From the NCBI GenBank assembly GCA_021372295.1, contig JAJFUS010000030.1, positions 1 through 64,000 of the forward strand: DNA of 64,000 nucleotides, given 5' to 3'. The DNA comes from a bacterium. GTDB lineage: Bacteria; Armatimonadota; UBA5829. Below, piece after piece: positions 1 to 64,000 of this stretch. The notes under the pieces were generated by a model. That model was not told the origin of the DNA. It saw only the letters and a program-made list of their open reading frames with translations, and did no database searches. A program made the translations under genes and the position numbers. The first letter of the stretch is position 1. Every line of letters begins with the position of its first letter.

Positions 1-173
1 CCAAGACTTCTAATGCCGTCCACGGCCTTTGCAAGATCATCAGGCAACACATGAAACGGCACATAAATATAGTCTAAATCCAACGCCGAAATCGCCGCGT
101 TATGCATAGCCGGCGATAAACTGTGCGAAACCGGGTGTCCGATCACCCCTAAAACCTTCGTTTTGCCGGTCAT
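1..173 (-). CDS. aroE: Shikimate dehydrogenase, N-terminal part (runs off the window)
   Basis: The visible N-terminus is MTGKTKVLGVIGHPVSHSLS, followed by PAMHNAAISALDLDYIYVPF. This is the substrate-binding end of shikimate 5-dehydrogenase, which reduces 3-dehydroshikimate with NADPH in the cytoplasm during aromatic amino-acid synthesis. The SHSLSP motif holds the two serines that bind the shikimate carboxylate, and PAMHNAA follows as in the family. Only about 57 residues are present; the NADP-binding domain lies outside the window. The ATG at 173 sits 2 bases after the stop of yqeG, so this is the last visible gene of the alaS operon. The yqeG/aroE pairing is also seen in Bacillus-type genomes. 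Confidence 0.93.
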   Translation of the reverse strand, partial: MTGKTKVLGVIGHPVSHSLSPAMHNAAISALDLDYIYVPFHVLPDDLAKAVDGIRSL

Positions 174-175
174 GT

Positions 176-736
176 TCACTTGGTATCCCGTTTTTCTGAC
201 TTATTGGCAACGCAGTTTGTTCCATGCGCGCCTGTCGCGGACAAACGGCTCCAAATCCACCGCTCGACCAGCCTGCTTAGTCTCGTGCCAATAAACTCTT
301 TCGGGTGCATAGGTTTCACCAAAATCGTATACATGCACGCCCAGTTCCCACCTAATATATCGGTAAGAAGCTGGTCGCCCACAACCACAGTGTTCTCCGG
401 CACGCAGCCCAATATTTTAAGCCCCTGCTCGAAACCCTGCGGCCTGGGCTTCAGCGCCTTAAACACGGATGCCACTCCAAGTTCTTTCGCAACCGCGCTC
501 AAACGCCTGGGGTTGTGCGTGTTGGATACAATGCACAGCCTCATTCCAAGCTCTTTCGCGCTTTCGATCCAGTTCCTGCTGGACTCCGGCACCTGCGAAC
601 TCGCCCAGGGCAGAAGGGTGTTATCCAGATCGAGCATCATCGCCTTATAGCCGTCACGCTTCAGCGCAATCAGATCGATATCGCATACACTGCGGACATA
701 CTGGTCGGGTCGAAACATTTCCAGCATCTCACCCAT
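176..736 (-). CDS. yqeG: YqeG-family HAD phosphatase
   Basis: A 186-aa cytoplasmic HAD-superfamily hydrolase of subfamily IIIA (YqeG type). Motif I is DLDNTLLPW at about residues 36-44, with the nucleophile and acid/base aspartates. Motif II is the serine of CIVSNT, motif III the lysine of ALKPRPQGF, and motif IV the aspartates of VVGDQLLTDILGG. Relatives are phosphatidylglycerolphosphate phosphatases or uncharacterised phosphatases, so the substrate here is unknown. The start codon directly follows the mltG stop (no spacer), and aroE starts 2 bases after its own stop, so it is translated within a tight operon. The C-terminal 20 residues are charged and probably disordered. Confidence 0.9.
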   Translation of the reverse strand: MGEMLEMFRPDQYVRSVCDIDLIALKRDGYKAMMLDLDNTLLPWASSQVPESSRNWIESAKELGMRLCIVSNTHNPRRLSAVAKELGVASVFKALKPRPQGFEQGLKILGCVPENTVVVGDQLLTDILGGNWACMYTILVKPMHPKEFIGTRLSRLVERWIWSRLSATGAHGTNCVANKSEKRDTK

Positions 737-1783
737 CTACATCCTGCCATTTCTGATCGCGTTCTTCGCGGCGACGTGTTCCTTAAACGTTCGAGAAAAC
801 TTGTGACCGCCATCGCGCCTGGCCACGTAAAACAGATAGTCCACACTCGCCGGACGCATAGCCGCCTTTATAGACTCCAAACCCGGATTGCATATCGGTC
901 CCGCAGGCAAACCGGCGCGCATATACGTATTGTACGGTGAGTCCTTACGCAAATCTGTGTAATACACCTTGCTCTTATTATCGGCGCTAACCCCCGGCGA
1001 ATAAGAGACCGTCGCGCATACCTCAAGTCTCATGCCATTCGCCAAGCGATTCCAAAACACAGCCGAAACGAGCGGCCGGTCCGACGGAATCTTAGCCTCC
1101 CGCTCGATCATCGACGCCACGGTAATCAGCTTGTAAAGCCCCTCCGCAAACGATTCTTTGCCCAAGCCGAACCTTTTCCGAATAACATTTTCAATCTCGC
1201 CCCTGTTGGGATCCACAACTTTCTTTTCAAACGCGTCGAGCATTTCGCGGACGATCACACCAGAATCCGCGCCCTTAGCCACCAGATATGTGTCTGGAAA
1301 CAGATAACCCTCCAGGTCATTGCCGTAAACAAACGCATAGTCCGAAAACTCATTGCCGTGCTCAATAACCAGTCTCAGAAACGCATCGTCACTTATCAGC
1401 TGTCTGTCCTTGAGCGCGTCGGACATCTGTCTGGCGGTAAAACCCTCGGGCATCGTGACCCAGTTCTCCAACGTCCGGCCCGAAACAAGCCGGTCGATCA
1501 TCTCAGAGACGCCCATCGAACGCTTGAGCTCATATACTCCCGGCTTGAGAGTGGCGCTCGCGCCGCTCATTCTGCACGCAAGCACAAACACGAACGGACT
1601 CCTAATAAGACCACTCCCGCCAAGAGTCCGGCTCACCCCGCGCGCGGTAGAGCCTTTCATAACAACCACGCGAACCGGCGTCTTGTCGCTGGAAACCGGA
1701 CGCATCCCGATAGCGATCATCAGCCCGACGATCACCAAAACCACAACCGGAACAACAATATAAAGCTTCAAAAAACGTTTCAT
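737..1783 (-). CDS. mltG: Endolytic murein transglycosylase MltG (YceG-like)
   Basis: A 348-aa inner-membrane protein that cleaves nascent glycan strands to end peptidoglycan polymerisation. One N-terminal membrane helix (about residues 5-25) is followed by a LysM-like region and the YceG domain. The catalytic glutamate lies in the motif ASMIEREA, followed by the family signatures AVFWNRLANGM and SPYNTYMRAGLPAGPICNPG. The length is normal for the family. It lies 3 bases downstream of ruvX and abuts yqeG. The ruvX-mltG pairing downstream of alaS is typical of Firmicutes-like genomes, which supports a Terrabacteria origin. Confidence 0.95.
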   Translation of the reverse strand: MKRFLKLYIVVPVVVLVIVGLMIAIGMRPVSSDKTPVRVVVMKGSTARGVSRTLGGSGLIRSPFVFVLACRMSGASATLKPGVYELKRSMGVSEMIDRLVSGRTLENWVTMPEGFTARQMSDALKDRQLISDDAFLRLVIEHGNEFSDYAFVYGNDLEGYLFPDTYLVAKGADSGVIVREMLDAFEKKVVDPNRGEIENVIRKRFGLGKESFAEGLYKLITVASMIEREAKIPSDRPLVSAVFWNRLANGMRLEVCATVSYSPGVSADNKSKVYYTDLRKDSPYNTYMRAGLPAGPICNPGLESIKAAMRPASVDYLFYVARRDGGHKFSRTFKEHVAAKNAIRNGRM

Positions 1784-1786
1784 CGG

Positions 1787-2215
1787 CTATGCGTTACGAA
1801 ACTCACCACTATCAAGATAACTTTGCAATATAACGGCGGCTGCCATCTGGTCGATCACTTTGCGGCGCTTTTTGCGGGAAATATCCATCTCGATCAAAGC
1901 CGACTCTGCGTCGGACGTGCTCAATGACTCGTCCCACAAGACAACCGGAATCCTCAGCCGCCTGACCAGACGATCCGTAAAATCTTTCACCTTCCGAGCC
2001 TGAATTCCCTCCTCGCCCTGCAAGTCCAGAGGGTTTCCGACCACCACCCGGCAGGCGTCCAGCTCTTCCAACAACTCCTCGACAGCCCGCAGATCGGCCT
2101 TAACACTTTTACTACGCCGGATCGTGGTCACAGGGTTCGCGGTGACATATAGTTCGTCGCTTGCCGCCACACCGACCGTGGCGTCGCCCACATCCAGAGC
2201 CACTATTCTGGGCAT
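1787..2215 (-). CDS. ruvX: RuvX/YqgF-family RNase H-fold nuclease
   Basis: A 142-aa protein of the YqgF family (putative Holliday-junction resolvase; in some bacteria it acts in pre-16S rRNA 5' processing). The RNase H-fold acidic residues are in place: Asp in VALDVGDATVGVAASD, Glu in WDESLST, and Asp in IDQMAAAVILQSYL. The glycine-rich VVVGNPLDLQG loop is also present. WDESLST replaces the commoner DER-S/T-T, a mild variation. The start overlaps the 3' end of the upstream membrane-protein gene by 13 bases and mltG follows after 3 bases, so translation is probably coupled. Confidence 0.93.
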   Translation of the reverse strand: MPRIVALDVGDATVGVAASDELYVTANPVTTIRRSKSVKADLRAVEELLEELDACRVVVGNPLDLQGEEGIQARKVKDFTDRLVRRLRIPVVLWDESLSTSDAESALIEMDISRKKRRKVIDQMAAAVILQSYLDSGEFRNA

Positions 2216-4431
2216 CGTCTGGCTTCTTTCTCTATCATCAGATAAATGAGCAGCGACGACATCATCCCAAACATCAAGAGCGCCATCACAATTCCCGAAT
2301 CATTAAAAAGCAGCGCCACAAGCATCCCAATCAACAAACCCTTCAAGCTCGCGGCCACCGACTTGTCGCGAAATATTTCTTCTTTGAGCCTGGCCGGGAT
2401 TCTGTACGCCCAGAACAAACATATCGGAATGAGTACGATATAAGCCAGCACAGCCTCGGGATGAGCGGCAATGCGCAAGTTCAAAAGCACCTTTCGAGCA
2501 ATAAGGGACAACACATATCCGCCGCCGACTTTCTGCACCAGGCTCGCCATCCGACCGGCATGCGCGGCGGTCTGCCCGGCTGATACAGAGTCCCTAAACG
2601 CCAGCAGCGCGAGAAGCCCAATTCCATATACGAAAACGCCTATTACATGCCGCATCCCAAACTGTCCGCGCCTGAGACCGATAATCAGCAGCCCAAAAGT
2701 CACCACTGCAGTAATAGTTCCACCATAATTCGCGCCGTATTGGCCCAAACCCAATGCCAGCACCAGCACGACCCCAAAAACCAACGCAAGCCACAGACGC
2801 ACCCTCTCACCACTGAGCACGGCGACCATCGCACACATCGCTATCAAAATCCCTGCATATTCATTGCCAATGCCATAATATCGAAATCCGCTCAACTGAA
2901 ACTGACTTGGAATCGCGAACTTACATAACGCGCCGCCCGCAAAAGCATCGACAAAAATTGTCGATACACACAAAGCAAACACAACCAGCATCGGCGCACC
3001 CGGCAGTCTCATCTTTCGACCCAAAACGAAGCTCGCAGCCGTAATAAGCACCCAAAATAGAATCAAACCAACCAAATGCGACGCAACACCCGCCGGCGCA
3101 AGAACCGCCAGCAGCATCGCAGGAGCCGACGCGCACCCCGTCACCAGTCCGGCCTTAATAAGAACAAGAACCTTTCGTGAAACCAGCAGCGGAAAGCCCA
3201 GCGCGATCATCGCCGATATGAAAGTCACCGCGCCGATTGCCATTATGACGTATATTACGGGCTCGACCACAGTCTGATGCGTCCGCACTCGATTTTCTAG
3301 ATCTCGCAGCGCGGCCAGTTTGTCACCGACTGACTGCACACGCGCAGCGCGTCCCACCATTTCAGGCCTGGCGGGGATGCCGAACAAATCGAGCACCGTC
3401 GGGGCGAAATCACTTGCCGCAACAAGACCCAAAGTCCGCGTGGTCGGAGATTTAAGAACCCCTGAGGCAGTCTGCCCGTAAATCACAATCGGCGTAAGCC
3501 TTTCCCATGGATCGCCCACAGGCAGCCCGAAAGACACCAATATCACCGATACGTTCTCATCCCGCGATTTGCGCATCAATCCGTCGATAAGTCGATCCAG
3601 ATCGCGCATCACTTCGGCCTTGTGGATCGCGAGAGCCTTATCGGTCATGGAATTCTTAGACTCGTCTAGGAGGGTCGAACCGCTGAAGTTTATCACAACA
3701 AAATCAGCCCGCGCAAGACCACTCAAATTCGACGAATTGGCATTAAGGCAACCTCTGTCTATAAAACCCCGTGAGTCCATCGCAAGAACGGCGGTAGCTC
3801 GATTGATTCCTCCAGGCAAAATATCCGCGTTTCCGATTGCACAGGTCTTCCTGCCTGCCTCGTGAAGAGTATCACCCAACGCGCCGAGCACAGCGGGCTT
3901 GGCCAGTTCCGTATTGGCTCGCAGAGCAAGCCCCAATCCCAAAAATACCGCCGACCCCGGATCTGCAGCATAGCCTGTGCGCCGGCTGTAAGCATCGCCC
4001 GCAGACGCGCCAGACTCGATCCTCTCCTGAGAGTCGTAAAACTCACGCAAATACACTCCGCCACGACAGCTCGCGCCCGCCCCGGCTGTAATCATGCACG
4101 AAAACTCGTTCTTGCCGCCGGAGCAGTTCGGGCTGATAAGCCCCACCGCGCCGCCGCGAATCATTCGAGTAATCGCATGAAGCGACGGATCATCAAGATC
4201 GTCAAGAGTCAGACGGTTCGCCACAACCACTACAACCTTGCCGCGAGTGGAAAGTGGAGAGTGGAAAGCAGAAAGCCCGGATGCTCGACATGTCAGCGCG
4301 CATACGGCCAGAATTATGCATAAGGCCAAACGCAACAAGTCATTCCGAACGTACGAGAAAAATCTGCTTCTTAAGACATGAGCACAAAGCAGGTTTCTCG
4401 TTCCACTCGGAATGACTGTACACGAAAACAT
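2203..4431 (-). CDS. Multi-pass membrane protein with alkaline-phosphatase-like ectodomain
   Basis: Up to 742 aa. A hydrophobic segment (about residues 32-52 of the longest reading) acts as signal or anchor. It is followed by a roughly 330-residue extracytoplasmic domain beginning VVVVVANRLTLDDL, with traits of the alkaline-phosphatase/sulfatase-like superfamily (FVVINFSGSTLLDE, VILVSFGLPVGDPWERLTPIVIYG, ASDFAPTVLDLFGIP). The C-terminal half holds about ten membrane helices. The function is unknown. The start is uncertain: the ATG at 4431 overlaps the alaS stop (TAATG), but residues 5-31 are encoded by an inverted repeat (4339-4416), so translation may begin near the TTG at 4338, just before the hydrophobic segment. 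The gene sits between alaS and ruvX, where no such protein is usual. Confidence 0.75.
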   Translation of the reverse strand: MFSCTVIPSGTRNLLCAHVLRSRFFSYVRNDLLRLALCIILAVCALTCRASGLSAFHSPLSTRGKVVVVVANRLTLDDLDDPSLHAITRMIRGGAVGLISPNCSGGKNEFSCMITAGAGASCRGGVYLREFYDSQERIESGASAGDAYSRRTGYAADPGSAVFLGLGLALRANTELAKPAVLGALGDTLHEAGRKTCAIGNADILPGGINRATAVLAMDSRGFIDRGCLNANSSNLSGLARADFVVINFSGSTLLDESKNSMTDKALAIHKAEVMRDLDRLIDGLMRKSRDENVSVILVSFGLPVGDPWERLTPIVIYGQTASGVLKSPTTRTLGLVAASDFAPTVLDLFGIPARPEMVGRAARVQSVGDKLAALRDLENRVRTHQTVVEPVIYVIMAIGAVTFISAMIALGFPLLVSRKVLVLIKAGLVTGCASAPAMLLAVLAPAGVASHLVGLILFWVLITAASFVLGRKMRLPGAPMLVVFALCVSTIFVDAFAGGALCKFAIPSQFQLSGFRYYGIGNEYAGILIAMCAMVAVLSGERVRLWLALVFGVVLVLALGLGQYGANYGGTITAVVTFGLLIIGLRRGQFGMRHVIGVFVYGIGLLALLAFRDSVSAGQTAAHAGRMASLVQKVGGGYVLSLIARKVLLNLRIAAHPEAVLAYIVLIPICLFWAYRIPARLKEEIFRDKSVAASLKGLLIGMLVALLFNDSGIVMALLMFGMMSSLLIYLMIEKEARRCPE
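4246..4280. repeat. 7-bp-period tandem repeat
   Basis: Successive heptamers read AGTGGAA, AGTGGAG, AGTGGAA, AGCAGAA, AGCCCGG. The tract lies just after the signal-like segment of the membrane protein at 2203-4431. It belongs to the same class of 7-8-bp-period tracts seen at 16837, 18812, 21176, 23528, 26009 and 63270. Confidence 0.6.
4339..4416. repeat. Inverted repeat at the alaS / membrane-protein junction
   Basis: Arms of about 31 bp with few mismatches begin GTCATTCCGA and end TCGGAATGAC around a loop near 4370-4385. The inner arm blocks are CGAGAAA/TTTCTCG and CTGCTT/AAGCAG. It lies inside the 5' end of the longest reading of the downstream gene, which is why that start is doubtful. It resembles an unnamed intergenic repeat common in environmental genomes. 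It could act as an attenuator after alaS. Confidence 0.75.
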
Positions 4432-7082
4432 TAACAGTTTGCCTGCGCCTTGATAATCTCCGCGGCCTTGACCAGCGCATCTGGGACTTTGCTCGCGTCT
4501 TTGCCGCCTGCCTGAGCGAACTCCGGCCTGCCGCCACCTCCGCCGCCCGCGATTTTGGCGACCTCCCGCAGAGTATTGCCCGCATGGAAGCCCTTGCCGA
4601 CAAGATCGGATGTAACTTTCCCGACAAACAACACCTTGCCGTCCGCGACACCAGCCAGCACAACCACGCCCGATTTGAGTCTGTCCGCGACGCCGTCCGC
4701 CAGCTTCTGGAGAGTCGGGACGTCCACAGTCTGAACGGCAGCAGTGACAAACTTGATATCGCCCGCATCCTGCGCCGACTCGGCCAACTCGCCAGCCTGT
4801 TCCGCCGCGCCTCGACTCTTGAGCGTATCGACCTCACGCTGGGCGTCTTTAACGGCCTGAACGGCTCGCTCGGCAGCTGCAACCGTCTCAGAAGTAGATG
4901 CGCCCAAAGCCTCAGCGGTCTTCCTGAGCTGGTCTTCGATCCCGTTGACGTAATGAACGGCAGCCTCACCGGTCACAGCCTCAATTCGACGAATCCCCGC
5001 GCCCACACTCGACTCGCTCATAATCTTAAACAACCCCACCTGCCCCGTATGCCGCAGATGAGTACCCCCGCACAGCTCGATCGACACGTCGCCCATCCTG
5101 ACCACGCGAACCTCATTGCCGTACTTCTCGCCGAAGAGCGCAGTCGCGCCCATCTTGCGAGCCTCGTCGATGTTGGAGATCGTCACGTTGGACTGCACGT
5201 CCTCCAAAATCAGCTCGTTTACGCGATTCTCGATCCTGCGAATCTCCTCGCGGGTGACCGCCTGGAAATGCGAAAAGTCGAACCTCAGCCTTCCCGGCTC
5301 AACCACCGAACCCGCCTGCAGCGCGTGCTCTCCGAGAACCTCGTGCAAAGCGGTGTGCAGGAGGTGGGTAGCAGTGTGATTTCGAGCGATAGACATCCGG
5401 CGCTTCTTGTTCACGCAGCAGCCCACATTATCGCCAACCGAAATCGTCCCGGACTGCATCGTGCCCTTGTGGAAAAAGAACCTCGACGCCTTGATCGTGT
5501 CGATCACATCCAGAGACGCGCCATCGTTCATTATCACGCCGGCATCGCCGACCTGTCCGCCCGACTCCGCATAAAACGGCGTCACATCCAGCACAACTTC
5601 GACCTCATCACCCTCATTCGCCGACGTAACGAGCTCACCGTTCTTGATGACCGCAAGCACATTCGCGTCGCCGACAGTCTGTTCATATCCGACAAATTTC
5701 GTGGCCTCGATAGTCTTCTCAAGCTCAATTATAACCGTCCCGCCGCCGCCGAAGAGCTGAGTGGCAAAGTCGCTGGACTCTTTCGCGCGCCTTCGCTGTT
5801 CTTCCATCGCGGCCTCGAAACCGTCTACGTCCACCGACACGCCCTTCTCCGCCGCCATTTCCTTGGTCAGTTCGAGCGGAAAGCCGTAGGTATCGTATAA
5901 CGTAAACGCGGCCTCGCCGTCAAGCGTCTTCTCGTCGGACGAAACAGCCAGTTCAATCTGATCTTCAAGGCGCTGTATGCCGCTTTCGAGAGTATGTCTG
6001 AACTTCTCTTCCTCGCTGCCGATTACTTTCTCGACGTAGCCCTGCCTGTCAGCGATCTCGTGGTAGACATCGCCCATAATCTCGACCACAATCGGCACAA
6101 TCGACACCAAAAAGCTCTTAGTAAGCCCCAGACTTCGACCCTTAACCACCGCATTCCTGATCAACCTGCGAAGCACATACCCGCGCCCAACGTTGGACGG
6201 CATCACGCCGTCAGCAATCGCAAACACAGCAGACCTGAGATGGTCGGCGATTACGCGGATAGCTTTGTCGGTGTCCTCACTCGCACCATATTTCGCGCCG
6301 GATATTTCTTCGATCTGCCGAATGATCGGCAAAAACAGGTCGGTCTCATAATTGGTCAACGTACCGTTCAACACAGCTATCGTGCGCTCAAGCCCCATCC
6401 CGGTGTCGATGTTCTTTGTGGGAAGAGACTTCATAGTGCCGTCTTCCTGCCTGTCGAACTGCTGGAAAACAAGGTTCCATATCTCCACGAACCTGTTGGA
6501 GTCATGCGCGATAGACCACGCCGGGTCTTCAGGCAAACCAAGTTCGGGCCTGGTATCCAGGAAAATCTCGTTGCACGGGCCGCATGGGCCGTTGGGGCCT
6601 TTGCTGGGAGCGTCCGCGGGCCAATAATTCTTGTCCTCACCCAGACGAACTACCTTATGCGCGGGAAAGCCGATCTCTTTGATCCACACATCGGCGGCCT
6701 CGTCATCTTCAAGATACACGCTCGTCCAGAGATGATCCGGGTTAAGCTCCAGCACCTTGGTCAGAAACTCCCACGCCCAGTGGATTGCGTCGCGCTTGAA
6801 GTAATCGCCAAAACTGAAATTGCCAAGCATCTCAAAAAACGTATGATGCACCGCGTCGCCAACTTCATCTATGTCGTCCGTGCGCATGCACTTCTGAGAG
6901 GTCACGATCTTCGTCGCGGGAGGCACTCTTTCGCCCACGAAATAGGGCTTGAACTGCACCATTCCGGCAGATGTATAGAGCAGACTGGCATCGTCTGGCA
7001 CAAGCGAATCGCTTTGGTGGATCAGGTGTCCCTTGCTCTCGAAGAATTTCAGGTATTTGGTTCGTAGTTCACTGCTTGTCAT
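4431..7082 (-). CDS. alaS: Alanyl-tRNA synthetase
   Basis: A full-length 883-aa class II synthetase that charges tRNA-Ala in the cytoplasm. The aminoacylation domain starts MTSSELRTKYLKFFESKGH and carries CMRTDDIDEVGDAVHHTFFEMLGNFSFGDYFK. The editing domain has the zinc-binding HTATHLLH and CGGTHL motifs that clear mischarged Ser and Gly. The C-Ala domain ends with the glycine-rich GGGGGGRPEFAQAGG segment. It is the first gene of the alaS - membrane protein - ruvX - mltG - yqeG - aroE run. The roughly 108-bp upstream gap after the acetyltransferase gene shows no T-box-like leader that I can recognise. Confidence 0.98.
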   Translation of the reverse strand: MTSSELRTKYLKFFESKGHLIHQSDSLVPDDASLLYTSAGMVQFKPYFVGERVPPATKIVTSQKCMRTDDIDEVGDAVHHTFFEMLGNFSFGDYFKRDAIHWAWEFLTKVLELNPDHLWTSVYLEDDEAADVWIKEIGFPAHKVVRLGEDKNYWPADAPSKGPNGPCGPCNEIFLDTRPELGLPEDPAWSIAHDSNRFVEIWNLVFQQFDRQEDGTMKSLPTKNIDTGMGLERTIAVLNGTLTNYETDLFLPIIRQIEEISGAKYGASEDTDKAIRVIADHLRSAVFAIADGVMPSNVGRGYVLRRLIRNAVVKGRSLGLTKSFLVSIVPIVVEIMGDVYHEIADRQGYVEKVIGSEEEKFRHTLESGIQRLEDQIELAVSSDEKTLDGEAAFTLYDTYGFPLELTKEMAAEKGVSVDVDGFEAAMEEQRRRAKESSDFATQLFGGGGTVIIELEKTIEATKFVGYEQTVGDANVLAVIKNGELVTSANEGDEVEVVLDVTPFYAESGGQVGDAGVIMNDGASLDVIDTIKASRFFFHKGTMQSGTISVGDNVGCCVNKKRRMSIARNHTATHLLHTALHEVLGEHALQAGSVVEPGRLRFDFSHFQAVTREEIRRIENRVNELILEDVQSNVTISNIDEARKMGATALFGEKYGNEVRVVRMGDVSIELCGGTHLRHTGQVGLFKIMSESSVGAGIRRIEAVTGEAAVHYVNGIEDQLRKTAEALGASTSETVAAAERAVQAVKDAQREVDTLKSRGAAEQAGELAESAQDAGDIKFVTAAVQTVDVPTLQKLADGVADRLKSGVVVLAGVADGKVLFVGKVTSDLVGKGFHAGNTLREVAKIAGGGGGGRPEFAQAGGKDASKVPDALVKAAEIIKAQANC

Positions 7083-7190
7083 TTAGTATACGTCCGGTTT
7101 TTAGTTTTTCGGGATACACATTAAACTTTTGATGTAGAAACCGGGAATTTCAGCAATCCTATCCGGTATCAATATCCTAAGATGATGGAC

Positions 7191-7670
7191 TTACTTATTG
7201 CCAGAACGCAAATCCAGCATAGCGATATACTCGCCCTGAAGCATCTGACCGGTGCGCTGGAACCCCAGACTCAAATGCAGCGCATGCGCGACAAAGTTCT
7301 CCGGCCGATACCCCACATATATCTCATCGCAGCCCGGAATCTTGCTCATAAGCTCTATGAGTTTGACCAAAGCCGCCTTGCCAAACCCCTGCCTCTGGTG
7401 GTCAACGTCAATCATAAGACGAAATATCCAGTACTTGCCGTCATCAGGATCGCGACCGTACATCGCGAAACCGACAACCTCTTCGCCGTTAAAAATCGCA
7501 AGTTGGACAAACTCAGGCTCGGCCTTAAACTCCCGCACGCGGTAAAAGTTCGGTGCCACAAGCCCGCCTTGTTCCAGTTTGAGAGCAAGGTTCATAACCT
7601 CCGGCCAGCTCTCCCTGGTAACCTCTTTCAATTCTATATCAACCATGTGACATGATCCTGCTGCGCTCAT
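7191..7670 (-). CDS. GNAT-family N-acetyltransferase
   Basis: A 159-aa single-domain acetyltransferase with the acetyl-CoA-binding motif A, VDHQRQGFGKAALVKLIELM, preceded by the beta-strand IFRLMID and followed by the family's YRPENFVAHALHLSLGF. This layout resembles diamine/spermidine acetyltransferases of the BltD/SpeG kind, but the substrate cannot be read from the sequence. The first ATG (7670) overlaps the tautomerase stop as ATGA. A second ATG, at residue 9 (MVDIEL), has an AGGA upstream and may be the real start. It is the last gene of the membrane protein - kinase - tautomerase - acetyltransferase operon. Confidence 0.87.
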   Translation of the reverse strand: MSAAGSCHMVDIELKEVTRESWPEVMNLALKLEQGGLVAPNFYRVREFKAEPEFVQLAIFNGEEVVGFAMYGRDPDDGKYWIFRLMIDVDHQRQGFGKAALVKLIELMSKIPGCDEIYVGYRPENFVAHALHLSLGFQRTGQMLQGEYIAMLDLRSGNK

Positions 7671-7897
7671 CTACTCGGTTTTCCCACTCCCTGTTCACCA
7701 AATCCTTCCCCAAACTTGTCGATGTGTAACTCGCCACCGGTCGACCAGTTCTCGCGATCAAGCTCTTCCAGGAGTACCGTCACCCACTCCGGCCTCACAT
7801 TCAACGTTGAAACCACTGCATTCGTGACGGCCTCGACCACAGCCCGCTTGGTCGCGATATCGCGCCCTTTCGCCAGCCTGACAGTCACTATGGGCAT
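7667..7897 (-). CDS. 4-oxalocrotonate tautomerase-family enzyme
   Basis: A 76-aa enzyme starting MPIVTVRLAKGRD. After Met removal, the N-terminal proline is the general base in this superfamily, which moves protons between keto and enol forms. I chose the ATG at 7897 because it exposes Pro at position 2 and has GGAGGTG four bases upstream; a longer reading would bury the proline. The body (VEAVTNAVVSTLNVRPEWVTVLLEE) matches family length and pattern. It lies 14 bases after the PfkB kinase gene and overlaps the acetyltransferase start. The natural substrate is unknown. Confidence 0.88.
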   Translation of the reverse strand: MPIVTVRLAKGRDIATKRAVVEAVTNAVVSTLNVRPEWVTVLLEELDRENWSTGGELHIDKFGEGFGEQGVGKPSR

Positions 7898-7911
7898 CTC
7901 ACACCTCCAGC

Positions 7912-8850
7912 TTACGCGGATTCCTGATCGGCTATAAATTTCTCTATAGTCGCCTGATCCTTGATTCCGGGAGTCGCGCCCAAAGCGGTGACGCAAAACG
8001 CGCCCGTCGCATTTCCGAACTTACCGGTACGTTCAAGGTCCCAACCGTTCGCCAAACCCGCCAAAAAGCCGGCCGCGAACGCGTCGCCCGCGCCGTTGGC
8101 GTCCACCGCGTTCACACGATATATGGGAATGCGCAGTTCGACTCCGGCACTCTTGATATAACAGCCCTCGCCGCCCATTTTCAGCGCGACTACCTTCACG
8201 CCATTGTCCATCAACACTTTCGCGACGTCGGAGGCGTCATGCTTACCGGTAACCATGCGCGCTTCCTCAATGCTGGGCACGGCGTAATCCACATACTCCA
8301 GACACGGTTCCAGCAGTTTCATCCAGTTGCCGCGCGAGTCCCACGCAGTGTCCAGAGATGTCGTGACGCCCAGTTCTTTGGCTTTCTTAAGAACATTTGC
8401 TGTAGGCTGGCCGTCAAAACCCGGCATCAGGAACGATCCCGCGATGTGCAGTATCTTCGAACTCTTGACGATGTCCCAGTTGATGTCGCTCTCCAAAAGA
8501 GTGGCATTCGCGCCTATATAATGAACGAAAGTACGCTCGCCGTCAGCGCCAACCATCACCATAGTCGCTGAAGTAGCGACCTCGTTGTCTCGAACCACGC
8601 CGCTTGCGTCCACGCCGCTCTTGGCAAGAGAGTTCACCATAAAGTCGCCGAAACCATCATTGCCGACCTTGCCGATCACAGCGGTTTTGATGCCGATCTT
8701 CGCCAGGCCGATGCCGGTATTGTTCGCGCACCCGCCTCCGTGAAGCTCCATGCGCTCGACCAGGCTCAGCTTGCCTTTCTCAGGCAGCTTATCCACAGGC
8801 TTGCCGACAACGTCAGCCACCAATATACCCAGACAAGTTACGTCAGCCAT
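7912..8850 (-). CDS. PfkB-family carbohydrate kinase
   Basis: A 312-aa cytoplasmic ribokinase-like sugar or nucleoside kinase. The N-terminal substrate-binding glycines appear in MELHGGGCANNTGIGLAKIG. The C-terminal PfkB signature DANGAGDAFAAGFLAG contains the catalytic aspartate and the anion hole. The specificity (ribose, fructose, adenosine or other) cannot be decided from sequence alone. The start has GAGGAG upstream. It is preceded by the membrane protein at 8873 and followed after 14 bases by the tautomerase, which suggests a small catabolic operon. Confidence 0.92.
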   Translation of the reverse strand: MADVTCLGILVADVVGKPVDKLPEKGKLSLVERMELHGGGCANNTGIGLAKIGIKTAVIGKVGNDGFGDFMVNSLAKSGVDASGVVRDNEVATSATMVMVGADGERTFVHYIGANATLLESDINWDIVKSSKILHIAGSFLMPGFDGQPTANVLKKAKELGVTTSLDTAWDSRGNWMKLLEPCLEYVDYAVPSIEEARMVTGKHDASDVAKVLMDNGVKVVALKMGGEGCYIKSAGVELRIPIYRVNAVDANGAGDAFAAGFLAGLANGWDLERTGKFGNATGAFCVTALGATPGIKDQATIEKFIADQESA

Positions 8851-8872
8851 TACCTACTCCTCATCGTCACAA

Positions 8873-9655
8873 TTACTTTTTCGGCCATCCGTCCTCAACA
8901 ACCTCAGGCTCCTCCTCGACAATGCCGTACCTGACGAAGAGTTCGCGCAAGGCGTGAGTGGTAAGAAACGCGGAGGCTCCCAGGAACAGGGCCGCGATCC
9001 CGATAACGGGGATTGCGCAGAGCACTGCAAAGGCGATTATAACAAGAAATAGACCCACTGTAAAGCCGGGGTTGTCCGCCGTCAGCAGGAACGACTTCCT
9101 CAATATAACCCCTACCCCCGTGCCCGACTCCATCGAAAGCTGCGCGGCGAGCAGAGGAAGCTGATACATGAGCAGCATCAACCATACGACGCCCGCGTAA
9201 CCCATCAAAACCACCAGCCCGGCAAATACAAGATTGTGCGACCTGCCGAACATAGTCAGAAAAAACGCGACATCAGCCGCCAGAACAGCCATTATCAACA
9301 GATCGACCCCAAACAACGCAAGCGCAGGCTTCAAAAGCAGCCGAATTCCGACCATCGTATCCACCATAACCGGGTACTCTCGAAAGACGACCTTGTTCAC
9401 ATAGTAATAAACTCCAACCGCGCCCAAATACGCAACCAGCGCGGCAATAATGACCAATATCAACCCTATGACATTCATAGCGCCGCCCATAAACCGCGCA
9501 GCCAGAGCCACCAGGCTAAAGATAATCGCAGTTAAAATAGACACCGCCAGCGATGCAAAAACCACATAGCCCAGGTGATCGTACGCTTCTCTAAAACCCT
9601 TGCGCACCGCCTTCAACAAACTTGCCCGCCCAAGGGCGCTTTCAGTGTTGTCCAT
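8873..9655 (-). CDS. Uncharacterised six-helix membrane protein
   Basis: A 260-aa integral membrane protein with about six hydrophobic helices, an N-terminal cytoplasmic MDNTESALGRASLLKAVRKG and an acidic C-terminal tail (EEEPEVVEDGW). Topology and length recall YesL/DUF624-like proteins near sugar-use genes, but I see no diagnostic motif. I chose the ATG at 9655 because the longer reading would start at a TTG inside the promoter's TATAAT. The transcript may then begin at or next to the ATG, since no Shine-Dalgarno is visible. It is the first gene of the PfkB operon. Confidence 0.75.
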   Translation of the reverse strand: MDNTESALGRASLLKAVRKGFREAYDHLGYVVFASLAVSILTAIIFSLVALAARFMGGAMNVIGLILVIIAALVAYLGAVGVYYYVNKVVFREYPVMVDTMVGIRLLLKPALALFGVDLLIMAVLAADVAFFLTMFGRSHNLVFAGLVVLMGYAGVVWLMLLMYQLPLLAAQLSMESGTGVGVILRKSFLLTADNPGFTVGLFLVIIAFAVLCAIPVIGIAALFLGASAFLTTHALRELFVRYGIVEEEPEVVEDGWPKK

Positions 9656-9661
9656 ACATAT

Positions 9662-9690
9662 ATTATACAAGAAACATCCGCACTATTGAG
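9662..9690 (-). promoter_or_regulatory. Promoter for the membrane protein / PfkB operon
   Basis: On the minus strand a perfect TATAAT lies at 9667-9662 with a weak -35 (CTCAAT) 17 bases upstream. The expected transcription start falls at about 9655, on the initiation codon itself, which would give a leaderless message. Confidence 0.5.
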
Positions 9691-9726
9691 TTCTGCACCA
9701 GAGGTTTATGTCATGATTGGAGGTTA

Positions 9727-9998
9727 TTTGGGGCTCCGCCCCAAACCCCGCCAGAGGCTTTGCCTCTGGACTCCACAAGGAAACCATGTTTCCTTGACCT
9801 TCTGACTCAGAGTTGGATGATCCCTTAAGGGATCATCCAACTCTGGAACGGGGGTCCAGGGGCCACTCGGCTCCTGGCGGGTTCCAAGGGCAGCGCCCTT
9901 GGCAAAGCAAATTGTTTACACAATTATATGCATCTAGATGAGTAAACAATTTGCTTTGGTCAGGAGTCTGAGGGTGAAACCCTCAGATCATTTCCCCA
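9727..9998. repeat. Mosaic hairpin-array element, copy A
   Basis: This fills most of the 465-bp gap between divergent genes. Eight short inverted repeats follow one another: GGGGCTCCGCCCC; CCAGAGGCTTTGCCTCTGG; AAGGAAACCATGTTTCCTT; a perfect 38-bp palindrome (9808-9845, core CCTTAAGG); the CCAGG...CCTGG module; CCAAGGGCAGCGCCCTTGG; a 17-bp-arm AT-rich hairpin (9903-9919 with 9942-9958); and CTGAGGGTGAAACCCTCAG. It is in the opposite orientation to copies B-E. It sits upstream of both flanking promoters, so it is not simply a terminator. Confidence 0.9.
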
Positions 9999-10025
9999 AT
10001 TTTGACAAACACCCTGCCGCAGGTA

Positions 10026-10055
10026 TTGACTACCCGGTGGGCTTAAGAATATAAT
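10026..10055 (+). promoter_or_regulatory. Promoter of the zinc-ribbon / mraZ operon
   Basis: TTGACT (10026-10031) and TATAAT (10050-10055) are separated by 18 bases, a strong sigma-70-type promoter reading towards the gene at 10121. The MraZ-type boxes start 3 bases downstream of the -10. Confidence 0.8.
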
Positions 10056-10058
10056 TTT

Positions 10059-10094
10059 GGGGTAGAATGTGGTAGATAGTGGCAATATGGGGTA
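10059..10094 (+). promoter_or_regulatory. Four 10-bp-spaced MraZ-type operator boxes
   Basis: GGGGTA (10059), GTGGTA (10069), GTGGCA (10079) and GGGGTA (10089) repeat at exactly 10 bp, one helical turn, immediately downstream of the -10. MraZ in other bacteria binds G-rich direct repeats with this spacing in its own promoter. The site suggests autorepression of the downstream mraZ operon. Confidence 0.75.
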
Positions 10095-10120
10095 TAAGGA
10101 TCCCAAAGGAGCGTTGAAAA

Positions 10121-10738
10121 ATGCCTAAAAGAGAAGGGTCTGTGGAAACGGTTCGAGAGATTTGCATCGACCCTCAACCCAGCGGTCTGAGGGCGGTGTA
10201 TCTGGTGGAAACCCGCTCCGAGGAAGAGTCGCGAGAAATCGACAAGCTCTTCCTGGAACTGGAATCGCAAATCCAGGTGCGACAACTCTGCCGGGGAAAA
10301 CTCGTGAGCTATGTTGTGCAAGCGCATGAGTCGGACGCATCCGTGCTCGACGAGATCGAAGACATACTCAAAAAGAGCTATGCCTTTGTTGTGACCCAGC
10401 GTTCATTCGACGACCTGATCTGCCGCATTGTAAGGGAGCTGTGCGAAGACACCGGCAGCAAGCTGTCTGCCATACCCAAGTGTAATATCTGTGGGAAAGT
10501 GGAGCCGTTTCCGAATACCGTGGTCAATCTGTCTGACGATGACGGCTCGGTGCTTATTTCAAGAAACTACTGCTCCAGCTGCACCGCCGAGGCTTCCGCT
10601 CCCAGCAACAAAGAGTTCATCAAATCGCTTCTGGCCGCCGACAAGCGCGACTTCCGAAAGATAGAGTCCGCCGAACTGGTCAGGCACCCGTCGCGCAAAC
10701 AGTCGATCCGATTCAGGGTCAAAGACTTCACATCCTAG
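10121..10738 (+). CDS. Uncharacterised protein with four-cysteine zinc-ribbon-like motif, mraZ partner
   Basis: A 205-aa soluble protein that I do not recognise. Residues 1-120 are mixed and charged (EEESREIDKLFLELESQIQV; VLDEIEDILKKSYAFVVTQR). A CNICGK ... YCSSC pair (CxxC about 27 residues before CxxC) follows, which looks like a zinc ribbon. The C-terminus is basic (HPSRKQSIRFRVKDF). A good AAGGAG precedes the ATG. It lies 16 bases before mraZ and behind a promoter with four MraZ boxes, so it is probably under MraZ control. No dcw-cluster gene is nearby. Confidence 0.75.
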   Translation: MPKREGSVETVREICIDPQPSGLRAVYLVETRSEEESREIDKLFLELESQIQVRQLCRGKLVSYVVQAHESDASVLDEIEDILKKSYAFVVTQRSFDDLICRIVRELCEDTGSKLSAIPKCNICGKVEPFPNTVVNLSDDDGSVLISRNYCSSCTAEASAPSNKEFIKSLLAADKRDFRKIESAELVRHPSRKQSIRFRVKDFTS

Positions 10739-10754
10739 CGTTTGGAGCTGATTA

Positions 10755-11174
10755 TTGTTTTCCGGTGCGTACGAGCATTCAGTCGATGAAAAAGGTCGAA
10801 CGGTCATGCCGGCCCGATTCCGGCAAAAGCTGGGAGAGAGCTTCATAATGACCAAAGGTCTGCACGGGTGTCTTTGGGTTTTCCCCGAGCGCACGTGGAC
10901 ACGCCTCCAGCAAAAACTGACGCCCAAATCATTCCTGGACGAGCGCGGGATCAAGCTTGAAAGATACTTTCTGGGCGCAGCCAGCGAGTGCATGCCGGAC
11001 AAGCAGGGCCGCATAAACATCTCACCGATCCTGATGAACCATGCCGGAATAAGCCAGGGCGAAGGCGTATTGATTGTCGGGCTGACTGACAAAGTCGAGA
11101 TATGGAGCAAGTCCAGGTGGGACGAGTTCAACGCATGCCTGACCGACGACGTAATCGCCCAACTCGGCGCATAA
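10755..11174 (+). CDS. mraZ: Transcriptional regulator MraZ (orphan)
   Basis: A 139-aa AbrB-like DNA-binding protein with two swapped-hairpin halves. Both carry the DxxxR signature: DEKGRTVMPARFR near residue 11 and DKQGRINISP near residue 82. MraZ normally heads the division and cell-wall (dcw) cluster and represses it. Here no rsmH, ftsL or mur gene follows; the gene ends at a mosaic repeat facing ctpA. The start is a TTG at 10755 with GGAG upstream, 16 bases after the preceding gene. Autoregulation is suggested by the G-rich boxes at 10059-10094. Confidence 0.92.
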   Translation: MFSGAYEHSVDEKGRTVMPARFRQKLGESFIMTKGLHGCLWVFPERTWTRLQQKLTPKSFLDERGIKLERYFLGAASECMPDKQGRINISPILMNHAGISQGEGVLIVGLTDKVEIWSKSRWDEFNACLTDDVIAQLGA

Positions 11175-11184
11175 GAGTTATTAT

Positions 11185-11391
11185 CTGAGGGCTTCACCCT
11201 CAGACTCCCACCAAGGGCGCTGCCCTTGGATTCCGCCAGGAGCCGAGTGGCCCCTGGACCCACGTATCGAACTTAATTATCCCCTTAAGGGGATAATTAA
11301 GTTCGGGTCAGAAGGTCAAGGAAACCTAGTTTCCTTGTGGAGTCCAGAGGCAAAGCCTTTGGCGTTATTTGGGGCAGAGCCCCAAATAACG
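11185..11391. repeat. Mosaic hairpin-array element, copy B
   Basis: It lies between convergent mraZ and ctpA. Order: CTGAGGGCTTCACCCTCAG; CCAAGGGCGCTGCCCTTGG; CCAGGAGCCGAGTGGCCCCTGG; perfect 38-bp palindrome (11268-11305, core CCTTAAGG); AAGGAAACCTAGTTTCCTT; a degenerate CCAGAGGCAAAGCCTTTGG; and an end palindrome (11363-11391) built on GGGGCAGAGCCCC. It probably also serves as a two-way terminator. Confidence 0.9.
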
Positions 11392-11392
11392 C

Positions 11393-12772
11393 TCATTTCC
11401 CCGCTTTGACCGTAACCTTGGCCGCAGTCTTCATCTTGTCCAGAGCGCTCTCGGGCAGCAGGCCCAGCTTGACTTTCACCACATCAATCGCCTTGGTAAG
11501 CTGCACGTCGTACTTGGGATCGGCCGGATCGAAATCTTCCTTACCCTTTTCGCCCAACTCCGCAAGCAGAGTATCAATGTCCGGCTGCTCAACCACGATA
11601 TCCGGGTCGATCCCCTTCTTGTGAATGTCGGTGCCATTAGGCGTCAGGTACTTTGCGGTAGTAATCGCCACAGCGGAACCATCCTGCATCGGCAGAATGG
11701 TCTGCACGCGACCCTTGCCAAACGTGGTCACGCCGACCAGCGTCCCCGCTTTATCGTCCTTGATCGCGCCCGATACAATTTCAGAAGCGCTCGCGCTGCT
11801 CTTGTCCACCAGCACCACCAGCGGATAACGCTTGTGATTGTGCTTTTCCTCTTCAACGTAGAGCGGGTTTCTCTGCCCGCCGCGCTCCTGTATAATTACG
11901 ACCGGGCCGCTTTCTATAAACCGGCTGCCGATGTCCACCGCCACCTGCAGAAGCCCGCCTGGATTGCCTCTCAGATCGAGGATCAATCCCTTCATTCGCT
12001 TCTTTTCCAGATCGGACATCGCTTTGTCGAACTGAGCATCACTCTGCTCGTTAAACTGATATAGTCGAATATAGCCGATGCCGCTTTTCTCATCGACCAT
12101 TTTCGAGCGAACCATCTGATACTGCACTAACTGCCGGGTGATCGATATATCTAGCAACTTAGTGCGACCCGGCCGCCTCAGAGAGAGCTTGACCTTTGTG
12201 CCCTCTTTACCGCGAATCATTTTCACCACATCATCAATATCCATGCCCTTGATGATCTTGCCGTCAACGGCCAGAATTACGTCATTAGCCTTGACCCCCG
12301 CGCGCTCGGCGGGGGTATTAGGCAGAGGCTCTTTAACAATGACCTCGCCCTTTTTGTTAGTGTCCAATTGAGCGCCGATGCCGGTGAAGTTGCCCTCATT
12401 TTCTTCGCGCATCTTCTTGTATTCGTCGGGGTCCATAAACCGGGTGAACGGATCGCCCAGCGCGACCAGCGTTCCGCGAATGGCGCTGTATGTGAGCTGA
12501 CGCTCGTCGACTTTGCCGCCGTAATAGTCGGACTTCAACCGTTCCATCACCGATGAATAGGTATCGATCAAAGGAAGGACGGCCTTATCGCCGGATGCGC
12601 TCTCATCGCCCCTGATGTTTTCAAGTCTTTGAGGAAGCAGTTCCAGACTGGCAACCAGCCTGGATATATCTAATCCGCTCGCGCGAACATCCTCGGCAAT
12701 GAAACCGAACACAAATGCCGCAAACAGCAGTAGTATGGTCAGTATTACAGACTCAATGCGCGGTTTTCTCAT
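11393..12772 (-). CDS. ctpA: S41 C-terminal processing peptidase (active form)
   Basis: A 459-aa periplasmic serine protease of the CtpA/Prc family. It has an N-terminal membrane helix (about residues 8-25), a peptide-gating domain, a PDZ domain (GIGAQLDTNKKGEVIV ... MIRGKEGTKVKLSLRR) and the tail-specific protease core. The catalytic Ser is in SSASASEIVSGA and the catalytic Lys in TTFGKGRVQT, so it should be active. It lies 4 bases downstream of a paralogue that lacks both residues. The two probably work together in trimming cell-envelope proteins. Confidence 0.95.
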   Translation of the reverse strand: MRKPRIESVILTILLLFAAFVFGFIAEDVRASGLDISRLVASLELLPQRLENIRGDESASGDKAVLPLIDTYSSVMERLKSDYYGGKVDERQLTYSAIRGTLVALGDPFTRFMDPDEYKKMREENEGNFTGIGAQLDTNKKGEVIVKEPLPNTPAERAGVKANDVILAVDGKIIKGMDIDDVVKMIRGKEGTKVKLSLRRPGRTKLLDISITRQLVQYQMVRSKMVDEKSGIGYIRLYQFNEQSDAQFDKAMSDLEKKRMKGLILDLRGNPGGLLQVAVDIGSRFIESGPVVIIQERGGQRNPLYVEEEKHNHKRYPLVVLVDKSSASASEIVSGAIKDDKAGTLVGVTTFGKGRVQTILPMQDGSAVAITTAKYLTPNGTDIHKKGIDPDIVVEQPDIDTLLAELGEKGKEDFDPADPKYDVQLTKAIDVVKVKLGLLPESALDKMKTAAKVTVKAGK

Positions 12773-12776
12773 CAGA

Positions 12777-14144
12777 TCAGCCCCTCACCAGCTTAATGGC
12801 CTCTTTGAGTTGAGCGTCATCTCGATCGACCGCTTCAACCGCGATATCAACCGAAACACCCTTCCCGGTAAAATCAAAGCCTCTGCTTGTCAACAGCTTA
12901 CCGGTAGTCATCAAAACAGCCGACCCGTCTTTCTCACCGATCAGCGTCACGAACGCGGAGTCGCCGTAAGTCCGTTCACCCACAAGCCTGGCGATGCCGT
13001 TTTCCTTGAGCGCCGACGCCAAAACCTCCGCAGTGCGCGCCGTACCTTCATCCACCAGCACGATCATAGGCTTATCCCACACGGCTTGCCCATCCTGAGA
13101 GGGGATTTCAAGCGTCGATCTTTTGCCCCTGGCCTTTGCAATTTGCCCGAGCTTCTTGCCTGGAGCCAATTGTTTTGCGACCGACGTCACCGAATCAATC
13201 TCGCCACTTGCCGTATCGCGCAAATCGAGCACTAGTCCCGTCACGTTCTGCGACTTCAGACTCTGAAGCGCCGCGGCAAAATCGTCACTCACATTCTTGC
13301 AGAAGCAATTGATCTTAATATAGCCGATCTGGCCGCTGTCCACCACGGAACTCATAATAGGCTCTACCGAAAACTCTCGCGGCTCCAACTTGATGGTCAA
13401 CTTTTTGGCAACACCCTTGCGCGCCACGACCAGTTCAATGGGTTCCTTGTCGCCGGAGATCAACATATCATGGGCTTCCATAATCGCAATTCCATTATCT
13501 ATGCGCTTCTGCTCGCCCTCAAGTTGCTTGCGCAGCTCGCTGCGGCCAGTCTTGCCGTTTCTGCTGTCTTTGATAAACTTTGTGGCCCTCTGATACGGGT
13601 CGAACGGCAAAATGGTCTTACCATTCACTCCAATAATATCATCACCCGGCTCCAGCCCTGCCTTTGCCGCCGGGCCTGTCGGGATGGGCGCTATGATAAT
13701 GAGGTGTTCCTCAGTAATGTCGCCGGACTTTACGCGCCTGATCCCGAGCATAACGCCTATACCGTGAAACTTGCCAGCCTGGGCATCTGAGACCAGCTTA
13801 CGTTCATCGGGGTCAACAAACCGCGTATTGGGGTCTTCCAGCGATGCAAGCATCGCGCGGAGGGAATCGTATGTCATCAGCCCTTCTTCTTTGGATGTGA
13901 GCTGCTCGACGTAGTGCTCGCGAAGATTCTTGACAACGCTGTAAAGCGTCTCAATGGGACGGAAATCGATATTCGCCGCACCCTCCAGGTCAGCGGCTGC
14001 GACCTGCGTCCCGGACGAAAGCGACGACCTTCTTTCCGCATGCGCCATCTGTTCGCGCCTGGTGATGTCCAACCTGGCCGCATATCCGGCTGTGAAGAAT
14101 ATCCCCACCAGCAGGCCAATCCATATCCGTTGAAATATCCGCAT
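12777..14144 (-). CDS. S41 peptidase paralogue lacking the catalytic Ser-Lys dyad
   Basis: A 455-aa protein with the same architecture as the downstream ctpA: N-terminal membrane helix, PDZ (GVMLGIRRVKSGDITEEHLI), S41 core. Aligned with SASASE...FGKG, its active-site segment reads GTARTAE...YGDS, so the serine is Arg and the lysine is Asp. It is predicted to be a pseudoprotease, perhaps a regulatory or scaffold partner. The ATG at 14144 has GAGG six bases upstream; another ATG lies at 14156. It is the first gene of the pair, behind a strong promoter at 14179-14206. Confidence 0.88.
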   Translation of the reverse strand: MRIFQRIWIGLLVGIFFTAGYAARLDITRREQMAHAERRSSLSSGTQVAAADLEGAANIDFRPIETLYSVVKNLREHYVEQLTSKEEGLMTYDSLRAMLASLEDPNTRFVDPDERKLVSDAQAGKFHGIGVMLGIRRVKSGDITEEHLIIIAPIPTGPAAKAGLEPGDDIIGVNGKTILPFDPYQRATKFIKDSRNGKTGRSELRKQLEGEQKRIDNGIAIMEAHDMLISGDKEPIELVVARKGVAKKLTIKLEPREFSVEPIMSSVVDSGQIGYIKINCFCKNVSDDFAAALQSLKSQNVTGLVLDLRDTASGEIDSVTSVAKQLAPGKKLGQIAKARGKRSTLEIPSQDGQAVWDKPMIVLVDEGTARTAEVLASALKENGIARLVGERTYGDSAFVTLIGEKDGSAVLMTTGKLLTSRGFDFTGKGVSVDIAVEAVDRDDAQLKEAIKLVRG

Positions 14145-14178
14145 CTGATGCCTCATTATAAGAAATACATCTGTTTCG

Positions 14179-14206
14179 ATTATACCATACCAGGTCTGCG
14201 CGTCAA
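14179..14206 (-). promoter_or_regulatory. Promoter of the S41 gene pair
   Basis: On the minus strand TTGACG (14206-14201) and TATAAT (14184-14179) are separated by 16 bases, about 35 bases before the start codon. Confidence 0.72.
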
Positions 14207-14217
14207 TTTCGAGCGCC

Positions 14218-14376
14218 CGCCAGGAGCCGAGTGACTCCTGGACCCACGTATCGAACTTAATTATTCCCTTAAGGGGATAATTAAGTTCGGGTCAGAAGGT
14301 CAAGGAAACCTGGTTTCCTTGCAGAGTCCAGAGACGAGTCTCTGGCAGGGTTTGGGACAGAGCCCCAAATCTCCCC
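14218..14376. repeat. Mosaic hairpin-array element, copy C (shorter)
   Basis: This lies in the 374-bp gap between the S41 pair and ispDF. Modules: CCAGGAGCCGAGTGACTCCTGG; 38-bp palindrome (14252-14289) with a single C-to-T change that leaves a G-U pair; AAGGAAACCTGGTTTCCTT; CCAGAGACGAGTCTCTGG; and the GGGACAGAGCCCC end. It lacks the outer CTGAGGG and AAGGGCGC modules. From 14377 to 14518 I see nothing further. Confidence 0.88.
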
Positions 14377-14518
14377 ATTTTTGACACGCACCCCCGCCCG
14401 CCATAAGAATGACGACATTCACCCGATAAAAGTTCTGCCGCTACTTATATTCAGACGTGACCCACCATTCAATCTACCCAAACGTGAAGCGGACAATACG
14501 CCTCAAATCCGTGCTCAG

Positions 14519-15670
14519 CTATTTTCCAAGAAGCGCGACAATCGCCTGACAGGCTATACCCTCTCCTCGACCAGTAAACCCCAGCGTCTCAGTGGTAGTG
14601 CCTTTGACACTGATCCTGCCCGCATCGACTCCAAGGCATTCGGCGATCCCCCGAACCATTTCAGGTACATGCGGCGCGATTTTTGGTCTTTCGCAGATAA
14701 CTACAGCGTCGATATTTACCACTTTCCAGCCGTTACCGGCAAGCAATCCACTCACATGCGAGAGCAGCTTCATACTGGACACGCCTTTGTACGCGGGGTC
14801 GGAATCGGGGAAGTGCCTGCCAATGTCGCCCAGAGCGGCTGCGCCCAGAAGCGCGTCCATAATCGCATGAACCAGCACATCCGCGTCCGAGTGACCCATC
14901 AAACCCTTCTCATGCGCAATCTCAACACCGCCCAGTATCAGCTTTCGACCTTCCACCAGCGCGTGAACGTCGAACCCAAGCCCTGTCCTGTATTCTCCCC
15001 CGCCCAGCTTCATTTCAGCAAGCTCCACATCCGACGGAGTCGTAATCTTGATATTGTCATACGACCCCTGCACGACAGTCACATTTCCGCCCATTTTCTC
15101 GATCAGCGCCGCGTCGTCCGTAGCGTAAAAGCCTTCGGCGACGGCCTGCTCATGCGCCCTGCGTATATGCTCGGTACGAAATGTCTGCGGAGTCTGAACG
15201 CAATAGAGATTGGCTCGATCAACAGTGCCGGAGACATTACCATCAGGCTCAACCGACTTTATAGTATCGATCACCGGAACCGCCGCGATACACGCGCCCG
15301 AGCGCCGGGCTTCGTCAATCGAGCGCTCGATGATATCGCAAGTCACCATAGGCCGGGCCGCATCGTGAATCGCAACAATATCCGAACTCACCATCTCCAA
15401 CCCGCGTCTCACCGAGTCCTGCCTCTGCGCGCCGCCGACCGTAATGTGGCGAACCTTTGTAAAATCGAAGCGGCCGACCAATTCGCCGACCGCTTCGACT
15501 TCACTTTCACCAGTGACTATGATTATCTCACCCACGGCATCGCACGATTCAAAGACCGAAATAGTGTGCGCTAAGATAGGTTTGCCTGCAATCTCGGCAA
15601 ACACCTTGTTCGCGCCTCTACCGAATCTTTCTCCTCGGCCTGCCGCCGGTATAAGAGCGGATGCTCTCAT
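14519..15670 (-). CDS. ispDF: Bifunctional IspD/IspF enzyme (MEP pathway)
   Basis: A 383-aa fusion for isoprenoid precursor synthesis. Residues 1-225 are the CDP-methylerythritol synthase IspD ([13 protein letters not shown] nucleotide loop, IHDAARPMV). Residues 228-383 are the MEcPP synthase IspF (GLGFDVHAL with metal-binding Asp/His, [20 protein letters not shown]). The two steps flank the IspE kinase, which is not in this window. The ATG lies inside the 3' end of the PIN/TRAM gene (53-base overlap); I kept it because the nucleotide loop needs these first residues. Confidence 0.96.
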
Positions 15671-16808
15671 CAGATGTATCGCTCCCGAAGTCTCCGTTTT
15701 CCTTGGACTTGCCGAATATCATCTTGCCCTGCACGGTCTGCAGAACGCTGGTAACCGCCACATCCAGGGTCTCACCGATCAGCCTTCGACCGCCTTCCAC
15801 GACGATCATCGTGCCGTCGTCCAGGTACCCGATTCCCTGATCCTTTTCCTTACCTTCGCGTATGATAGTCACACGCATCTCCTCGCCCGGCAGCACCACC
15901 GGCTTCAAGGCATTGGCCAGTTCGTTGATGTTCAGAACATCGACCCCCTGCAGCTCGGCCACCCTGTTGAGATTGTAATCGTTGGTGACAATCGCGCCAT
16001 GCACTTCGCGCGCCGCCACTACCAGCCTGGAATCCACCTCATCATTCGGGTCGACCGACGTAAACTCAGGTATACGCAGTTCCATTTCCTTCTGCATCTG
16101 GTTCAGGATATCCAGACCCCTTCTGCCCCTCGCCCGCTTGAGCGAATCGCTGGAATCGGCTATCTGTTGAAGCTCCTCAAGTACGAACTTAGGAATGTAC
16201 ACCGGCCCCTCGATGAACCCTGCGCGCGCAATATCGGCGATGCGCCCGTCGATAATAACGTTGGTATCGAGTATCTTAGGCCGGCTGTTCAGGTTGATAT
16301 GCCCTTTCGACGCGGGCATGGAGCCGGGGAAATAAAACCTCACCTGCTCCATCAGGCTTTCAAGCGCAACCACGGACATATAACATAATAGGACTGCAGT
16401 GATAATGTTAACCCACCAAGGGGTGGAAAGAATGCTGCGCAGAAGTAACGTAAGTAAGAGACCCAATATCAGGCCGGCAACCGCGCCGACTTTTTCTTGC
16501 GGAGCCATTCCTTCCCACTTGATCTTTGTCCTCTGAGCCTGGAGGAATGCGATGCGTTCTATCGCGAAACCAAGCAGAGCCCCCGCCACGACAAACACGG
16601 CGATCAATCGCCATTTTTCGCCGGAGCTGAGCGCCACGGGGTTTATCGGTATCAAGCTGAGGAACTTAGGAGCTTCGGTATTTATGCCTTTGAGATAAGC
16701 GTCGAGCCTGGACAATGTCTGCTGAGCCAACGCATTGCCCATAACAGCGCCCAAAACCACAAACGCCAGTGTAAAAAGCGGTCTAATCCGCCTGCCACTA
16801 ACTGCCAT
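15618..16808 (-). CDS. yacL: PIN/TRAM domain membrane protein (YacL family)
   Basis: A 396-aa protein with four N-terminal membrane helices (about residues 5-155), a PIN nuclease-fold domain starting [16 protein letters not shown] with acidic residues (Asp, Glu in LEELQQIAD, Asp in [12 protein letters not shown]), and a C-terminal TRAM domain ([21 protein letters not shown]). PIN domains cut RNA and TRAM binds it; members of this family are poorly characterised and lie beside ispD/ispF in many Gram-positives, as here. Its 3' end overlaps ispDF by 53 bases. The start has AGGAGGTG upstream. Confidence 0.93.
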
Positions 16809-16836
16809 TAAGTATCACCTCCTTTCCTTTTGGAAA

Positions 16837-16864
16837 ATTCTGAATTATGAATTTTGAATTCTGA
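16837..16864. repeat. 7-bp-period tandem repeat after nuoD
   Basis: Heptamers ATTCTGA, ATTATGA, ATTTTGA, ATTCTGA run into the nuoD stop region. The same word, inverted, occurs at 18812-18834 between two genes of this operon. Confidence 0.65.
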
Positions 16865-16865
16865 G

Positions 16866-17972
16866 TTATCTGTCCACTTCACCCAGAACCACATCCAGAC
16901 TGCCAAGAACAGCTATGACGTCCGCCACCTTCGCCCCTCTGACCATATCGTTCAGCGCTCCAAGGTTTATAAACGACGGCGCGCGCCATTTGAGCCTATA
17001 AGGCTTATCGGAGCCATCGCTTACAAGATATACCCCAACATCGCCCCTTGCCGACTCTACATGAAAATATACTTCTCCCTCAGGCACTTTGAGCTTCAGC
17101 GGAGTCTTATACTTCAACTCACCCTCGGGCATCATATCCAGAGCCTGCTCGACTATATTCAGACTCTGCCTGATCTCATCGACCCTGCACTGATAACGAG
17201 CGCGAGTGTCGCCTTCAGTGCGAGTGACGACCTGCCAGTCCAGCTTGTCATAGATCGAATACGGATCGACCCGGCGAACATCGTAAGGCACTCCCGTCGC
17301 CCGCAGGCTGGGCCCGCTCATGGAGTAATTGACTGCTTCCTGGGCCGATATGACCCCGACATTACGCGTTCTGGATATAAAAATCTGGTTGCCTGTGAGA
17401 AGATCGTCGTATTCTGGAAGCCTTTCGCGCTGCTTCTTTATGTAAGCCTTGCACTTTTCGTAGAACCCGGCGGGCAAGTCTTTGGACACGCCTCCGGGCC
17501 GAAAATAGTTATATGTAAGCCTCGCTCCGCATGTCATCTCGAACAGATCGAGTATATCCTCACGCTCACGCATACCGTATAAGAATGGCGTGGTCGCGCC
17601 GAGGTCCAGACCCATCGTTCCGTAGAAAATCAGGTGGCTGGCGATCCTGTTGAGCTCCATCATAATGACGCGAATGTACTCCGCGCGTTCCGGCACCTCA
17701 ATCTGGGCGAGCTTTTCGACCGCGCCGATATATGCCATGTTCCCGAGCATCGACGCCAGGTAATCGAGCCGGTCCGTAATCGGGATAAACTGTATATACT
17801 GGCGCATCTCAGCAAGCTTTTCGACCCCGCGATGCAAATAACCAACGTCAGGATGGCACTCCACCACCACTTCGCCGTCAAGTTTCACGGCAAGGCGCAA
17901 AACACCATGTGTGCTCGGGTGCTGCGGCCCCATATTCAGTTCCAGCAGCTCACTTTTAATCCTCGATGACAT
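16866..17972 (-). CDS. nuoD: NADH dehydrogenase (complex I) subunit D
   Basis: A 368-aa, 49-kDa-type subunit of the peripheral arm that helps to form the quinone pocket. Signatures are LNMGPQHPSTHGVLRL (quinone-site His), GYLHRGVEKLAE and DRLDYLASMLGN; the C-terminus VADVIAVLGSLDVVLGEVDR is complete. It overlaps the 3' end of nuoC by 17 bases and ends the cluster. None of nuoE-N is present in this stretch, so the rest must be elsewhere, or the organism uses an alternative electron-input module. Confidence 0.96.
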   Translation of the reverse strand: MSSRIKSELLELNMGPQHPSTHGVLRLAVKLDGEVVVECHPDVGYLHRGVEKLAEMRQYIQFIPITDRLDYLASMLGNMAYIGAVEKLAQIEVPERAEYIRVIMMELNRIASHLIFYGTMGLDLGATTPFLYGMREREDILDLFEMTCGARLTYNYFRPGGVSKDLPAGFYEKCKAYIKKQRERLPEYDDLLTGNQIFISRTRNVGVISAQEAVNYSMSGPSLRATGVPYDVRRVDPYSIYDKLDWQVVTRTEGDTRARYQCRVDEIRQSLNIVEQALDMMPEGELKYKTPLKLKVPEGEVYFHVESARGDVGVYLVSDGSDKPYRLKWRAPSFINLGALNDMVRGAKVADVIAVLGSLDVVLGEVDR

Positions 17973-18399
17973 AATCTTTCCTTAACGGATGCCCTTCCCA
18001 GTCCTCCGGCAGCAATATCCGCCGCAAATCGGGATGCCCCTTAAATACGACGCCCATCAGATCATAAACCTCGCGCTCCTGAAAATCCGCGCCTTTCCAG
18101 ATGCTTGTTATGGACTCAACCTGTGGATCGTTCCTGTCAAGATCGACCCTCAGCGCAATCTTTGTGTTGCTCGCCAAAGCCGTCAGTTGATAGACCACCT
18201 CTATGCGATCCTGCCAGTCGATGGCCGTGATGTCCGCGAGGTAGTCGAACGGCGTCTCGACGCGCGCATGCAGCATCTCGCAAATGTCCAATAGCGCATC
18301 CGGCACGATCTTAATATTCAGTGTCCCAAAAACGTCTTTTGATTCCAGAACGGCGTCCGGGAAGTTGTCTCTTATTGCTTTTTCTATAATTTCAGACAT
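17956..18399 (-). CDS. nuoC: NADH dehydrogenase (complex I) subunit C
   Basis: A 147-aa, 30-kDa-type subunit with the signature EREVYDLMGVVFKGHPDLRR followed by LLPEDWEGHPLRKDY. It binds the NuoD-NuoB-NuoI part of the peripheral arm. It is separate from NuoD, not fused as in enterobacteria. It overlaps nuoD by 17 bases and starts 15 bases after a small membrane-protein gene. Confidence 0.95.
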   Translation of the reverse strand: MSEIIEKAIRDNFPDAVLESKDVFGTLNIKIVPDALLDICEMLHARVETPFDYLADITAIDWQDRIEVVYQLTALASNTKIALRVDLDRNDPQVESITSIWKGADFQEREVYDLMGVVFKGHPDLRRILLPEDWEGHPLRKDYVIED

Positions 18400-18414
18400 A
18401 ATGGTTCTCAGTTT

Positions 18415-18756
18415 TTAATTGTCAAGCTCTCTGTTCTGCCTTATTTTATCGAATATCCAAACCGATAGAATAACCATGCCGCAAAGCGACAGAGTGATAA
18501 GAATCCCATAGCTGCCTAACAAAATGCAGGCAATTATCCAGGCTATAAGTAATGCCGCAGACCCGATTAGAAAGACCCGAGAGCTACGAGATACAAGAAA
18601 GAGAAACCCATAAACAAAAAATGCACATGCCCACATAACATAATCAGGGACATAAGGTCTCTTTGAAAGTACCACAGCACCAGCTAATATGATAAATACA
18701 CAGCCATATACAATGCGTAACTTTTTTGTGAGACGCCATCTTTCTTGGCCTGTCAT
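18415..18756 (-). CDS. Small four-helix membrane protein inserted between nuoB and nuoC
   Basis: A 113-aa protein with four hydrophobic segments and short basic ends (MTGQERWRLTKKLR ... WIFDKIRQNRELDN). I do not recognise it and it is not a standard complex I subunit. The ATG at 18756 has GGTGGAG upstream; a GTG four codons earlier is possible. The local DNA is more AT-rich than the flanking nuo genes. It might be a lineage-specific accessory subunit, or a later insertion behind the heptamer repeat at 18812-18834. Confidence 0.65.
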   Translation of the reverse strand: MTGQERWRLTKKLRIVYGCVFIILAGAVVLSKRPYVPDYVMWACAFFVYGFLFLVSRSSRVFLIGSAALLIAWIIACILLGSYGILITLSLCGMVILSVWIFDKIRQNRELDN

Positions 18757-18811
18757 TGTAGTCTCCACCTCAGTGGTTCAGGTTCCGGCACTAACTTTGA
18801 ACGCTCCCACC

Positions 18812-18834
18812 AACTCAAAATTCAGAATTCAAAT
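18812..18834. repeat. 7-bp-period tandem repeat between nuoB and the small membrane protein
   Basis: Heptamers AACTCAA, AATTCAG, AATTCAA, ATTTACT abut the nuoB stop. They are the reverse complement of the word used at 16837-16864. Confidence 0.6.
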
Positions 18835-19344
18835 TTACTTAGCCGTCACTTCCGCCCGCATCTTCTCCTTAAGCTGCGCGACGGCATACATCAGCGCCTC
18901 GGGACGCGGCGGGCAACCCGGCACATATACGTCCACCGGGATAATCTTGTCCACGCCTTTCACCACGGCGTAAGAGTCGGCAAACGGCCCTCCGGCGTTA
19001 GCGCAGCTTCCGGTGGAAATAACGTATCGCGGCTCGGCCATCTGCTCATAGAGACGCTGCACACGGGGAGCCATCTTCTTTGTGACCGTGCCCGCCACAA
19101 TCATCAAATCGCTCTGACGAGGAGTCGCGCGGAAAAACATGCCGAAACGGTCGAGGTCATATCTTGCGGCTCCTGCAGCCATCAATACCTCAATGGCGCA
19201 GCATGCCAGTCCAAAGTGGAAATACCACAGCGACGATTCCCTTCCCCACTCAAAAACTTTGTCGACGGTGGTCATCACAATCGAACCACCGGGAATCCTC
19301 TCCGTGTAATCGACGACTTTATCGAACGGGCGATCTATTTCCAC
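18835..19344 (-). CDS. nuoB: NADH dehydrogenase (complex I) subunit B
   Basis: A 169-aa PSST-type subunit that binds the N2 [4Fe-4S] cluster, the last electron carrier before quinone. The four cysteine ligands are visible in [13 protein letters not shown] (adjacent pair), [12 protein letters not shown] and [11 protein letters not shown]. It overlaps nuoA by 10 bases. The gene after it is an unusual small membrane protein rather than nuoC. Confidence 0.97.
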
Positions 19345-19712
19345 TCCAAAACACCTTTCTCATACGCCCAAACAAGGCCCACCACAAGCACTGCTACAAA
19401 TATCACCATGTCCACTAATCCCAGCACCGCCAATGCGCGGTTTTTCGAGAAACCAAGCAATCCAGCAGCCCATGGAAACAAAAACACAGCCTCCACATCA
19501 AAGACCAGGAACACCAGCGCGTAGATATAATACCCCACTCGAAACTGCAGCCAGGCAGGCCCCACAGGACGCTCGCCGCACTCATAGGTATCGAGCTTAT
19601 GGCCATTCGGCCTGTGCGGCCTGAAAAACCACGACGCAATCAGCGTAATCACCACAAACGCGATACCAACTATTATAAAGACTGCCACTGTCAGAAAATC
19701 TTTTGCCAGCAT
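19335..19712 (-). CDS. nuoA: NADH dehydrogenase (complex I) subunit A
   Basis: A 125-aa subunit with three membrane helices. The family signature [36 protein letters not shown] is recognisable, with the conserved Cys of the loop near the quinone site and the acidic FDVE in helix 2. It is the first gene of the nuoABCD cluster, about 13 bases after the transglutaminase stop, so the two are probably co-transcribed. Confidence 0.95.
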
Positions 19713-19725
19713 ACGCCCCCCGGCT

Positions 19726-21153
19726 CTATTTTATTTCCGCCTTCAGACTGCCTATCACCTTCGCCAGGCCAAACATAGTCGGCGCATCGCCCTCCGCAAG
19801 CTTGACGTGCGTCGCGTCGACAAAATCCACAGGCAGAGTGGCATCAAACGGAACCCACTCTCCGACCCAGCACTCAGCCCACACGTGATAGTAAAAGGCT
19901 CCCTCGGTGTAAAGCAGGCCCGCGGCTATCCGCGACGGAATCCCGGCCGCCCTTGCAAGCGACGCGAAAAGAATTCCATAGTCCCTGCACACACCTCTCT
20001 TAGATTTTATCACATCCGACGCAGAACGTGAAATGCCTATTGTTTTGTCCACGATCATATTCGCATGCACCCACTCGCGAATCTTCGCGCAGGCCCTATA
20101 AGCGTTAGCCTCGGTTCCGACTATCGCCTGCGCCTGCTCACGAACCGCCGAGTTATCCCAATCCAGATAGACCGTACTTGCAAGCTGATCGGAAAATTGT
20201 TTTTGGTCGACCGGCAGCAGGATCGACTTACCGGCGTCAAAGCTCGATGCCTTAATCCGAACCTGCACCTTGCCCGGTTCACCGTCGATCTGCGCAGCTT
20301 TCTGGCGGTCGTCACTGATCGCCATCTCTTTGCCAAGCCCAGTAAAGAGAATATCGAGCTGCTCAAGATTGCGCGGATCTGAAATTTCGCGGTCAGGCTT
20401 AACGCTGGTGCGCACCGCGAAGTCCTCGGAGGCCGCCGAATTCAGCTCCGATGTAGCTTCCTGCTGGGTCTCTTTCAACATGCGAATCCCCATCACAGCT
20501 TCAAGCTGAATGCAATCACCGTCCTTGTCCTGCCAGATCGTCATCTCGCCCATCGGAGTACTGTTTGTAAGCACGACCGTACCATATTCTTTGCCATGCA
20601 CAGTAATGTTCTCCCGCCGGTCGACCGTAACGTTCAAGTCCTCAATTGCAAGAGTAAGCGGGTTAAAATAATGCATCGTGTATTTGTTGCCCACATCAAG
20701 CTTTGCGTCCGGCATCACGAACATCGCGTCACCGACAAGGCTCATACCATCAGGAATAGACACACTCTGGCTGGACACACCACTGCCCGCGGAGACCACG
20801 CAGTCGATAGTGTTTTTGTGGAAGATGGCTCGGATTGTGGTCGATTTGCCGCCGCTCGATACGGTGAAATCCTCGCGGAGTGGAGCATAGTTGGTATCGG
20901 TGTAGACGACCGTGGTGACAAGCTGCGTGAGGTCTGCGCCAAGAACAGTAAGGCGATTGCTGAGGACGCTTGCGATCCGATAACCTTTAGTCCCCTCGAA
21001 CTCGGCGTTGTCGATTTTATACGACATATAGCCGATTTTCTTGTCGCCCACGTACGAGCCCATCCAACTTTCGTAAGGGATATCGAACGCGCCGGCTCGC
21101 GCGGCAATCATGATGAGCATAAACGTAAGAAATGCAGTGGGATTGCGTCGCAT
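19726..21153 (-). CDS. Exported transglutaminase-like protein
   Basis: A 475-aa protein with a signal peptide (cleavage near AARAGAFD), a beta-rich domain (about residues 25-260) and a C-terminal transglutaminase-like domain. The papain-like triad is present: Cys in KSKRGVCRDYGILF, His in AFYYHVWAE and Asp in WVPFDATLP. Such proteins may be proteases or amide-forming enzymes; the substrate is unknown. The ATG at 21153 has GGAGG five bases upstream and was preferred to the one at 21174. It lies immediately upstream of nuoA and downstream of atpC with an octamer-repeat element between. Confidence 0.88.
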   Translation of the reverse strand: MRRNPTAFLTFMLIMIAARAGAFDIPYESWMGSYVGDKKIGYMSYKIDNAEFEGTKGYRIASVLSNRLTVLGADLTQLVTTVVYTDTNYAPLREDFTVSSGGKSTTIRAIFHKNTIDCVVSAGSGVSSQSVSIPDGMSLVGDAMFVMPDAKLDVGNKYTMHYFNPLTLAIEDLNVTVDRRENITVHGKEYGTVVLTNSTPMGEMTIWQDKDGDCIQLEAVMGIRMLKETQQEATSELNSAASEDFAVRTSVKPDREISDPRNLEQLDILFTGLGKEMAISDDRQKAAQIDGEPGKVQVRIKASSFDAGKSILLPVDQKQFSDQLASTVYLDWDNSAVREQAQAIVGTEANAYRACAKIREWVHANMIVDKTIGISRSASDVIKSKRGVCRDYGILFASLARAAGIPSRIAAGLLYTEGAFYYHVWAECWVGEWVPFDATLPVDFVDATHVKLAEGDAPTMFGLAKVIGSLKAEIK

Positions 21154-21175
21154 AGAACCTCCATGTCCGGTCATA

Positions 21176-21233
21176 GCGTCCGCGCGTCACAACGTCGGCG
21201 CGTCGCTCGTCGGGAATACTCCAACGTTGTGAC
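21176..21233. repeat. 8-bp-period repeat with inverted arm after atpC
   Basis: Octamers GCGTCCGC, GCGTCACA, ACGTCGGC, GCGTCGCT, CGTCGGGA are followed by an inverted segment. GTCACAACGT (21186-21195) pairs with ACGTTGTGAC (21224-21233). The architecture matches those at 23528-23604 and 26009-26092. Confidence 0.65.
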
Positions 21234-21253
21234 ATTATAGCATTACGATTACA

Positions 21254-21670
21254 CTACGTCCGCCGTTCGGCCACACGCAGCCTGTTGAGCGCTCTTGCGA
21301 GAGCGGCTTGGGCGCGATCCATGTCTATGTCGGGGTCTTTCGCGGCAATTCTGTCTTCTGCTCGCCGGACTGATTCCTGCGCGCGAGCAACATCAATTTC
21401 GTTGACAAGCTCCGCGCTGTCCGATAGCACAGTGACCTTATTGTCCAGCACCTCGACGAACCCCCCGCACACAGCCATCGCATCCGTGGAACTGTCGGCC
21501 TTGCGCAAATCGAGTTCGCCGCAACCGAGCGCCGTCATCAGAGGCGCATGGTTGGCCAGCACGCCGAGACACCCCTCAATCCCCGGCAGCGACACCGACA
21601 CCATCGCATCGTCCGACAAGACCTTGCGGTCAGGAGTTATCACTTCAAGTTTGAATGTTTTTTCTGCCAT
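21254..21670 (-). CDS. atpC: ATP synthase F1 subunit epsilon
   Basis: A 138-aa subunit of the F1 central stalk. The N-terminal beta sandwich (FKLEVITPDRKVLSDDAMVSVSLPGIEGCLGVLANHAPLM) and the C-terminal helical hairpin (DVARAQESVRRAEDRIAAK) are both present, so it can couple and inhibit. The ATG at 21670 is preferred to a TTG five codons upstream. It is the last gene of the atp operon, separated from atpD by an inserted small membrane protein. Confidence 0.94.
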   Translation of the reverse strand: MAEKTFKLEVITPDRKVLSDDAMVSVSLPGIEGCLGVLANHAPLMTALGCGELDLRKADSSTDAMAVCGGFVEVLDNKVTVLSDSAELVNEIDVARAQESVRRAEDRIAAKDPDIDMDRAQAALARALNRLRVAERRT

Positions 21671-21731
21671 ATTATTAGTTCTCAAATATTGATTGGACTA
21701 TGTCCGGCGGTTTCACGAAAAGTATCTGAAC

Positions 21732-22091
21732 TCACCGTTGCATGAAACCAGCGCCAAAAATGAAAGACACAAGGCCAGTATGGACAGCTCCAAACAGCAT
21801 ATATGTGGGCCACAAGTACAGCACCCCACAAAACATGGTATTGCCTGTCTTCGCGGTTATTAGTCCCACAACTCCACCCAACACCGCACCGATCAAAGCA
21901 GCTCTAGCAATCCTCAATGTACGCGAACCAACACGCCTGAAGCAAATAGTACCGATCACAACACCTAGTGTTCCCGATATCATCAGGCTGCTCACATCGA
22001 AAACAATATGAGCGGAGCTTTGCCAAGGCTGCAGCAAAAGAACAGGCACTGCTATCACAATCAGAGCGGCAATCCAGTATGTAGGTTTCAC
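21732..22091 (-). CDS. Small membrane protein inserted between atpD and atpC
   Basis: A 119-aa protein with four hydrophobic segments and glycine-rich turns (ISGTLGVVIGTICFRRVGSRTL, IGAVLGGVVGLITAKTGN). It starts at GTG (22091) with only a weak Shine-Dalgarno, and I do not recognise it. atpD and atpC are normally adjacent, so this is an insertion in a conserved operon, parallel to the small membrane gene inside the nuo cluster. It could be an accessory assembly factor or a passenger. Confidence 0.62.
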   Translation of the reverse strand: MKPTYWIAALIVIAVPVLLLQPWQSSAHIVFDVSSLMISGTLGVVIGTICFRRVGSRTLRIARAALIGAVLGGVVGLITAKTGNTMFCGVLYLWPTYMLFGAVHTGLVSFIFGAGFMQR

Positions 22092-22112
22092 AGTCTTACT
22101 CTCAGCTCTCCA

Positions 22113-23516
<1,404 letters not shown>

Positions 23517-23527
23517 TTACCTCCGGT

Positions 23528-23622
23528 AAGAAGTCAAAAAGTTCGAAAGTTTGAAAGTTCAAAAGTCGGGTTCGCCCAAAGCGCCTCCAACTTTTTGACT
23601 TCTTGACTTTTTGACTTTCCAA
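23528..23622. repeat. Inverted 8-bp-period repeat between atpG and atpD
   Basis: AAGAAGTCAAAAAGTT (23528-23543) is a perfect 16-bp inverted match to AACTTTTTGACTTCTT (23589-23604). Each arm is built from octamers: AAAGTTCG, AAAGTTTG, AAAGTTCA on one side and repeated TTTTTGAC on the other. The transcript would fold into a long hairpin just before the atpD start. Confidence 0.78.
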
Positions 23623-23625
23623 CTC

Positions 23626-24477
23626 CTATTTCAGCGCTTCCGCGCCGCCCACAATTTCTGTAATCTCTTTAGTGATAGCGGCCTGTCTGGCCTTATTATA
23701 GACAAGCGTCAAATTGTCGATCATCTCGCCGGCGTTCTTGGTAGCGGCGGACATAGCTGACATCCTCGCCCCATGCTCGCTCGCCTGAGACTCCACCAAC
23801 GACTGATACACTTCCGTATCCACATACTTCGGCAGCAGCGTCGCCAACAGCTCGCCAGCATTGGGCTCGAACATGAAATCGGCGGGCGTTTCGGCGTTAG
23901 CTTCAGGCGCGGCCATCGGCAGCAGTCTCACCGACACCGGCTCCTGTCTCATCGCCGAGTAGAACTTAGCGTAGATCAGATATACCGCGTCCACCTCGCC
24001 GCTCTCAAACAGCGAGCGCACTTTTGTGGTGATCTTGCGGATGTCGGTAAACGTAACGCCCGTCCCCATCTCCATCGAGGCTGTGATCTGATATGGTCTC
24101 TTTCGGAAGAACGCAACCGCTTTTCGCCCGACCAGCAGGAGTTTGACTTCCTCAGGATCGCGCTTGCCGATCTCATGGACGGCCTTGTTCATAACGTTGC
24201 CGTTATAGCTTCCGGCAAGCCCCCGTTCGGCTCCGATAACAACATACGCGACATTGCGCTCCTCGCGCACTTCCAGCAGCGGATGCTCGATCTCACCGGC
24301 ACTGCGTGCAAGGTTGCCCATAACCTCGTGCATCTTCTCGGCATAAGGGCGGGCGGCCTCTGCGCGCTCCTGAGCTTTTCTCAAACGAGCCGCCGCGACC
24401 ATCTTCATCGCGCTTGTGATCTTCTCGATATTCTTTACGGTGCGTATGCGCCGTTTTACGTCTCTCGCGCTAGCCAT
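23626..24477 (-). CDS. atpG: ATP synthase F1 subunit gamma
   Basis: A 283-aa central-stalk subunit. The N-terminal helix VKRRIRTVKNIEKITSAMKMVAAARLRKAQ and the C-terminal helix AATKNAGEMIDNLTLVYNKARQAAITKEITEIVGGAEAL are the conserved coiled-coil that turns inside the alpha-beta ring. It starts 2 bases after the atpA stop, while a repeat-bearing spacer separates it from atpD. Confidence 0.97.
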   Translation of the reverse strand: MASARDVKRRIRTVKNIEKITSAMKMVAAARLRKAQERAEAARPYAEKMHEVMGNLARSAGEIEHPLLEVREERNVAYVVIGAERGLAGSYNGNVMNKAVHEIGKRDPEEVKLLLVGRKAVAFFRKRPYQITASMEMGTGVTFTDIRKITTKVRSLFESGEVDAVYLIYAKFYSAMRQEPVSVRLLPMAAPEANAETPADFMFEPNAGELLATLLPKYVDTEVYQSLVESQASEHGARMSAMSAATKNAGEMIDNLTLVYNKARQAAITKEITEIVGGAEALK

Positions 24478-24479
24478 AA

Positions 24480-25994
24480 TTAAGCCTGAAACTGCGCTTT
24501 GAACTCGCCCAGCGCAGTCTTAATCGTCTCCATGGTCTTATCGTCGATAACGCCGGCCTTGTCGATCGTGTGACCCACATCAGGATACTTGTCAGCCATA
24601 AAGGCAAACAGCTCCTTTTCAAATTTGCCGACACTTGCCACCGGAAAATCATCCATATAACCATTAGTCGCGGCATAGATGATAATGCACTCGTTTGCCA
24701 GCGACATCGGGCTATACTGCGGCTGCTTGAGTATCTCGACGATCCTTTCGCCTCTCGCAAGCTGCGCCAGAGTCGCTTTATCCAAGTCGCTCGAAAACTG
24801 CGCGAACGCCTGCAGATCCCAATATTGAGCCAGATCGAGCTTGAGCTGGCCGGTAACAGTCTTCATTGCCTTCTTCTGCGCGCTCGACCCAACTCTGGAC
24901 ACCGACACGCCGACGCTGATCGCCGGTCGAATACCCGAATAGAACAAATCCGGCTCCAGATATATCTGGCCATCGGTGATCGAGATGACGTTTGTCGGAA
25001 TATACGCCGAAACGTCTCCCGCCTGGGTCTCGATAATCGGAAGCGCCGTCAGCGATCCTGCCCCAAGTTCGTCGTTCAATTTGGCGGCTCTCTCCAGAAG
25101 GCGCGCGTGCAGATAGAAAATGTCTCCAGGATAAGCCTCACGCCCAGGCGGACGCCTCAATAGCAGCGACACCTGCCTGTAAGCCACGGCGTGCTTGCTG
25201 AGATCGTCATAAATCACGAGAGCGCTGCGCTTGGTATCCCTGAAATACTCGCCCATCGTGCAGCCCGCGTAAGGAGCGATATACTGCAGCGGCGCGGGGT
25301 CGCTTGCCGAAGCGACGACCACCGTCGTGTACTCCATAGCGCCGTTCTTTTCCAAAACCTGAGTTATACCCGCGACGGTCGAGAGCTTCTGGCCGATGGC
25401 GACGTATATGCAATACACATCCTGGCCCTTCTGGTTCAAAATGGTATCCACGGCGATGGCGGTCTTGCCGGTCTGGCGGTCGCCGATGATAAGCTCTCTC
25501 TGGCCTCGCCCGATGGGGATCATGGAGTCGATGGCCTTGATGCCAGTCGCCAGAGACTCTTTAACCGGCTGCCTGTCAACAACGCCCGGCGCCCGGGTCT
25601 CAACGTGCCTGCGCTCAGTGGCAACAACCGGCCCCTTGCCGTCGAGCGGTTCACCCAAAGCGTTCACGACGCGTCCCAGCATAGCCTCGCCCACTGGGAC
25701 GTCGATAATACGCCCGGTTCGCTTAACCTGATCGCCTTCTTTGATCTCGGTGTCCGGCCCCAGTACGACACATCCGACGTTGTCCTCTTCCAGGTTCAGA
25801 ACCATCCCCATAACGCCGTTGGGAAACTCCACCAGTTCGCTCGCCATAACGTCCTGAAGACCATATATGCGCGCAATGCCGTCCCCAACCTGCAGCACGG
25901 TTCCAACACCGACCTGGGTCAGTTCTTTCTCGTAAGAGAGCAGGTGGCTTTCAAGAACCTGCGCTACCTCATCCGGCCTTATGTTAACTGCCAT
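24480..25994 (-). CDS. atpA: ATP synthase F1 subunit alpha
   Basis: A 504-aa non-catalytic nucleotide-binding subunit. Walker A is [18 protein letters not shown], the arginine finger lies in [17 protein letters not shown], and the N-terminal domain begins at [12 protein letters not shown]. It is of normal length. The 99-bp spacer from atpH carries an inverted octamer-period repeat (26009-26092); atpG follows after 2 bases. Confidence 0.98.
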
Positions 25995-26008
25995 AATCTC
26001 ACTCCGTT

Positions 26009-26092
26009 CGTCTAAACGTCTGCGCGTCCGCGAGTCTGCGCGCCAGCGTGTCGAATTGACGCGATGACACGCAAACGCTGCGACGCGCCGAC
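26009..26092. repeat. Inverted 8-bp-period repeat between atpH and atpA
   Basis: Reads in strict octamers: CGTCTAAA, CGTCTGCG, CGTCCGCG, AGTCTGCG, CGCCAGCG, TGTCGAAT, then the inverted half TGACGCGA, TGACACGC, AAACGCTG, CGACGCGC, CGAC. The second half is the GTC-bearing word in reverse complement. It shares the end word GTCGGCGCGTCGC with the element after atpC. Confidence 0.7.
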
Positions 26093-26093
26093 A

Positions 26094-26630
26094 TTAACTA
26101 AGCATTTTATCTCTCAAGGCGGCGAGTTGACCCTTAATACTGCCGTCGATCACCCTGTCACCGATGCGCACTATCACTCCGCCGATCAATGACGCATCCA
26201 CCAGCTTCTCAAGATAAACCGTCTTGCCGGTCATCTCGGCGAGCTTTGCCGTAAGCGAGGCTTCTTCACCCTCGCTCAACTTAACCGCCGAGGTCACTTT
26301 CACCGCCACAATTCCACGCGCCGCATTGGCAAGCTGAATATACTCGCCCTCAGTCTGCAGAATGGCCGCCTCTCTTCGCTTATCCACCAGCAGACTCAGA
26401 TAAGAAAGAGTAACCTCGTGAACTTTGTCCCGAAAGATGTCGCTGAGGATATCCCGCTTCCTCGATGACGGAACCAGAGGACTTTCGACAGACTCCGCCA
26501 GCCGCGGCGACGACTCGAACACGTAACTCACCAGCCCGAGGTCGCTTTCCACGCGATCCACCACGCCCGTCTTCGACGCAGCCCCGAACAGCGCCGACGC
26601 ATATCTGCGCACTATTCGCGGCTCAATCAA
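26094..26630 (-). CDS. atpH: ATP synthase F1 subunit delta
   Basis: A 178-aa peripheral-stalk subunit that joins F1 to the b dimer. The N-terminal six-helix bundle (RRYASALFGAASKTGVVDRVESDL) and the C-terminal signature KLVDASLIGGVIVRIGDRVIDGSIKGQL are clear. Its start overlaps the atpF stop as ATGA. Confidence 0.95.
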   Translation of the reverse strand: MIEPRIVRRYASALFGAASKTGVVDRVESDLGLVSYVFESSPRLAESVESPLVPSSRKRDILSDIFRDKVHEVTLSYLSLLVDKRREAAILQTEGEYIQLANAARGIVAVKVTSAVKLSEGEEASLTAKLAEMTGKTVYLEKLVDASLIGGVIVRIGDRVIDGSIKGQLAALRDKMLS

Positions 26631-27121
26631 TTCTTCACCTCGCCGAGGTCGTCTATGAATCCGTTAATAAGCCGCCTATGCTTGTCATCGTTCATCGTTT
26701 CGCCGATGAGCTTGCCCGCCGCATCCACAGTAAGGTTCGCGACCGTAGTCTTCAGCTCGACTATAGCCTTTTCCCTCTCACGACCAATCTCTTCCTGAGC
26801 GCGAGTCAAAATCTTCTCAGCCTGAGATCGCGAATCGGCGAGTATCTCCTCGCGCATGGTCTGTCCGTCTTTGACCGCCTCGGCGATCTTTGCGCGAGTC
26901 TCTTCAGCAATCTGAGCCAGGTGCCGCTCGTACTCAGCCTTCAGCTCTTCGGCATTAGCGCGATTAGCCTCGGCGCTGTCGTACTCGGACGCAATTTCCC
27001 TGCGCCGAGCCTCAAGTATGCCCATGATCGGCTGGAAAAGGAATAATTTAAACACGCCCAGCACCAGGAGAAACCCCAGAGCCTGGACGATCAATACTTT
27101 AGGTTCAGGTATTATCTGCAC
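26627..27121 (-). CDS. atpF: ATP synthase Fo subunit b
   Basis: Peripheral stator stalk: one membrane helix (PKVLIVQALGFLLVLGVFKL) followed by a long charged coiled-coil (EARRREIASEYDSAEANRANAEELKAEY and on). The longest reading starts at an ATG at 27178, but that region is a strong hairpin with no Shine-Dalgarno. I prefer the GTG at 27121, which has GGTGG seven bases upstream and puts the membrane helix near the N-terminus as usual (164 aa). The stop overlaps the atpH start. Confidence 0.9.
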   Translation of the reverse strand: MQIIPEPKVLIVQALGFLLVLGVFKLFLFQPIMGILEARRREIASEYDSAEANRANAEELKAEYERHLAQIAEETRAKIAEAVKDGQTMREEILADSRSQAEKILTRAQEEIGREREKAIVELKTTVANLTVDAAGKLIGETMNDDKHRRLINGFIDDLGEVKN

Positions 27122-27151
27122 GGATATACCACCAACTTCCCTACGCCTGAA

Positions 27152-27176
27152 GGCCGGGTCCATTTGCGACCCGGCC
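27152..27176 (-). promoter_or_regulatory. Hairpin between atpE and atpF
   Basis: GGCCGGGTC and GACCCGGCC form a perfect 9-bp GC-rich stem around a 7-base loop, 13 bases after the atpE stop. No U-tract follows, so it is more likely a stability or processing hairpin than a terminator. Such a structure could raise c-subunit yield over b. Confidence 0.6.
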
Positions 27177-27188
27177 ATACAAAGCGAC

Positions 27189-27458
27189 TTACTTTACGAC
27201 TTTTTCGATGATCGCGGTCGCGCTCGGCACGCCGAGGAACAGAAGGATCAAAGAGATCAGAAGCGCGTAGATAACCAGCGACTCGATCAGAGCCAGACCG
27301 ATAATCATGGCCGTCTGAATCTTGCCGGCGGCCTCAGGCTGCCTTGCGATGCCTTCAAACGCGGATGCCGCGGCCTTACCCTGGGCAAGACCACCACCGA
27401 TAACGGCGATCGGCACGCCAAAGCCGATTGCGAGGACCAAAGCTACTAGATACAACAT
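27189..27458 (-). CDS. atpE: ATP synthase Fo subunit c
   Basis: An 89-aa two-helix proteolipid that forms the rotor ring. The polar loop is ARQPEAAGK. The ion-binding Glu is in [15 protein letters not shown]. Helix 1 has the conserved Gln ([10 protein letters not shown]). Gln, Glu, the following Ser and the later Tyr match the set found in Na+-binding rings, but the Thr after Ser is Leu and the Val before Glu is changed, so ion choice is undecided. A hairpin follows before atpF. Confidence 0.96.
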
Positions 27459-27499
27459 TTTAGTACATTCCTCCCTGGAAAACGAGAATCATTTTCTTA

Positions 27500-28231
27500 T
27501 TAATGGTGTTCTTCGTGGCCTTGCAAAGCCACGGCTATGTAAATGCAAACGAGCATGGAAAACACGAGCGATTGAATAAACCCACCGAATATCGCGAAAA
27601 GCATCATCGGGAACTGCAGCGGCAGCAGCAGATTACCCAGCACGCTCGTCACGATCAGAACAAACACCGCAATAACCGTCTCCTCGCCGAATATATTGCC
27701 GAAAAGACGAATCGAGAGCGACAGCGGCCTGGCAAGCTCCCCTATTATGTGAAGGGGAAGCATCAGCGGCGCAAGCCATATCGGCTCGCCCAGGAAATGC
27801 TTGACATAATTCACTATGCCGTTGCGGCTGATCCCATAATACTGCACCAGTAGAAATGCCATAAGAGCCAGCGCCACAGTGGTATTAGTGCTTGAAGTAG
27901 GGCTGACAAACCCCGGCACCAGGCCGATTAGACTCAGCGAGAAGATGAAAATGAACGTAGTTCCGATAATCGGGGTAAGAGTTTTAGCCTCATCTCCAAC
28001 AATGCCGCGCACGAAATTATCCAGTGCCACGACAATAAACTCCAGCGCCGCCTGAAACCTGCCAGGGTTGCGCACACTGAGCTTTCGGCTGGCGACAATT
28101 GCGGTAATGCACAGTAGAACGACCACAAACCACGTAACCACTGCCATCTCAGGAATCCAGTCCGGCAGCAACTTATACGCGAACAAAAACTTAAACCAGG
28201 TTGGGTGTTCTAATGACGGTCCCTCGTGCAC
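27500..28231 (-). CDS. atpB: ATP synthase Fo subunit a
   Basis: A 243-aa membrane subunit with five to six helices that forms the ion half-channels. The essential arginine is in LSIRLFGNIFGEE, and the C-terminal FGGFIQSLVFSMLVCIYIAVALQGHEEHH matches the family. The start is GTG at 28231 with GGAGG well placed. It follows the atpI gene by about 14 bases. Confidence 0.96.
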   Translation of the reverse strand: MHEGPSLEHPTWFKFLFAYKLLPDWIPEMAVVTWFVVVLLCITAIVASRKLSVRNPGRFQAALEFIVVALDNFVRGIVGDEAKTLTPIIGTTFIFIFSLSLIGLVPGFVSPTSSTNTTVALALMAFLLVQYYGISRNGIVNYVKHFLGEPIWLAPLMLPLHIIGELARPLSLSIRLFGNIFGEETVIAVFVLIVTSVLGNLLLPLQFPMMLFAIFGGFIQSLVFSMLVCIYIAVALQGHEEHH

Positions 28232-28245
28232 CGCTCGCCTCCATG

Positions 28246-28683
28246 CTAATCGTTAGAATGCTCACAGATCAGCATCCCTAATACTTTAAGGAAAATAACC
28301 GCCTGAGTCAATACCACTCCGGCGCAAAACGCGCTTATAAGCGCAAAACTTTTTCCGCCCAGCTTTGCAATGACCGCCAACACAATCGCGATCACCACCA
28401 GCTTAACCAGCGAAAACCGCCCCAGGTTGCGCTTTGCCTGTATATTTCCCGGCACAAACGCCCGCCGGACAATCCATTCCAGGCTCCAAAGCGTCGCTAC
28501 AGACACCGCCGACCCCAGCGTCCAGCCCAACCCGGCCAGCCAGCCCCATTTCGGACTTAAGGCAACGCCCTTCGCCGTCAAATACGGCCACAAGCCCAAC
28601 AATACAAGCAAACCGAAAGCCCACAAAAACGCGCTGGATCTGTAAACTCGTTTGATGAAGGCGTCGTCAATCTCCGCCATCAC
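28246..28683 (-). CDS. atpI: ATP synthase subunit I (AtpI-like) membrane protein
   Basis: A 145-aa protein with four membrane helices at the usual place of AtpI, directly before atpB. AtpI proteins help c-ring assembly. Motifs are poor, as is usual for the family, so the call rests on position, length and topology. It overlaps the preceding small gene by 17 bases. Confidence 0.78.
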   Translation of the reverse strand: MMAEIDDAFIKRVYRSSAFLWAFGLLVLLGLWPYLTAKGVALSPKWGWLAGLGWTLGSAVSVATLWSLEWIVRRAFVPGNIQAKRNLGRFSLVKLVVIAIVLAVIAKLGGKSFALISAFCAGVVLTQAVIFLKVLGMLICEHSND

Positions 28684-28894
28684 GAGTAGCCTCGATCAAT
28701 ATCTTAACCGCCTCATAAATCCCCGAAGCAAGCCCGGCTATAGTTAAAGCAAAAGTAAGCCATGGCCTGGTGCCCAGCTTGCCGTCCAGCCAGTAACCCA
28801 GCCCCAGCCCGATCGCGGTGGAAACCAGAATGAGCATGCCAACGCTGCTCACCTGAGCCAATGTTTTCGCCCACCCGTAGTTGGACTCATTCAT
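28667..28894 (-). CDS. AtpZ/AtpQ-type small ATP synthase accessory protein
   Basis: A 75-aa protein with two membrane helices: WAKTLAQVSSVGMLILVSTAIGLGLGYWLDGKLGTRPWLTFALTIAGLASGIYEAVKIL. The GxGLGYWLDxKLGTxPW pattern is that of the small F0F1-ATPase accessory (AtpZ-like) family that precedes atpI. It is the first gene of the atp operon, just behind the promoter at 28927-28955. Confidence 0.85.
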   Translation of the reverse strand: MNESNYGWAKTLAQVSSVGMLILVSTAIGLGLGYWLDGKLGTRPWLTFALTIAGLASGIYEAVKILIEATRDGGD

Positions 28895-28912
28895 AATTGC
28901 TGCCGTCTATCA

Positions 28913-28925
28913 CACAAGTCTTGTG
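28913..28925. promoter_or_regulatory. Palindrome over the atp transcription start
   Basis: CACAAG-T-CTTGTG is a perfect 6-bp inverted repeat two bases downstream of the -10 of the atp promoter, covering the expected start site. It could be an operator. Confidence 0.45.
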
Positions 28926-28926
28926 A

Positions 28927-28955
28927 ATTATAGCACAGCCTCGACACCGGATCAA
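28927..28955 (-). promoter_or_regulatory. Promoter of the atp operon
   Basis: On the minus strand TTGATC (28955-28950) and TATAAT (28932-28927) are 17 bases apart, with an extended TGC before the -10. The -35 overlaps the stop of the upstream ABC partner gene. Confidence 0.75.
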
Positions 28956-29305
28956 TGCGCCGTCAATATTATTCCTGCAAATACCGCCATTTGACCCACA
29001 AAAACAATCGCTCCCGAAATAATTCTCGCCCACAATATCCCTGAGTCCGAAATAAGCGTGCCGCGAAAGCCGTTATCGAGGCCAATTGCTCGATCCAACG
29101 CGGCGCGCGAATAGAGTATCGCCCAGATCATCAGCGCGCATGCAAATGGACAGACCCACGCGCTCACCAGCACGGCCTGCGACTTCGCAAAAGCCGCTTT
29201 CAGCAGCGCGACCACAAGCGGCAGCGCATATAGCGCGATCAATGCGCCTCTGTGCCTGGCGAGCCGCTTCAGATTATACAAGGCAAGCGATACCACGCAT
29301 CTCAT
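28952..29305 (-). CDS. Small membrane partner of the ABC ATPase
   Basis: A 117-aa membrane protein with three to four helices and no motif I can name. The first ATG overlaps the stop of the ABC ATPase (ATGA), so translation is coupled. It is too short for a full ABC-2 permease (usually above 220 aa) and may be a reduced one. Its stop touches the atp promoter. Confidence 0.68.
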   Translation of the reverse strand: MRCVVSLALYNLKRLARHRGALIALYALPLVVALLKAAFAKSQAVLVSAWVCPFACALMIWAILYSRAALDRAIGLDNGFRGTLISDSGILWARIISGAIVFVGQMAVFAGIILTAH

Positions 29306-30228
29306 CTAGCGTGTCCTTCACCGACATCGGCAGTCACATTCATTCCACCCGACGCCACCACGTCCAGCGCGTCTTCCAAGGTGGGGCGTTTCAGGTAAAC
29401 GCATCCCATATCGGTTCCGTACTCTGAGAGCATGTCGCTCACCACCCGCTCGCCGTTTGAGACCCTGAACGAAAGGAACCCGTCCTCTTCCTTAATCACC
29501 ACCGAAAGCTGTTCCCTGATCCTGCTTCTGACCGAAGGGTTGGTAATATCGCCGAGCACCACCATATCTTCGCCCGCCAGCCGCCTGAAGTCGTCAGGTC
29601 GACCCACAAAATTGATCCGCCCGCGATGTATCACGGCAATCCTGCCGCAAACCTCCGCGGTCTTGCCCCGCGACGTAAGTATGAGAAACGACTTATTCTC
29701 TTCCCGCCGCAGTCCGAGCATGTGATCCCACAGCTTTTCCATCACGTCCGGGTCGAGAGTATCCAGCAGCGAGTCGATCACCACAAGAGGCGCGTCCGGC
29801 ACCAGCGCCCGAGCGATCTCCAACCGCCGAAGCATCCCCATCGACAGATTCGCCGCCTTCGCCGATGAAAGCCCGCTGAGTTTGAGAAGTTCCAAAAGGA
29901 AACTGATCTCTCTTGCGCGCCTCTTTCTGGAAACGCCCCACAGCGCGGCGAACATATCCAGGTTCTCGTAAACCGTGAGGTCAGGCGCGTAAGCGGGTTC
30001 GTCAAGAGCCACGCTTATATTCCGGGCAGCTTCGCGTGCATTCCACACCACCGAGCCGCTTGTAGGCTCGTCGAGCCCGCTCATTACCCGCGCAAGCACA
30101 GACTTCCCCGAGCCTGACCGCCCGAAGATCGCCATGATCTCACCCGAGTTTATTTCCAGGTTGACATCCCACAGCGCCCAGTTTCCACCAATACGCTTGC
30201 TAAGGCTCTCAGTTCTTATAAGTGACAT
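29302..30228 (-). CDS. ABC transporter ATP-binding protein with degenerate catalytic motifs
   Basis: A 308-aa nucleotide-binding subunit of the CcmA/ABC-2 export type. Walker A FGRSGSGKSVLARV, the signature LSMGMLRRLEIARAL and the D-loop LDTLDPD are recognisable. Walker B is LVVIDSLLDTLD, so the catalytic Glu after Asp is Ser. The H-loop reads FLILTSRGKTAEV, with Ser where His is expected. ATP binding is likely but hydrolysis is doubtful. A C-terminal extension of about 90 residues (SVRSRIREQLSVVIKEEDGF) resembles the regulatory end of such exporters. It is the first of two genes upstream of the atp operon. Confidence 0.87.
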   Translation of the reverse strand: MSLIRTESLSKRIGGNWALWDVNLEINSGEIMAIFGRSGSGKSVLARVMSGLDEPTSGSVVWNAREAARNISVALDEPAYAPDLTVYENLDMFAALWGVSRKRRAREISFLLELLKLSGLSSAKAANLSMGMLRRLEIARALVPDAPLVVIDSLLDTLDPDVMEKLWDHMLGLRREENKSFLILTSRGKTAEVCGRIAVIHRGRINFVGRPDDFRRLAGEDMVVLGDITNPSVRSRIREQLSVVIKEEDGFLSFRVSNGERVVSDMLSEYGTDMGCVYLKRPTLEDALDVVASGGMNVTADVGEGHAR

Positions 30229-30296
30229 CTCAAGCAGAGTATATACTCAAAAGCGCTCCTCCGTCAATTGGGGTGTATACCAAACTCGAGGAAATG

Positions 30297-30508
30297 ATCT
30301 GAGGGTTTCACCCTCAAACTCCCATAAGGGGCGCTGCCCCTTAACCCCGCCAGGAGCCGAGTGGCCCCTGGACCCCCGTTCCAGAGTTGAATGATCCCTT
30401 AAGGGATCATTCAACTCTGAGTCAGAAGGTCAAGGAAACCTGGTTTCCTTGCAGGTTCAAAGGACAGCGTCCTTTGCAGGGTTTGGGGCGGAGCCACAAA
30501 TCTCCTCC
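30297..30508. repeat. Mosaic hairpin-array element, copy D
   Basis: It occupies most of the 362-bp gap between the divergent ABC and recQ genes. Modules: CTGAGGGTTTCACCCTCAA; TAAGGGGCGCTGCCCCTTA; CCAGGAGCCGAGTGGCCCCTGG; perfect 38-bp palindrome (30382-30419) with arms closer to copy A; AAGGAAACCTGGTTTCCTT; AAAGGACAGCGTCCTTT in place of the CCAGAGGC module; and GGGGCGGAGCCAC. Confidence 0.9.
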
Positions 30509-30528
30509 GGTTTATGGCACGCGCCCAA

Positions 30529-30558
30529 TTGCAGAGCGTTTGCGCGGCGTAGTATACT
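30529..30558 (+). promoter_or_regulatory. Promoter of recQ
   Basis: TTGCAG (30529-30534) and TATACT (30553-30558) are 18 bases apart, just beyond mosaic copy D and 33 bases before the recQ start. Confidence 0.6.
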
Positions 30559-30590
30559 TGGGTGACGATCTTAAACTTCAAGGAGCAATT

Positions 30591-32561
30591 GTGGCAATCG
30601 CCGAACAATCCAGCAGCCTGGCCGCGCACCTTGCGCGGCTCTTCGGGTTCGATGAGTTTCGCATGGGCCAGCAGCAAGTGGTCGAACATGTCATGGCGGG
30701 CAGAAACGTGCTCGCGGCGATGCCCACTGGCGCGGGCAAGTCTCTTTGTTATCAACTCCCGGCGATGCTCCTAAATGGCCTGACCCTCGTGGTCTCGCCC
30801 CTGATCGCTCTAATGAAAGACCAGATCGACGGCCTTCCCGCCGACGTCCAAAGCCAGGTCACTCTAATCAATTCGACCCTGGAAGGTGACGAGATCGACC
30901 GCAGGCTCAACGAAATCCGCGCAGGCAAGTACAAACTCGTATATGCCGCGCCCGAGCGCCTGAGGCAAATGCCGTTCCTGCACGCGCTGAAGCGCCGAAG
31001 CGTGTCGCTTTTGGTAATCGACGAAGCTCACTGCGTAAGCATGTGGGGTCACGACTTCCGCCCGGACTATCTCTTCATCGGTGACGCGATCAGGTATATG
31101 GGCGAGCCGACAGTCCTCGCGATGACCGCCACCGCCACTCCAAAGATGCGCGTCGAGATATCCGACCACCTGGGACTGCATATGGAAGTCGTCAGCACCG
31201 GCACTCACAGGCCGAACCTCTTCCTTGAGACGGTCAGAGTCCGCTCGGACGAAGACAAAATGCATGAACTGGTCAGGCTCTGCCGCGAGATCGACGGCGC
31301 GGGCATAGTCTACACACGTTCCCGTAAAAAGGCCGAAGAGCTTTCGCGAATTCTCAATAGAGAACAAATTCGGGCGACCCATTACCACGCCGGAATGAAT
31401 GCCGATGAACGCGAATGCGCGCAAGAGGATTTCATGGACGACCGCCGGAGGGTGATCTGCGCGACCGTCGCGTTCGGCATGGGCATCGACAAGCCAAATG
31501 TCCGGTTTGTCATCCACTACTCGCTTCCTCAAGCCCTTGAGGACTACTACCAGGAAGCCGGGCGCGCTGGCCGCGACGGCCTGCCCTCGCGCTGCATCCT
31601 GCTCTACACTTCGTCCGACAAATCAAACGTCACCCGATGGATGCGCCAGGAACGCCTGGACGCGAGCCTGCCGCAAAGCTGCTACAAGATCATAAGGCAG
31701 CTCACTCTCGATTCCCCTTATGCGGCGATCCATGTAGACGACTTTTCGCGCGAGCTTGAGAAAGACGAGACCCAAATCCGCGTCGCAATCAGCATATTGG
31801 AAGAGATCGGGCTTGTCCGCAGGCATCCTGACATCCCGATGACTTCAACCATCGGCCTACCGTCCGCACCATCAGTCGACCCTGAGTTGGCCAAGTTCGT
31901 AAAAGCAGCCAAAATAAGGCTCGGTCAAAGAATTTCCATCGAAACGATGAACCTGAGCAGCCACACCAAAATCGCGCCGCACGCGCTGGAAGAGAAACTG
32001 CTGGACTGGCAATCGAAAGGCTTTCTGACCTACTGGGGTTCGGGGCGGGTAATGCTTCTGGAACGATTGCCCGCGCCCAGAGATTCCAAGCGTCGGCTGA
32101 ATGATTTTCTTTCCCGATACGCTCAAATGCAGGAGTCCAGGGTCGAAAACATGTTCAATTATGCCGAAACCCGCCACTGCAGGCACGACACCATCGCCAA
32201 CCACTTCGGCGAGCCGGTAATAGCCCGCTGCGCCTGCTGCGACAACTGTTCGCCGCAAAAAAGGCCGTCCGAACCTGTCAGTAAACAAGCCAAACCGATC
32301 GAAACAGACCTAAATGATGAGCAAATGCGCCAAAAAGTGCTGGAAACGGTCGAAAAAATTCCGGGAAAAGTGGGGTTCACAGGCCTCGTCCGAGTGCTCA
32401 AAGGGTCGATGTCAAGCTACATAAAACGCGACTCATGCTCCAACTTCGGCATCTTCGCAAACCTGCCGAAAACCACCGTGGAACGATGCGTGCAATCGCT
32501 GATAGAAGACGGCTCGATCCGCCGCGACGACGGAGAATACCGGCTGATATGGCCCACCTGA
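30591..32561 (+). CDS. recQ: ATP-dependent DNA helicase RecQ
   Basis: A 656-aa superfamily 2 3'-5' helicase for recombination and fork repair. Walker A is AAMPTGAGKSLCYQLP, Walker B DEAHCVSMWGHDFRP, motif III AMTATATPKMR, and motif VI YYQEAGRAGRDG. The zinc-binding RQC region (CRHDTIANHFGE ... CACCDNC) and a winged-helix C-terminus follow; no clear HRDC domain is seen. I chose GTG at 30591 because AAGGAG lies six bases upstream; the open frame extends back into mosaic repeat D, which is not coding. Confidence 0.95.
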   Translation: MAIAEQSSSLAAHLARLFGFDEFRMGQQQVVEHVMAGRNVLAAMPTGAGKSLCYQLPAMLLNGLTLVVSPLIALMKDQIDGLPADVQSQVTLINSTLEGDEIDRRLNEIRAGKYKLVYAAPERLRQMPFLHALKRRSVSLLVIDEAHCVSMWGHDFRPDYLFIGDAIRYMGEPTVLAMTATATPKMRVEISDHLGLHMEVVSTGTHRPNLFLETVRVRSDEDKMHELVRLCREIDGAGIVYTRSRKKAEELSRILNREQIRATHYHAGMNADERECAQEDFMDDRRRVICATVAFGMGIDKPNVRFVIHYSLPQALEDYYQEAGRAGRDGLPSRCILLYTSSDKSNVTRWMRQERLDASLPQSCYKIIRQLTLDSPYAAIHVDDFSRELEKDETQIRVAISILEEIGLVRRHPDIPMTSTIGLPSAPSVDPELAKFVKAAKIRLGQRISIETMNLSSHTKIAPHALEEKLLDWQSKGFLTYWGSGRVMLLERLPAPRDSKRRLNDFLSRYAQMQESRVENMFNYAETRHCRHDTIANHFGEPVIARCACCDNCSPQKRPSEPVSKQAKPIETDLNDEQMRQKVLETVEKIPGKVGFTGLVRVLKGSMSSYIKRDSCSNFGIFANLPKTTVERCVQSLIEDGSIRRDDGEYRLIWPT

Positions 32562-32571
32562 CACTTTGCAT

Positions 32572-32826
32572 TGAGGGTTTCACCCTCAAACTCCCATCAG
32601 GGGCTCCGCGCCCCTGAACCCGCGCTGGAGCCGCGTCCCCAGACCCCGTATCGAACTTAATTATCCCCTTAAGGGGATAATTAAGTTCGGGTCAGAAGGT
32701 CAAGGAAACCAGGTTTCCTTGTGGAGTCCAGAGGCAAAGCCTTTGCAAAGCAAATTGTTTACTCCTTAATATCCTTATAATTGTGTAAACAATTTGCTTT
32801 GGGCGGAGATTGGGGCAGAGCCCCAA
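32572..32826. repeat. Mosaic hairpin-array element, copy E
   Basis: It lies between convergent recQ and the DnaJ gene. Modules: GAGGGTTTCACCCTC; CAGGGGCTCCGCGCCCCTG; a decayed CTGGAGCC...CCCCAG; perfect 38-bp palindrome (32652-32689) identical to copy B; AAGGAAACCAGGTTTCCTT; CCAGAGGCAAAGCCTTTG; the AT-rich 17-bp-arm hairpin (32746-32762 with 32785-32801), shared only with copy A; and TTGGGGCAGAGCCCCAA. Confidence 0.9.
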
Positions 32827-32835
32827 CTCAAACGC

Positions 32836-33942
32836 TCAGCGGCTTGCCGGCTTGAACGACGCCCCTATATACCACCCGATCAGCATCGAAAGGAAAGACA
32901 CGTTCCCGCCGAACAAGAGCACCTGCTTCATTGCGTCGGGTTGATACGTCAGGCTTGAAAGTGTCACGACTCCGATCACACACGCGAAGGTAATTAGCAC
33001 CGACCTGGATACGCTCCATTGAACAAGACTCATCACCAGATACAACACTGCCGCGCCCAAAAAGAAAAACCCCGAACCGACAAGCAGCAGCAAACCCGTC
33101 GGGACAACTATCCAGCCGCCGCTGCCTACATCGAAGACCAGTTCCTCGTCAGGATGGCTGACCAGACCGTTGATCGAGATAAGTATCCCGATTACCACCG
33201 ACGCCGACGCCATAAATGCTATCAGGTTCCAGCTGAACAAATTTACGTAGGGTTCCAGCAGCCTGAGTTGGGGAATAGGCTCGCCCGGCCAGACGTGAAT
33301 CATTATGATGAGAAAGAACGCTACTGCCCACCAGAGCATGGTCAGCGCCGCAAGCCTTGTGTTGGAGACAGGTTTGTGCGCGGACGCGGACGCATGCGCA
33401 GCCTGTTTGCCCACCAAATCCATCAGCTTTTTCTCGGTATCATGATCCGAGGGGTTATATTGCAGCGCGTAACTGTATGATCTCACCGCGTTGTTGCCAC
33501 GGCCTTGCGCACGATATATGTCGCCCAGGATGACATGCGCACGGGCATTTCGCGGATCGATCTGCAATGCCTGCTTGCAATGGTTGGCCGCTTCGTGAAA
33601 GCGCCTTTGGACAAACGCGAACTGCGCGTCGCGGATGTGCCCCAGTAATTCCCCGACCGGCTCCTGCCTGGCCTGGCGCGTTGATGCGGACTGCGATGAG
33701 TATGACGAAGCTCTAGGGATTTGGGAGTTGAGCTTGGCATCGTAGTCGCGTCGGCTCGACGGGTCGGTAAGAGTGTCGTACGCCTCCTGGATTTGAATGA
33801 ACAAGCGATGCGCCATTACTTTGTCTTCGGCCACGTCGGGGTGATACTTACGCACCAACTGCTTGTACCGGCGCTTGATCTGGACGAGGGTGGCGTCGCG
33901 CGGCAGGCCCAGGATTTCGTAGTATGTGCGGGTGGTTCTCAT
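32836..33942 (-). CDS. DnaJ-domain protein with TPR-like and membrane segments
   Basis: A 368-aa protein. The J domain (residues 1-70) begins YYEILGLPRDATLVQIKRRY and has the HPD motif in VRKYHPDVAEDK that stimulates DnaK ATPase. A TPR-like helical region follows (FHEAANHCKQALQIDPRNARAHVILGDIYRAQGRGNNAVRSYSYALQYNPSD), then about five membrane helices. It lacks the zinc-finger and C-terminal domains of true DnaJ. The start overlaps the stop of the preceding gspF-like gene, so it may act with the type IV pilus or secretion machinery. Confidence 0.85.
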   Translation of the reverse strand: MRTTRTYYEILGLPRDATLVQIKRRYKQLVRKYHPDVAEDKVMAHRLFIQIQEAYDTLTDPSSRRDYDAKLNSQIPRASSYSSQSASTRQARQEPVGELLGHIRDAQFAFVQRRFHEAANHCKQALQIDPRNARAHVILGDIYRAQGRGNNAVRSYSYALQYNPSDHDTEKKLMDLVGKQAAHASASAHKPVSNTRLAALTMLWWAVAFFLIIMIHVWPGEPIPQLRLLEPYVNLFSWNLIAFMASASVVIGILISINGLVSHPDEELVFDVGSGGWIVVPTGLLLLVGSGFFFLGAAVLYLVMSLVQWSVSRSVLITFACVIGVVTLSSLTYQPDAMKQVLLFGGNVSFLSMLIGWYIGASFKPASR

Positions 33943-35132
33943 GGCGCGCCCATCTTGGTGATCTGATTCACATAGCCAATGTATCCAGCTATTATTTGTA
34001 TTCCGGCCAGTACACCAGCCAGCAGCATCATAAGCACAAACAGCACGATGGGCAGCTTGCGCAGGGTGGTGTTGACCTCATCGTCCATATATTCCGCCAC
34101 TTTTTGCAGAGTGACGTCATAGCCGCCGGTTTTCTCGCCGACATCGAGCATGTCGAGCACTACCGGCAGCATCATGCCGGTTTTTTGCAGCGATTCGGTG
34201 AGCGGCTGGCCGTCGTTTATGGCGGGGATTACTCTCTTTATACTCCTGCTGATAGCAATGTTGGCGCAGGCGTCGGCCGAGATCGAGACGGATTGGCCGA
34301 TGGGCACACCAGATGAGTACATCAGCGCAAGCGACCTTGAAAAGCGAGACATCGCGATCTTGCGCGCCATTGTCCCCAATACGGGAGGCTGGATTTTCAC
34401 GACGTCCCATACAAGCCGGACCTGATTGAACTGAAACAGAAACTTGCATACAATCAGGATAATCAAAATGGGGATTCCGAACATTTGAAACTGTCCCCAT
34501 ACTATCCACGCGGCAGCCTGGACACCATCCGTTACGAGAGCAATCAGAGCTGGAAACAGAAACATAAAAAGCAAAATCAGCATCGGGTAAAGCGTCGCGG
34601 TGATAATCCTGCGCCTGATGTTGATCTCAAATTCGATATGTGAGGCGATACGATCCGCCATAGGCTCCAGAAGGCCGCTCTGCTCGCCTGCGCGGATTAG
34701 CGATACCTGCAGAGGCGCGAACACCCGCGGATGCCGGATCATCTCATCAGAGAGCTTTCCGCCGCTTTGAACCCTGGCATGCGCCGCCCTGACAATGCGT
34801 CCCAGCGAACCGTGCATGCGTTCGGATATGTTGCGCAGAGCTTCCGAAAGCGACATTCCTGCCGCGAGCATGGTCGCGAGCTGTCTGAAGAAAAACATGA
34901 GGCCACGAAGGCTGACTCCCGTCCAAAACGGGTGGATTAGATACCGGGCAACAGGCGACCCGGCGGAACCATCAGAAGTCTGGGGTTGAGCGCCGCTTGC
35001 AAGGCGAATATCCATGGGAAAACCGCCCGCCTCACGGATCATGGCCGCCGCTTGTCGCTCGTTTTCGGCCTCAAGCGTGCCTGTCCTGGTTCGACCGGCG
35101 CTGTCTTTAACTTTGTAGCTGTATAAAGCCAA
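33939..35132 (-). CDS. GspF/PilC-family inner-membrane platform protein (second copy)
   Basis: A 397-aa platform protein of type II secretion or type IV pilus systems. It starts LALYSYKVKDSAGRTRTGTLEAENERQA; two GspF domains (FFRQLATMLAAGMSLSEALRNI near residue 95 and FSRSLALMYSSGVPIGQSVSI near residue 280) alternate with three membrane helices. I chose TTG at 35132 because AGGG lies seven bases upstream. It overlaps the DnaJ-like gene and follows another GspF gene. No ATPase (GspE/PilB) is in the window. Confidence 0.87.
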   Translation of the reverse strand: MALYSYKVKDSAGRTRTGTLEAENERQAAAMIREAGGFPMDIRLASGAQPQTSDGSAGSPVARYLIHPFWTGVSLRGLMFFFRQLATMLAAGMSLSEALRNISERMHGSLGRIVRAAHARVQSGGKLSDEMIRHPRVFAPLQVSLIRAGEQSGLLEPMADRIASHIEFEINIRRRIITATLYPMLILLFMFLFPALIALVTDGVQAAAWIVWGQFQMFGIPILIILIVCKFLFQFNQVRLVWDVVKIQPPVLGTMARKIAMSRFSRSLALMYSSGVPIGQSVSISADACANIAISRSIKRVIPAINDGQPLTESLQKTGMMLPVVLDMLDVGEKTGGYDVTLQKVAEYMDDEVNTTLRKLPIVLFVLMMLLAGVLAGIQIIAGYIGYVNQITKMGAP

Positions 35133-35142
35133 TGGCCGGCCC

Positions 35143-36393
35143 TCACATTCCTCCCGCGGCATTGAGAAATGGCATCAGGTAGTCTCTGTAACCCGACGCC
35201 ATCAGATAGACCGCAAGCACTGTCAGCACTCCGTTTAAGATCATTATCAGCGCAATCGACGTGGCCTTGCCCACTGTTTTCTGCGCGCTCGCCCTGCCTT
35301 CGTAAGACTGGGAGATGTTCAGCATCGCCTCGGGCAGTTTTCCACTTTTCTCCCCGGCGGCGGCCATCCCGACGTCATCGAGATCGAACACCCTGGCTCG
35401 TTCCAGCAATGCGACAACGCCGCAGTTTGCCGGAGCCGACGCGCGCGCAAGTCTGAGCCGCCTGGCAATCTCGCTGTTTCTGGGCGTGAGGCTGGCCGCG
35501 TCCCACGCCGTGTCCGCGCCGATTCCTGCCGACATCAATGCGTCCATTACGTGGAAAAACCTGGCTATCGCGGCGTACCTGTGGACTTTTCCCCACACAG
35601 GCACTTTCAAAATCGCCATATCCAGCGCCAGACGCACTTTAGGTATACGCTTGATGTGGCCCCATACTTCCCACCATATACACAATCCGATTATCACCGG
35701 CAGCGCGACCATGAGCCCGTGCGCAAAGTATCTCCCGACAGCCGCCAGACCCTGCCCCCACACGGCAGTAAGAAGCTTGTTGAAATTGAGAAACGGAGCA
35801 TTCAGGATAAACAGGATAAATATTACTTTAGTAATGAACCAGCCTATTCTGCCAAACCGCGTGTCGGAGGCTTCGCGCTCGAAGTCGGTCGCGACTTCAT
35901 CCAGAACAATATCCAGTTTGCCCGATAACTCGCCGTACCACACCGAGGCCGTCGCATGCACAGGGAAGAGTCCGGTGTACTCGGCCATTGCGCCGGAGAG
36001 CTTTTGCCCCGAGCGGATCTTCTCCTGGAATACGGGCAGCACGTCTCTAATTTTGCGGTTGGAGACCCGGATGTCGGTCAATGACTGATAAAGAGGCCGG
36101 CCCGACCTGACCAGGGTCGCAAGCTGCCTGAAGAAAATTGCCAACGTCGCCGCCGAAACGCATGACTTGACCGAAATCGGCACTGCGTTTACGCTGGATG
36201 TCGATTGTCTTGGCGCAGTGACGCTTGTCGCCGAAGACGAAGCAGGGCGCTGACCGCCCGGCGCGTATACGGCGCGCGCGCTGTAGCCCATACCGCTGAG
36301 TTTCTGCGCGACCTGGCTTTCGTCACGGGCGTCCATTACTCCCCTGACCACTTTTCCGGTATTATCCACTGCTTCGTATCTGTATAGACTCAT
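35143..36393 (-). CDS. GspF/PilC-family inner-membrane platform protein (first copy)
   Basis: A 416-aa paralogue of the next gene. It begins MSLYRYEAVDNTGKVVRGVMDARDESQVAQKL, then GspF domain 1 (FFRQLATLVRSGRPLYQSLTDI), a membrane helix, GspF domain 2 (FFHVMDALMSAGIGADTAWDAA) and two C-terminal helices. Two different platform proteins in tandem could form a heteromer or serve two machines. It lies 11 bases downstream of folK. Confidence 0.88.
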   Translation of the reverse strand: MSLYRYEAVDNTGKVVRGVMDARDESQVAQKLSGMGYSARAVYAPGGQRPASSSATSVTAPRQSTSSVNAVPISVKSCVSAATLAIFFRQLATLVRSGRPLYQSLTDIRVSNRKIRDVLPVFQEKIRSGQKLSGAMAEYTGLFPVHATASVWYGELSGKLDIVLDEVATDFEREASDTRFGRIGWFITKVIFILFILNAPFLNFNKLLTAVWGQGLAAVGRYFAHGLMVALPVIIGLCIWWEVWGHIKRIPKVRLALDMAILKVPVWGKVHRYAAIARFFHVMDALMSAGIGADTAWDAASLTPRNSEIARRLRLARASAPANCGVVALLERARVFDLDDVGMAAAGEKSGKLPEAMLNISQSYEGRASAQKTVGKATSIALIMILNGVLTVLAVYLMASGYRDYLMPFLNAAGGM

Positions 36394-36404
36394 TTGATTT
36401 AATT

Positions 36405-36899
36405 TTATTGTTTGAGATTGGTCACGCCGGTTGCATCAATGCGCGATGCGGCCTCCGATGCCGTAAGACCACCGGGCAACGTCAAGTCCGGCGCGATCTC
36501 GGCCAACGGAACCAGCACAAACCCCCGTTCCATCATCCTCGGGTGAGGAATCGTCAGGCGCTCCTCACTTATATTGACGCCCTCATAGAGCAAAATATCT
36601 ATATCTATGACTCTGGGACCCCAGCGGATTGTTCGCTCTCTTCCCAGCTTTTGCTCGATCCGGTTGCATAAAGCCAGCAGCGCGAATGGGTCGAGCGTGG
36701 TTTCGATGCGTATCGCTGCGTTCACAAAATCGGGCTGATCCACAAGACCCACCGGACTGGTCTCATAGAACGATGATATTTGTGACACCGAGCCTGCCTC
36801 ATTCGCGTCAATCAACTCGATCGCTTCACGCAAGTTCGCGGCCTTATCCCCTATATTCGCCCCTAATGACAGGTATGCCGTCTTTGTTTCCATCGGCAT
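36405..36899 (-). CDS. folK: 2-amino-4-hydroxy-6-hydroxymethyldihydropteridine diphosphokinase
   Basis: A 164-aa folate-pathway kinase that moves pyrophosphate from ATP to hydroxymethyl-dihydropterin. Signatures are YLSLGANIGDKAANLREA, FYETSPVGLVDQPDFVNA, RTIRWGPRVIDIDILLY (metal-binding Asp pair) and LTIPHPRMMERGFVLVPL. I chose the ATG at 36899 with AAGGAAG upstream. folB and folP are not nearby; it heads the run folK - gspF - gspF - dnaJ-like. Confidence 0.95.
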   Translation of the reverse strand: MPMETKTAYLSLGANIGDKAANLREAIELIDANEAGSVSQISSFYETSPVGLVDQPDFVNAAIRIETTLDPFALLALCNRIEQKLGRERTIRWGPRVIDIDILLYEGVNISEERLTIPHPRMMERGFVLVPLAEIAPDLTLPGGLTASEAASRIDATGVTNLKQ

Positions 36900-36986
36900 A
36901 ATTATACTTCCTTGCGCCCCGGACGTATAGCCCAGTTGGCATTCAATGGTGTAAAATATTGGGAGCGACATTCAAGGAGCAAGGGT

Positions 36987-37913
36987 ATGCGAGCAATTGA
37001 CAGATACAAACTCAAAGACGGCACGTCCTGCGCGATATCGCCGAACTGGGGGTGCAACCTTTTCAGTTGGGTGGTAAATGGGGTCGAGCTTATGTACTGC
37101 CCCGAAGATTACCCCGAGGCTGCGTGGAAGATCACAGGCGGCGGCAACCCGATACTGTTTCCATCGGTGGGGCGGACGTGGGACTTCTCAACCGGCGAAA
37201 ACGTGCAGGGAATATATCGTATTTTTCCGTCCGAGAAGACATGGTTTATGCCCTCTCACGGCATAATCTACAACTGCCGGTTCGAGAAGATAGGAGAGAC
37301 AGTTTCGCCGGACAAGGTTTCTGTCGCTTATGAGCTTCGTATAACAGACAAAGTCAAGTTGGACAACTATCCGTTTGATGTCGGTCTCATTCAGCGTTTC
37401 ACCCTGACTCGTGAGTCAATCGAACTTGAGGCCACGGTCACAAACAAAGACGACAAGATCGCGCCCGCTGCGTTCGGTTATCACCCGTATTTTCGCATAT
37501 CCAACCCACAGCGCGAGGGCGTGGAGACTCGGCTGCCTATTACAACCTATCTTAAGACCACTCCCGACACCATTCTGCTCACGGGCGAATCGGAGGCCGC
37601 GGACGGCGCCATCGATCTGCAGCCGGATGTGTATTACGACCACATATTCACCGGCGCGACAGACACGCGAATGTCTCTCATAGACCGCAAGGCCGGTCAC
37701 GCGATTAATGTGGATTACGATGAAAAGTTCGAGCTGTTTCTGGTGTATTCGCCGGACGGATCGGATTTTGTCTGCATTGAGCCGTGGACTCGCGGACTGG
37801 GCGCGTATATGCATCTGGTCGAACCGGATTGGACCGACGGCAAATACATCCCGGTATTGCAGCCCGGCGAGACTGCAACCTACAAAGCGACTTTCAGTGT
37901 GACCGCTATATAG
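36987..37913 (+). CDS. Aldose 1-epimerase family protein
   Basis: A 308-aa mutarotase-fold enzyme. The conserved histidines appear in MPSHGIIYNCRFE and AFGYHPYFRIS, and the catalytic Glu is likely in DFVCIEPWTRG. It converts alpha and beta anomers of a sugar; the exact sugar is not known. The ATG at 36987 has AAGGAGC upstream; an in-frame start at 36912 would add 25 unlikely residues. It faces the GH78-like gene, 58 bases away. Confidence 0.9.
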   Translation: MRAIDRYKLKDGTSCAISPNWGCNLFSWVVNGVELMYCPEDYPEAAWKITGGGNPILFPSVGRTWDFSTGENVQGIYRIFPSEKTWFMPSHGIIYNCRFEKIGETVSPDKVSVAYELRITDKVKLDNYPFDVGLIQRFTLTRESIELEATVTNKDDKIAPAAFGYHPYFRISNPQREGVETRLPITTYLKTTPDTILLTGESEAADGAIDLQPDVYYDHIFTGATDTRMSLIDRKAGHAINVDYDEKFELFLVYSPDGSDFVCIEPWTRGLGAYMHLVEPDWTDGKYIPVLQPGETATYKATFSVTAI

Positions 37914-37971
37914 TCGTATTTACAGAATTCTATTGAGGGCGGAGCCCAAGAAATCTCGCAAGACCGGACTC

Positions 37972-40900
37972 TTACACCGGCGGTTCCTGCTCTTTATCCG
38001 CGCTCTTCCTTGGACGACGGGTATACGTGCGGCGTTTCTTCTTCGGCGGCTCCTCGCTGGGAGTTTCGGATACCGGCTGGGCAACAGGCTCCTCGCGAGG
38101 CTCGACCGGCGCGGGAGTCTCCACATAAGCCTCCACGACTGCCTCGGGCTGCGCGTTGGAGTCTGGTTCGGGTTTGATCGTCGAGCGCCGCCTGCCTCCG
38201 CGATGCGAACGTCTCCTGCTGGATTTCTTTGAAGCTTCGTCGCCTTCAGAAGACTCTTCCGGCGAGGCAGGTTTGGTTTCGACATGCGACTCGGCTTCAA
38301 CCGCATCAATATTCGCTGCCTGCACCTCGGGTTCGGTGGAAACATGTTCGGTTACCGACTCTTCCGGCGCAGCCTTGGAGCGGCCGCGGCCGCGGCGAGA
38401 ACGTCTCCTGCGTGACTTCGGCGCAGATTGATCGGCTGGTTCGCCTTCTTCAGTCGAATAAGTTGTCTCGGAAATTACTTCGCCTTCTGAAACTAGCGGT
38501 TCCTGCTCTTCATTTTCGGCCGGAGCTTGCGCTATTGCCGGCTCTTCCGGCGCAGCCTTAGAGCGACCGCGGCCGCGGCGAGAACGTCTCCTGCGCGACT
38601 TCGGCGCAGCCTGATCGGCTGGTTCGCCTTCAGTTGCAGGGGCTGCCTCGGGAGTTATTTCGCCTTCCGGAACCATTACTTCCTGCCCTTCAGGCTCGGC
38701 GGGAACTTGCGCTATGGCCGATTCTTCCGGCGAAGTCCTGGAGCGACCGCGGCCGCGGCGAGAGCGTCTCCTGCGCGACTTCGGCGCGGCCTGGGCGGCA
38801 AGTTCGCCTTCTTCGGTCGAAGGGGTTGTCTCGGGAATTATCTCGTTCTCACCGACTGTCGCGTCCATTTCGGGAGCGGGCAGCATCTCGACCGGCATTT
38901 CCGTGTCCGCAACTTCGACTGCCTCGCGCGCGCCCTTTGCACGCGATCTTCCCGACTTAGTCCTCTCGCCGCGCCGGCTGATAGTCAGGCCAAGGCTTCT
39001 ACGCGCGCGTGGGGAAAGCTCTTCCAACAGCTCGACTATAGGTATTGGGCTGAGCTTGGAAGAATCGTCCACAAGCTTGGGTTTCGCGGGACGGGATGCC
39101 GTTACCTTGATCTGGTGGCTTCCGCCGCCCAGCGTGACCAGCCCAGACGGATTGCTCTTGCCGTCCACCGACACTTTCGCGTTCATCAGCAGGGGTGGAT
39201 ATACGTCGACCTTAAGCCCGTCGGGAACCTGCGCGTCAATTGTAAACACTCGCGGGGTAGACCGCCACTCGATTGTGAGAGGGCCGGTTCTTGTCGCCAC
39301 CGTGCCTCTGGCCCACTTGAGACCGCCTTCATGAGGCGTCACGGAAAACCTGTGAGATCCCGGCACCGGCTTGATACCGACATATTCGGCCAAAAGATCC
39401 CTGGTGGGCCCCGACGCCCATCCGTGACATCCGCTTCCCTCGCGGTCGAAGAACTCGTGGAACGTGCCGTCGCCTGACTTCACAATCGCGCCCCACTTGG
39501 AGCATATAATGTCGAGCGCTTCCTTGTGGCGATCCATCGAATAAAGGACTTCCAGCACGTGAGACATAAAGAACGGAGTGGCAACCGCAGCCGCCGAATC
39601 ATTCAAAATCCAGCGGATAATCGACGCTTTCTGATAGTGATCCGGTATATCGAATAGCGCGGCGAGTATGTTGGACTGCCCGCTGAACTTGTCACCTATT
39701 TTGCCGTCGACCAGGCTGTCCGCGTAAAGTCCGTGCTCGGGCGAGTAGAGATACTTGTTGACGGCAAGCCTGAGCTTTCGAGCGGACTCTTCATATTCCT
39801 CGGCGTCGCTTGTCCTGCCCAAAATCGAGGCCAGCGCGGAGGAAACCCGCAATGCATGATAGTGCAGGCAATTGAGAGATGTGAGGGTTCCCTGCCGTTC
39901 GATTTGACCCGAATCTATGTACGGCCATCCCGGCACGTCGGCGATCAGGCCGTATTCCCTCTCAAAACGCGCAAACCATGTCATAAGCCGCCGGACATTG
40001 GGGTAAAGCTCGCGAACCAGACCCGAATCGTCTGAAAAAGCATAGTAATCGAGGATCGAAAACACCCAGTACAGCGCAAAATCAGGAACAAGCTTGTCCC
40101 CACCGCCGGGATAAATGCCCATGACCGCTCCGTTGCGATCCTGCGTCCCGGCGATCTGCCTGAGACCTCGCGCAAGCAGAGTGGTATCGTTGAAAGCGTA
40201 ATACGCCGCGCGCGATTCGACTCGCACGTCCGCCCACCACTGCGCTCTGTCGCGGCCGGGGCAGTCGATAAATGTATCTTCCATGCACAGCTTGGCGGTA
40301 TACGCGCCTGTTTTCCAGATGTCGTTGACCAGATCATCGCTGCACTGGAAATCGCCATTCATCTCGACCGGATAAGTGGTCTGGTTGACCCGCACATGTT
40401 CCAGCGCGACCGACTTCGAGCACCTGCGGAACTCGATCTGCAGATATCTGAACGCGCGCGGCTCGAAGCTCTGCCAGTCTAGCCGGCCCTTCTTGAGGAT
40501 CACGCGGTCGGCATGTTTCAAGCCCAGGCGGTTGGGCTTTACGCGGCCATCCTCCAGAACCTCGCTGTAACCTAGGTCTATTGTGCCAGTGCCCGAGCCA
40601 CCGATGCCGATCTCGACATTGCCGAACACCTCGCGGCCGAAGTCGAGAATGATCGCGACGCCACGGTCGCCTCTGGGCGTCTTGACGTGGGTTGTTCCAT
40701 TATCCGCAAGCAGCGATTCGGGGTTCTTTACGTTCCCGGCGGTGAGGTTTGAAAGCTCCGAGGATGCCATTATATCGGCAATGGTGTCGATTGCGACATC
40801 TTTGCCTCGGTCGGGCGAGTTATACAGCCCAACTATCGACGCGGGCAAAACCTTTTCTTCTCTAAGAGCAGGAATGCCGCGCTCTATGAGATCGCCCCAT

Positions 40901-41538
40901 GGAGATTCGGGGGGAACGCCGACTATCACCGCGTCCTCCCAGCCCTTTTCCTTGAACTTGACCTCGTTCCAGCCATCCATCCGGCCGGCGCTGTCATAGA
41001 CTTCCTGGAAACCCAGGCTTTCGTTGATGCGGGCGCCCTGGTCGGTCCAATCGTCAGCGCGGTGGACTTTCCATGTGTCGTCGGTGACTATTACCTGCTT
41101 CTCATCGCCTGTGGTAATTTCGGCTCTGCATATCAACCCTGGACGGCGAGCGAGGCAAAACGAGGTGTCTTCCCCAAAGTGATGCGCCAAAAACGCGATG
41201 ACGTTCTTGCCTTTTTTGAGCAATTCCGTGATGTTGTATGAGTCGTAATAAGTACAGTTGCCCGCGCTGCGCGATACGCCCTTGCCGACGTAATGGCCGT
41301 TTACAAACACTTTGTAACGGCTGTCTGCGGCGGCCATAAGCACAGCCTCGGTTGGCTGTGAGGTTAGATCGAACACCTTGCGCGAGTAAAGATAGTAATT
41401 GCGGGCGGCCTGGTCGCCTTGAATCCATATCCAGCTGCCAAAGTCTGTCCGAACAGGCATTTGATTGCGCGAACGCCCGCGACGCGATCGGCGAGAACCG
41501 CTTTCTCCACCGACTATCGACATAAAAGGTTCCAGCAT
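37972..41538 (-). CDS. GH78-like glycoside hydrolase with arginine-rich C-terminal repeats
   Basis: A 1188-aa protein. Residues 30-250 form a beta-sandwich (KVFVNGHYVGKG, VIAFLAHHFGE); residues 350-900 carry an alpha-L-rhamnosidase (GH78)-type six-hairpin domain (FIDCPGRDRAQWWADVRVESRAAYYAFND; a DCPGRD active-site motif with Asp where Glu is common). Residues 950-1188 are low complexity: three copies of a roughly 60-residue unit containing PKSRRRRSRRGRGRS, separated by Glu/Ala/Pro spacers, then more basic clusters. The N-terminus also has SRRSRRGRSRNQ and no signal peptide, so it looks cytoplasmic. The basic tracts resemble RNA-binding tails of degradosome proteins. Confidence 0.85.
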   Translation of the reverse strand: MLEPFMSIVGGESGSRRSRRGRSRNQMPVRTDFGSWIWIQGDQAARNYYLYSRKVFDLTSQPTEAVLMAAADSRYKVFVNGHYVGKGVSRSAGNCTYYDSYNITELLKKGKNVIAFLAHHFGEDTSFCLARRPGLICRAEITTGDEKQVIVTDDTWKVHRADDWTDQGARINESLGFQEVYDSAGRMDGWNEVKFKEKGWEDAVIVGVPPESPWGDLIERGIPALREEKVLPASIVGLYNSPDRGKDVAIDTIADIMASSELSNLTAGNVKNPESLLADNGTTHVKTPRGDRGVAIILDFGREVFGNVEIGIGGSGTGTIDLGYSEVLEDGRVKPNRLGLKHADRVILKKGRLDWQSFEPRAFRYLQIEFRRCSKSVALEHVRVNQTTYPVEMNGDFQCSDDLVNDIWKTGAYTAKLCMEDTFIDCPGRDRAQWWADVRVESRAAYYAFNDTTLLARGLRQIAGTQDRNGAVMGIYPGGGDKLVPDFALYWVFSILDYYAFSDDSGLVRELYPNVRRLMTWFARFEREYGLIADVPGWPYIDSGQIERQGTLTSLNCLHYHALRVSSALASILGRTSDAEEYEESARKLRLAVNKYLYSPEHGLYADSLVDGKIGDKFSGQSNILAALFDIPDHYQKASIIRWILNDSAAAVATPFFMSHVLEVLYSMDRHKEALDIICSKWGAIVKSGDGTFHEFFDREGSGCHGWASGPTRDLLAEYVGIKPVPGSHRFSVTPHEGGLKWARGTVATRTGPLTIEWRSTPRVFTIDAQVPDGLKVDVYPPLLMNAKVSVDGKSNPSGLVTLGGGSHQIKVTASRPAKPKLVDDSSKLSPIPIVELLEELSPRARRSLGLTISRRGERTKSGRSRAKGAREAVEVADTEMPVEMLPAPEMDATVGENEIIPETTPSTEEGELAAQAAPKSRRRRSRRGRGRSRTSPEESAIAQVPAEPEGQEVMVPEGEITPEAAPATEGEPADQAAPKSRRRRSRRGRGRSKAAPEEPAIAQAPAENEEQEPLVSEGEVISETTYSTEEGEPADQSAPKSRRRRSRRGRGRSKAAPEESVTEHVSTEPEVQAANIDAVEAESHVETKPASPEESSEGDEASKKSSRRRSHRGGRRRSTIKPEPDSNAQPEAVVEAYVETPAPVEPREEPVAQPVSETPSEEPPKKKRRTYTRRPRKSADKEQEPPV
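38360..38830. repeat. Three tandem coding repeats (about 180 bp each)
   Basis: Within the GH78-like gene, a block carrying CCGCGGCCGCGGCGAGA and the following bases ends near 38400, 38583 and 38763, giving periods of about 183 and 180 bp. The translated units share an arginine-rich motif followed by an acidic spacer. Recent tandem duplication is likely. Confidence 0.8.
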
Positions 41539-41599
41539 AAGTATATCCCGGCCCGGCGCCGGTCAGCATCCTTTCCACGGATGAAAATATCGCGCATAC

Positions 41600-41629
41600 A
41601 TTATCGCAGAAAACGCCCCAAATTGCCAA
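41600..41629 (-). promoter_or_regulatory. Promoter of the GH78-like gene
   Basis: On the minus strand TTGGCA (41629-41624) and GATAAT (41605-41600) are 18 bases apart, about 60 bases before the start codon. Confidence 0.5.
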
Positions 41630-41680
41630 TCGAAGCCGCATTACTGGGTAAAGAGACACCAGGCGACAAGGATATTGATT

Positions 41681-44455
41681 ATGAACAGCCGGAACAACGG
41701 GTGCAACCCGAACGATATAGAGGCCGTTTTTGAGCGTGTCGTTACGGATTTTGCCGACAATGTCTTCGCGGCTCAGTTGGAAGATTACCGAATACGCGAG
41801 ATTTCTGTCGGCAGAGGCGTGGCAAATCTGCTTGGATACGAACCGGAAGAACTGAGGTTGGAGCCGGAACTCTGGTTCGACATTGTGCACCCGGCGGACG
41901 ACCCGCGCTTGCGCAAGTCTTTTGAGCGTCTGACGTCCGGTAGGCCGTTGACGGAAGTTTATCGAGTATATCGCAAAGACGGCCAACTGCAGTGGATCCG
42001 CGTATCCGCTGTCGCGTCAAGAGAATCTTCCAAATGCGCATCTTCCATTATCGGCATCGTCTCGGACGCTTCAACCGAGAAACCAAGCTCTGACCGGCTG
42101 GTGCAGTACAAGCAACTGCTCGACCAGACTCCGAATGCCGTCAGCCTGCGCGATGTATCTGGACGAATGATATACTGCAATGAAGCGTATCTGTCTCTAT
42201 TCGGAATGGAATCTATGGAAGAAGCCATGCAGACTACCTACAAAGACGTTATACCGGCCGAAGACTTTGCTTGGTTCGAGCAAAACATGCGTCCGAAGAT
42301 CATATCCGAACCCTGGTCTGCAGAGATGCGGATCAAGCGAAAGGATGGGGCAATCAAAGATGTCAGCGTCTCCACAAACGTATTGCTGGGGCTGGAAAAC
42401 GAGCCGGTCGGTGTATACGCAATCTTTACCGATCTCACCGAACGCAAAAAAATTGAAGAAGTTCTTCGCGAAAATGAAGAGAAGTATCGCAATCTCATCG
42501 AGCGCTCCAATGACGGAGTTATGGTAATACAGGACGAATTGGTAAGACTGGTTAACCAGCGCTTCTTGGAAATGTCGGGCTATACTGCAGAAGAATTGCT
42601 CGGTTCCAGGATTGCGAATTATTTGAATCATGGAGAATCCGATGAACTCCTCGATCGTTACAAGAGACGAATAATCGGTGAAGAGGTCTCGCCGATCCTT
42701 GAAACCGTGATGACTCGCGCCGACGGCAGCAGAATTGATGTAGAAATAAACGCCGGACTCATTGCATTCGAGGATCGACCCGCCGACCTCGTGCTGTTTA
42801 GGGACATACGTGAGCGAAAGCGTGCGGAAGAAGCTCAGCGCCAGAGTGAAGAAAAATACCGCACACTTATTGACAGCATCGACGCGATAGTTCTGCGCAT
42901 TGATCCGGCCTTGCGTGTGCTGGCTCTGGGCGGACAGGTGGAACAATGGACCGGCCACTCTATCGCTGAAATGATAGATCAGCCCGACTTGTGGCACACA
43001 TGCTGTCTGAACGCTCAGGACTTCGAGGCACTCAAAACCGCATTATCCAGAAGCACCGAGGATGGCACCACTGTTAACATGGACCTTAGAATCAGGCACA
43101 CGTCGGGACAGGAACGCTGGATCAGGGGGCGAATAGCCCCCAGGTACGACGCATCCGGCAATCTGACTCATTTCGACGGGGTTGGCCTAGATATCACTGA
43201 AAGAATGGTAGTCTTGCAGCGAGAGAGCAAACACGCCGCACTGATTGCGGCTCTGGTTGAGGTCGGGCAGGAATTCTCTTCCACGCTGGATACGGAAAAA
43301 ATTGTGTCGACCACGGTCGAAACCACCTCAACGCTGCTTGATTGTGCATGTTGTGTGCTCAATGTCGATCCGGTCAGCGGACGTATGCGCTGCCGGTCGA
43401 CATATTCCGTCGACAAGAGTATGGCAGAGCGCATTGATTACGCCTTAAAAGAGTATGAACTTTCGATACACGATATTTTCGGTGAAGAAAGCATCAGGCC
43501 TGTAACGACTGCCGACTTTCGGCTGACATCGCCGGCTGCAGCCGATTTCGCTGAATACGCGGGCATCGGGGCAATGATCGCAGCGCCGATATACGCCGAG
43601 GGCAAACTTTTTGGAATTCTAGGAGGCGGACGCAAAAATGGCCAGCCTGCCTTCGATGAAGAGGAGGTGTGGTTTTTCAGCGAAGTGGCATCTCACGCCT
43701 CAGCCGCTCTCACAAACGCCTCGCTCTATAGGAGACAAGCCACAATCGCTGAAACTCTGCAGCGCAGTCTCATACCCGTGAGGCCGATTGTTCCGGGACT
43801 GGAAACCGCAACCTCGTACTTTCCAGCCCGGGGCGAAACGGAGGTCGGCGGGGATTTCTTCGACATTATAGACTTCAAGGACGGCACGGTGGGACTGGTC
43901 GTTGGAGACGTCTCGGGAAAAGGGTTGGAAGCCGCGATCCATACTGCCGAGGCAAAGTATATGCTCCGAGGATTTGCCCGCCAAAACTCCGATCCGGGCT
44001 ATGTAATGTCCGCTCTAAACCAGGCTTTGTGGGCATTTACGGGTGAGTTTACGTTCGTGACGATGTTCTATGCGCTGATCGATCCGTCCAGCGGCATTAT
44101 GACTTATGTGAACGCCGGACACGAGTGCCCTTTGATACTTCGCCAAGGCAAAAAGCAAGTGCGCGAACTCGCTCCCAGCGGAGTCGTACTGGGCGTGGTC
44201 CGCGATCAGGATTATGTCACGCATAGAGCGCAGCTTGTCACCGGAGACCTTTTGTTCTGCTACACAGATGGCGTGATAGACGTTCCGTGCGATGGCGGCC
44301 GCTTTGGTTATGAGCGCCTGGTCGAGACAGTGGCTAACGCGTCCAGCGCCACTCCCCCCGAACTCCTCGACTATGTGACTTCAGCGGTTCAAAAGTGCTC
44401 TATGGGCATCCAGCCTGACGATCAGGTGATTGTGATCGTTAGACTGCAGGAATAG
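41681..44455 (+). CDS. PAS-GAF-SpoIIE serine phosphatase
   Basis: A 924-aa cytoplasmic signalling protein with no membrane helix. Four PAS domains lie at about residues 20-125, 130-245, 255-375 and 380-500 (two end in TERKKIEE and RERKRAEE-type linkers), then a GAF domain (510-680) and a PP2C/SpoIIE phosphatase (700-920). The phosphatase metal ligands are in GGDFFDIID, GDVSGKGLEA and TDGVIDVP. Such RsbU-like enzymes act on anti-sigma-factor antagonists in partner-switching. The ATG at 41681 has AAGGAT upstream. An ECF sigma gene follows after 80 bases, with no visible anti-sigma or antagonist gene. Confidence 0.92.
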   Translation: MNSRNNGCNPNDIEAVFERVVTDFADNVFAAQLEDYRIREISVGRGVANLLGYEPEELRLEPELWFDIVHPADDPRLRKSFERLTSGRPLTEVYRVYRKDGQLQWIRVSAVASRESSKCASSIIGIVSDASTEKPSSDRLVQYKQLLDQTPNAVSLRDVSGRMIYCNEAYLSLFGMESMEEAMQTTYKDVIPAEDFAWFEQNMRPKIISEPWSAEMRIKRKDGAIKDVSVSTNVLLGLENEPVGVYAIFTDLTERKKIEEVLRENEEKYRNLIERSNDGVMVIQDELVRLVNQRFLEMSGYTAEELLGSRIANYLNHGESDELLDRYKRRIIGEEVSPILETVMTRADGSRIDVEINAGLIAFEDRPADLVLFRDIRERKRAEEAQRQSEEKYRTLIDSIDAIVLRIDPALRVLALGGQVEQWTGHSIAEMIDQPDLWHTCCLNAQDFEALKTALSRSTEDGTTVNMDLRIRHTSGQERWIRGRIAPRYDASGNLTHFDGVGLDITERMVVLQRESKHAALIAALVEVGQEFSSTLDTEKIVSTTVETTSTLLDCACCVLNVDPVSGRMRCRSTYSVDKSMAERIDYALKEYELSIHDIFGEESIRPVTTADFRLTSPAAADFAEYAGIGAMIAAPIYAEGKLFGILGGGRKNGQPAFDEEEVWFFSEVASHASAALTNASLYRRQATIAETLQRSLIPVRPIVPGLETATSYFPARGETEVGGDFFDIIDFKDGTVGLVVGDVSGKGLEAAIHTAEAKYMLRGFARQNSDPGYVMSALNQALWAFTGEFTFVTMFYALIDPSSGIMTYVNAGHECPLILRQGKKQVRELAPSGVVLGVVRDQDYVTHRAQLVTGDLLFCYTDGVIDVPCDGGRFGYERLVETVANASSATPPELLDYVTSAVQKCSMGIQPDDQVIVIVRLQE

Positions 44456-44535
44456 CTGAGAGTTGCCGGCAAAAATCCTGTTCACTGCACAAAAAACATG
44501 GCAGTTGCGGCGTCTGATATAATGAGGTAGATGCC

Positions 44536-45096
44536 ATGAACAATCAGATGGTTCAAATTCTGGATGCACACAGGACGGGCATTTTGCGAAAGAAAGACGA
44601 CGCCGTCGAAATATGGCTTCAGGCGATACACGATCAGTACAGCCCATCGCTTTTCCGCTATGCTCTTGCGCTCACTGGATCGGTTGAGGACGCTCAGGAT
44701 GCGGTCGGGGAAGTATTCACCCGCATAGCTAAGGGCTGGAAACGATTTATGGAAGTGCGGAATGTGAATGCCTATCTCTTCTCAGCCACTCGCAACTCCG
44801 CTTACAGCGTGCTCAGGCGAAGACGGCGGGGCGAAGCTCTGCACGACGCAATATGCGTTGACCTGGCGACCGCATACGTCCCCCAGGACAGACGCACTTC
44901 CGCAACCGTCATCTCGATCAGAGAGGCTTTTTCACAAATCACTCTCGATCAGCGTGAGGTGCTGGTCTTAAGAATCCTGCATCAGATGACTTTCAAGGAG
45001 ATCTCTGAAATGGTCGGGGCCTCGACCAATACCATATATGCCAGGTACCGCTGCGGCATAGATCGGCTTAGGCAAGTGCTGGACATCGCCGAATAG
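44536..45096 (+). CDS. ECF-type RNA polymerase sigma factor
   Basis: A 186-aa sigma-70-like protein with region 2 (YSPSLFRYALALTGSVEDAQDAVGEVFTRI, NVNAYLFSATRNSAYSVLRRRRRG) and region 4 (ITLDQREVLVLRILHQMTFKEISEMVGASTNTIYARYRCGIDRL). It lacks regions 1.1 and 3, as in the ECF group. A TATAAT lies at 44518-44523, with no clear -35. It ends 6 bases before the convergent barrel-protein gene. It may be controlled by the PAS-SpoIIE protein upstream. Confidence 0.88.
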   Translation: MNNQMVQILDAHRTGILRKKDDAVEIWLQAIHDQYSPSLFRYALALTGSVEDAQDAVGEVFTRIAKGWKRFMEVRNVNAYLFSATRNSAYSVLRRRRRGEALHDAICVDLATAYVPQDRRTSATVISIREAFSQITLDQREVLVLRILHQMTFKEISEMVGASTNTIYARYRCGIDRLRQVLDIAE

Positions 45097-45102
45097 ACAG
45101 CG

Positions 45103-47028
45103 CTAGAAGCTCAGTGCAGTAAACTCGACTCTGAAGCGTTTGCGTGACTGCGACCAGATAATGCTGCCCTCCTGACGACCGAATGCCCTTGAAAGGGAAA
45201 ACTCCGCATCGCTGTAGTCGGAATATGACAACTTCTGATATGAAGTCTCGACACCCAGGCGCCAGTCGGTAAGGATAGAATAGCCAAATTTCCCATAAGC
45301 GCTGATGTTGCCGTTATCGAGGCGGTAAGTAAGATATAGGTTGGAACTCCATAGTCTGGAGGGCCTGAGAGACAAACTCGTGCTGATCCTCTGCGCGTTA
45401 TAACCGCTTTCCGCGTCAGCGAATGAATATGTGTAGTTGGTCGAAAACGAACCGATGGTGCTCAGAGAACGGCTGTAACCCACGTTGGCGTATACCGACT
45501 TGCCGGGACTGGACCCGCCCCATTCCTGCTGCACAGTGGCTGAAGTGCCGATGCGGCCTTGTCCGAGCCCAAAGCTCTTGCCATAGAACTGCAACCCCAC
45601 TGCCGAGCTGGTTTTGCTGCCCTCATCAGAGGATATCGAATTGTTATACGTGAGCCTTGTTGTATAAGCGTACGATACTGCTCCGTTGGCAAGAAGTGGT
45701 TTGGACTTGGACTGGATATACGCCGACGACGAGTAAGTGGGATCGTAACTGGTCCGCTTTGTGCCTCTTACGTTCATCGAGAACGTGTAATCACCCAGCG
45801 GCCGGTTGTAGTCTATGGTGGAATATAAGTTCTTATGAGACGGAAAATCGATGTACGTATATAGGCGCGAATCGTCGTCGTACTCGCTTCGGTTGTTCCA
45901 GTTTAGTCCCCAGTCGCCGGAGGTTACGCGAGTGATCGCGACCTTGCCTTCCGTGGAAGCGCCGGAGGTATATTCCTGTTCCAGATTAACGCGCCAGCCG
46001 CCATAATTGTTCCAGCCGGTTGATGAGTCAGAATGACGCACTCGCACCGATCCTGTGCCGTTAGGCGTGAGCGAATAGTATATCGGCAGATTCATGCTCA
46101 TGCCTTCGGTTCCGTAGGTAAAGATTTGGCCCACGCCGGAACTGTCGCCGCTCAACGGCACCACATGCAGGGGAACGCTTAAGACTTTGTCACCTTCCAT
46201 ATAAAAGTTGGCACGTTTGATCTTGATCTCTTTGCCAGGGCTTATCAGCATGCTTCGGGCGCGAATAAACATATTGGACTGGGCAATGGGCTCGAAGTCG
46301 AATTTAATCTTCGCATCCGGCTCCTCGTCGGGCTGCGTGAACATATCCCGGCCTCGGAACAAAAGCCTGCGCGCGCCGTCATCGGCAGGTGTGAGCAGCA
46401 CGCCGCTCATAGTCTTGAAGCTGTAGTAAAATGCGCTTGCCGATATGCTCTTGTCGCCGCGCTCAATAATGATGTTGTCGCCGCCCAGCCTGGCACGAGC
46501 GCGAAGAATGTTGTTCTTTACGTCGATCTGAGCCTCCTCGGCGGTGATCGTGAGGCCTCTGGAGTATATCTTTACGCCGCCCGCCGCATCGACGGTTTTC
46601 GTGCCGACATCATAACCCAGGTGCTTGTCGCTGGAGACTGAGATGAATGACTCGTCAAACATCTCAGTGCCGGGCGCGAGAAAATCAACGTTCAACTGAG
46701 CAACGGCTTTGCCGCCCTCCACCACCGCGGATACCAGCGCGGTACCGACAGTGGTTTCGCTCTGAAGCCGCACGCGAGCCACGCCGGACTCAGTGCGCGC
46801 CGTAGGTTCGATGATGCCCAGATTCGTCGTAAACTCTACCTGAGTGCCATCCTCGACGGCGTCGCCGGACTCGTCACGAACCTCCGCCGTAATCGTTGTT
46901 GCGCTGAATGAATCCGCCACAATAGCTTCCGGCTGGGCACGAAGCCACATGGAGTAATCATTCAACGCGGCGTCCGATGCCGGCGCACACATCGCAAACA
47001 CAGCAATTACAGTCAGGATACGCCTCAT
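45103..47028 (-). CDS. Outer-membrane protein: Ig-like, OstA-like and beta-barrel domains
   Basis: A 641-aa protein with a signal peptide (RRILTVIAVFAMCAPASDAA). Residues 25-135 form an invasin-type Ig-like (Big_1) domain (TITAEVRDESGDAVEDGTQVEFTTNLG). Residues 145-250 resemble the OstA/LptA jelly-roll (VDAAGGVKIYSRGLTITAEEAQIDVKN). The rest is rich in alternating aromatic strands, typical of an LptD-like barrel, and ends FRVEFTALSF, a terminal Phe as in the BAM insertion signal. The ATG at 47028 was chosen because it starts the signal peptide. It is the last gene of the surface cluster. LptD proper usually lacks the Ig domain. Confidence 0.8.
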   Translation of the reverse strand: MRRILTVIAVFAMCAPASDAALNDYSMWLRAQPEAIVADSFSATTITAEVRDESGDAVEDGTQVEFTTNLGIIEPTARTESGVARVRLQSETTVGTALVSAVVEGGKAVAQLNVDFLAPGTEMFDESFISVSSDKHLGYDVGTKTVDAAGGVKIYSRGLTITAEEAQIDVKNNILRARARLGGDNIIIERGDKSISASAFYYSFKTMSGVLLTPADDGARRLLFRGRDMFTQPDEEPDAKIKFDFEPIAQSNMFIRARSMLISPGKEIKIKRANFYMEGDKVLSVPLHVVPLSGDSSGVGQIFTYGTEGMSMNLPIYYSLTPNGTGSVRVRHSDSSTGWNNYGGWRVNLEQEYTSGASTEGKVAITRVTSGDWGLNWNNRSEYDDDSRLYTYIDFPSHKNLYSTIDYNRPLGDYTFSMNVRGTKRTSYDPTYSSSAYIQSKSKPLLANGAVSYAYTTRLTYNNSISSDEGSKTSSAVGLQFYGKSFGLGQGRIGTSATVQQEWGGSSPGKSVYANVGYSRSLSTIGSFSTNYTYSFADAESGYNAQRISTSLSLRPSRLWSSNLYLTYRLDNGNISAYGKFGYSILTDWRLGVETSYQKLSYSDYSDAEFSLSRAFGRQEGSIIWSQSRKRFRVEFTALSF

Positions 47029-47098
47029 AAGATTATGATACGCCTCAGTCTGTCCGGGGTCAAATACTCGGGCTGCAGGAGCAGAGAAAAAGTGAAAT

Positions 47099-47117
47099 GG
47101 GCGGAGCAACTCCGCCC
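47099..47117 (-). terminator. Terminator-like hairpin after the CsgG-like gene
   Basis: A perfect 8-bp stem GGGCGGAG/CTCCGCCC with a 3-base loop is followed on the minus strand by ATTTCACTTTTTC. It lies between the 236-aa CsgG-like gene and the barrel gene, so the barrel gene may have its own promoter or depend on read-through. Confidence 0.65.
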
Positions 47118-47154
47118 ATAAAATAATTATATATATCAAGTAGAGTCTTGAGTA

Positions 47155-47865
47155 TTACTTGACAGCTTGAGCCGCAGGCAAAACGATAGGTGACGACCCG
47201 TGTTTGGCGGTGGAATCCGAACCCGACGCGTCGTTCTCATCCTGCAAAAGTTGAGACTTCAACTTCGCGATGGCGTCACCCGCCGCCAATGCCCGCGAGT
47301 CGTCCTCATCACCTGTCGAAGCACCCTCAGGCGTGCGGCCCGTCACCAACAGCGTTCGAACAACCTTGCCGGTCTTGACGCTCACAAGGTTCACAGACAC
47401 AGTAAGCTGAGCCGATTTGGTGGACTTGTCCACCCCATATTCTTCTACCGCCCCGCAGATCAGATAGTCTGCAGCCAGCAGCCTCGCGAGCTTGACGCAC
47501 TTTCCAGTATCACTCGAAAACGGGCCGGAGGCGTCCTGGGTCTTGAGCAAATTGTCATCCTTCGCCCGTTTGACCGGTGCCAGCCGGTCAGTATAGAAAT
47601 ATACCCAATACTGATCGTTACCGACCAACATACTTCGCAGAGCGGTAGCCATATCTTCCCCGAAGCTCTCCGGCAGTTTGCTTATAGTCTCGCCACTATC
47701 GAACGGGAAGATCACCAGCGATTCGCTGATTACCGCAGCTGCACCTTTTTTCTTCGACTTAATAAGGCCGAACAACGCCGCATTCGCCGTCCCAATGGCC
47801 ACTATACTGAATATAACAATCAATATCATACTCAGCCAGAGCCGATTTCTATCCACCTTGATCAT
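47155..47865 (-). CDS. CsgG/TolB-like lipoprotein-type exported protein
   Basis: A 236-aa protein with an N-terminal hydrophobic signal (WLSMILIVIFSIVAIGTANAA) and an alpha/beta domain like that of the CsgG/TolB-N family (SLVIFPFDSGETISKLPESFGEDMATALRSML, LARLLAADYLICGAVEEYGV, TGKVVRTLLVTGRTPEG). Such domains occur in curli secretion and other outer-membrane assembly factors. I see no lipobox Cys at the signal end. The ATG at 47865 has GGAGG eleven bases upstream. It is 22 bases downstream of the giant protein gene. Confidence 0.72.
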   Translation of the reverse strand: MIKVDRNRLWLSMILIVIFSIVAIGTANAALFGLIKSKKKGAAAVISESLVIFPFDSGETISKLPESFGEDMATALRSMLVGNDQYWVYFYTDRLAPVKRAKDDNLLKTQDASGPFSSDTGKCVKLARLLAADYLICGAVEEYGVDKSTKSAQLTVSVNLVSVKTGKVVRTLLVTGRTPEGASTGDEDDSRALAAGDAIAKLKSQLLQDENDASGSDSTAKHGSSPIVLPAAQAVK

Positions 47866-47887
47866 AATAAAGCAATCCTCCAAGAAT

Positions 47888-50800
47888 CTAATTCAGTATC
47901 AGCTGCGGCGGTGTATCATCATCTAAGCTCTGTGTGCCAACGTCCATAGAGCTCAACGAACTTGACGCTTTCGGCGCCGGCGGCGGCGAATCCAACTCGT
48001 CCAGAGTCAATTTCTCAGAGTTCATAGAACTCAGAGAACTCGTCGAAGCCGTGTCTTCGCCGTTGTAGCTGGTGTCGGGATCGATGACCAAATCACAGGC
48101 CACAAATGCCTTGATCCAATATCCATACCATGCCTTGAGCACTCTCTCTGCGCCGGTCATCGTAGAATGAACCGCTGTATACTCGTAGTTTGAAGCGTCC
48201 CATCGCCATGCATAATCGCGAATCAAGCCCGCAGCCTTAGCCTCGGCTAGCGTATATTCTACGTTGAGGTACTTGACCCTGAGTTCGCTGATCGGAATAC
48301 CCACGTCTACCCTGGGCGTGATGATATTACCGGCAGAATCCGTCTTCCAGTTAAAGAAGATGTTTCCAAACTGGTTCCACCCTTTCGAAAGCGGAATCTC
48401 GCACGGAGCGGTCTCGGTGCCTCCAACGTTATTAGTTTCGGTTTCATACGCTTTCGCATAGACTTTTATGAGCTTATATTCATCAGTGAAGTCGAGAGCA
48501 GTGCCCTCGTTGCCGACTGCAAGCATACCGCTCTGATAATCAGACGAGTTGATTGACTCGGTCGGATAACTCGATTTAGGCTTGATCCAGACAGCATAGC
48601 CCGGCTGCAGTGCAGGGAACGAACTCGCCACTCCGAACTGGAGGTATTTCTTTGAGTCCGCATACCAGTGCACAACCTGCATCAGAGTCGCCCTGGTTGC
48701 GCCGAATAGGGCAGCCGGGTCGCCGGAGCCGATATTCATCGGCGGGGTAATCATATCCACCACCGAAGCGCTGTCCGCGTCAGCCGGGTTCTTGATACAC
48801 ACCGACCTCATCGGTCCGCCAACAACCACACTCCAACAGTCGTTCACGCCGTCGGAGTCATCGTCGGTCTCAATTGCGTCCCAGGTCGAGTCACCGCCCC
48901 AAGCGGCGCTGACATACCATTGTCCACTGGAACTCAACGTAATGCTGTCTCCAGTCACCAGCGCCGCATCAGCGCCGGATGGATAACTGGACACACTCAC
49001 TTTTCCGACCCAATTAACAGTATCTGTATTCTCAGTGTCCGAAAGCATCGTTACCGACCCAATCAGCGACACTGTCGATCCGTCAGGCTTCGTCAATACG
49101 ATGGTCACGTCGCTGAGGCCCTCGGGTTTACCGGTGACGTCGTTCCTGGGGAACAGCATTCGCCCAGCCACGACTACTTCCTCGGCTACCACTGCGGTCG
49201 AAACGCCGGCAGCCAAATCCGGATCAGATGACGAAGCGCTCACCACTCTTAAATCATCAAAGAACGGAGTAAGCACCACGGGGCCAACTTTCGTGTCAAC
49301 CGCAGATGCGCTGTCCCAGCCGTCGCTCGCCACCACAGTATAGGTGTGCTTGCCAATCCCCAAGTTACTCCCCACTATCGAGGTAGTGTATATGACACCA
49401 TCTCCATTATAGTCGGTATCCGTTGATGAAGCTTTGGTCATCGTGTATGTAGTTGCGCCATCCACGATCAGTTTCAGCCCCTCGACCTTGCTCGTGCCAG
49501 AAGTGGTAACAGGCGGATCATTGTCGCCATCGAAATACGTTGCCGAATAGACAAACTTCGCACTCTGCTTACCCGCAGCCGGGCTTACCGAATAACTGGT
49601 TATTGTGGGCGCGATATTGACGTTTCTGACCACGAGTTTGACAGTTTTTTCTACAGGATCGGCATCCTGATAGCCATCCGAGGCATTAAAGACTACATTG
49701 TATGTCCCCATAACGAGGCTGGACAATGTGCCGGAAAACACAGCACCCTTCGCATAAACAGGACTGCTATCGACAGCATTCAAAGTAATGTCATAAGGAT
49801 CCTGAGTTGAGTCGTTAACATTCGTCAGACGAACAGTGACGACAGGCAACTGGTCCTTCGTACTGTTGTAGTCGCTATCGGTATATGTTGCGGTAAACGT
49901 AAATGTCGTCGCAGGTTGGCCGGATGCCGGTGTAAACGACGTATCTGTAAGTGTAGGCTTACAGTTCACAATAACGCTATAGTCATTAGCCGAACTGGCC
50001 GGGAACCGAACCTTATGGTCGGGGTCGTAGCCGTCGGAACCCAGGAAGTGATACTTGTGCGTGCCTCCCGACAGATCGGACTTCGTGAGAGTAAAAGCAA
50101 CATCCGATGTAAAGCTGCTCACCGAGGAGCTAAGCGGCAGCATTGTGGTTCCCTCGGTATCACTGTCGAACACAAGCTGCAAATAACCCGTTACGCCGTC
50201 ATGATAGGCAGGCGGATCGTTATCGGCATCACTGTAGTTGACTCTGAACGTCAGCGGGTCACCCTGCATGAACACAGTGCTGGTACTGGACTTATCAAAG
50301 TACATCACGTACATCGGCGGGATCACACCAAGATCAGGCATGTAAGCAATATACACGGTATCCGTACCGCTTGGAAGAGCCGTTGCAAGAGTAATCTTCG
50401 AATCGCCCAAAGAACCGGTCGTTGCGTAATAATTGGTACCGGTGAGCTCTGAATTGTCGTAAACTCCTGTCACAGTTGCGATGGCGCTGATTTTGTCAGG
50501 AATCACGGAAGACAAGTCATCTCCGACAGTGCCCAGTTGCACAAGCGCTACTGCAGGAATCGCGCTGATTGGCGATTTAAGCGCAATCGGATAGCTGCTC
50601 AACGACACGGACGTATCGAATGTCTGACTCGTATCGTAAAGGTTATCATCTGTTCCGTAAACCGCATTCGCGCTCCAATATACGCCCAGAACTTGCCGGA
50701 TGGCCTGCACCAGTGGGACCGTCCAGTTACCCGTGGCGCTGCAATCCAACGCTACCTCACTCGAAGGAATTGAGGCCAATGTGCACATCTTCACCTTCGG

Positions 50801-53800
50801 GCCGGAATACAGCGCGGTATCTTCAGTGTTGCTCAAAACCGGCGCGGCATTGCCGGTCGGCACGGTAATAACTACCGTTGGCCCAGTGCTGGCGGTATCC
50901 GGGTACTCCACCTTCGGATCCGAATACGGTATCCAAGTGCCCGCCGCATATTCAGTGGCATACAGCCAGTCGGGCATGGTCACCCGGCTTCTGGCCGTAA
51001 ACTGATACTTATGCGACCCAACCGCCAACTTGGGCACCGTAAGAAGATAAACACTTCCGGAAGCATAACTGTTGGTATCCTGTCGTATCATCAGTAAGCC
51101 ATTGACAGTGAATTTTACACCCAAAGACAAGTTGTCACCGAGCGCGCCTAGGTCGTCAGTTGACACCGTAAGAGTGTTCGACGTATTGCTGCTGATTAAA
51201 TAGCACCTGTACTTCAGATCGCCGCTGGTAATCTGCATTACTTTACCAGCAAACTTATCCGCAGTCCAGTTGGGAGTCGTGCCGTCGATGTTTTTCGCGA
51301 CAATAGTGCGCTTCTTCGACGACTCAATCGGATCCGCCGCCAGACTATCGACTACACCCAACACCAGCGTGTCGTTGTCACTGGCATCGATCCAGAGCCT
51401 AGGAGATCCTGTCTTATCGTCACCCTTAGCAATGCCGTTTAACGTATCGGTGGCCGAATTGTAGAAATACGGCTCATCTGCATCACTATCACTGTACGTG
51501 ACCTGGAACGTGGAGCTGTCGTCCTGCGAAATCGTCCCTGAAGGGCTGACTGAAGCATTCGAGAGCTTCGGCCGATCATTAACGAACGGGCCGTCAATAT
51601 CGACATAATAATCAACGGAACCCTCACCCGGCCTGTCTGTCCCAGTATACGTATAGTTGTCATAAATAGCGACATCGGCCCCGTCCGAAGCTTCAAACCG
51701 ATAGGTATGACTGTTCGCGCTGAGCTTGGTCGTATATGTATATGTCGCACCGTCACGATAGACAGGGGTACCGTTTTCGGCACAGGTCATATCATAAGCA
51801 ACATCATCGATATAAACCCGCACATATTCCGGAGCCTGTCCGTACGTTCCATCCGTGTCAGTATATTCGATCGTGTATGTGAAATCTGTGGTGCTTTCGC
51901 CCTGCAAACCCGAAATGCCCCGGGACATGCCACTTGCCAAGCTCAGAGTTGGAGCGGTATTAGCGCCGACCGTCTCGGGCATTTTGGTTCCAAATGCATA
52001 AGTGGCAGTGACGCTCGAAGTGCTGTCGACCGCATCAAAGAACTCGATTTTGCGGTTCCAACGGTCGATCTGATAGTCGCCCGCTTGATAATAGCGCGCC
52101 CAGAGGTCTTCGCTGCCTGATGGTACATCATCGGTAAGCCGCATGTGGATCTCATTGTTTGAATGAGTCCCCGCGAGCCACGGATCGAAATAGTTCACGC
52201 CATTGGAATCACTCGTAACCCACACACCGATTACGCCGCCATCAACACAACCGTCAATGCCGCCTTCGTTATTGTTACCATCATTACCCTTAATATGAAT
52301 GTTGGGGAGATTGGTTTCAGGGTCCTTGTTATTCCAGCCGTCCGGGCTAAAGTAATCCGTGCCGGTAGTGTAAGTGCCGCTGGTGTCCGGCGCCTGAGCC
52401 TCACCATCGCAAGTATGAGTGAAACGAATATCCGAGTATTTGATATAGACGGTCTGGCCCGCCGTCGGCAGGCTGGATGTAAGGGCTATCAGCGAGTCTC
52501 CGGCGGCAAACGCCGATTTGGGAATATACTTGATATATACCAGGGTGCCAGAAGGCTTGACCGTTTTCAACGTGATTGAAGACTTAACCGTAACTACACC
52601 GGTACTCGAATCCGTAGTCGTGGTGTAATATATGTCTCCTGTGGTCTCAAGCTTTGTTGTATATTCCGAATCGGAGTAGACGCCGACCACGCTCTTTATA
52701 TTGGTCACAGAAGATAGATCAATCGTTTTGCCGTTCGTACCCACCTTACATGTCGAATTGCTGCTATAGGCAATATACTTGATGTATACCGTCGAGCCCA
52801 CATCCCGTGCAGTCTGCAGCTCTATGTTGCCGCCAGTAGCAAAACCGCCTGTCATCTCAAGCTTGGTAGACATTGCCTCATCCTCATATACACCCAGCAC
52901 GGTCCGTATCATTGCGGATGAAGCCGGCTTAACCGTTGTATCGGGGTCCGTGGCACCGATCACAGTGCCGGTCATAGCGGACGGGGTAACGGCTGTCCAT
53001 TGATAATAATTGTCGGTATCGCTTTCTAAATCCGACATACTATCGTAAACACCCTCGACGCTTCCAATAGTCGACGCATCATCAGGCGTAACATACCAGA
53101 CCGAGTCTGCGCTCTCGGAGTCCACAGCAGTACCATTCATTGCCGAATAACGCTTATCTTCATCGGCACCCGGGTACGCCGGAATGGGACGCTGCCAGCC
53201 ATTTTTCAAATCATCTACCAGCACCGAGGTGCCACCTACATATACTTGGGCATCAGAGATAAGCTCGGACGGAGCGTCTCCCGGCAGTGGCCCCAAAATC
53301 GGAGACCGTGCCTGATACTTCAGCCAGACCTTGGCAACATTCGACGCTAGGTCTTTGGTCAGAGTGACGGTCGTTTCACCCGCCACATACGGATCACTTG
53401 CCGTAGCCGGGTCATAATAGTTGTCACCGGTCAGATCTTCCGTCAGATATACGCCCTTAAGCTCTAGTATGTCGTCAGGATTGCTGGGAATGCAAGTTTT
53501 AGTCGAACCGCCGGTCGTTGCGTATTGAGCGATTATCGGATCAAAATGGAACTCGGTGTCCGAAATTCGTGTCAGGGCGCCTTCATCCATATCTGCAGTA
53601 AAGCAATTGGCCGCGTTCGACCGGTTAGTGCTGTTCGCGGACGACTTATACGTCGCCCAAAGGTACCCGTCGTTGAACATAAACGCATAATAGTACTGCT
53701 TGCCGTTTTCATCGCCACTGAGCCTGGTCTGATAATAATACGCCTTGCCGTCTTTATATATTGTGTCTGTGCTGTCGCTGGCAAGAAGGTCATGACCTTC

Positions 53801-56800
53801 GTCCCAAAGTATAGTCTTATCATCCGGCTGGAGCTGCCCGATAAGGATCTTGTGAACCGAAGGAGCGTCATCATCATAATCCGCGTAGGTGACGCTGAAT
53901 GTCCAAAGACTCGCCGGGTTACTGCTGCCATCCTTCGATTCGACCGACCCATTATAGGCTCTGGGTGCCGTGTTGTCCTTTACTACAGGCCCTTGTATCA
54001 CACCGGTGGTTACCGACTGGCCTTCAATGCGATCATTCGTGCCCACCTGGCGGCCCCAATCGTCTGTGAAGACCATCTCATAGCTGCGCGTGCCTGACGC
54101 CAGAATATCGCTGTCCACAGTAGACAAATTGTAGTAATAATATACGCCGGCCTTGTATAAAGCCGAGTTATTCGCGCTGTTATCAATTGTCGGCATCGGC
54201 AACATGTTACATGTGATTTTATCGCCGGCGTTATTGGTCGTAATGATTAACTTTGCACTGTATGGTCTCTGACCATCCGCATCCTTGTAAAGCACCTTAT
54301 ACTGGAAAGTCGTCCCCAGCTTGCCGCTGGTAGGAGTAACCGAGTTGTTGGTCAAGGTCGGCGCGGTATTGATGTAGGGACCCGGCACGAAGTCGTTGTT
54401 GTCATAGTCGGTATTGATGACGCCGCCCGTCATATATTCGTCCGATGTGTTTTTAGTCGGAACCCACCAGTCTTCCCAGTCCATGCCATTGTATGAATAG
54501 TAATCTGGACGCCTTGGCCATATCATTGTCTGATTGCCGTCGCTGGCCTTGAACAAATAATTATGCGGCCCCGGGGTCGGTAACTTAGTAGTATATGTGT
54601 ACCATACGCCGTCAGTGAAATCCAGATCTAACGCATCCTTCTTCGCCATTGTGTAAGAGGTATATTCATCCGTAGACATACTGCCGCGACTTTCGGCATC
54701 GGCTATAAGCAGCTTAATGTATGGCGGGCCGGATCCGTCCCTGGACTTGTACATTATCTGGAATGTGCATTCGGTATCCGTTGTTGCACCGGCTGTCTCA
54801 GCGCGCCGTGCATCAAAATCACGGATTTCGGTTGTATCCAGGTACGTGCCGTCCATCTGCGGGTTCATAGCACGCTTGAAAGTTTTGCTGGTGCCGCTTC
54901 CGCTGCTGAAAAGCAGCGTGCCGTAATACCGGCCGCCGCCGTATTTGTCCTCGTCCCTGTAGCTGACGAGCACGTCGTCGTAAAGGGGCACAGTCAACTG
55001 CCCGCCCACCACGGGATGCTCGGTGGCAGGATATAAATAGCTGTCACCGAACTTGCCCGGCACAAGCACAGGCCGGTCAACAAGAAGGGTCGAATCGAAG
55101 GCATTCTTGCTATCCGAACTGTATATGCGATGCGCGTCGCGGTCGATACGCGGATTGCCGGTTACCGCCCTCGCGTTTGTCGGGTCAAGCGGGTTATTGT
55201 TTGCCCGGAACGGAAATGTGGTAAAGTCCGGCGGGTTTGAGTAGCCAAGAGGTGCGGCGGGGTCATCATTTCGGGTCCACGGAACAAATCCCCATTCTTC
55301 ATCAGTGGCGTCAGATGGAACCTGCGACCAGTCCACAGTCTGCGGGACGCTCCAATTACTATTGTGCACAAGCCAGCTTAAAACATGTGTATTACCCGTA
55401 AGTAACGTCTGCTTGACTTTGTCGGTATAAGCCGTAGGTATTGTCCATTTGTAGTTAACATAACCGTCCAGACCCCACTCTTGAGGGACAGGCTGATACT
55501 CAAGAACAAACGGCGCAAATCGTGGATAATCGGTATCGGGATCGTACCCAAGAACATCTTGACCAAAGATTTGATCGCCATCACCGGTTTTATAGCGATC
55601 CAGGAAGCGCAGCCAGTCGTCACTGCAGGCAAAGAAATAGTTGAAGGTTCCCACCGGCAGCGAATTGTATGCCCACGTGGAATATGCCGGGAAAAATGCC
55701 TTGTCATATTCAGTAAACTCCGGCTCGGCCAGACCGTCGCTGGGCATTATACGAGCAATGAACGTTGTTCCTGGTTCCCCGGTCCAAGCATCGCCCACCT
55801 CACCGTCACCGTCAAGATCCGGAAACAGACCATCTATCGTCCGGCCGCTCACTTCCGGCATCATGGGTATCAGGCGGTAGTCGCCTATCCCCCAAACGTC
55901 CAAATACAGCGCCACGCCGAAATCGCTGACTTCCATATAGTCGTACGACGAATAATTGACGCTGTGCCACCATGGCATCGGCGGCAAATTATATTTATTA
56001 TGATAGATGCATCGGAACACGAAAGAATGACTGCCGGAAGCGTCGTCGCCCGTAACTCCACTTCCGTCGCTGCTCGGCTCGATCGTGAGCGGATCTACCC
56101 AGGGCGAGGCACGGAGCTCATCAGTGTCGTCATTTCTGCCGCCGTAGTTGATCATCTCATAATAAGTGCTGCCGTCTGAAGCTAGCTGAGCGTTGGCGCG
56201 GCTGTCATAGATGGTCACAACTTGTTTAACTTCCTGACGCTTGGCGGTAATGTCCCCATAAGCGTATGCTGTGACTTCAACAAGATTAGGTATGTCATTA
56301 CCGCCTGAATACAGGGCGGAAGCATACCACACTGGAATGCGTTTGCCACCACATGTATATGGAGTCCACAAAAGGCAATTCAGGCTTTCATCGGGACACC
56401 ACGTGGAAATATCAAAAGCATTAAGATTTGGCAGATTATCCGTGCTACTAAGGTGTGTGTACGGCTGCTGTTCTAAATCGGCCATATTCAGACCGCGGCT
56501 CACGCAAGCAATATATGCCTTATATGTAGTGCCCTCTAGGTCAACATCCATACAATAATACATGGGAATGCCGATAGACACATTATCTTTATCTGCATAT
56601 GAGCCGCCAATATCTAAACACACAATCCCCGGGTCCATTATGCCTTCCTTGTTGGTAGGTGAAGGATTGGGATAAGTATCATCTTGCCACAACGCAAGAA
56701 ATGTGTACAGCGAATTGGCTGTGCCTTTCGTTGGCACTGTAATCAGTTTTGAATAAAAGCCCGCATCCGCATTCGACGCCATAATTAATGCAAGCGCCAC

Positions 56801-56845
56801 TACCGCGATTATCTGCGTTATAGAGCGTTTCCAGGATTTAATCAT
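47888..56845 (-). CDS. Giant Ig-repeat surface protein (about 2985 aa)
   Basis: An exported protein with a signal peptide (VALALIMASNADAG). After a roughly 800-residue head without a clear family, it has at least seven Ig-like repeats of the form NxxPxLxxxSVxPxxG...YSDxDxDxP...G.HxYxFxASDG. Interleaved are at least five modules of the form VxGVYxxxxxTxxxY...ALPSGTxxVYIxY. About residues 2640-2900 form the GWN...GYW domain shared with two neighbours. A Ser/Pro/Asp tail has the word SSLSSM twice. No LPXTG, SLH or T9SS-type sorting motif was seen. The ATG at 56845 was chosen with AAGGA eight bases upstream. It probably forms an adhesive or structural surface fibre. Confidence 0.85.
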   Translation of the reverse strand: MIKSWKRSITQIIAVVALALIMASNADAGFYSKLITVPTKGTANSLYTFLALWQDDTYPNPSPTNKEGIMDPGIVCLDIGGSYADKDNVSIGIPMYYCMDVDLEGTTYKAYIACVSRGLNMADLEQQPYTHLSSTDNLPNLNAFDISTWCPDESLNCLLWTPYTCGGKRIPVWYASALYSGGNDIPNLVEVTAYAYGDITAKRQEVKQVVTIYDSRANAQLASDGSTYYEMINYGGRNDDTDELRASPWVDPLTIEPSSDGSGVTGDDASGSHSFVFRCIYHNKYNLPPMPWWHSVNYSSYDYMEVSDFGVALYLDVWGIGDYRLIPMMPEVSGRTIDGLFPDLDGDGEVGDAWTGEPGTTFIARIMPSDGLAEPEFTEYDKAFFPAYSTWAYNSLPVGTFNYFFACSDDWLRFLDRYKTGDGDQIFGQDVLGYDPDTDYPRFAPFVLEYQPVPQEWGLDGYVNYKWTIPTAYTDKVKQTLLTGNTHVLSWLVHNSNWSVPQTVDWSQVPSDATDEEWGFVPWTRNDDPAAPLGYSNPPDFTTFPFRANNNPLDPTNARAVTGNPRIDRDAHRIYSSDSKNAFDSTLLVDRPVLVPGKFGDSYLYPATEHPVVGGQLTVPLYDDVLVSYRDEDKYGGGRYYGTLLFSSGSGTSKTFKRAMNPQMDGTYLDTTEIRDFDARRAETAGATTDTECTFQIMYKSRDGSGPPYIKLLIADAESRGSMSTDEYTSYTMAKKDALDLDFTDGVWYTYTTKLPTPGPHNYLFKASDGNQTMIWPRRPDYYSYNGMDWEDWWVPTKNTSDEYMTGGVINTDYDNNDFVPGPYINTAPTLTNNSVTPTSGKLGTTFQYKVLYKDADGQRPYSAKLIITTNNAGDKITCNMLPMPTIDNSANNSALYKAGVYYYYNLSTVDSDILASGTRSYEMVFTDDWGRQVGTNDRIEGQSVTTGVIQGPVVKDNTAPRAYNGSVESKDGSSNPASLWTFSVTYADYDDDAPSVHKILIGQLQPDDKTILWDEGHDLLASDSTDTIYKDGKAYYYQTRLSGDENGKQYYYAFMFNDGYLWATYKSSANSTNRSNAANCFTADMDEGALTRISDTEFHFDPIIAQYATTGGSTKTCIPSNPDDILELKGVYLTEDLTGDNYYDPATASDPYVAGETTVTLTKDLASNVAKVWLKYQARSPILGPLPGDAPSELISDAQVYVGGTSVLVDDLKNGWQRPIPAYPGADEDKRYSAMNGTAVDSESADSVWYVTPDDASTIGSVEGVYDSMSDLESDTDNYYQWTAVTPSAMTGTVIGATDPDTTVKPASSAMIRTVLGVYEDEAMSTKLEMTGGFATGGNIELQTARDVGSTVYIKYIAYSSNSTCKVGTNGKTIDLSSVTNIKSVVGVYSDSEYTTKLETTGDIYYTTTTDSSTGVVTVKSSITLKTVKPSGTLVYIKYIPKSAFAAGDSLIALTSSLPTAGQTVYIKYSDIRFTHTCDGEAQAPDTSGTYTTGTDYFSPDGWNNKDPETNLPNIHIKGNDGNNNEGGIDGCVDGGVIGVWVTSDSNGVNYFDPWLAGTHSNNEIHMRLTDDVPSGSEDLWARYYQAGDYQIDRWNRKIEFFDAVDSTSSVTATYAFGTKMPETVGANTAPTLSLASGMSRGISGLQGESTTDFTYTIEYTDTDGTYGQAPEYVRVYIDDVAYDMTCAENGTPVYRDGATYTYTTKLSANSHTYRFEASDGADVAIYDNYTYTGTDRPGEGSVDYYVDIDGPFVNDRPKLSNASVSPSGTISQDDSSTFQVTYSDSDADEPYFYNSATDTLNGIAKGDDKTGSPRLWIDASDNDTLVLGVVDSLAADPIESSKKRTIVAKNIDGTTPNWTADKFAGKVMQITSGDLKYRCYLISSNTSNTLTVSTDDLGALGDNLSLGVKFTVNGLLMIRQDTNSYASGSVYLLTVPKLAVGSHKYQFTARSRVTMPDWLYATEYAAGTWIPYSDPKVEYPDTASTGPTVVITVPTGNAAPVLSNTEDTALYSGPKVKMCTLASIPSSEVALDCSATGNWTVPLVQAIRQVLGVYWSANAVYGTDDNLYDTSQTFDTSVSLSSYPIALKSPISAIPAVALVQLGTVGDDLSSVIPDKISAIATVTGVYDNSELTGTNYYATTGSLGDSKITLATALPSGTDTVYIAYMPDLGVIPPMYVMYFDKSSTSTVFMQGDPLTFRVNYSDADNDPPAYHDGVTGYLQLVFDSDTEGTTMLPLSSSVSSFTSDVAFTLTKSDLSGGTHKYHFLGSDGYDPDHKVRFPASSANDYSVIVNCKPTLTDTSFTPASGQPATTFTFTATYTDSDYNSTKDQLPVVTVRLTNVNDSTQDPYDITLNAVDSSPVYAKGAVFSGTLSSLVMGTYNVVFNASDGYQDADPVEKTVKLVVRNVNIAPTITSYSVSPAAGKQSAKFVYSATYFDGDNDPPVTTSGTSKVEGLKLIVDGATTYTMTKASSTDTDYNGDGVIYTTSIVGSNLGIGKHTYTVVASDGWDSASAVDTKVGPVVLTPFFDDLRVVSASSSDPDLAAGVSTAVVAEEVVVAGRMLFPRNDVTGKPEGLSDVTIVLTKPDGSTVSLIGSVTMLSDTENTDTVNWVGKVSVSSYPSGADAALVTGDSITLSSSGQWYVSAAWGGDSTWDAIETDDDSDGVNDCWSVVVGGPMRSVCIKNPADADSASVVDMITPPMNIGSGDPAALFGATRATLMQVVHWYADSKKYLQFGVASSFPALQPGYAVWIKPKSSYPTESINSSDYQSGMLAVGNEGTALDFTDEYKLIKVYAKAYETETNNVGGTETAPCEIPLSKGWNQFGNIFFNWKTDSAGNIITPRVDVGIPISELRVKYLNVEYTLAEAKAAGLIRDYAWRWDASNYEYTAVHSTMTGAERVLKAWYGYWIKAFVACDLVIDPDTSYNGEDTASTSSLSSMNSEKLTLDELDSPPPAPKASSSLSSMDVGTQSLDDDTPPQLILN

Positions 56846-56950
56846 ATGAGTCATCCTTCCAAACTCCGCCCATCCCATAAAGACAGGATAGGGAAATATT
56901 AATATATTCAGTTGCGCTGCCGGATAATTCTCATCGGCAGGCTATAAGAA

Positions 56951-58951
56951 TCAGTATCCGCCCGATAAAGACGAGACGCTTGAGTCCGGCCATATAGACG
57001 GTCTGAACACCAATGTAACCGTCTTCTTCGCGCGAACCCAGTAGCCTTTCCAGGGTTCAATCAGACAGTCATCGGTTTTTATTCTGTCGTATGCCGAAGT
57101 CTCCTGATTCCAGCCGTATATTGTGCGGCTAATCCAGCTTTTTTGGACGGCATCCGCAAATGAACAAGTGGTATTTGTCGATTCGTTATAGACCATCAAC
57201 TGGCCTACATATATTGGATAGACGAACGGGTTACCCACCATGTTCCAGCCCTTGCTCAATTCAACGTACTGCTCCTTGCTTTGTTTACCGTAAGACTCTC
57301 CAAGGATAGACGCATCATCCGCAATGTCATAAGCTACCGTCTTGCCGGATTTTATCGCGTGCACCTTCATCCAGAAACCCTGCCCGGACTCAACATTATC
57401 TAATGAAATATAATCCTTCGTATCGACGGCGTCATAATACAAAGCGCTGAACAAACCGGCAGTCATGCCAAAAACATGCTCGATACTCGGGTTGTTAAAC
57501 CCAAACGGAACGCTCACCATCTGATAACCGTAATTCAACACTTTGCGTTTGGCGGCGGGAACCATAATAGTCCGGCTCACTGTCTGCTGCCAGCCGTTGG
57601 AAGAGGTAAACACCACGTAGTATTCCAGCTCGCCACAATACTTGCCGTTAGGCACGACGCTCCAGGACACTGCAGTCGATTCGGTGCCAATCGGGACATT
57701 ACCAATTTCCTGCGCCGCGCTGGAAGTGGAAGCCAGATCCAACCCATCCGGCAAATACAGATATGCCGATACATCCTGGAGTTCGTAATTCCCCGGATCT
57801 ACACAAGTATTGTACACATACGCACTGATCGTGAACGGACTTGGCGTAAGGTCATCCTCAGGATCGCCCGTATCGTTGGTGCTGCTGTCAAACCTGACCG
57901 AACCCGGCCCCTGAACCGCCGCGACCGCGCTGTCCTGCTCATTATCGCTGCCTGTCCACACAGAGGAAGCTACGCCAAGGCCATAATATGTTACATACGT
58001 GCGCGACTTGCCCGCGCCCAGGGAAGCCTGCTTCCACTGAAGGAGATAGGCTGCGTCGGTAATGGGCACCAGTTCATTCGGTGCATAACCATCGGGCAGC
58101 CACACGCTCACACCAGCCAGATCTTTAAAATTACCTACCGCAATATAGTTAGGCGCAGTGCAATCCTGCTGATCCAAAATACAGCGCGCCACACGCACCT
58201 GATCGTCAACAGTGTCGTAAATATCAAAAAGGTCTGGAACATGGGTGCCACTCCAAATCGTTCCAGGGAAAGCATCTTCACTCTCGGATGTGCGCGAAAG
58301 GCCGATGCCGGAAACAAACGGATACTCGCCGGAGTCGCTGCTGGTAACCTGAACATCGCCGAGCATCGCTAAGCCGATGCTCTGAGTGGTCTTGCTCTTG
58401 TTGGTCACCGTCAACTCGTACCTGATAAGGTCGCGCACAAGACTTGCGTGTATCGTCACACTGACAGCCGGGTCGTCTGCAGTCACCCATGTCCCCTCCA
58501 GATATGGGCCGCCCACTCCAAGAGTGTTGCCCGCTGTTGGAGTCGAATAGAGCGTAGGCGGATTAGTGTCCGACCAAGCTCCGCTGCCGTCCGAGCCCGA
58601 GCCTATGAGCACGGGGGTATCATCACCCACCTTCACTTTCCAGTAGGCATAGTAATACCTCGGATACGGAGCGCCATATGTCATTGCGCAGTTGTTGTCT
58701 TCGTCAGTAGTGGGGTCTCCCGTCTTTGTCATAACCGCGTAACGGCCGGGAACTTCCCTTGCAACTTCATTGCCGTCGGCATCGTACTCGGTGTAGGTTC
58801 CCTTAACACCGAGCGTAAACCGTATATATTCGTTGGACAGCGAAAGATCTTCATAGTCAACCGAGGGCCCGAGGGTAGCGAATGCGTTATGCCCCAGAAG
58901 CACCCCAAATAACAGAATGATCGCTGCAATCACAATTTTCCTATGATTCAT
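56951..58951 (-). CDS. Exported surface protein with C-terminal GWN...GYW domain
   Basis: A 666-aa protein with a signal peptide (IVIAAIILLFGVLLGHNAFA), a beta-rich body (DLIRYELTVTNKSKTTQSIGLAMLGDV; a VCDPGNYELQDVSAYLYLPDGLDLA-like segment near residue 450) and a C-terminal duplicated domain: YQMVSVPFGF...GQGFWMKV, then SKGWNMVGNPF...EPWKGYWVRAK. The body is similar to sugar-binding or beta-sandwich surface proteins but has no motif I can name. The ATG at 58951 has GGAGGAG upstream. It lies between the subtilisin and the giant protein and shares the C-terminal domain with both. Confidence 0.82.
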   Translation of the reverse strand: MNHRKIVIAAIILLFGVLLGHNAFATLGPSVDYEDLSLSNEYIRFTLGVKGTYTEYDADGNEVAREVPGRYAVMTKTGDPTTDEDNNCAMTYGAPYPRYYYAYWKVKVGDDTPVLIGSGSDGSGAWSDTNPPTLYSTPTAGNTLGVGGPYLEGTWVTADDPAVSVTIHASLVRDLIRYELTVTNKSKTTQSIGLAMLGDVQVTSSDSGEYPFVSGIGLSRTSESEDAFPGTIWSGTHVPDLFDIYDTVDDQVRVARCILDQQDCTAPNYIAVGNFKDLAGVSVWLPDGYAPNELVPITDAAYLLQWKQASLGAGKSRTYVTYYGLGVASSVWTGSDNEQDSAVAAVQGPGSVRFDSSTNDTGDPEDDLTPSPFTISAYVYNTCVDPGNYELQDVSAYLYLPDGLDLASTSSAAQEIGNVPIGTESTAVSWSVVPNGKYCGELEYYVVFTSSNGWQQTVSRTIMVPAAKRKVLNYGYQMVSVPFGFNNPSIEHVFGMTAGLFSALYYDAVDTKDYISLDNVESGQGFWMKVHAIKSGKTVAYDIADDASILGESYGKQSKEQYVELSKGWNMVGNPFVYPIYVGQLMVYNESTNTTCSFADAVQKSWISRTIYGWNQETSAYDRIKTDDCLIEPWKGYWVRAKKTVTLVFRPSIWPDSSVSSLSGGY

Positions 58952-59002
58952 ATTAACAATCTCCTCCCCGCCCACTAAGGAACGGCCTCTTGCACAACAA
59001 TC

Positions 59003-61303
59003 TCAAGGCAGTATTGTCATCACCAGAGACTTGCCGGAATCCACTCCGCCGACTTTCGCATAAATCCAGTATCCGACATAAGGCTCCAGCAGCCCACGAT
59101 TAGTCAGTTTATGATAAGCTCCTGTAGGTGTCTGGACATAATAATAGACATTCGATTTGACCCATCCGGCGCTCTGGGCACCGGCCAAAGTCTTGACCTC
59201 ACCACCATAGCTAAACAGAGCGTTACTCCAGGAGACTTCTTTAGTGTAAGGATTGCCGAACATATTCCAGCCCGTGTACAGGTTCATGCTGAATTCGGCA
59301 TCGCTGGAAACAAGATAGGGGGACTTATTATACGCTTCGTTCAACACGGCATTCTCGGGCAGTTGAATCCAGAAGCCCGAACCAGCCGGGAACGCGTAGG
59401 CACTCGAAACGCCACCGATAAAGCCGCCGCCGGTGTACCATTCGGCACTAGTAGTGGTGACGAAAGGATTGCTCCAGGCAAGATTGCTGGTCGGATAGGT
59501 ATAATAGCCTGACGACTTTGCAGCAAAAGAAGACTTGGCAACCCAGCGAATCAGACTGGCCTTCGTCGTGCCGGATACCTTGAAGTTCATCGCTTCCCCA
59601 TCGGTCGTAAGGAACAGATCGCTCGGCAGAACCGACATGCTCACATTGCCATCGCTACCCAGAGTCGCAAAATCATAGGGCAGCGACACAAGCTGAATGC
59701 CCGATGAGAAAGTGGTCGCCACGACGTTGAATGCCACCCAATCGGAATACCCGGTTCCGCTTGTAGTGGAACCCCCCTGCACATAAATCTTATGTTCGCC
59801 GACACTCAATGAACTTAAGTCATCAATAGTAAGAAGAGTACCCGCCGAATTTGTATAATTGCTCACATTACTGCTTGTTACAATCATACTTGAAGTGTCG
59901 CTCAAATCGTCCGGCACACCATTGTCATCGATGTCGGTATAGTCCAGGTAGACCACAACCGTCGATGCGTCGATACTGTCCAGCGATATCTTGACCACCG
60001 GATTGGTACCGACAGTCGCACCCGGATACGGCTGCTTAATTTTTATGCTTGCATAGGCCAACGCTTGTGCGACATCAAGTATACCCGCGCCGTACTTCGA
60101 CTCGCTGTAACCCGACGAAGGAATGCGCGCGGAATCGAGTAACCGGTCTCTAACCTTTTCAGGAAGAAAGCCATTGCTCAGCATAAGTGCCGCCGCGCCG
60201 GCGACATGAGGACAAGCCATAGAAGTGCCCTGCCACGACTCATAGCCGTAGGTCGCGGTACTACTATCATCTGCCCAAGTCACCGTAGTGCTCCAAATGC
60301 CATCCGCATCGTCTCCACTGGACAAATCTCCTCCCGGAGCAGCAATGTCTATCCATGAGCCGTAGTTGGAATAATAAGCCAGGCTCTCGTCTGGCCCTAC
60401 AGCCGAAACGGCGATCACTTCTTCAAAAGCGGCAGGATAAGACTTTAAGGACGTCGCCTCGTTTCCCGCAGCAGCTACCAGTATAATACCGGCATCATCC
60501 AGCTCCTGAAGTTTTGCATGCTCATCTTCATCATCGCCGTATCCGCCGTAACTCATATTGACAACATCGGCTCCATTATCGAGCGCATAGTCCAAACCTT
60601 CGATCGCAATGGCCGTAGTGCCTCCGCCGTCATCGTCAAGAACCCTCACAGGCATTACCTTGACATTATCCCAGCATATTCCGCAAATGCCCTCGCCGTT
60701 GTCACCCTGGGCAGCTATAGTGCCTGCGACGTGAGTGCCATGTCCAGCACCGTCATTGCTTGGATCGTCATCATCATCAATAAAATCATAGCCCGTTATT
60801 TTCCTGCCAACGAGTTCGGGGTGATCCGCAACGCCGCTGTCCACCACAGCTACCGTGACATCGCTGCTGCCTGTTTGCAACTCCCAGGCGTCGGGCATGT
60901 TAATCATTTCCATGTCCCATTGCTTGCTGTAATATGCATCATCCGGCTCAGCCATTGCACGCTTGACGTAGTTGGGCTGAATATGGTCGATCACCCACTT
61001 GGAGGACATCGCGTAGCGCTGTTTCGAAGTAATGGAGCCGTTTGCGCCCAGCTTTATATGATAGGTATCGGAAAGCGGCAGCGCGCTTATGATTGACGCG
61101 CCCATGTTGTCGACCAGTTGCTCGACAGCTGAGTAGTTGGTTCCCGACATTACGTGGATAATGTACTCGTTGGGCACGTAATTAAGCGTACTGGACGAAG
61201 TTTCGGCCACCGAAATGACAGCCGAAAGCAGAACGACCGACATCGTCAATGCGATGCACAGCCGCAATTTCATATTCCACCGACCTGCGCGCGGTTCCAT
61301 CAT
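59003..61303 (-). CDS. Subtilisin-like serine protease with GWN...GYW C-terminal domain
   Basis: A 766-aa exported S8 protease. It has a signal peptide, an I9-type propeptide (NEYIIHVMSGTNYSAVEQLV) and the catalytic triad: Asp155 (VAVVDSGVADHPEL), His188 (GAGHGTHVAGT) and Ser361 (WQGTSMACPHVAGA), with oxyanion Asn281 (AAAGNEATS). A beta-sandwich follows, then the duplicated domain QLVSLPYDF...GSGFWIQL and YTGWNMFGNPY...EPYVGYWIYAK. The ATG at 61303 has AAGGAGG five bases upstream. It may mature the giant surface protein next door. Confidence 0.93.
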   Translation of the reverse strand: MMEPRAGRWNMKLRLCIALTMSVVLLSAVISVAETSSSTLNYVPNEYIIHVMSGTNYSAVEQLVDNMGASIISALPLSDTYHIKLGANGSITSKQRYAMSSKWVIDHIQPNYVKRAMAEPDDAYYSKQWDMEMINMPDAWELQTGSSDVTVAVVDSGVADHPELVGRKITGYDFIDDDDDPSNDGAGHGTHVAGTIAAQGDNGEGICGICWDNVKVMPVRVLDDDGGGTTAIAIEGLDYALDNGADVVNMSYGGYGDDEDEHAKLQELDDAGIILVAAAGNEATSLKSYPAAFEEVIAVSAVGPDESLAYYSNYGSWIDIAAPGGDLSSGDDADGIWSTTVTWADDSSTATYGYESWQGTSMACPHVAGAAALMLSNGFLPEKVRDRLLDSARIPSSGYSESKYGAGILDVAQALAYASIKIKQPYPGATVGTNPVVKISLDSIDASTVVVYLDYTDIDDNGVPDDLSDTSSMIVTSSNVSNYTNSAGTLLTIDDLSSLSVGEHKIYVQGGSTTSGTGYSDWVAFNVVATTFSSGIQLVSLPYDFATLGSDGNVSMSVLPSDLFLTTDGEAMNFKVSGTTKASLIRWVAKSSFAAKSSGYYTYPTSNLAWSNPFVTTTSAEWYTGGGFIGGVSSAYAFPAGSGFWIQLPENAVLNEAYNKSPYLVSSDAEFSMNLYTGWNMFGNPYTKEVSWSNALFSYGGEVKTLAGAQSAGWVKSNVYYYVQTPTGAYHKLTNRGLLEPYVGYWIYAKVGGVDSGKSLVMTILP

Positions 61304-61398
61304 AGAGTCCTCCTTCAAAAGCGGAAGTAGAGGTACGGGCAGCGATCCGTAGACCGCCACCCGGTACGTTTATTTTAGCCATTCGGCGTTCGATTGAA

Positions 61399-63243
61399 CT
61401 AAGATGACGGCTTAACCGGAGCAGATTCGGCAATTTCAAACCGGTTCTGGTCACCCTTATACCAAGCGTCGCTGGTGTCGGCCTCGTGCTGACAATAGAC
61501 CGTCCACTTCATAATCACACCAGCGTATTTCGTACCCGACAAAGTCTCCGCCAGATCAATACGCTGAGACGTCGGAAGTTCCACAGTCGAACTCGTTTCG
61601 TAGATCGGGTCGCTCTTGTTTGTCCAGCTGGGAGCCGCGTTCGGAATAACAGGCTCCACAACCACATAATACACATCCGCGCCATCTTTGCGGTTCCACT
61701 GCAGGTTCACATCGCCGCTTGACAGTTCCGTAAGATCGAGCTCCGGCGCGTCTTCGTCAGATGAATACGCAGGGGAGATAACATCTTCGTTCAATACCGG
61801 TTCGATAACCGTTATCGTAACCGAATTGCTCACCGAAGTGAAATAATACTTCGTAGTATAGTTGTCATCATCATCGTCGTCATCGTCGTCATCGTCACTG
61901 GTGGTGTCATCACTAGTGTTGTCATCGAGGCTCTCCATTTCGTAGAGCACGCGCACCTGATATTTATGCGTGGTCCCATAAGGCTCTATAGCAACAGTCG
62001 TAGAGCCGCTGGTCGGATCATTCTCGGTTGGGTTCATATCCAGCGAGTAATAGTCCACTGTGATATCATCGCCGCTGCCGAAAAGACCTGCAACGCTCTT
62101 GCACCGGTTATCGATCTCGCCTGAATCGCGCATGGTCATCACAGGCGTGGAGCTGGTGGAATAAGTATCCCTTATCACCTGATACTCCCACACCTTAGAG
62201 TTTTTATTAAGCACACCCGCATCCCAAGTGACTTCATCCGCGTCGCCCGTGCCCACGCTTGGAGAATCTTCCGAACCTCGTCCGCTTTTGAACAGCGATA
62301 CGACACCAAAGACAAGAGCCGCGCCAAGCAGGAACTTGGCTATTTTACCCAATGTCTTGCTTTTCATCTTGGACTGAGGCGGCGCCCCCGATGGCAACGA
62401 CTCATTGCTCGCTGCGCCGCCTATGGCAGGCATCTCGAAAATTGCACGCGCTCTATCCTCAGGCTGAATGCCGCGCATAGATTTGGTAATCTTTGCCGAG
62501 GAATCCTGGGGACTGACACCCTGCACGGTAAGGTAGCCGATAATCTCCTTGTTGCGAAGGACAATCATCTGCATTCCGGTGGCGATACCGTCGCGCGACC
62601 CTCTGTTAAGCATCACCTGGTTTTCGCCCAGACTGTTCTGGACGGTGGCCTCAGGAATAATATAGTCGACCATCGTCTTGACGGCCAGGAATGCGGCATT
62701 GTTGATCGCTTCAACCATAAGCGCGTCGTCATCGGGAGTGTACCCGACTCTGGCGCTGGAGTTGCCGGTCTGCACGGCTCCGTTGACGATCTCGCCTGAA
62801 GCCTGATCGACCATCTGAACAACCAATGTCACCGAGGCGCGCCTGGTGACTCCGGACCCGGCAAGTTGAACGGATGTAATGGAACCTTCCAGCATCGCGT
62901 CCGCGCTCAGCGACTCGCCCAGCCTCACCAGACCGGTTTTTGAAAGTGGTGAATGAAGGTCGAGTTTTTCCATCTCGGTCTTCATCTGAGTCCGAGTAAT
63001 GCTTACATCATAGCGGTTGGTCTTGCTCATCTCGACCACTACCGCGTCGGTTGCAAGCCTGGCCAGCAACTCGCCCTGTACTCCTGACTCATTGACAAAA
63101 TCAACTACGCCAACCGAATACTGGGGCAAAAGCTGCGCCTTGGCGGGTTTAGATAGCGGCAGGGGCGCTAGGGTGGATATGAGCGCCACGATCAACACGT
63201 AACACACACTCCTTAAAGCCCTGCATTGCAATAGCTGCCTCAA
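61399..63243 (-). CDS. FlgT/CsgG-like exported protein with central membrane helix
   Basis: A 614-aa protein with an N-terminal signal (CYVLIVALISTLAPLPLSKPAKA) and a CsgG/FlgT-N-like domain (VGVVDFVNESGVQGELLARLATDAVVVEMSKTNRYDV). A FlgT-middle/C-like part follows (LMVEAINNAAFLAVKTMVDYI, GSRDGIATGMQMIVLRNKEIIGYL), then a short hydrophobic helix (IAKFLLGAALVFGVVSLF), a Fn3-like domain and a run of eleven Asp. The start is TTG at 63243 with GGGAGG upstream. It is the first gene of the surface-protein cluster. Confidence 0.78.
   Translation of the reverse strand: MRQLLQCRALRSVCYVLIVALISTLAPLPLSKPAKAQLLPQYSVGVVDFVNESGVQGELLARLATDAVVVEMSKTNRYDVSITRTQMKTEMEKLDLHSPLSKTGLVRLGESLSADAMLEGSITSVQLAGSGVTRRASVTLVVQMVDQASGEIVNGAVQTGNSSARVGYTPDDDALMVEAINNAAFLAVKTMVDYIIPEATVQNSLGENQVMLNRGSRDGIATGMQMIVLRNKEIIGYLTVQGVSPQDSSAKITKSMRGIQPEDRARAIFEMPAIGGAASNESLPSGAPPQSKMKSKTLGKIAKFLLGAALVFGVVSLFKSGRGSEDSPSVGTGDADEVTWDAGVLNKNSKVWEYQVIRDTYSTSSTPVMTMRDSGEIDNRCKSVAGLFGSGDDITVDYYSLDMNPTENDPTSGSTTVAIEPYGTTHKYQVRVLYEMESLDDNTSDDTTSDDDDDDDDDDDNYTTKYYFTSVSNSVTITVIEPVLNEDVISPAYSSDEDAPELDLTELSSGDVNLQWNRKDGADVYYVVVEPVIPNAAPSWTNKSDPIYETSSTVELPTSQRIDLAETLSGTKYAGVIMKWTVYCQHEADTSDAWYKGDQNRFEIAESAPVKPSS
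61862..61898. repeat. Trinucleotide (Asp-codon) repeat
   Basis: Repeated GAT/GAC codons (read on the minus strand) encode DDDDDDDDDDD in the FlgT/CsgG-like protein. Triplet length changes would keep frame, so this is a linker-length polymorphism candidate rather than an on/off switch. Ca2+ binding is possible. Confidence 0.7.
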
Positions 63244-63269
63244 CAGTAAATATCCTCCCTTAAAAAACC

Positions 63270-63297
63270 AGAAGTTAGAAGTTGGAGGTTAGAGGTT
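63270..63297. repeat. 7-bp-period tandem repeat upstream of the surface cluster
   Basis: Heptamers AGAAGTT, AGAAGTT, GGAGGTT, AGAGGTT lie about 27 bases before the first gene of the cluster. In the surrounding 63244-63536 gap I see no gene and no riboswitch I can name, only this repeat and a small CCCG-CTTT-CGGG hairpin near 63455-63475. Confidence 0.6.
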
Positions 63298-63536
63298 GAA
63301 AACCCCGACCGCCTATGATTCCAATACCAAGCTTACTCCGTCACTCTTGTCCACGCATAATCCCGCCGGTCACTGCTGCGTGCGAAAATCTTGGCCGACC
63401 AGACCGATGACACTGCACTATCGGGGCGCGACAAGGGGACTGATAATATACCTAAGACCTCCCGAAAGCGGGAATACAGAATATCCGCATTAAGACTGCC
63501 CAGAGTAAGACTCATCCGTTTAAAACTATAGCACAA

Positions 63537-64000
63537 CTACTCATGTAAGAGCAAGAGTATTTCCCGCCACACAGCCTCCACAGACTCGCGCAACGACTGC
63601 ATGTCCGAATCGTTTCGGATCACTCGGTCGGCACGGCGAACTTTGTCGGTCATGGACATTTGCGAGCCGATTCGGCGCAGCGCCTCGTCCCGGGATATAC
63701 CGCCTCTGCTAGTCAGACGACGTATCTGGGTCTCTTGTTCCGCCGCAACCACGATTACTTCATCCACAATCGACTCCATGCCGCATTCCATCAGCAGCGG
63801 AATCTCCACCACAAGCACAGAGCTTTCTGAGCCCGGCTCATCTCGGAACGCTCTTATCGCTCTGTTAATCTTCGCGATGATGCGCGGGTGAGTGATGGTG
63901 TCCAGATCATGCCTGGCCTCAGGATCGGCGAATATTATCCCGGCAAGAACCTGCCTGTCGATCTGCCCGCCAGCGGCAAGCACTGCTGAACCGAAATGCG
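63537..64000 (-). CDS. coaE: Dephospho-CoA kinase, C-terminal part (runs off the window)
   Basis: The last enzyme of coenzyme A synthesis, phosphorylating dephospho-CoA. The visible roughly 153 residues begin HFGSAVLAAGGQIDR and include ITHPRIIAKINRAI, VVEIPLLMECGMESIVDEVIVVAA, TSRGGISRDEALRRIGSQMSMTDKVRRADRVIRNDSDM, the conserved lid and C-terminal signatures of CoaE. The P-loop N-terminus lies outside the window. A 293-bp gap separates it from the surface cluster. Confidence 0.93.
   Translation of the reverse strand, partial: HFGSAVLAAGGQIDRQVLAGIIFADPEARHDLDTITHPRIIAKINRAIRAFRDEPGSESSVLVVEIPLLMECGMESIVDEVIVVAAEQETQIRRLTSRGGISRDEALRRIGSQMSMTDKVRRADRVIRNDSDMQSLRESVEAVWREILLLLHE

Follow-up and report, generated by a model that had tools for sequence, protein, structure and literature searches.

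This locus raises the question of what a rhamnosidase-type protein that lacks an export signal does with a long tail in which stretches rich in arginine take turns with acidic ones. The features first reported for it were confirmed, and their interpretation was borne out in part. The gene lies in a 56-contig draft genome of 2.65 Mb, and the window, by which we mean the whole stretch of 64,000 nucleotides analysed, contains it complete. To answer the question, we consider in turn the core and its cellular location, the tail, the active site, and the partners that the tail could have.

A GH78-type protein without an export signal

By architecture the protein belongs to GH78. All four domains of the family are present, in order and above the Pfam cut-offs (PF17389 at E 6e-36), 2OKX matches at E 4e-88, and a Foldseek search with the window model gave the GH78 rhamnosidases 2OKX and 3CIH as top matches. 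Structure prediction had been suggested as a check with the original prediction. The AlphaFold model, made from a shallow six-sequence alignment and with a mean pLDDT of 49.6, has a folded core barrel and a disordered tail, residues 818–1188 being below pLDDT 50 throughout. The basic stretch that had been reported at the N-terminus, resembling those of the tail, is also there (SRRSRRGRSR), and most orthologues have basic counterparts.

The protein had been described as lacking an export signal, with a signal peptide from a different start as the finding that would overturn this. Assessed by eye and by hydrophobicity, the N-terminus of the window protein has no Sec-type hydrophobic core, and the frame upstream of the ATG stays open for just 8 codons. 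In six orthologues (G003, G004, G006, G007, G011, G013), CTGNRATAAT is found 5–6 nt before the ATG; the loci with this element upstream of the GH78 gene are L047, L048, L051, L021, L054 and L052. Its sequence and position suggest an extended -10 promoter at leaderless-mRNA distance, pointing to leaderless mRNA in the lineage. With the promoter directly before the ATG in these six, a translation start farther upstream is therefore not expected. The 8-codon frame, the N-termini and the promoter position in orthologues together rule out a signal peptide from an alternative start, and none was found. The protein thus lacks the signal peptide of an exported carbohydrate-active enzyme and, for that reason, is apparently cytoplasmic.

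Five orthologues have a short, hydrophobic and amphipathic N-terminus (for example MLESLVSSILPIVG; moment p 0.004–0.022 versus shuffles), followed in several of them by a basic cluster. This segment is not a Sec signal but could touch the membrane, thus raising the possibility that the basic ends anchor the protein at the inner membrane face, an N-terminal amphipathic helix and then arginine-rich stretches contacting acidic lipids. We find such anchoring decidedly unlikely, as the N-terminus of the window protein is not significantly amphipathic (p 0.35), outlying orthologues have no amphipathic segment, and the acidic blocks would be left unexplained.

Table 1. Positions in the window of the gene, its domains, its active-site elements and the parts of its tail
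Feature	Position	Strand	Basis
GH78-like protein with charge-block tail, 1188 aa, ATG to stop	37972..41538	-	ORF and Pfam
PF08531, rhamnosidase N-terminal domain, aa 61-210	40909..41358	-	Pfam
PF05592, concanavalin-like domain, aa 295-371	40426..40656	-	Pfam
PF17389, six-hairpin catalytic domain, aa 394-708	39415..40359	-	Pfam; helices in AlphaFold model
PF17390, rhamnosidase C-terminal domain, aa 723-790	39169..39372	-	Pfam
N-terminal basic stretch RRSRRGRSR, aa 16-24	41467..41493	-	Sequence
Region directly upstream of ATG, degenerate copy of putative promoter	41539..41560	-	Orthologue comparison
General-acid motif DCPGRDRAQWWAD, aa 425-437; Asp430 is general acid by alignment	40228..40266	-	Alignment; spacing per PMC12838782
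Glu695, general base, aligned with Glu841 of 2OKX	39454..39456	-	Alignment
Disordered charge-block tail, aa 818-1188 (about 370 aa)	37975..39087	-	pLDDT <50 and charge blockiness
Conserved short motif VELLEELSPRARRSLGL at tail root, aa 835-851, short predicted helices	38986..39036	-	Orthologue comparison, model
Basic block 1, PKSRRRRSRRGRGRS, aa 919-933	38740..38784	-	Sequence
Basic block 2, PKSRRRRSRRGRGRS, aa 979-993	38560..38604	-	Sequence
Basic block 3, PKSRRRRSRRGRGRS, aa 1040-1054	38377..38421	-	Sequence
Basic block 4, around SRRRSHRGGRRRS	38189..38227	-	Repeat register and charge patterning
Terminal basic block KKKRRTYTRRPRK, best conserved element of tail	38005..38043	-	Orthologue comparison
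Tandem DNA repeat, period 180, 2.7 copies, score 664	38355..38840	.	Tandem Repeats Finder

Anatomy and conservation of the tail

The three copies of a unit with PKSRRRRSRRGRGRS, separated by acidic spacers, were found as first reported, about 180 bp apart. At the protein level the copies are identical, their DNA differing at 2–3 codons per pair, all synonymous, and the spacers that flank them carry 4–9 amino-acid changes per pair (windows of 15–16 codons). The original prediction took the repeat for a recent expansion. The period of about 180 bp stands, in-register copies being spaced by 183 and 180 bp, but the units are only 68–80% identical over 180 nt and each relative has copies of its own in another arrangement, so that 'recent' is correct only in part. 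The description of the tail as arginine-rich and basic likewise holds for its blocks but not for the whole: the last 348 residues have 63 K+R against 66 D+E and are net neutral. The window tail is a blocky polyampholyte, not a cationic tail. Measured in 10-residue windows against 300 composition-preserving shuffles per tail, its charge segregation lies 14 standard deviations above the shuffles.

No match to the repeat-bearing last 280 residues was found in Pfam or the PDB. At least two dense basic blocks occur in no other of the 196 ORFs of the window and related loci, and a search with the tail in 28 genomes of the class (E 0.001) returned orthologues only; neither search showed the tail in another protein of the lineage.

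Orthologues occur in 13 further genomes of Armatimonadota, giving 14 proteins with that of the window. In a search of 41 genomes, close orthologues were found in the window's genus (G001–G004), in four other genera of its family (G005; G006, G010 and G013; G007 and G011; G009) and also in G015 and G017, which belong to another family of the order; none turned up in genus g5 or in a third family. When the search was extended to 201 genomes of the phylum, the only further relatives at the threshold used were the tailless G046 and G180. In maximum-likelihood trees, a branch with 100/100 support separates all tail-bearing proteins from the tailless homologues. Public matches are Armatimonadetes MAGs, namely UBA5829 L005 (the window's genus), identical in sequence to the G002 contig, and the LacPavin MAG L004, identical to the G005 contig. 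The protein is a lineage-specific, GH78-derived protein of Armatimonadota with a single-clade distribution. Some tailless homologues have evident signal peptides (L023, L024, L026, L029, L079); the others, from Paenibacillus, Cohnella and elsewhere, have neither signal peptide nor tail, and in the former respect the Paenibacillus and Cohnella relatives are like the window protein.

Presence of the tail in orthologues had been proposed as a check, and its absence as a refutation. In 12 of the 14 proteins, the window's included, charge segregation exceeds all 300 shuffles (z 4.5–14.3), with net charges of -5 to +16 over 205–407 residues. The remaining two, G006 and G010, have a short tail (about 65 aa) that is basic and without acidic blocks. 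The tail is thus kept, and the objection that orthologues lack it fails.

How far this reflects function can be considered from what varies and what does not. The number and spacing of basic blocks, the length of the tail and the spacer sequence vary widely among orthologues, and two members are nearly without a tail. This is what a neutral or solubilising disordered extension would look like, one that grows and shrinks by repeat slippage and has no specific partner. We regard that explanation as improbable, because the basic blocks of the window stay identical with synonymous change only, because a terminal KKKRRTYTRRPRK-like block and a VELL(D/E)-type (VE-h-L) motif at the tail root recur across genera, and because the same architecture is common to two families of the order. 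Comparison of G003 with G004 gives dN/dS values of about 0.09 for the core, about 0.16 for the tail and about 0.12 for the basic blocks, which are rough because dS is near or above 1. They suggest that the tail and its basic blocks evolve under purifying selection.

The active site and its erosion

Asp425, Asp430, Asp437 and Glu695 of the window protein align with Asp567, Glu572, Asp579 and Glu841 of BsRhaB, numbered from the alignment to 2OKX; we take these four BsRhaB residues to be important. In GH78 the general acid can be Asp or Glu; BtRha78A has Asp335 and Glu595, with a motif running from Asp330 to Asp342 (PMC12838782), and Glu636 and Glu895 are named for SaRha78A (PMC7263609). The window motif, at 425, 430 and 437, has the same spacing as that of BtRha78A. 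Because general acid (Asp430), general base (Glu695) and motif spacing are all present, the window protein is plausibly active.

A feature that the original prediction did not mention is erosion of this site within the clade. The general base is Glu in 14/14 tail-clade proteins, and the general acid is kept in 12/14, G003 and G004 having Ser instead. G001, G006, G009, G010 and G013 have Thr, Ala or Glu in place of the first Asp, and G007, G011, G015 and G017 have Glu, Asn or Ser in place of the third. Consequently all four acidic residues are found in only three members: G000 (the window genome), G002 and G005. Tailless homologues outside the paralogue group keep all four in 20/21 cases, a count that includes sequences lacking the motif used for first selection, and tailless paralogues of the same lineage do so in just 3/6. 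The active site is thus eroding in many tail-clade members and, since only half of the tailless paralogues are intact, this trend belongs to the lineage and is not limited to tailed proteins. One such paralogue in the window's genome, L072 (G000:C23:20900-24300), is missing the general-base region, and its acid motif has changed to EDGVFCEHSD; erosion is also seen in L071 and L073, and all three are possible pseudo-rhamnosidases.

A tail kept on a carbohydrate enzyme that lacks an export signal, and whose active site is eroding in several species that retain the tail, would suggest that organisation of the condensate type extends beyond RNA decay. In its strongest form, the glycosidase fold would have become a condensate-forming scaffold, a pseudo-glycosidase around which cytoplasmic RNA or some other polyanion is organised. 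On this view the tail would be what is retained as catalysis is eroded in some descendants, in bacteria with a tailless RNase E/G; we consider such a scaffold a long shot. The clade offers a natural series, from intact enzyme with tail through eroded enzyme with tail and short-tailed protein to tailless paralogue, along which the two functions could be told apart experimentally.

Possible partners of the tail and comparison with known systems

In the window an aldose-1-epimerase-like gene lies on one side of the gene, and a divergent regulator of PAS/GAF/SpoIIE type on the other. Farther along, at 47888-58975 (-), are consecutive ORFs of 2996 and 674 aa with no Pfam match at E 0.01. Neighbours differ between genera, ruling out a conserved operon, and no link to RNA metabolism was seen in the neighbourhoods of orthologues. 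In genus g3 the gene adjoins polysaccharide genes (loci L052 1-11717, L054 291-7914 and L057 2-5212): it is downstream of genes for an O-antigen ligase, a glycosyltransferase and a DUF3485 protein in G006, divergent beside Wzz and polysaccharide-export genes in G013, and beside a heparinase II/III-like gene in G010. As GH78 domains act on rhamnosides, the tail might bind an anionic glycan or precursor and hold the core on a rhamnose-containing polysaccharide during the making or turnover of exopolysaccharide. However, the linkage is seen in g3 only, two of whose three members have the shortest tails, such neighbours are absent from the window and from the readable rest of genus g1, and there is no export signal. 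Attachment to a glycan therefore seems unlikely to us.

We tentatively lean towards a different reading, in which a GH78-type core without an export signal is joined to a disordered tail that acts as a multivalent electrostatic sticker. The rhamnosidase-type core would bind or cleave a glycan inside the cell. In the tail, where arginine-rich blocks alternate with acidic, Pro- and Ala-containing ones, basic blocks would bind acidic blocks of other copies, leading to self-association, and could also bind cellular polyanions, RNA being the likeliest partner by its abundance. Such binding would gather the protein into assemblies, the behaviour proposed for RNase E with its C-terminal charge blocks. 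Self-association, polyanion binding and any role in RNA or glycan metabolism are inferences; judged by the design of the tail alone, multivalent self-association with polyanion binding is the best-supported reading. In bacteria, charge-block tails are known mainly from RNA-decay proteins.

The nearest solved proteins, BsRhaB from Bacillus sp. GL1 (2OKX) and BT_1001 (3CIH), have the same domain order and acid/base positions as the window protein. Known GH78 alpha-L-rhamnosidases differ from it in having no such tail, and from many members of its clade in the state of the active site. The tailless paralogues of the same bacteria (L068–L073) are likewise GH78-like, without a visible signal peptide and in part eroded, but they lack the arginine-rich tail and form a separate clade. 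The claim that a repeated arginine-rich and acidic tail is unlike known glycosidases agrees with the open-licence papers searched, among which we found no rhamnosidase or other glycosidase with one.

The resemblance to tails of RNA-degradosome proteins, also proposed at the outset, is borne out by Caulobacter RNase E, whose disordered C-terminal region consists of alternating arginine-rich and acidic blocks that are proposed to drive condensation with itself and RNA (PMC10412687, PMC12510024). In NCBIfam the tail touches one model only, weakly and over a segment of mycobacterial RNase E (E 7e-5; 20.7 bits, far under the cut-off of 1400). Because low-complexity tails resemble each other by composition, this match is probably composition-driven and not evidence of homology. 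Nor is the tail derived from the lineage's own RNase E/G, which in seven of these genomes is a separate gene with no comparable tail. Of the features of an RNase E-type degradosome scaffold, the window protein has the disordered C-terminus with its alternation of charge blocks (charge test, AlphaFold) and not the RNase E/G catalytic domain (Pfam). Caulobacter RNase E, of the BR-bodies, is thus the nearest published analogue, likewise a catalytic protein with a disordered C-terminal run of alternating charge blocks; the window protein has no nuclease domain, and the likeness is one of design, not of sequence homology.
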